Source: an uncultured Verrucomicrobiales bacterium
Lineage (GTDB): Bacteria > Verrucomicrobiota > Verrucomicrobiae > Limisphaerales > CANJSG01
Reading direction: 5' to 3'
Assembly: GCA_946480965.1 (NCBI GenBank)
Contig: CAMLMI010000326.1
Coordinates: 1-5,519, forward strand
DNA length: 5,519 bases
Shown here: one piece after another, positions 1-5,519 of the stretch
How positions within the stretch are numbered: position 1 is the first letter of the stretch
Layout of the letters: every line of letters begins with the position of its first letter
Notes under the pieces: model-generated
The model's input: only the letters and a program-made list of their open reading frames with translations
The model's database searches: none
What the model was told of the DNA's origin: nothing
Made by a program: the position numbers and the translations under genes

Positions 1-444
1 ATCTCACTGGAGACACCGACACCTGGACCGACGCCGCAGCACTACAACGGTGGATTTCGCGCCAAAGGGAAGGCATCGATTAGTCTCGTTGGAAGCAATG
101 AAGTTTTCATAAATGCAGACGCATTTATTACGTCCCTTAATTCCCAAGATCCTCAGGTTGTATTTCCGGACAAGGCTTATCGCATCATCGATTCGGCATT
201 GGATGGTGCATTGGAAGTTCGTCTCGTTAATCCAGCCGCTGGATCGATCGACACATACTCATATTCCAGGGACGGCTGGGACGCCAAAATGACATGGCAC
301 GACACAGACGACCATCATTCATTGACGGTATCCAAAAATGGTGTCGTCAGTTCGTGGAGCGTCTTTGCGAGGCAACGCGAATTCAGCATCGAAACACATC
401 CAATTGCAATCAGGGTAAGATTGAAGGGGGAGAGAGAGAAGTAG
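1..444 (+). CDS. Hypothetical protein, C-terminal 147 residues (5' end outside window)
   Basis: The frame is open from base 1 to a TAG at 442-444, so this is the 3' part of a gene starting to the left. The visible protein begins with a Pro/Thr-rich linker (LETPTPGPTP, residues 3-12). It continues with alternating hydrophobic and polar stretches that suggest a mainly beta-strand domain (for example SISLVGSNEVFINADAF, SLTVSKNGVVSSWSVF) and ends in a basic tail (RVRLKGEREK). I see no signal peptide, membrane segment or catalytic motif, and I do not recognise the family. An internal TTG at 199 could serve as a start, but the uninterrupted upstream frame argues against it. The gene converges on the RT module across a 226-base gap. 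Base composition is AT-rich like the RT gene, so it probably belongs to the same acquired region. Function unknown. Confidence 0.6.
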   Translation: MSLETPTPGPTPQHYNGGFRAKGKASISLVGSNEVFINADAFITSLNSQDPQVVFPDKAYRIIDSALDGALEVRLVNPAAGSIDTYSYSRDGWDAKMTWHDTDDHHSLTVSKNGVVSSWSVFARQREFSIETHPIAIRVRLKGEREK

Positions 445-478
445 AACGACTCTAAAAATGCTATCAACGCGGCTGGCA

Positions 479-523
479 AATCGCCTTTTGACACGTCCTT
501 TCCTTTCTAAGAACAAGGCGATT
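479..523. repeat. Perfect 9-bp inverted repeat in the convergent gap
   Basis: AATCGCCTT (479-487) and AAGGCGATT (515-523) are exact reverse complements separated by 27 bases. The repeat sits between the stop of the plus-strand gene (444) and the end of the RT C-terminal frame (671), where a bidirectional terminator would be expected. The long spacer and the lack of a following T-run make a standard intrinsic terminator doubtful. A protein-binding site is an alternative. I see no gene in the rest of 445-670. Confidence 0.4.
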
Positions 524-670
524 CCAACGGCCGTCCAGTAAATCCAAAATTATCGGAGAAGAAAGCCACCCGCAAAACCCACTCCAAGACCAATTCTGGC
601 TGTTCCTCCCACTCTCACTATCCGGCGTTATAGCGGAATGCCCGACGACACGTGTAGGCTGTAAACTTCA

Positions 671-925
671 CTAGATCTTTCTTTTGATCCATTTGATCAA
701 GAGTTCCTCTAGAACTGATCGCGGGCTCCAATGTTTTGCAAAAAAAGTGCGCTCCTCCAAGGGTAAACTTTTTGCCGCAAGCAAGAATGCGCTCCGTCCC
801 CACGAATCCATTCCCATTGCGTGTTCCTTTAGTTCCCGGAGCCAATCGGAGTGCTGTCCCAGCCGGGCCGCCAATATCACTTCCCGCTTTATCTCTGACC
901 CTCCGTTCTCGTAATGCTCCGTCAA
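671..925 (-). CDS. C-terminal helical segment of the reverse transcriptase, in the -1 frame
   Basis: This 84-codon frame starts with a TTG that overlaps the RT stop codon by two bases (TTGA). It encodes a charged, helix-rich sequence with WLRELKEH, WGRSAFLLAAKSLPLEE and FFAKHW, ending KWIKRKI. The pattern 'W-x-R-x-A-(hydrophobic)-x-A-x-x-x-L-P-x-x-E-R-x-x-x-x-x-W' is what I expect at the very C-terminus of UG/Abi-lineage RTs, after their helical repeats. Joined to the upstream frame it gives about 489 residues, a normal length for such RTs, whereas 405 is short. The upstream part of this frame closes at a stop (944-946), so any shift must occur between about 943 and 922. One extra base in the T-run (minus strand, 926-924) would restore a single protein. 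Alternatives are translation from TTG by coupling, ribosomal frameshifting, or a pseudogene or sequencing error. I see no canonical X XXY YYZ slippery heptamer. Confidence 0.7.
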   Translation of the reverse strand: MTEHYENGGSEIKREVILAARLGQHSDWLRELKEHAMGMDSWGRSAFLLAAKSLPLEERTFFAKHWSPRSVLEELLIKWIKRKI

Positions 926-2139
926 ATCTGAAAAGTGATCGCCTTAAGCAGGCGATCCGAGACGCCACTTATGTCAAATTCGCCAGCTAAGGCAACCGAG
1001 AGCAGATAGTGACAAACAGACGACAGCGCAGGAATCATACGATCCATATTGTCCAAACAGAACACAACTCCTCCCGGATGCCCTGTTTGAGTGAGGCGGC
1101 GCAGAAACCAGCGAAGGCGAACAAAATCTACAGATCCACTAGAGAGATAGTCTTCGAGTATTCGCTCAATCGATTCTCTAGAAATTATTCTGAAATCTTC
1201 CTGCGATAGCTTGCTTAATGTAATTGTCGAATACGGATTCCCTCCAGAATACTTCCTGATCACGGAAATCAATTCCGATTCCTTTTCGCTGATTGGGCGA
1301 TCTTCAATCATTTCTTTAGCATGAGCTACTATTTCGCTCTTGTTGAGAAATGCAGTTTTGCTCTTGTTGAGAATCAACCTTTGCTGTGAATCCAGAACAC
1401 CGGCGATTGTGTAAAGGTGCTTTTGGCAATCAGTTTTGTTCTTTCCGAAGACCACAATGTCGTCGACATACCTAATGAACGTGATGCCCCGGCTCTTGAG
1501 GGCGTTGTCTAGAGGGATTAGCGTCGCTTCAGCGAGCAAGTGAACAGCATGAGGCCCCACTGGTATCCCTCTGGAAACTTTCGCCGTTAAGCTTTCCAAA
1601 AGGGAAATTAACCACTTAATAGATTGATTCTGGAATCCAGAGTCGATCAGTTGGTTTTCGAGAGTGTGGTGGTAAATCTGATTGTAAAAGTCAGAGATGT
1701 CCAAGACTAGAGCCGCTTCATGCCATGATCCAAGCCGGGCGCATTGTTTCCAGAATGGCGTCCAATCGTGATTCCGATTGTAAAGCCAACCGTCGATATG
1801 GGGATCAAATCGGTTGCTAAATACAATATTCTCGGTTACCGGAATTCGTCGTTGTTCTATAAGATGCCCGCATTCGTATATCAAACTTGTGAGCAACACG
1901 CTATCTAGCGGGTTTAGCTGGGTCGCTCTGCGAAACGAGACCTCATCCTTTGGAACCATGAAGCGCCGAGCCGGCTCTGGGGTGAAATCAGAGATGCTTT
2001 TCGCAGTCAGTGCAGCGACGACCTCGGTTTCCAAGATCGAAAGCGCTTCAATCTCAGCCGCCCACGGAAAGAGATCTGAATCGCCAATGTTGGAGAGGTG
2101 TTTCAGGGCCCACTTAATCGAATCTGGTTTTAGAACCAT
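922..2139 (-). CDS. Reverse transcriptase of the UG/Abi lineage (candidate defence-associated RT)
   Basis: RNA-directed DNA polymerase of 405 residues in this frame. Visible motifs, in order: an N-terminal RT0/1-like block RRATQLNPLDSVLLTSL (70-86); motif A with LVLDISDFYNQIYHH (144-158; D147 first metal ligand); motif B RGIPVGPHAVHLLAEA (190-205); motif C YVDD (224-227; D226 and D227 metal ligands) followed by IVVFG; and the post-catalytic LNKSKT Lys block (257-262). The IPVGP motif B and the C-terminal helical region, with no group II maturase domain and no retron-type VTG or NAxxH motifs, place it with UG/Abi RTs. Several of these are known anti-phage systems (DRT, AbiA, AbiK); I cannot name the subgroup. 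The start is ATG at 2139 with no clear Shine-Dalgarno, 77 bases after the integrase stop and co-directional with it. The protein stops just before its expected C-terminal segment, which continues in the -1 frame (671-925). AT-rich compared with its right-hand neighbours, consistent with transfer. Confidence 0.88.
   Translation of the reverse strand: MVLKPDSIKWALKHLSNIGDSDLFPWAAEIEALSILETEVVAALTAKSISDFTPEPARRFMVPKDEVSFRRATQLNPLDSVLLTSLIYECGHLIEQRRIPVTENIVFSNRFDPHIDGWLYNRNHDWTPFWKQCARLGSWHEAALVLDISDFYNQIYHHTLENQLIDSGFQNQSIKWLISLLESLTAKVSRGIPVGPHAVHLLAEATLIPLDNALKSRGITFIRYVDDIVVFGKNKTDCQKHLYTIAGVLDSQQRLILNKSKTAFLNKSEIVAHAKEMIEDRPISEKESELISVIRKYSGGNPYSTITLSKLSQEDFRIISRESIERILEDYLSSGSVDFVRLRWFLRRLTQTGHPGGVVFCLDNMDRMIPALSSVCHYLLSVALAGEFDISGVSDRLLKAITFQI
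937..957 (-). repeat. 8-bp hairpin just before the RT frame break
   Basis: On the minus strand GATCGCCT and AGGCGATC form a perfect 8-bp stem with a five-base loop (GCTTA), followed by ACTTTTC. It lies inside the last 15 codons of the RT frame, 5' of the T-runs where the frame changes. The stem-plus-short-T-run shape resembles a weak intrinsic terminator, but it falls within coding sequence and T-richness is low. Upstream placement is not the usual arrangement for stimulating -1 frameshifting, where structures lie downstream. The hairpin is seen directly; any role is inference. Confidence 0.5.
1336..1373. repeat. 14-bp direct repeat, 24 bases apart, inside the RT gene
   Basis: GCTCTTGTTGAGAA occurs at 1336-1349 and again at 1360-1373. 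The 24-base offset keeps the frame, so the protein shows a duplicated LNKS (residues 257-260 and 265-268) just after the palm motifs. This may be a small in-frame duplication of eight codons or convergent codon use; the first copy (LNKSKT) fits the expected conserved Lys block. Confidence 0.6.
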
Positions 2140-2216
2140 TTTAATTTGGGCTTAATTGTTCCGCCTTGTTGACATGTGAGGTTCTTGGAGATGTCCCAAA
2201 TCCCCTTTGCGTTCAA
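2140..2216 (-). other. Integrase-RT spacer with nested inverted repeats; possible leader or small structured RNA
   Basis: The 77-base gap between the integrase stop and the RT start is bracketed by TTAATTG (2152-2158) and CAATTAA (2214-2220, overlapping the integrase stop), an exact 7-bp inverted repeat. Inside it GACAT (2171-2175) and ATGTC (2191-2195) form a second inverted repeat. I see no strong Shine-Dalgarno before the RT ATG and no convincing -35/-10 pair on the minus strand. Some DRT systems carry a non-coding RNA template upstream of the RT, so the gap deserves a structural check, but it is short and AT-rich pairs can occur by chance. It may simply be an operonic spacer. Confidence 0.3.
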
Positions 2217-3335
2217 TTAAATTTCCCGATCTGGCGCAATTCCCCAATACGCTGATGCTTGATCTCTTGTAACCAGGGCCTTGTAGTGTCGATGCAGCAT
2301 GTCAAGTGAATGCCCAAGCATCGTCGCCACCCGTTCCGCGCTCCCGCATTCCGCCAGCCAATAGCTCGCTGCGCTGTGCCGGGTGATGTCCTTCGGCCAG
2401 TCCTTCCACCCCAACGCCTCCCGCATCCCGCGATAGGCCCGACGACGGGCTTCTTGGTGCAACGGAAGGTCGCTTCCGTTGCGTTGGGCGAACCTGAGCC
2501 ATTCTAGCGCAGAAGGCTGCGGGTAGACGATCCGCCGTCGCCGGACTTTGCTGGTCTGGGCCTCTACAACCACCAAACCTTCGGCGAGCTGGATTTGATC
2601 CCATCGGGTTTGGGTGGCTTCTTCGGGCCGAAGCCCGCACAGCGTCGTCAGAACAAACCACGCCAGCGCCCGAGGGCGTTCCTGACAGAGCCACTTGAGG
2701 CAGGTTTCGAGCTGTTTCGGGGTGAACACGGCGGGGGGCTTTTCAACCCGTTTGACCCGTTCGACTTTCTCGACCGGGTTTTCGGCGACCCATCGCTTCC
2801 TTAGGGCGAACGAAAAGAGAGTCGAGATCATGGCCCGAAAATGTGGCCGCGACTTCGGCGGAATGTCCTCAAGAAATAGGTTCACCTCAGCCGACGTGAC
2901 CCGGTCGATCTTCGCCTCTTCCCTGCCCTTCGTGAACCGCCGGAGGCAGGAATCGAGGTGGTCTACGTATCGGCGAGCCCGACCTGATTCCAGTTTGGCG
3001 CTTCCAAGTTGGGACAAGGCGACTTTCAGGGTGGGCGCGGTGCTCTCCGGTTCCTTGGGCGGTTCAGCCTGGTAGGTGGTGACTACTTTCAGAAGGTCCA
3101 AATTTCGGCGTTGCGACTCGCGATGGACCAAGACGAGTCGGATTTTCTCGTCGACGGTCAAATCCCTCCAAGCCTCCGCGATCTCCTGCATGTCCTTCTG
3201 GACCTCTTTCGCCAGTTGATCCGCTTCTGCCTTCGAGCCAAAGAAGGAGCGTTCCCGAATCCCGCCAACCCGGCGGTCGACCACCCAAACGCTCTTCCCA
3301 CGAAGAAGCGTGGAACGAACAGTTACCTTGCCCAT
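2217..3335 (-). CDS. Tyrosine recombinase/phage-type integrase
   Basis: Site-specific recombinase expected to excise and integrate the element by cutting DNA through a covalent 3'-phosphotyrosine. With the start chosen here it has 372 residues. An N-terminal arm-binding-like region (GKSVWVVDRRVGG... with a SKAEADQLAKEV helix) is followed by a core-binding helical domain (about 102-195) and the catalytic domain: R236 (LCGLRPEEA), K263 (QTSKVRRR), R319-H320 in KDITRHSAASYW, H342 (MLGHSLD) and the nucleophile Y351 (HRHYKAL). The first His of the usual H-x-x-R is Asp (D316). The start is the ATG at 3335 because AGGGAGGG lies five bases upstream; an in-frame ATG at 3380 would add 15 residues over that site and the 11-bp repeats, and is less likely. 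It lies beside tRNA-Pro, reads away from it, and is followed by the RT gene in the same direction. GC-rich, unlike the RT. Confidence 0.93.
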   Translation of the reverse strand: MGKVTVRSTLLRGKSVWVVDRRVGGIRERSFFGSKAEADQLAKEVQKDMQEIAEAWRDLTVDEKIRLVLVHRESQRRNLDLLKVVTTYQAEPPKEPESTAPTLKVALSQLGSAKLESGRARRYVDHLDSCLRRFTKGREEAKIDRVTSAEVNLFLEDIPPKSRPHFRAMISTLFSFALRKRWVAENPVEKVERVKRVEKPPAVFTPKQLETCLKWLCQERPRALAWFVLTTLCGLRPEEATQTRWDQIQLAEGLVVVEAQTSKVRRRRIVYPQPSALEWLRFAQRNGSDLPLHQEARRRAYRGMREALGWKDWPKDITRHSAASYWLAECGSAERVATMLGHSLDMLHRHYKALVTRDQASAYWGIAPDREI

Positions 3336-3347
3336 TCCGCCCTCCCT
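3336..3347 (-). promoter_or_regulatory. Strong Shine-Dalgarno that fixes the integrase start
   Basis: Read on the minus strand, AGGGAGGG (3347-3340) ends five bases before ATG 3335-3333. No comparable purine run precedes the in-frame ATG at 3380, so the shorter start is preferred. Confidence 0.7.
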
Positions 3348-3367
3348 GTTGCCACTTTGTTGCCACA
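3347..3367. repeat. Two tandem copies of an 11-bp unit (TGTTGCCAC core)
   Basis: TGTTGCCAC occurs at 3347-3355 and 3358-3366, exactly 11 bases apart, so both copies face nearly the same side of the helix. They lie immediately upstream of the integrase ribosome-binding site. Short directly repeated sites next to an integrase gene are typical of arm-type binding sites for the recombinase N-domain, or of an autoregulatory operator. The repeat is plain in the sequence; the binding role is inferred. Confidence 0.5.
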
Positions 3368-3382
3368 TTTCGAGGTGCATAA

Positions 3383-3407
3383 CGACGTTTTGTGGCGCTC
3401 AACGTCG
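3383..3407. promoter_or_regulatory. Perfect 7-bp dyad upstream of integrase, operator candidate
   Basis: CGACGTT (3383-3389) and AACGTCG (3401-3407) are exact reverse complements with centres 18 bases apart. The dyad lies about 50-70 bases upstream of the chosen integrase start, where promoter and operator elements would be expected. No clear -10/-35 pair was identified. It could be a repressor, excisionase or recombinase site. Confidence 0.4.
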
Positions 3408-3454
3408 CAAATCGGGAGGGACAGCCGCAGTCCAAGCGGCGGGAAACAGACGCG

Positions 3455-3480
3455 AAAAACCCTTATTTTTAAGGTTTTTT
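3455..3480 (-). terminator. Terminator-like hairpin after tRNA-Pro
   Basis: AAAAACC-CTTA pairs with TAAG-GGTTTTT-type sequence across a short T loop, with one bulged C and T-runs on both sides, so it could act in either direction. It begins 24 bases past the encoded CCA of the tRNA. The stem is AT-rich and weak except for the two GC pairs. The most likely role is ending the tRNA transcript and insulating the integrase from it. Confidence 0.5.
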
Positions 3481-3503
3481 GAGGGAAATGGGTGCGGAAG
3501 GAA

Positions 3504-3530
3504 TGGTCGGGGCGGTGAGATTTGAACTCA
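3504..3530 (-). other. Presumed attachment site at the tRNA-Pro 3' end
   Basis: The integrase next door reads away from the tRNA and no other tRNA is nearby, so the 3' end of this tRNA (T-arm, acceptor strand, CCA) is the expected recombination target. The core extent is a guess because the partner copy lies outside the window. Confidence 0.35.
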
Positions 3531-3581
3531 CGACCTCTTGCACCCGAAGCAAGCGCGCTAGCCAAACTACGCTACGCCCCG
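3504..3581 (-). tRNA. tRNA-Pro (anticodon CGG)
   Basis: On the minus strand the full cloverleaf folds. The acceptor stem CGGGGCG/CGCCCCG is seven perfect pairs. The D-arm is GCGT/GCGC with GG in a ten-base loop. The anticodon stem CTTGC/GCAAG encloses TTCGGGT, giving anticodon CGG (reads CCG, proline). The variable loop is five bases, and the T-arm GTGAG/CTCAC encloses TTCAAAT. The discriminator is A, as usual for proline tRNAs, and CCA is encoded (3506-3504). The gene is intact, so any element inserted here preserved its function. The preceding minus-strand gene ends 81 bases upstream. Confidence 0.97.
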
Positions 3582-3662
3582 ACGAGGGCGAAAAACTGAA
3601 CACCGAAGGTCGCGATTGCAATTCCCTTTTTCAGGAAACCTCGCGTCCTTGGCGAAATCTCC

Positions 3663-4157
3663 TCACACCACCGCAGCGTCGTTCAGCACCGCCACGGCCA
3701 AACGTTCGGTCGCGTGCTTTTCCGCCACCGCCCGGCGCAGGCGGATCGCTTCGGCGGCGAACACCTCGCCGGGACGCAACACCGCCGATCGCAGCACGAA
3801 CTCCGCGAGACACGAAGCCACCAGGGAGAAATGCCGAAGCCGGAACGCCCTCACCTCCGAAGCGGCGATCCCCGTTCCAGCCGTCATCCAACGCACTGCG
3901 GGATTCTGCTTGGCCTCGCGTTCGACGTCTTCCGAACGGAACCACCCGCGCGCATAGCACAGGACCATCGCCCCTAGGAGCACTTCCGCGCGTTGGCGTT
4001 GATCCCGAGGCAACCGCGACGGGATGAGCGGACGTTCCACGAATTCCCGCGCCACCTCCATCGCCAGCCCCACGCTCCGCGCCTCCACGGACGAGACGGA
4101 GCATCCGGTGTCGGTATCGGCTTGGCTCGGGGCGGAATCGGTGTCGGCAATGTTCAT
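3663..4157 (-). CDS. Small protein resembling a transposase N-terminal (DUF772-like) domain
   Basis: A 164-residue protein. After a low-complexity acidic Ser/Asp/Thr-rich N-terminus (1-25), the segment from about 34 to 125 is helical. It contains LLGAMVLCYARGWFRSEDVE (60-79) and then NPAVRWMTAG with EVRAFRLRH (85-109). That layout ('...LCYA-G-RSSR-IER--x-NPAFRWL-G-...-FR--H') is what I know from the N-terminal domain of IS5/IS1182-type transposases. There is no following DDE catalytic domain; the C-terminus is a basic helix (AIRLRRAVAEKHATERLAVAVL, in two halves around 137-158). It may be a domesticated or truncated transposase fragment, or a lineage-specific DNA-binding protein. The ATG at 4157 has no strong Shine-Dalgarno; M33 is an alternative. 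It is divergent from metH and upstream of tRNA-Pro on the same strand. A longer overlapping minus-strand frame (3631-4413) is arginine/glycine-rich and looks like a GC shadow. Confidence 0.65.
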   Translation of the reverse strand: MNIADTDSAPSQADTDTGCSVSSVEARSVGLAMEVAREFVERPLIPSRLPRDQRQRAEVLLGAMVLCYARGWFRSEDVEREAKQNPAVRWMTAGTGIAASEVRAFRLRHFSLVASCLAEFVLRSAVLRPGEVFAAEAIRLRRAVAEKHATERLAVAVLNDAAVV

Positions 4158-4404
4158 GGCTCAAAAGCTGGTAGTTCGTTGTGTCGATCCGGAGACATTC
4201 CCGAGACAAAACCGGCAAACTGTTTCGGGACTTCACCGGTTCATCGTCACAACATCCGGCGGCTTGATGCTCCAAATGCTCCGATCGGAAGAATCTTCGC
4301 GACATCCGCCAATCCTGGCACTGAAACGGACATATCCACGCATCTTGATGGGATGATTTTAATTCTGGTGAAAGGTCGGAACCGCACTTAATTTCATCCT
4401 CATT
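4158..4404. promoter_or_regulatory. Divergent promoter region upstream of metH
   Basis: This 247-base region separates the small transposase-like protein from metH, so it must hold promoters for both directions. I could not pick out convincing -35/-10 boxes. I looked for the B12-box and associated core of a cobalamin riboswitch and for SAM or SAH riboswitch signatures, which often control methionine genes, and did not recognise any. The one clear structure is the hairpin at 4199-4230. Confidence 0.4.
4199..4230 (+). other. 10-bp RNA hairpin in the metH upstream region
   Basis: TCCCGAGACA (4199-4208) pairs with TGTTTCGGGA (4221-4230) over all ten positions as RNA on the plus strand, with one G-U pair and a 12-base loop. 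On the minus strand that pair becomes an A-C mismatch, so the fold favours the metH direction. No T-run follows, so it is not a simple terminator. It may be a 5'-UTR element or a dyad operator; if the metH promoter lies downstream it would be DNA-level only. Confidence 0.4.
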
Positions 4405-5519
4405 GTGAGCCAATCACCGATCTACACCGGCCAAGGCGCCGCTCTGGAGCGCCTGTTGCAGCAGCGCATCGTCATCATCGACGGGGCAATGGGCACGACC
4501 ATCCGAACCTACGGCAAGAAGGAGGCGGATATCCGCGGCACGCGTTTCGCCGATTCGAAGAAGGACCTGCTCAACAACGGCGACCTCTTCTCGCTCACGC
4601 AGCCCGAGATGATCTGCGACATTCACCGGCGCTTTCTAGAAGCCGGCGCGGACATCATCGAGACCAACACCTTTTCCGCCACGAGCATCGGCCAGAGCGA
4701 GTTCTTCGTGGACGACCCGCGCGAGCACGGCGGCCGTAAGGATCCGGCGTTTTACCAGAAGATCATCGAGGACAAGTTCCTCAACGACCTCGCGTGGGAG
4801 ATCAACGAAGTCTCTGCCCGCCAGTGCCGCGAATGGGCCGACCGCGTTGCGAACAAGGACGGCAAGCAACGCTTCGTCGCCGGTGCGATCGGGCCGCTGA
4901 CGGTGTCGCTCTCGAACTCGCCGGACGCCGACGACTCGGGCTTCCGCGTCGTGACGTTCGATCAGGTGAAGCAGGCCTACATCAATCAGGTCCGTGCGCT
5001 CATTAAAGGCGGCTCCGACTTCCTGCTGGTGGAAACCATCTTCGACTCGCTCAACGCCAAGGCGGCGCTGGTGGCGATTCAGGAAGTCTTCGATCAGGAT
5101 AACGTCCGCCTGCCAATCTCCATCTCCGCCGCCGTCGGTCGCGGGGGCGAGACGATGATCTCCGCGCAGACCATCGAGGCGTATTGGAACGCGGTGAAGC
5201 ACGTGAAGCCGCTCTCCGTCGGCCTGAACTGCTCGCTCGGGCCCGACCTCATGCGGCCGTTCCTCGCGGAGCTTTCCGAGAAGTCCACCGCTGCGATTTC
5301 CTGCTACCCGAACGCCGGATTGCCCAATCCGCTTTCACCGACGGGCTTCGACCTGAAGCCGGAAGACATGGGCCGGTTCCTCGGCGAGTTCGCGCAGAGC
5401 GGTCTGGTGAACATCGCCGGCGGTTGCTGCGGCAACACGCCGGAACACATCGCCGCGATTGCCAAGGCGCTCGACGGACGGCATCCGCGCGATTTGATGC
5501 CGAAAGAATCCGGCACCGA
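4405..5519 (+). CDS. metH: Cobalamin-dependent methionine synthase, N-terminal homocysteine-binding domain (3' end outside window)
   Basis: Transfers a methyl group from 5-methyltetrahydrofolate via cob(I)alamin to homocysteine, making methionine; cytoplasmic. The first 371 residues are visible and cover the homocysteine-binding barrel. They include IDGAMGTT (25-32), GADIIETNTF, FVAGAIGPLT, LLVETIFDSLNAKAA, GLNCSLGPD (273-281) and NIAGGCCGNTPEHIAA. The zinc ligands expected for this domain are all present as C276, C341 and C342. Pterin, cobalamin and reactivation domains would follow outside the window. Compared with E. coli MetH there are about 20-30 extra residues near 100-124 (FFVDDPREHGGRKDPAFY region). 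The frame is open back to 4372; GTG 4405 is chosen because it places the barrel start at the usual distance, and no strong Shine-Dalgarno is visible. The gene is GC-rich and intact as far as seen, and is probably host core. Confidence 0.95.
   Translation, partial: MSQSPIYTGQGAALERLLQQRIVIIDGAMGTTIRTYGKKEADIRGTRFADSKKDLLNNGDLFSLTQPEMICDIHRRFLEAGADIIETNTFSATSIGQSEFFVDDPREHGGRKDPAFYQKIIEDKFLNDLAWEINEVSARQCREWADRVANKDGKQRFVAGAIGPLTVSLSNSPDADDSGFRVVTFDQVKQAYINQVRALIKGGSDFLLVETIFDSLNAKAALVAIQEVFDQDNVRLPISISAAVGRGGETMISAQTIEAYWNAVKHVKPLSVGLNCSLGPDLMRPFLAELSEKSTAAISCYPNAGLPNPLSPTGFDLKPEDMGRFLGEFAQSGLVNIAGGCCGNTPEHIAAIAKALDGRHPRDLMPKESGT

Follow-up and report, generated by a model that had tools for sequence, protein, structure and literature searches.

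The DNA analysed here, a stretch of 5,519 nucleotides that we call the window, carries on its minus strand a reverse transcriptase (RT) gene whose conserved C-terminal part lies in another reading frame. The question that this locus raises is whether a one-base slip, a protein made in two pieces or a broken gene lies behind this arrangement. A first-pass annotation, made from the letters alone, had described a UG/Abi-type RT split by a one-base frame change, and its description of the parts was accurate. The RT open reading frame (ORF) occupies positions 2139-922 of the minus strand (405 residues), the conserved C-terminus lies at 943-671 in the -1 frame, the two frames are open together between 943 and 922, and they overlap in the TTGA at 925-922. 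In a profile search, the RT piece matches the PADLOC family Drt8 (PDLC03783) over profile positions 3-382 of 493 with an E-value of 1.3e-120, the next-best family being RT_UG21 (E 1.5e-43), and the tail matches positions 408-492 of the same Drt8 profile (E 8e-15). The catalytic aspartates D147, D226 and D227, which are invariant in a 28-sequence alignment, are all present in the window RT.

We scored 7999 candidate homologues, and the statements below refer to the best 120 of 832 matches. Where their source names are given, these proteins are called hypothetical protein, RNA-directed DNA polymerase or retron-type RT. The top match, P0001, has 514 residues and is 64% identical to the window RT, and its residues 427-514 are 65% identical to the tail. 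Among the 120, 113 have 509-524 residues and five have 540-545, so that 118 fall between 509 and 545, and the remaining two are shorter (465 and 436). The homologues thus generally have a length that accommodates a continuous RT and C-terminal helical domain, which the window copy does not have: both of its pieces match DRT8, but 25 residues are absent and the last 88 are out of frame. Judged by profile, the window RT is a DRT8, a UG/Abi defence-associated RT, and it appears to be a broken copy by descent rather than a working member.

The absence of the 25 residues became apparent in an alignment of the junction with all 120 listed homologues, in which the window's RT and tail were entered as separate pieces. 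Residues 1-401 of the RT ORF are homologous to the relatives, and its final four (TFQI) are out-of-frame read-through up to the stop codon; homology of the tail begins at the codon 940-938. In 119 of the 120 homologues, exactly 25 residues separate RT residue 401 from the first homologous tail residue, the sole exception being P0055, in which the tail is absent. In the window, the start of RT codon 400 is 2 nt from that of the first homologous tail codon, whereas this interval takes up 27 codons (81 nt) in the homologues. The absent DNA, about 79 bp at a junction that we place at 936-943 on the minus strand, therefore covers the 25 residues and, as spacing, one more residue and one base. As the anchors are 2 nt apart instead of 81, one event would be a 79-bp deletion, and this is the simplest event by sequence comparison; alternatively, the deletion may have been in frame and the shift may stem from a one-base change of its own. 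No remnant of the 25-residue segment was visible at the window's junction, and searching all of the window for it gave weak matches only, the best (E 0.098) lying inside the integrase gene described below.

These counts do not fit the proposal that a single extra base in one of the T-runs would restore an intact RT of 489 residues. We rejected a one-base change, as the loss comprises 25 residues in addition to the shift of frame. The restored protein would be shorter than the 118 homologues of 509-545 residues. Even with the frames joined, whether through recoding or an added base, the product would not be a normal DRT8, since a helix at residues 410-422 (numbering of P0001) would stay missing. 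The two frames together do not make up the full protein, as would be expected of a programmed -1 frameshift: the 25 conserved residues are encoded in neither frame.

A perfect 7-bp inverted repeat with a 7-nt loop spans the junction at 937-957 on the minus strand (GATCGCC-TGCTTAA-GGCGATC, then ACTTTTC), and is predicted to form a hairpin of about -14.6 kcal/mol. A scan of the window for inverted repeats with arms of 7 and loops of 3-10 gave nine entries at four places. The hairpin is also faintly terminator-like. It may have promoted the deletion.

The same hairpin could, however, have misled an assembler or sequencer, in which case the gene is intact in the cell and about 79 bases were dropped from the record. 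We consider such an assembly or consensus fault improbable, though it is the likeliest of the alternatives. It would agree with the full conservation of the tail and with the 7-bp stem at the junction, the closest gene among the best 120 of 832 matches is only 64% identical, and public DRT8 records that are split by probable sequence faults do exist. On the other hand, judging from protein similarity, RT homology ends at about 937 and the tail starts at 940, so that a stretch shared by the two flanks could comprise at most about 6 nt. The collapse of a long direct repeat is thus unsupported, as judged by protein rather than by ancestral DNA.

The split public records come from Rhizobium leguminosarum, and they illustrate a different kind of lesion. 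Strain Ta9k has an unsplit DRT8-like gene of 1545 bp, whereas on plasmid pRL12 of strain Ta6k (CP090202.1; positions 1501-3044 of our locus L068) a shorter RT is annotated beside a separate hypothetical protein that contains the tail, as in the window. Over 4191 bp, the Ta6k and Ta9k loci (L068 and L069) differ by no substitutions and by four one-base indels, all of which lie in homopolymers of 5-6 nt and every one of which is shorter in Ta6k. The split in Ta6k is thus probably a sequence error in the record. The Ta6k break lies elsewhere in the gene and goes with one-base homopolymer indels, whereas about 79 bp are gone from the window. We therefore rejected a homopolymer error as the origin of the window's lesion, which also counts against an assembly fault of that type.

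If the gene is broken, the state of the tail bears on when this happened. We regressed tail identity on RT identity over 7021 pairs of homologues, leaving out P0055. The mean residual of the window's tail is +0.8 points (standard deviation among the homologues 1.8), and 85 of 119 homologues have lower values. Among columns conserved at 90% or more, the window keeps 14 of 14 in the tail and 98 of 103 in the RT. By these measures, the tail is as conserved as would be expected of an intact relative, and its decay has not begun. Either the lesion arose very recently, or it is a fault of the assembly, or, which is unlikely, the tail is still in use. Of the explanations first offered for the preserved tail, a very recent mutation thus agrees with the undecayed sequence, whereas a sequencing error in a T-run does not agree with the loss of about 79 bp.

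Use of the tail would require the RT and the tail both to be made, by re-initiation at the TTG or by -1 slippage on TTTT, and to act together. A functional tail would explain its conservation, the TTGA overlap permits coupling, and re-pairing in the -1 frame is possible on the four T nucleotides found there. Pairing with the ribosome is weak before the overlapping TTG (-3.9 kcal/mol, although the RT's own ATG has merely -0.6). Starts inside the tail pair somewhat better (ATG 817 and ATG 811, -5.6; TTG 784, -7.6 kcal/mol), but they would yield fragments, and either full product would be without the conserved helix 410-422.

The relatives likewise do not favour a protein in two pieces. The junction is reached by 40 of 43 genome loci, each of which runs through it in a single frame. 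The continuity that the first-pass annotation had proposed to check thus holds for every locus that extends this far, and none of the 40 is split here. In 36 of the 40, the match has neither a stop nor a frame break. Two others have one stop each (L026 and L041), one has a frame break near residue 105 (L035), and one, whose locus contains N, shows a gap in the RT part (L040); all of these lie away from the junction. The three loci that stop short of the junction (L037, L042 and L043) have matches ending 76, 171 and 563 bases before the end of the locus, and a break at the junction is possible in these. The counts of loci and of proteins overlap and hence are not independent (for example, L001 is P0015 and L006 is P0059). 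In genomes of two phyla, the RT has matches at E <=1e-20 in 6 of 387 and 4 of 294; the matches in four of these ten genomes are at least 34% identical to P0001 or P0059 over nearly their full length, and all four cross the junction in one frame and without a stop, two of them being from the genomes of L030 and L039. A pattern scan of IMG/VR found no such RT, phages gave one weak match (25% identity over 56%), and plasmids gave 196 records, four of them with at least 80% coverage.

A search for a free-standing tail protein with a 90-residue tail query gave three candidates, none significant; this search requires shared 5-residue words and admits similar lengths only, and is thus not exhaustive. 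Programmed frameshifting and a two-piece RT are therefore unsupported, with helix 410-422 absent either way and the relatives unsplit at this point, and we consider it very unlikely that the two products are made and act together. Marginally less credible still is a more elaborate version, in which a shortened DRT8, minus one helix, reassembles from the RT and a tail that is translated on its own (through coupling or frameshifting) into a regulated two-piece defence RT. The copies that are broken elsewhere (L026, L035 and L041) suggest occasional decay or sequence error within DRT8. The window's break was not met again in the relatives, with P0055 perhaps excepted. P0055, a protein of 436 residues encoded on a 2.5-Mb contig, loses homology near the same residue (about 401-405).

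We considered what the lesion removes using a structure model of P0001 (pLDDT 93.3, pTM 0.91), that is, of an intact homologue and not of the window ORF itself. The model shows an RT domain and, behind it, a series of helices. What the window lacks corresponds to residues 402-426, which hold helices 404-407 and 410-422. In a 74-sequence alignment, E410, Y411, S418, L419 and F420 are each conserved at 90% or more, and over 119 homologues four columns of the stretch reach this level. The frame change additionally takes away six helices, from 429 to 512. In fold comparisons, the model aligns over 441-455 residues with DRT6, DRT4, UG15 and AbiK, over 403 with Abi-P2 and over 381 with AbiA, and with DRT2 and DRT9 over about 250 residues, which is the RT core only. 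An alphaRep (HEAT-like) helical domain thus follows the RT core in the model, with the long alignments to AbiK, DRT4 and DRT6, although residues after 381 were barely tested in this comparison. By Z score, the RT cores of group II introns (about 23) and of retroelements rank highest. The likeness to class 1 UG/Abi RTs hence rests on aligned length, and the solved RTs with a helical domain (DRT6, DRT4/UG15 and AbiK) are only 12-14% identical to P0001. A fold match by itself does not show function, but by analogy we infer that intact DRT8 works like the class 1 enzymes.

According to PMC13174585, class 1 systems bear an alphaRep domain, and those studied synthesise DNA with no nucleic-acid template. 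It is through this domain that DRT3b assembles, and mutations at the trimer interface largely eliminated DNA products. These statements weigh against the idea that the 405-residue RT works in its truncated form, with a helical domain that can do without its end and a tail that is fresh debris. That idea gains from the intact RT part, with its conserved columns largely kept as counted above, and from P0055, in which the tail is lost near the same residue; however, the tail is kept in the other 119 listed homologues, so that tail-less homologues of around 405 residues, which would have argued against a split protein, are represented by P0055 at most. PMC11077055 adds that AbiA without its C-terminal HEPN domain was inactive, though this is a different domain and its authors caution about other defects. 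We thus regard a functional truncation as highly doubtful, on a level with the reassembled two-piece defence RT.

The surroundings of the gene are those of a possible genomic island. The order on the minus strand is a tRNA-Pro (CGG) gene at 3581-3504, a tyrosine recombinase (integrase) gene at 3380-2217, and then the RT with its tail frame. The integrase matches PF00589 above the cut-off of that model (E 1e-7); it is XerC-like, yet far below the cut-off of the XerC model. The tRNA gene is probably the attachment site of the island. No second copy of the tRNA region of at least 10 bases occurs elsewhere in the window, so the far end of the island would lie outside. A search for an empty site found four host-like regions that match the window in one flanking host gene only, and no tRNA was found in them. 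This gene, which we take to be metH-like, lies on the plus strand, and its first part, at 4405-5519, falls in the window and has a homocysteine S-methyltransferase domain (PF02574, E 8.8e-77). We compared it within the phylum of G001, which is the genome of locus L030 and belongs to Ereboglobus, a genus of Verrucomicrobiota, and with four other genomes. Within that phylum, 53 of 387 genomes have a match at E <=1e-100, the best being 81% identical, whereas identity is at most 50% to two Planctomycetes; with a third it is 29%, and with a member of Puniceicoccaceae 49%. On this comparison, the host appears Verrucomicrobiota-like.

The remaining ORFs are less informative. That at 3663-4157, tried as a marker of the host, has weak matches only, in 4 of 288 genomes, and a 5'-open ORF at 1-444 on the plus strand, convergent with the RT tail, matches nothing in Pfam or NCBIfam at E <=0.001. 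As a DRT8 partner, PMC10952713 tabulates a Cap17 SLOG/PNP protein. We found no such partner among the scanned ORFs of the window, which is cut, nor among ten neighbour ORFs of seven of the 43 loci. In this small sample (ORFs listed for 12 of the 43 loci, and the same ten neighbours searched with Pfam), no partner gene recurs. In Microbulbifer sediminum, an intact DRT8 has a SIR2-domain protein (L010:7743-8927) next after it on its own strand, which is a possible defence neighbour.

We conclude that the locus is probably a DRT8 RT gene, with an integrase beside tRNA-Pro in a Verrucomicrobiota-like host, that was recently inactivated by one deletion of about 79 bp. This reading builds on the 25 missing residues, the frame change, the conserved tail and the continuity in relatives, all of which are observed. 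The intact gene would encode an RT domain and an alpha-helical HEAT-like repeat (alphaRep) domain, and its protein would assemble into an oligomer and make DNA without a nucleic-acid template, as in AbiK-like class 1 systems. The deletion, perhaps aided by the hairpin at the junction, would remove one helix of the alphaRep domain and the frame change six more, and the resulting protein of 405 residues would be expected not to assemble and hence to be inactive.

The window thus most likely holds an ordinary DRT8 gene that was recently broken, or misassembled, through ordinary gene decay or an assembly fault, and its significance beyond this one locus is slight. It carries a caution: where a well-preserved tail sits in a different frame, a one-base slip or a split gene comes to mind first, and only a residue count against homologues brings out the deletion, here of about 79 bp. 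As for DRT8 itself, PMC12596737, PMC13182921 and PMC13314766 mention it once each, and PMC13213688 lists a dedicated mechanism as 'not yet established', so that the helical domain would be worth testing on an intact relative.
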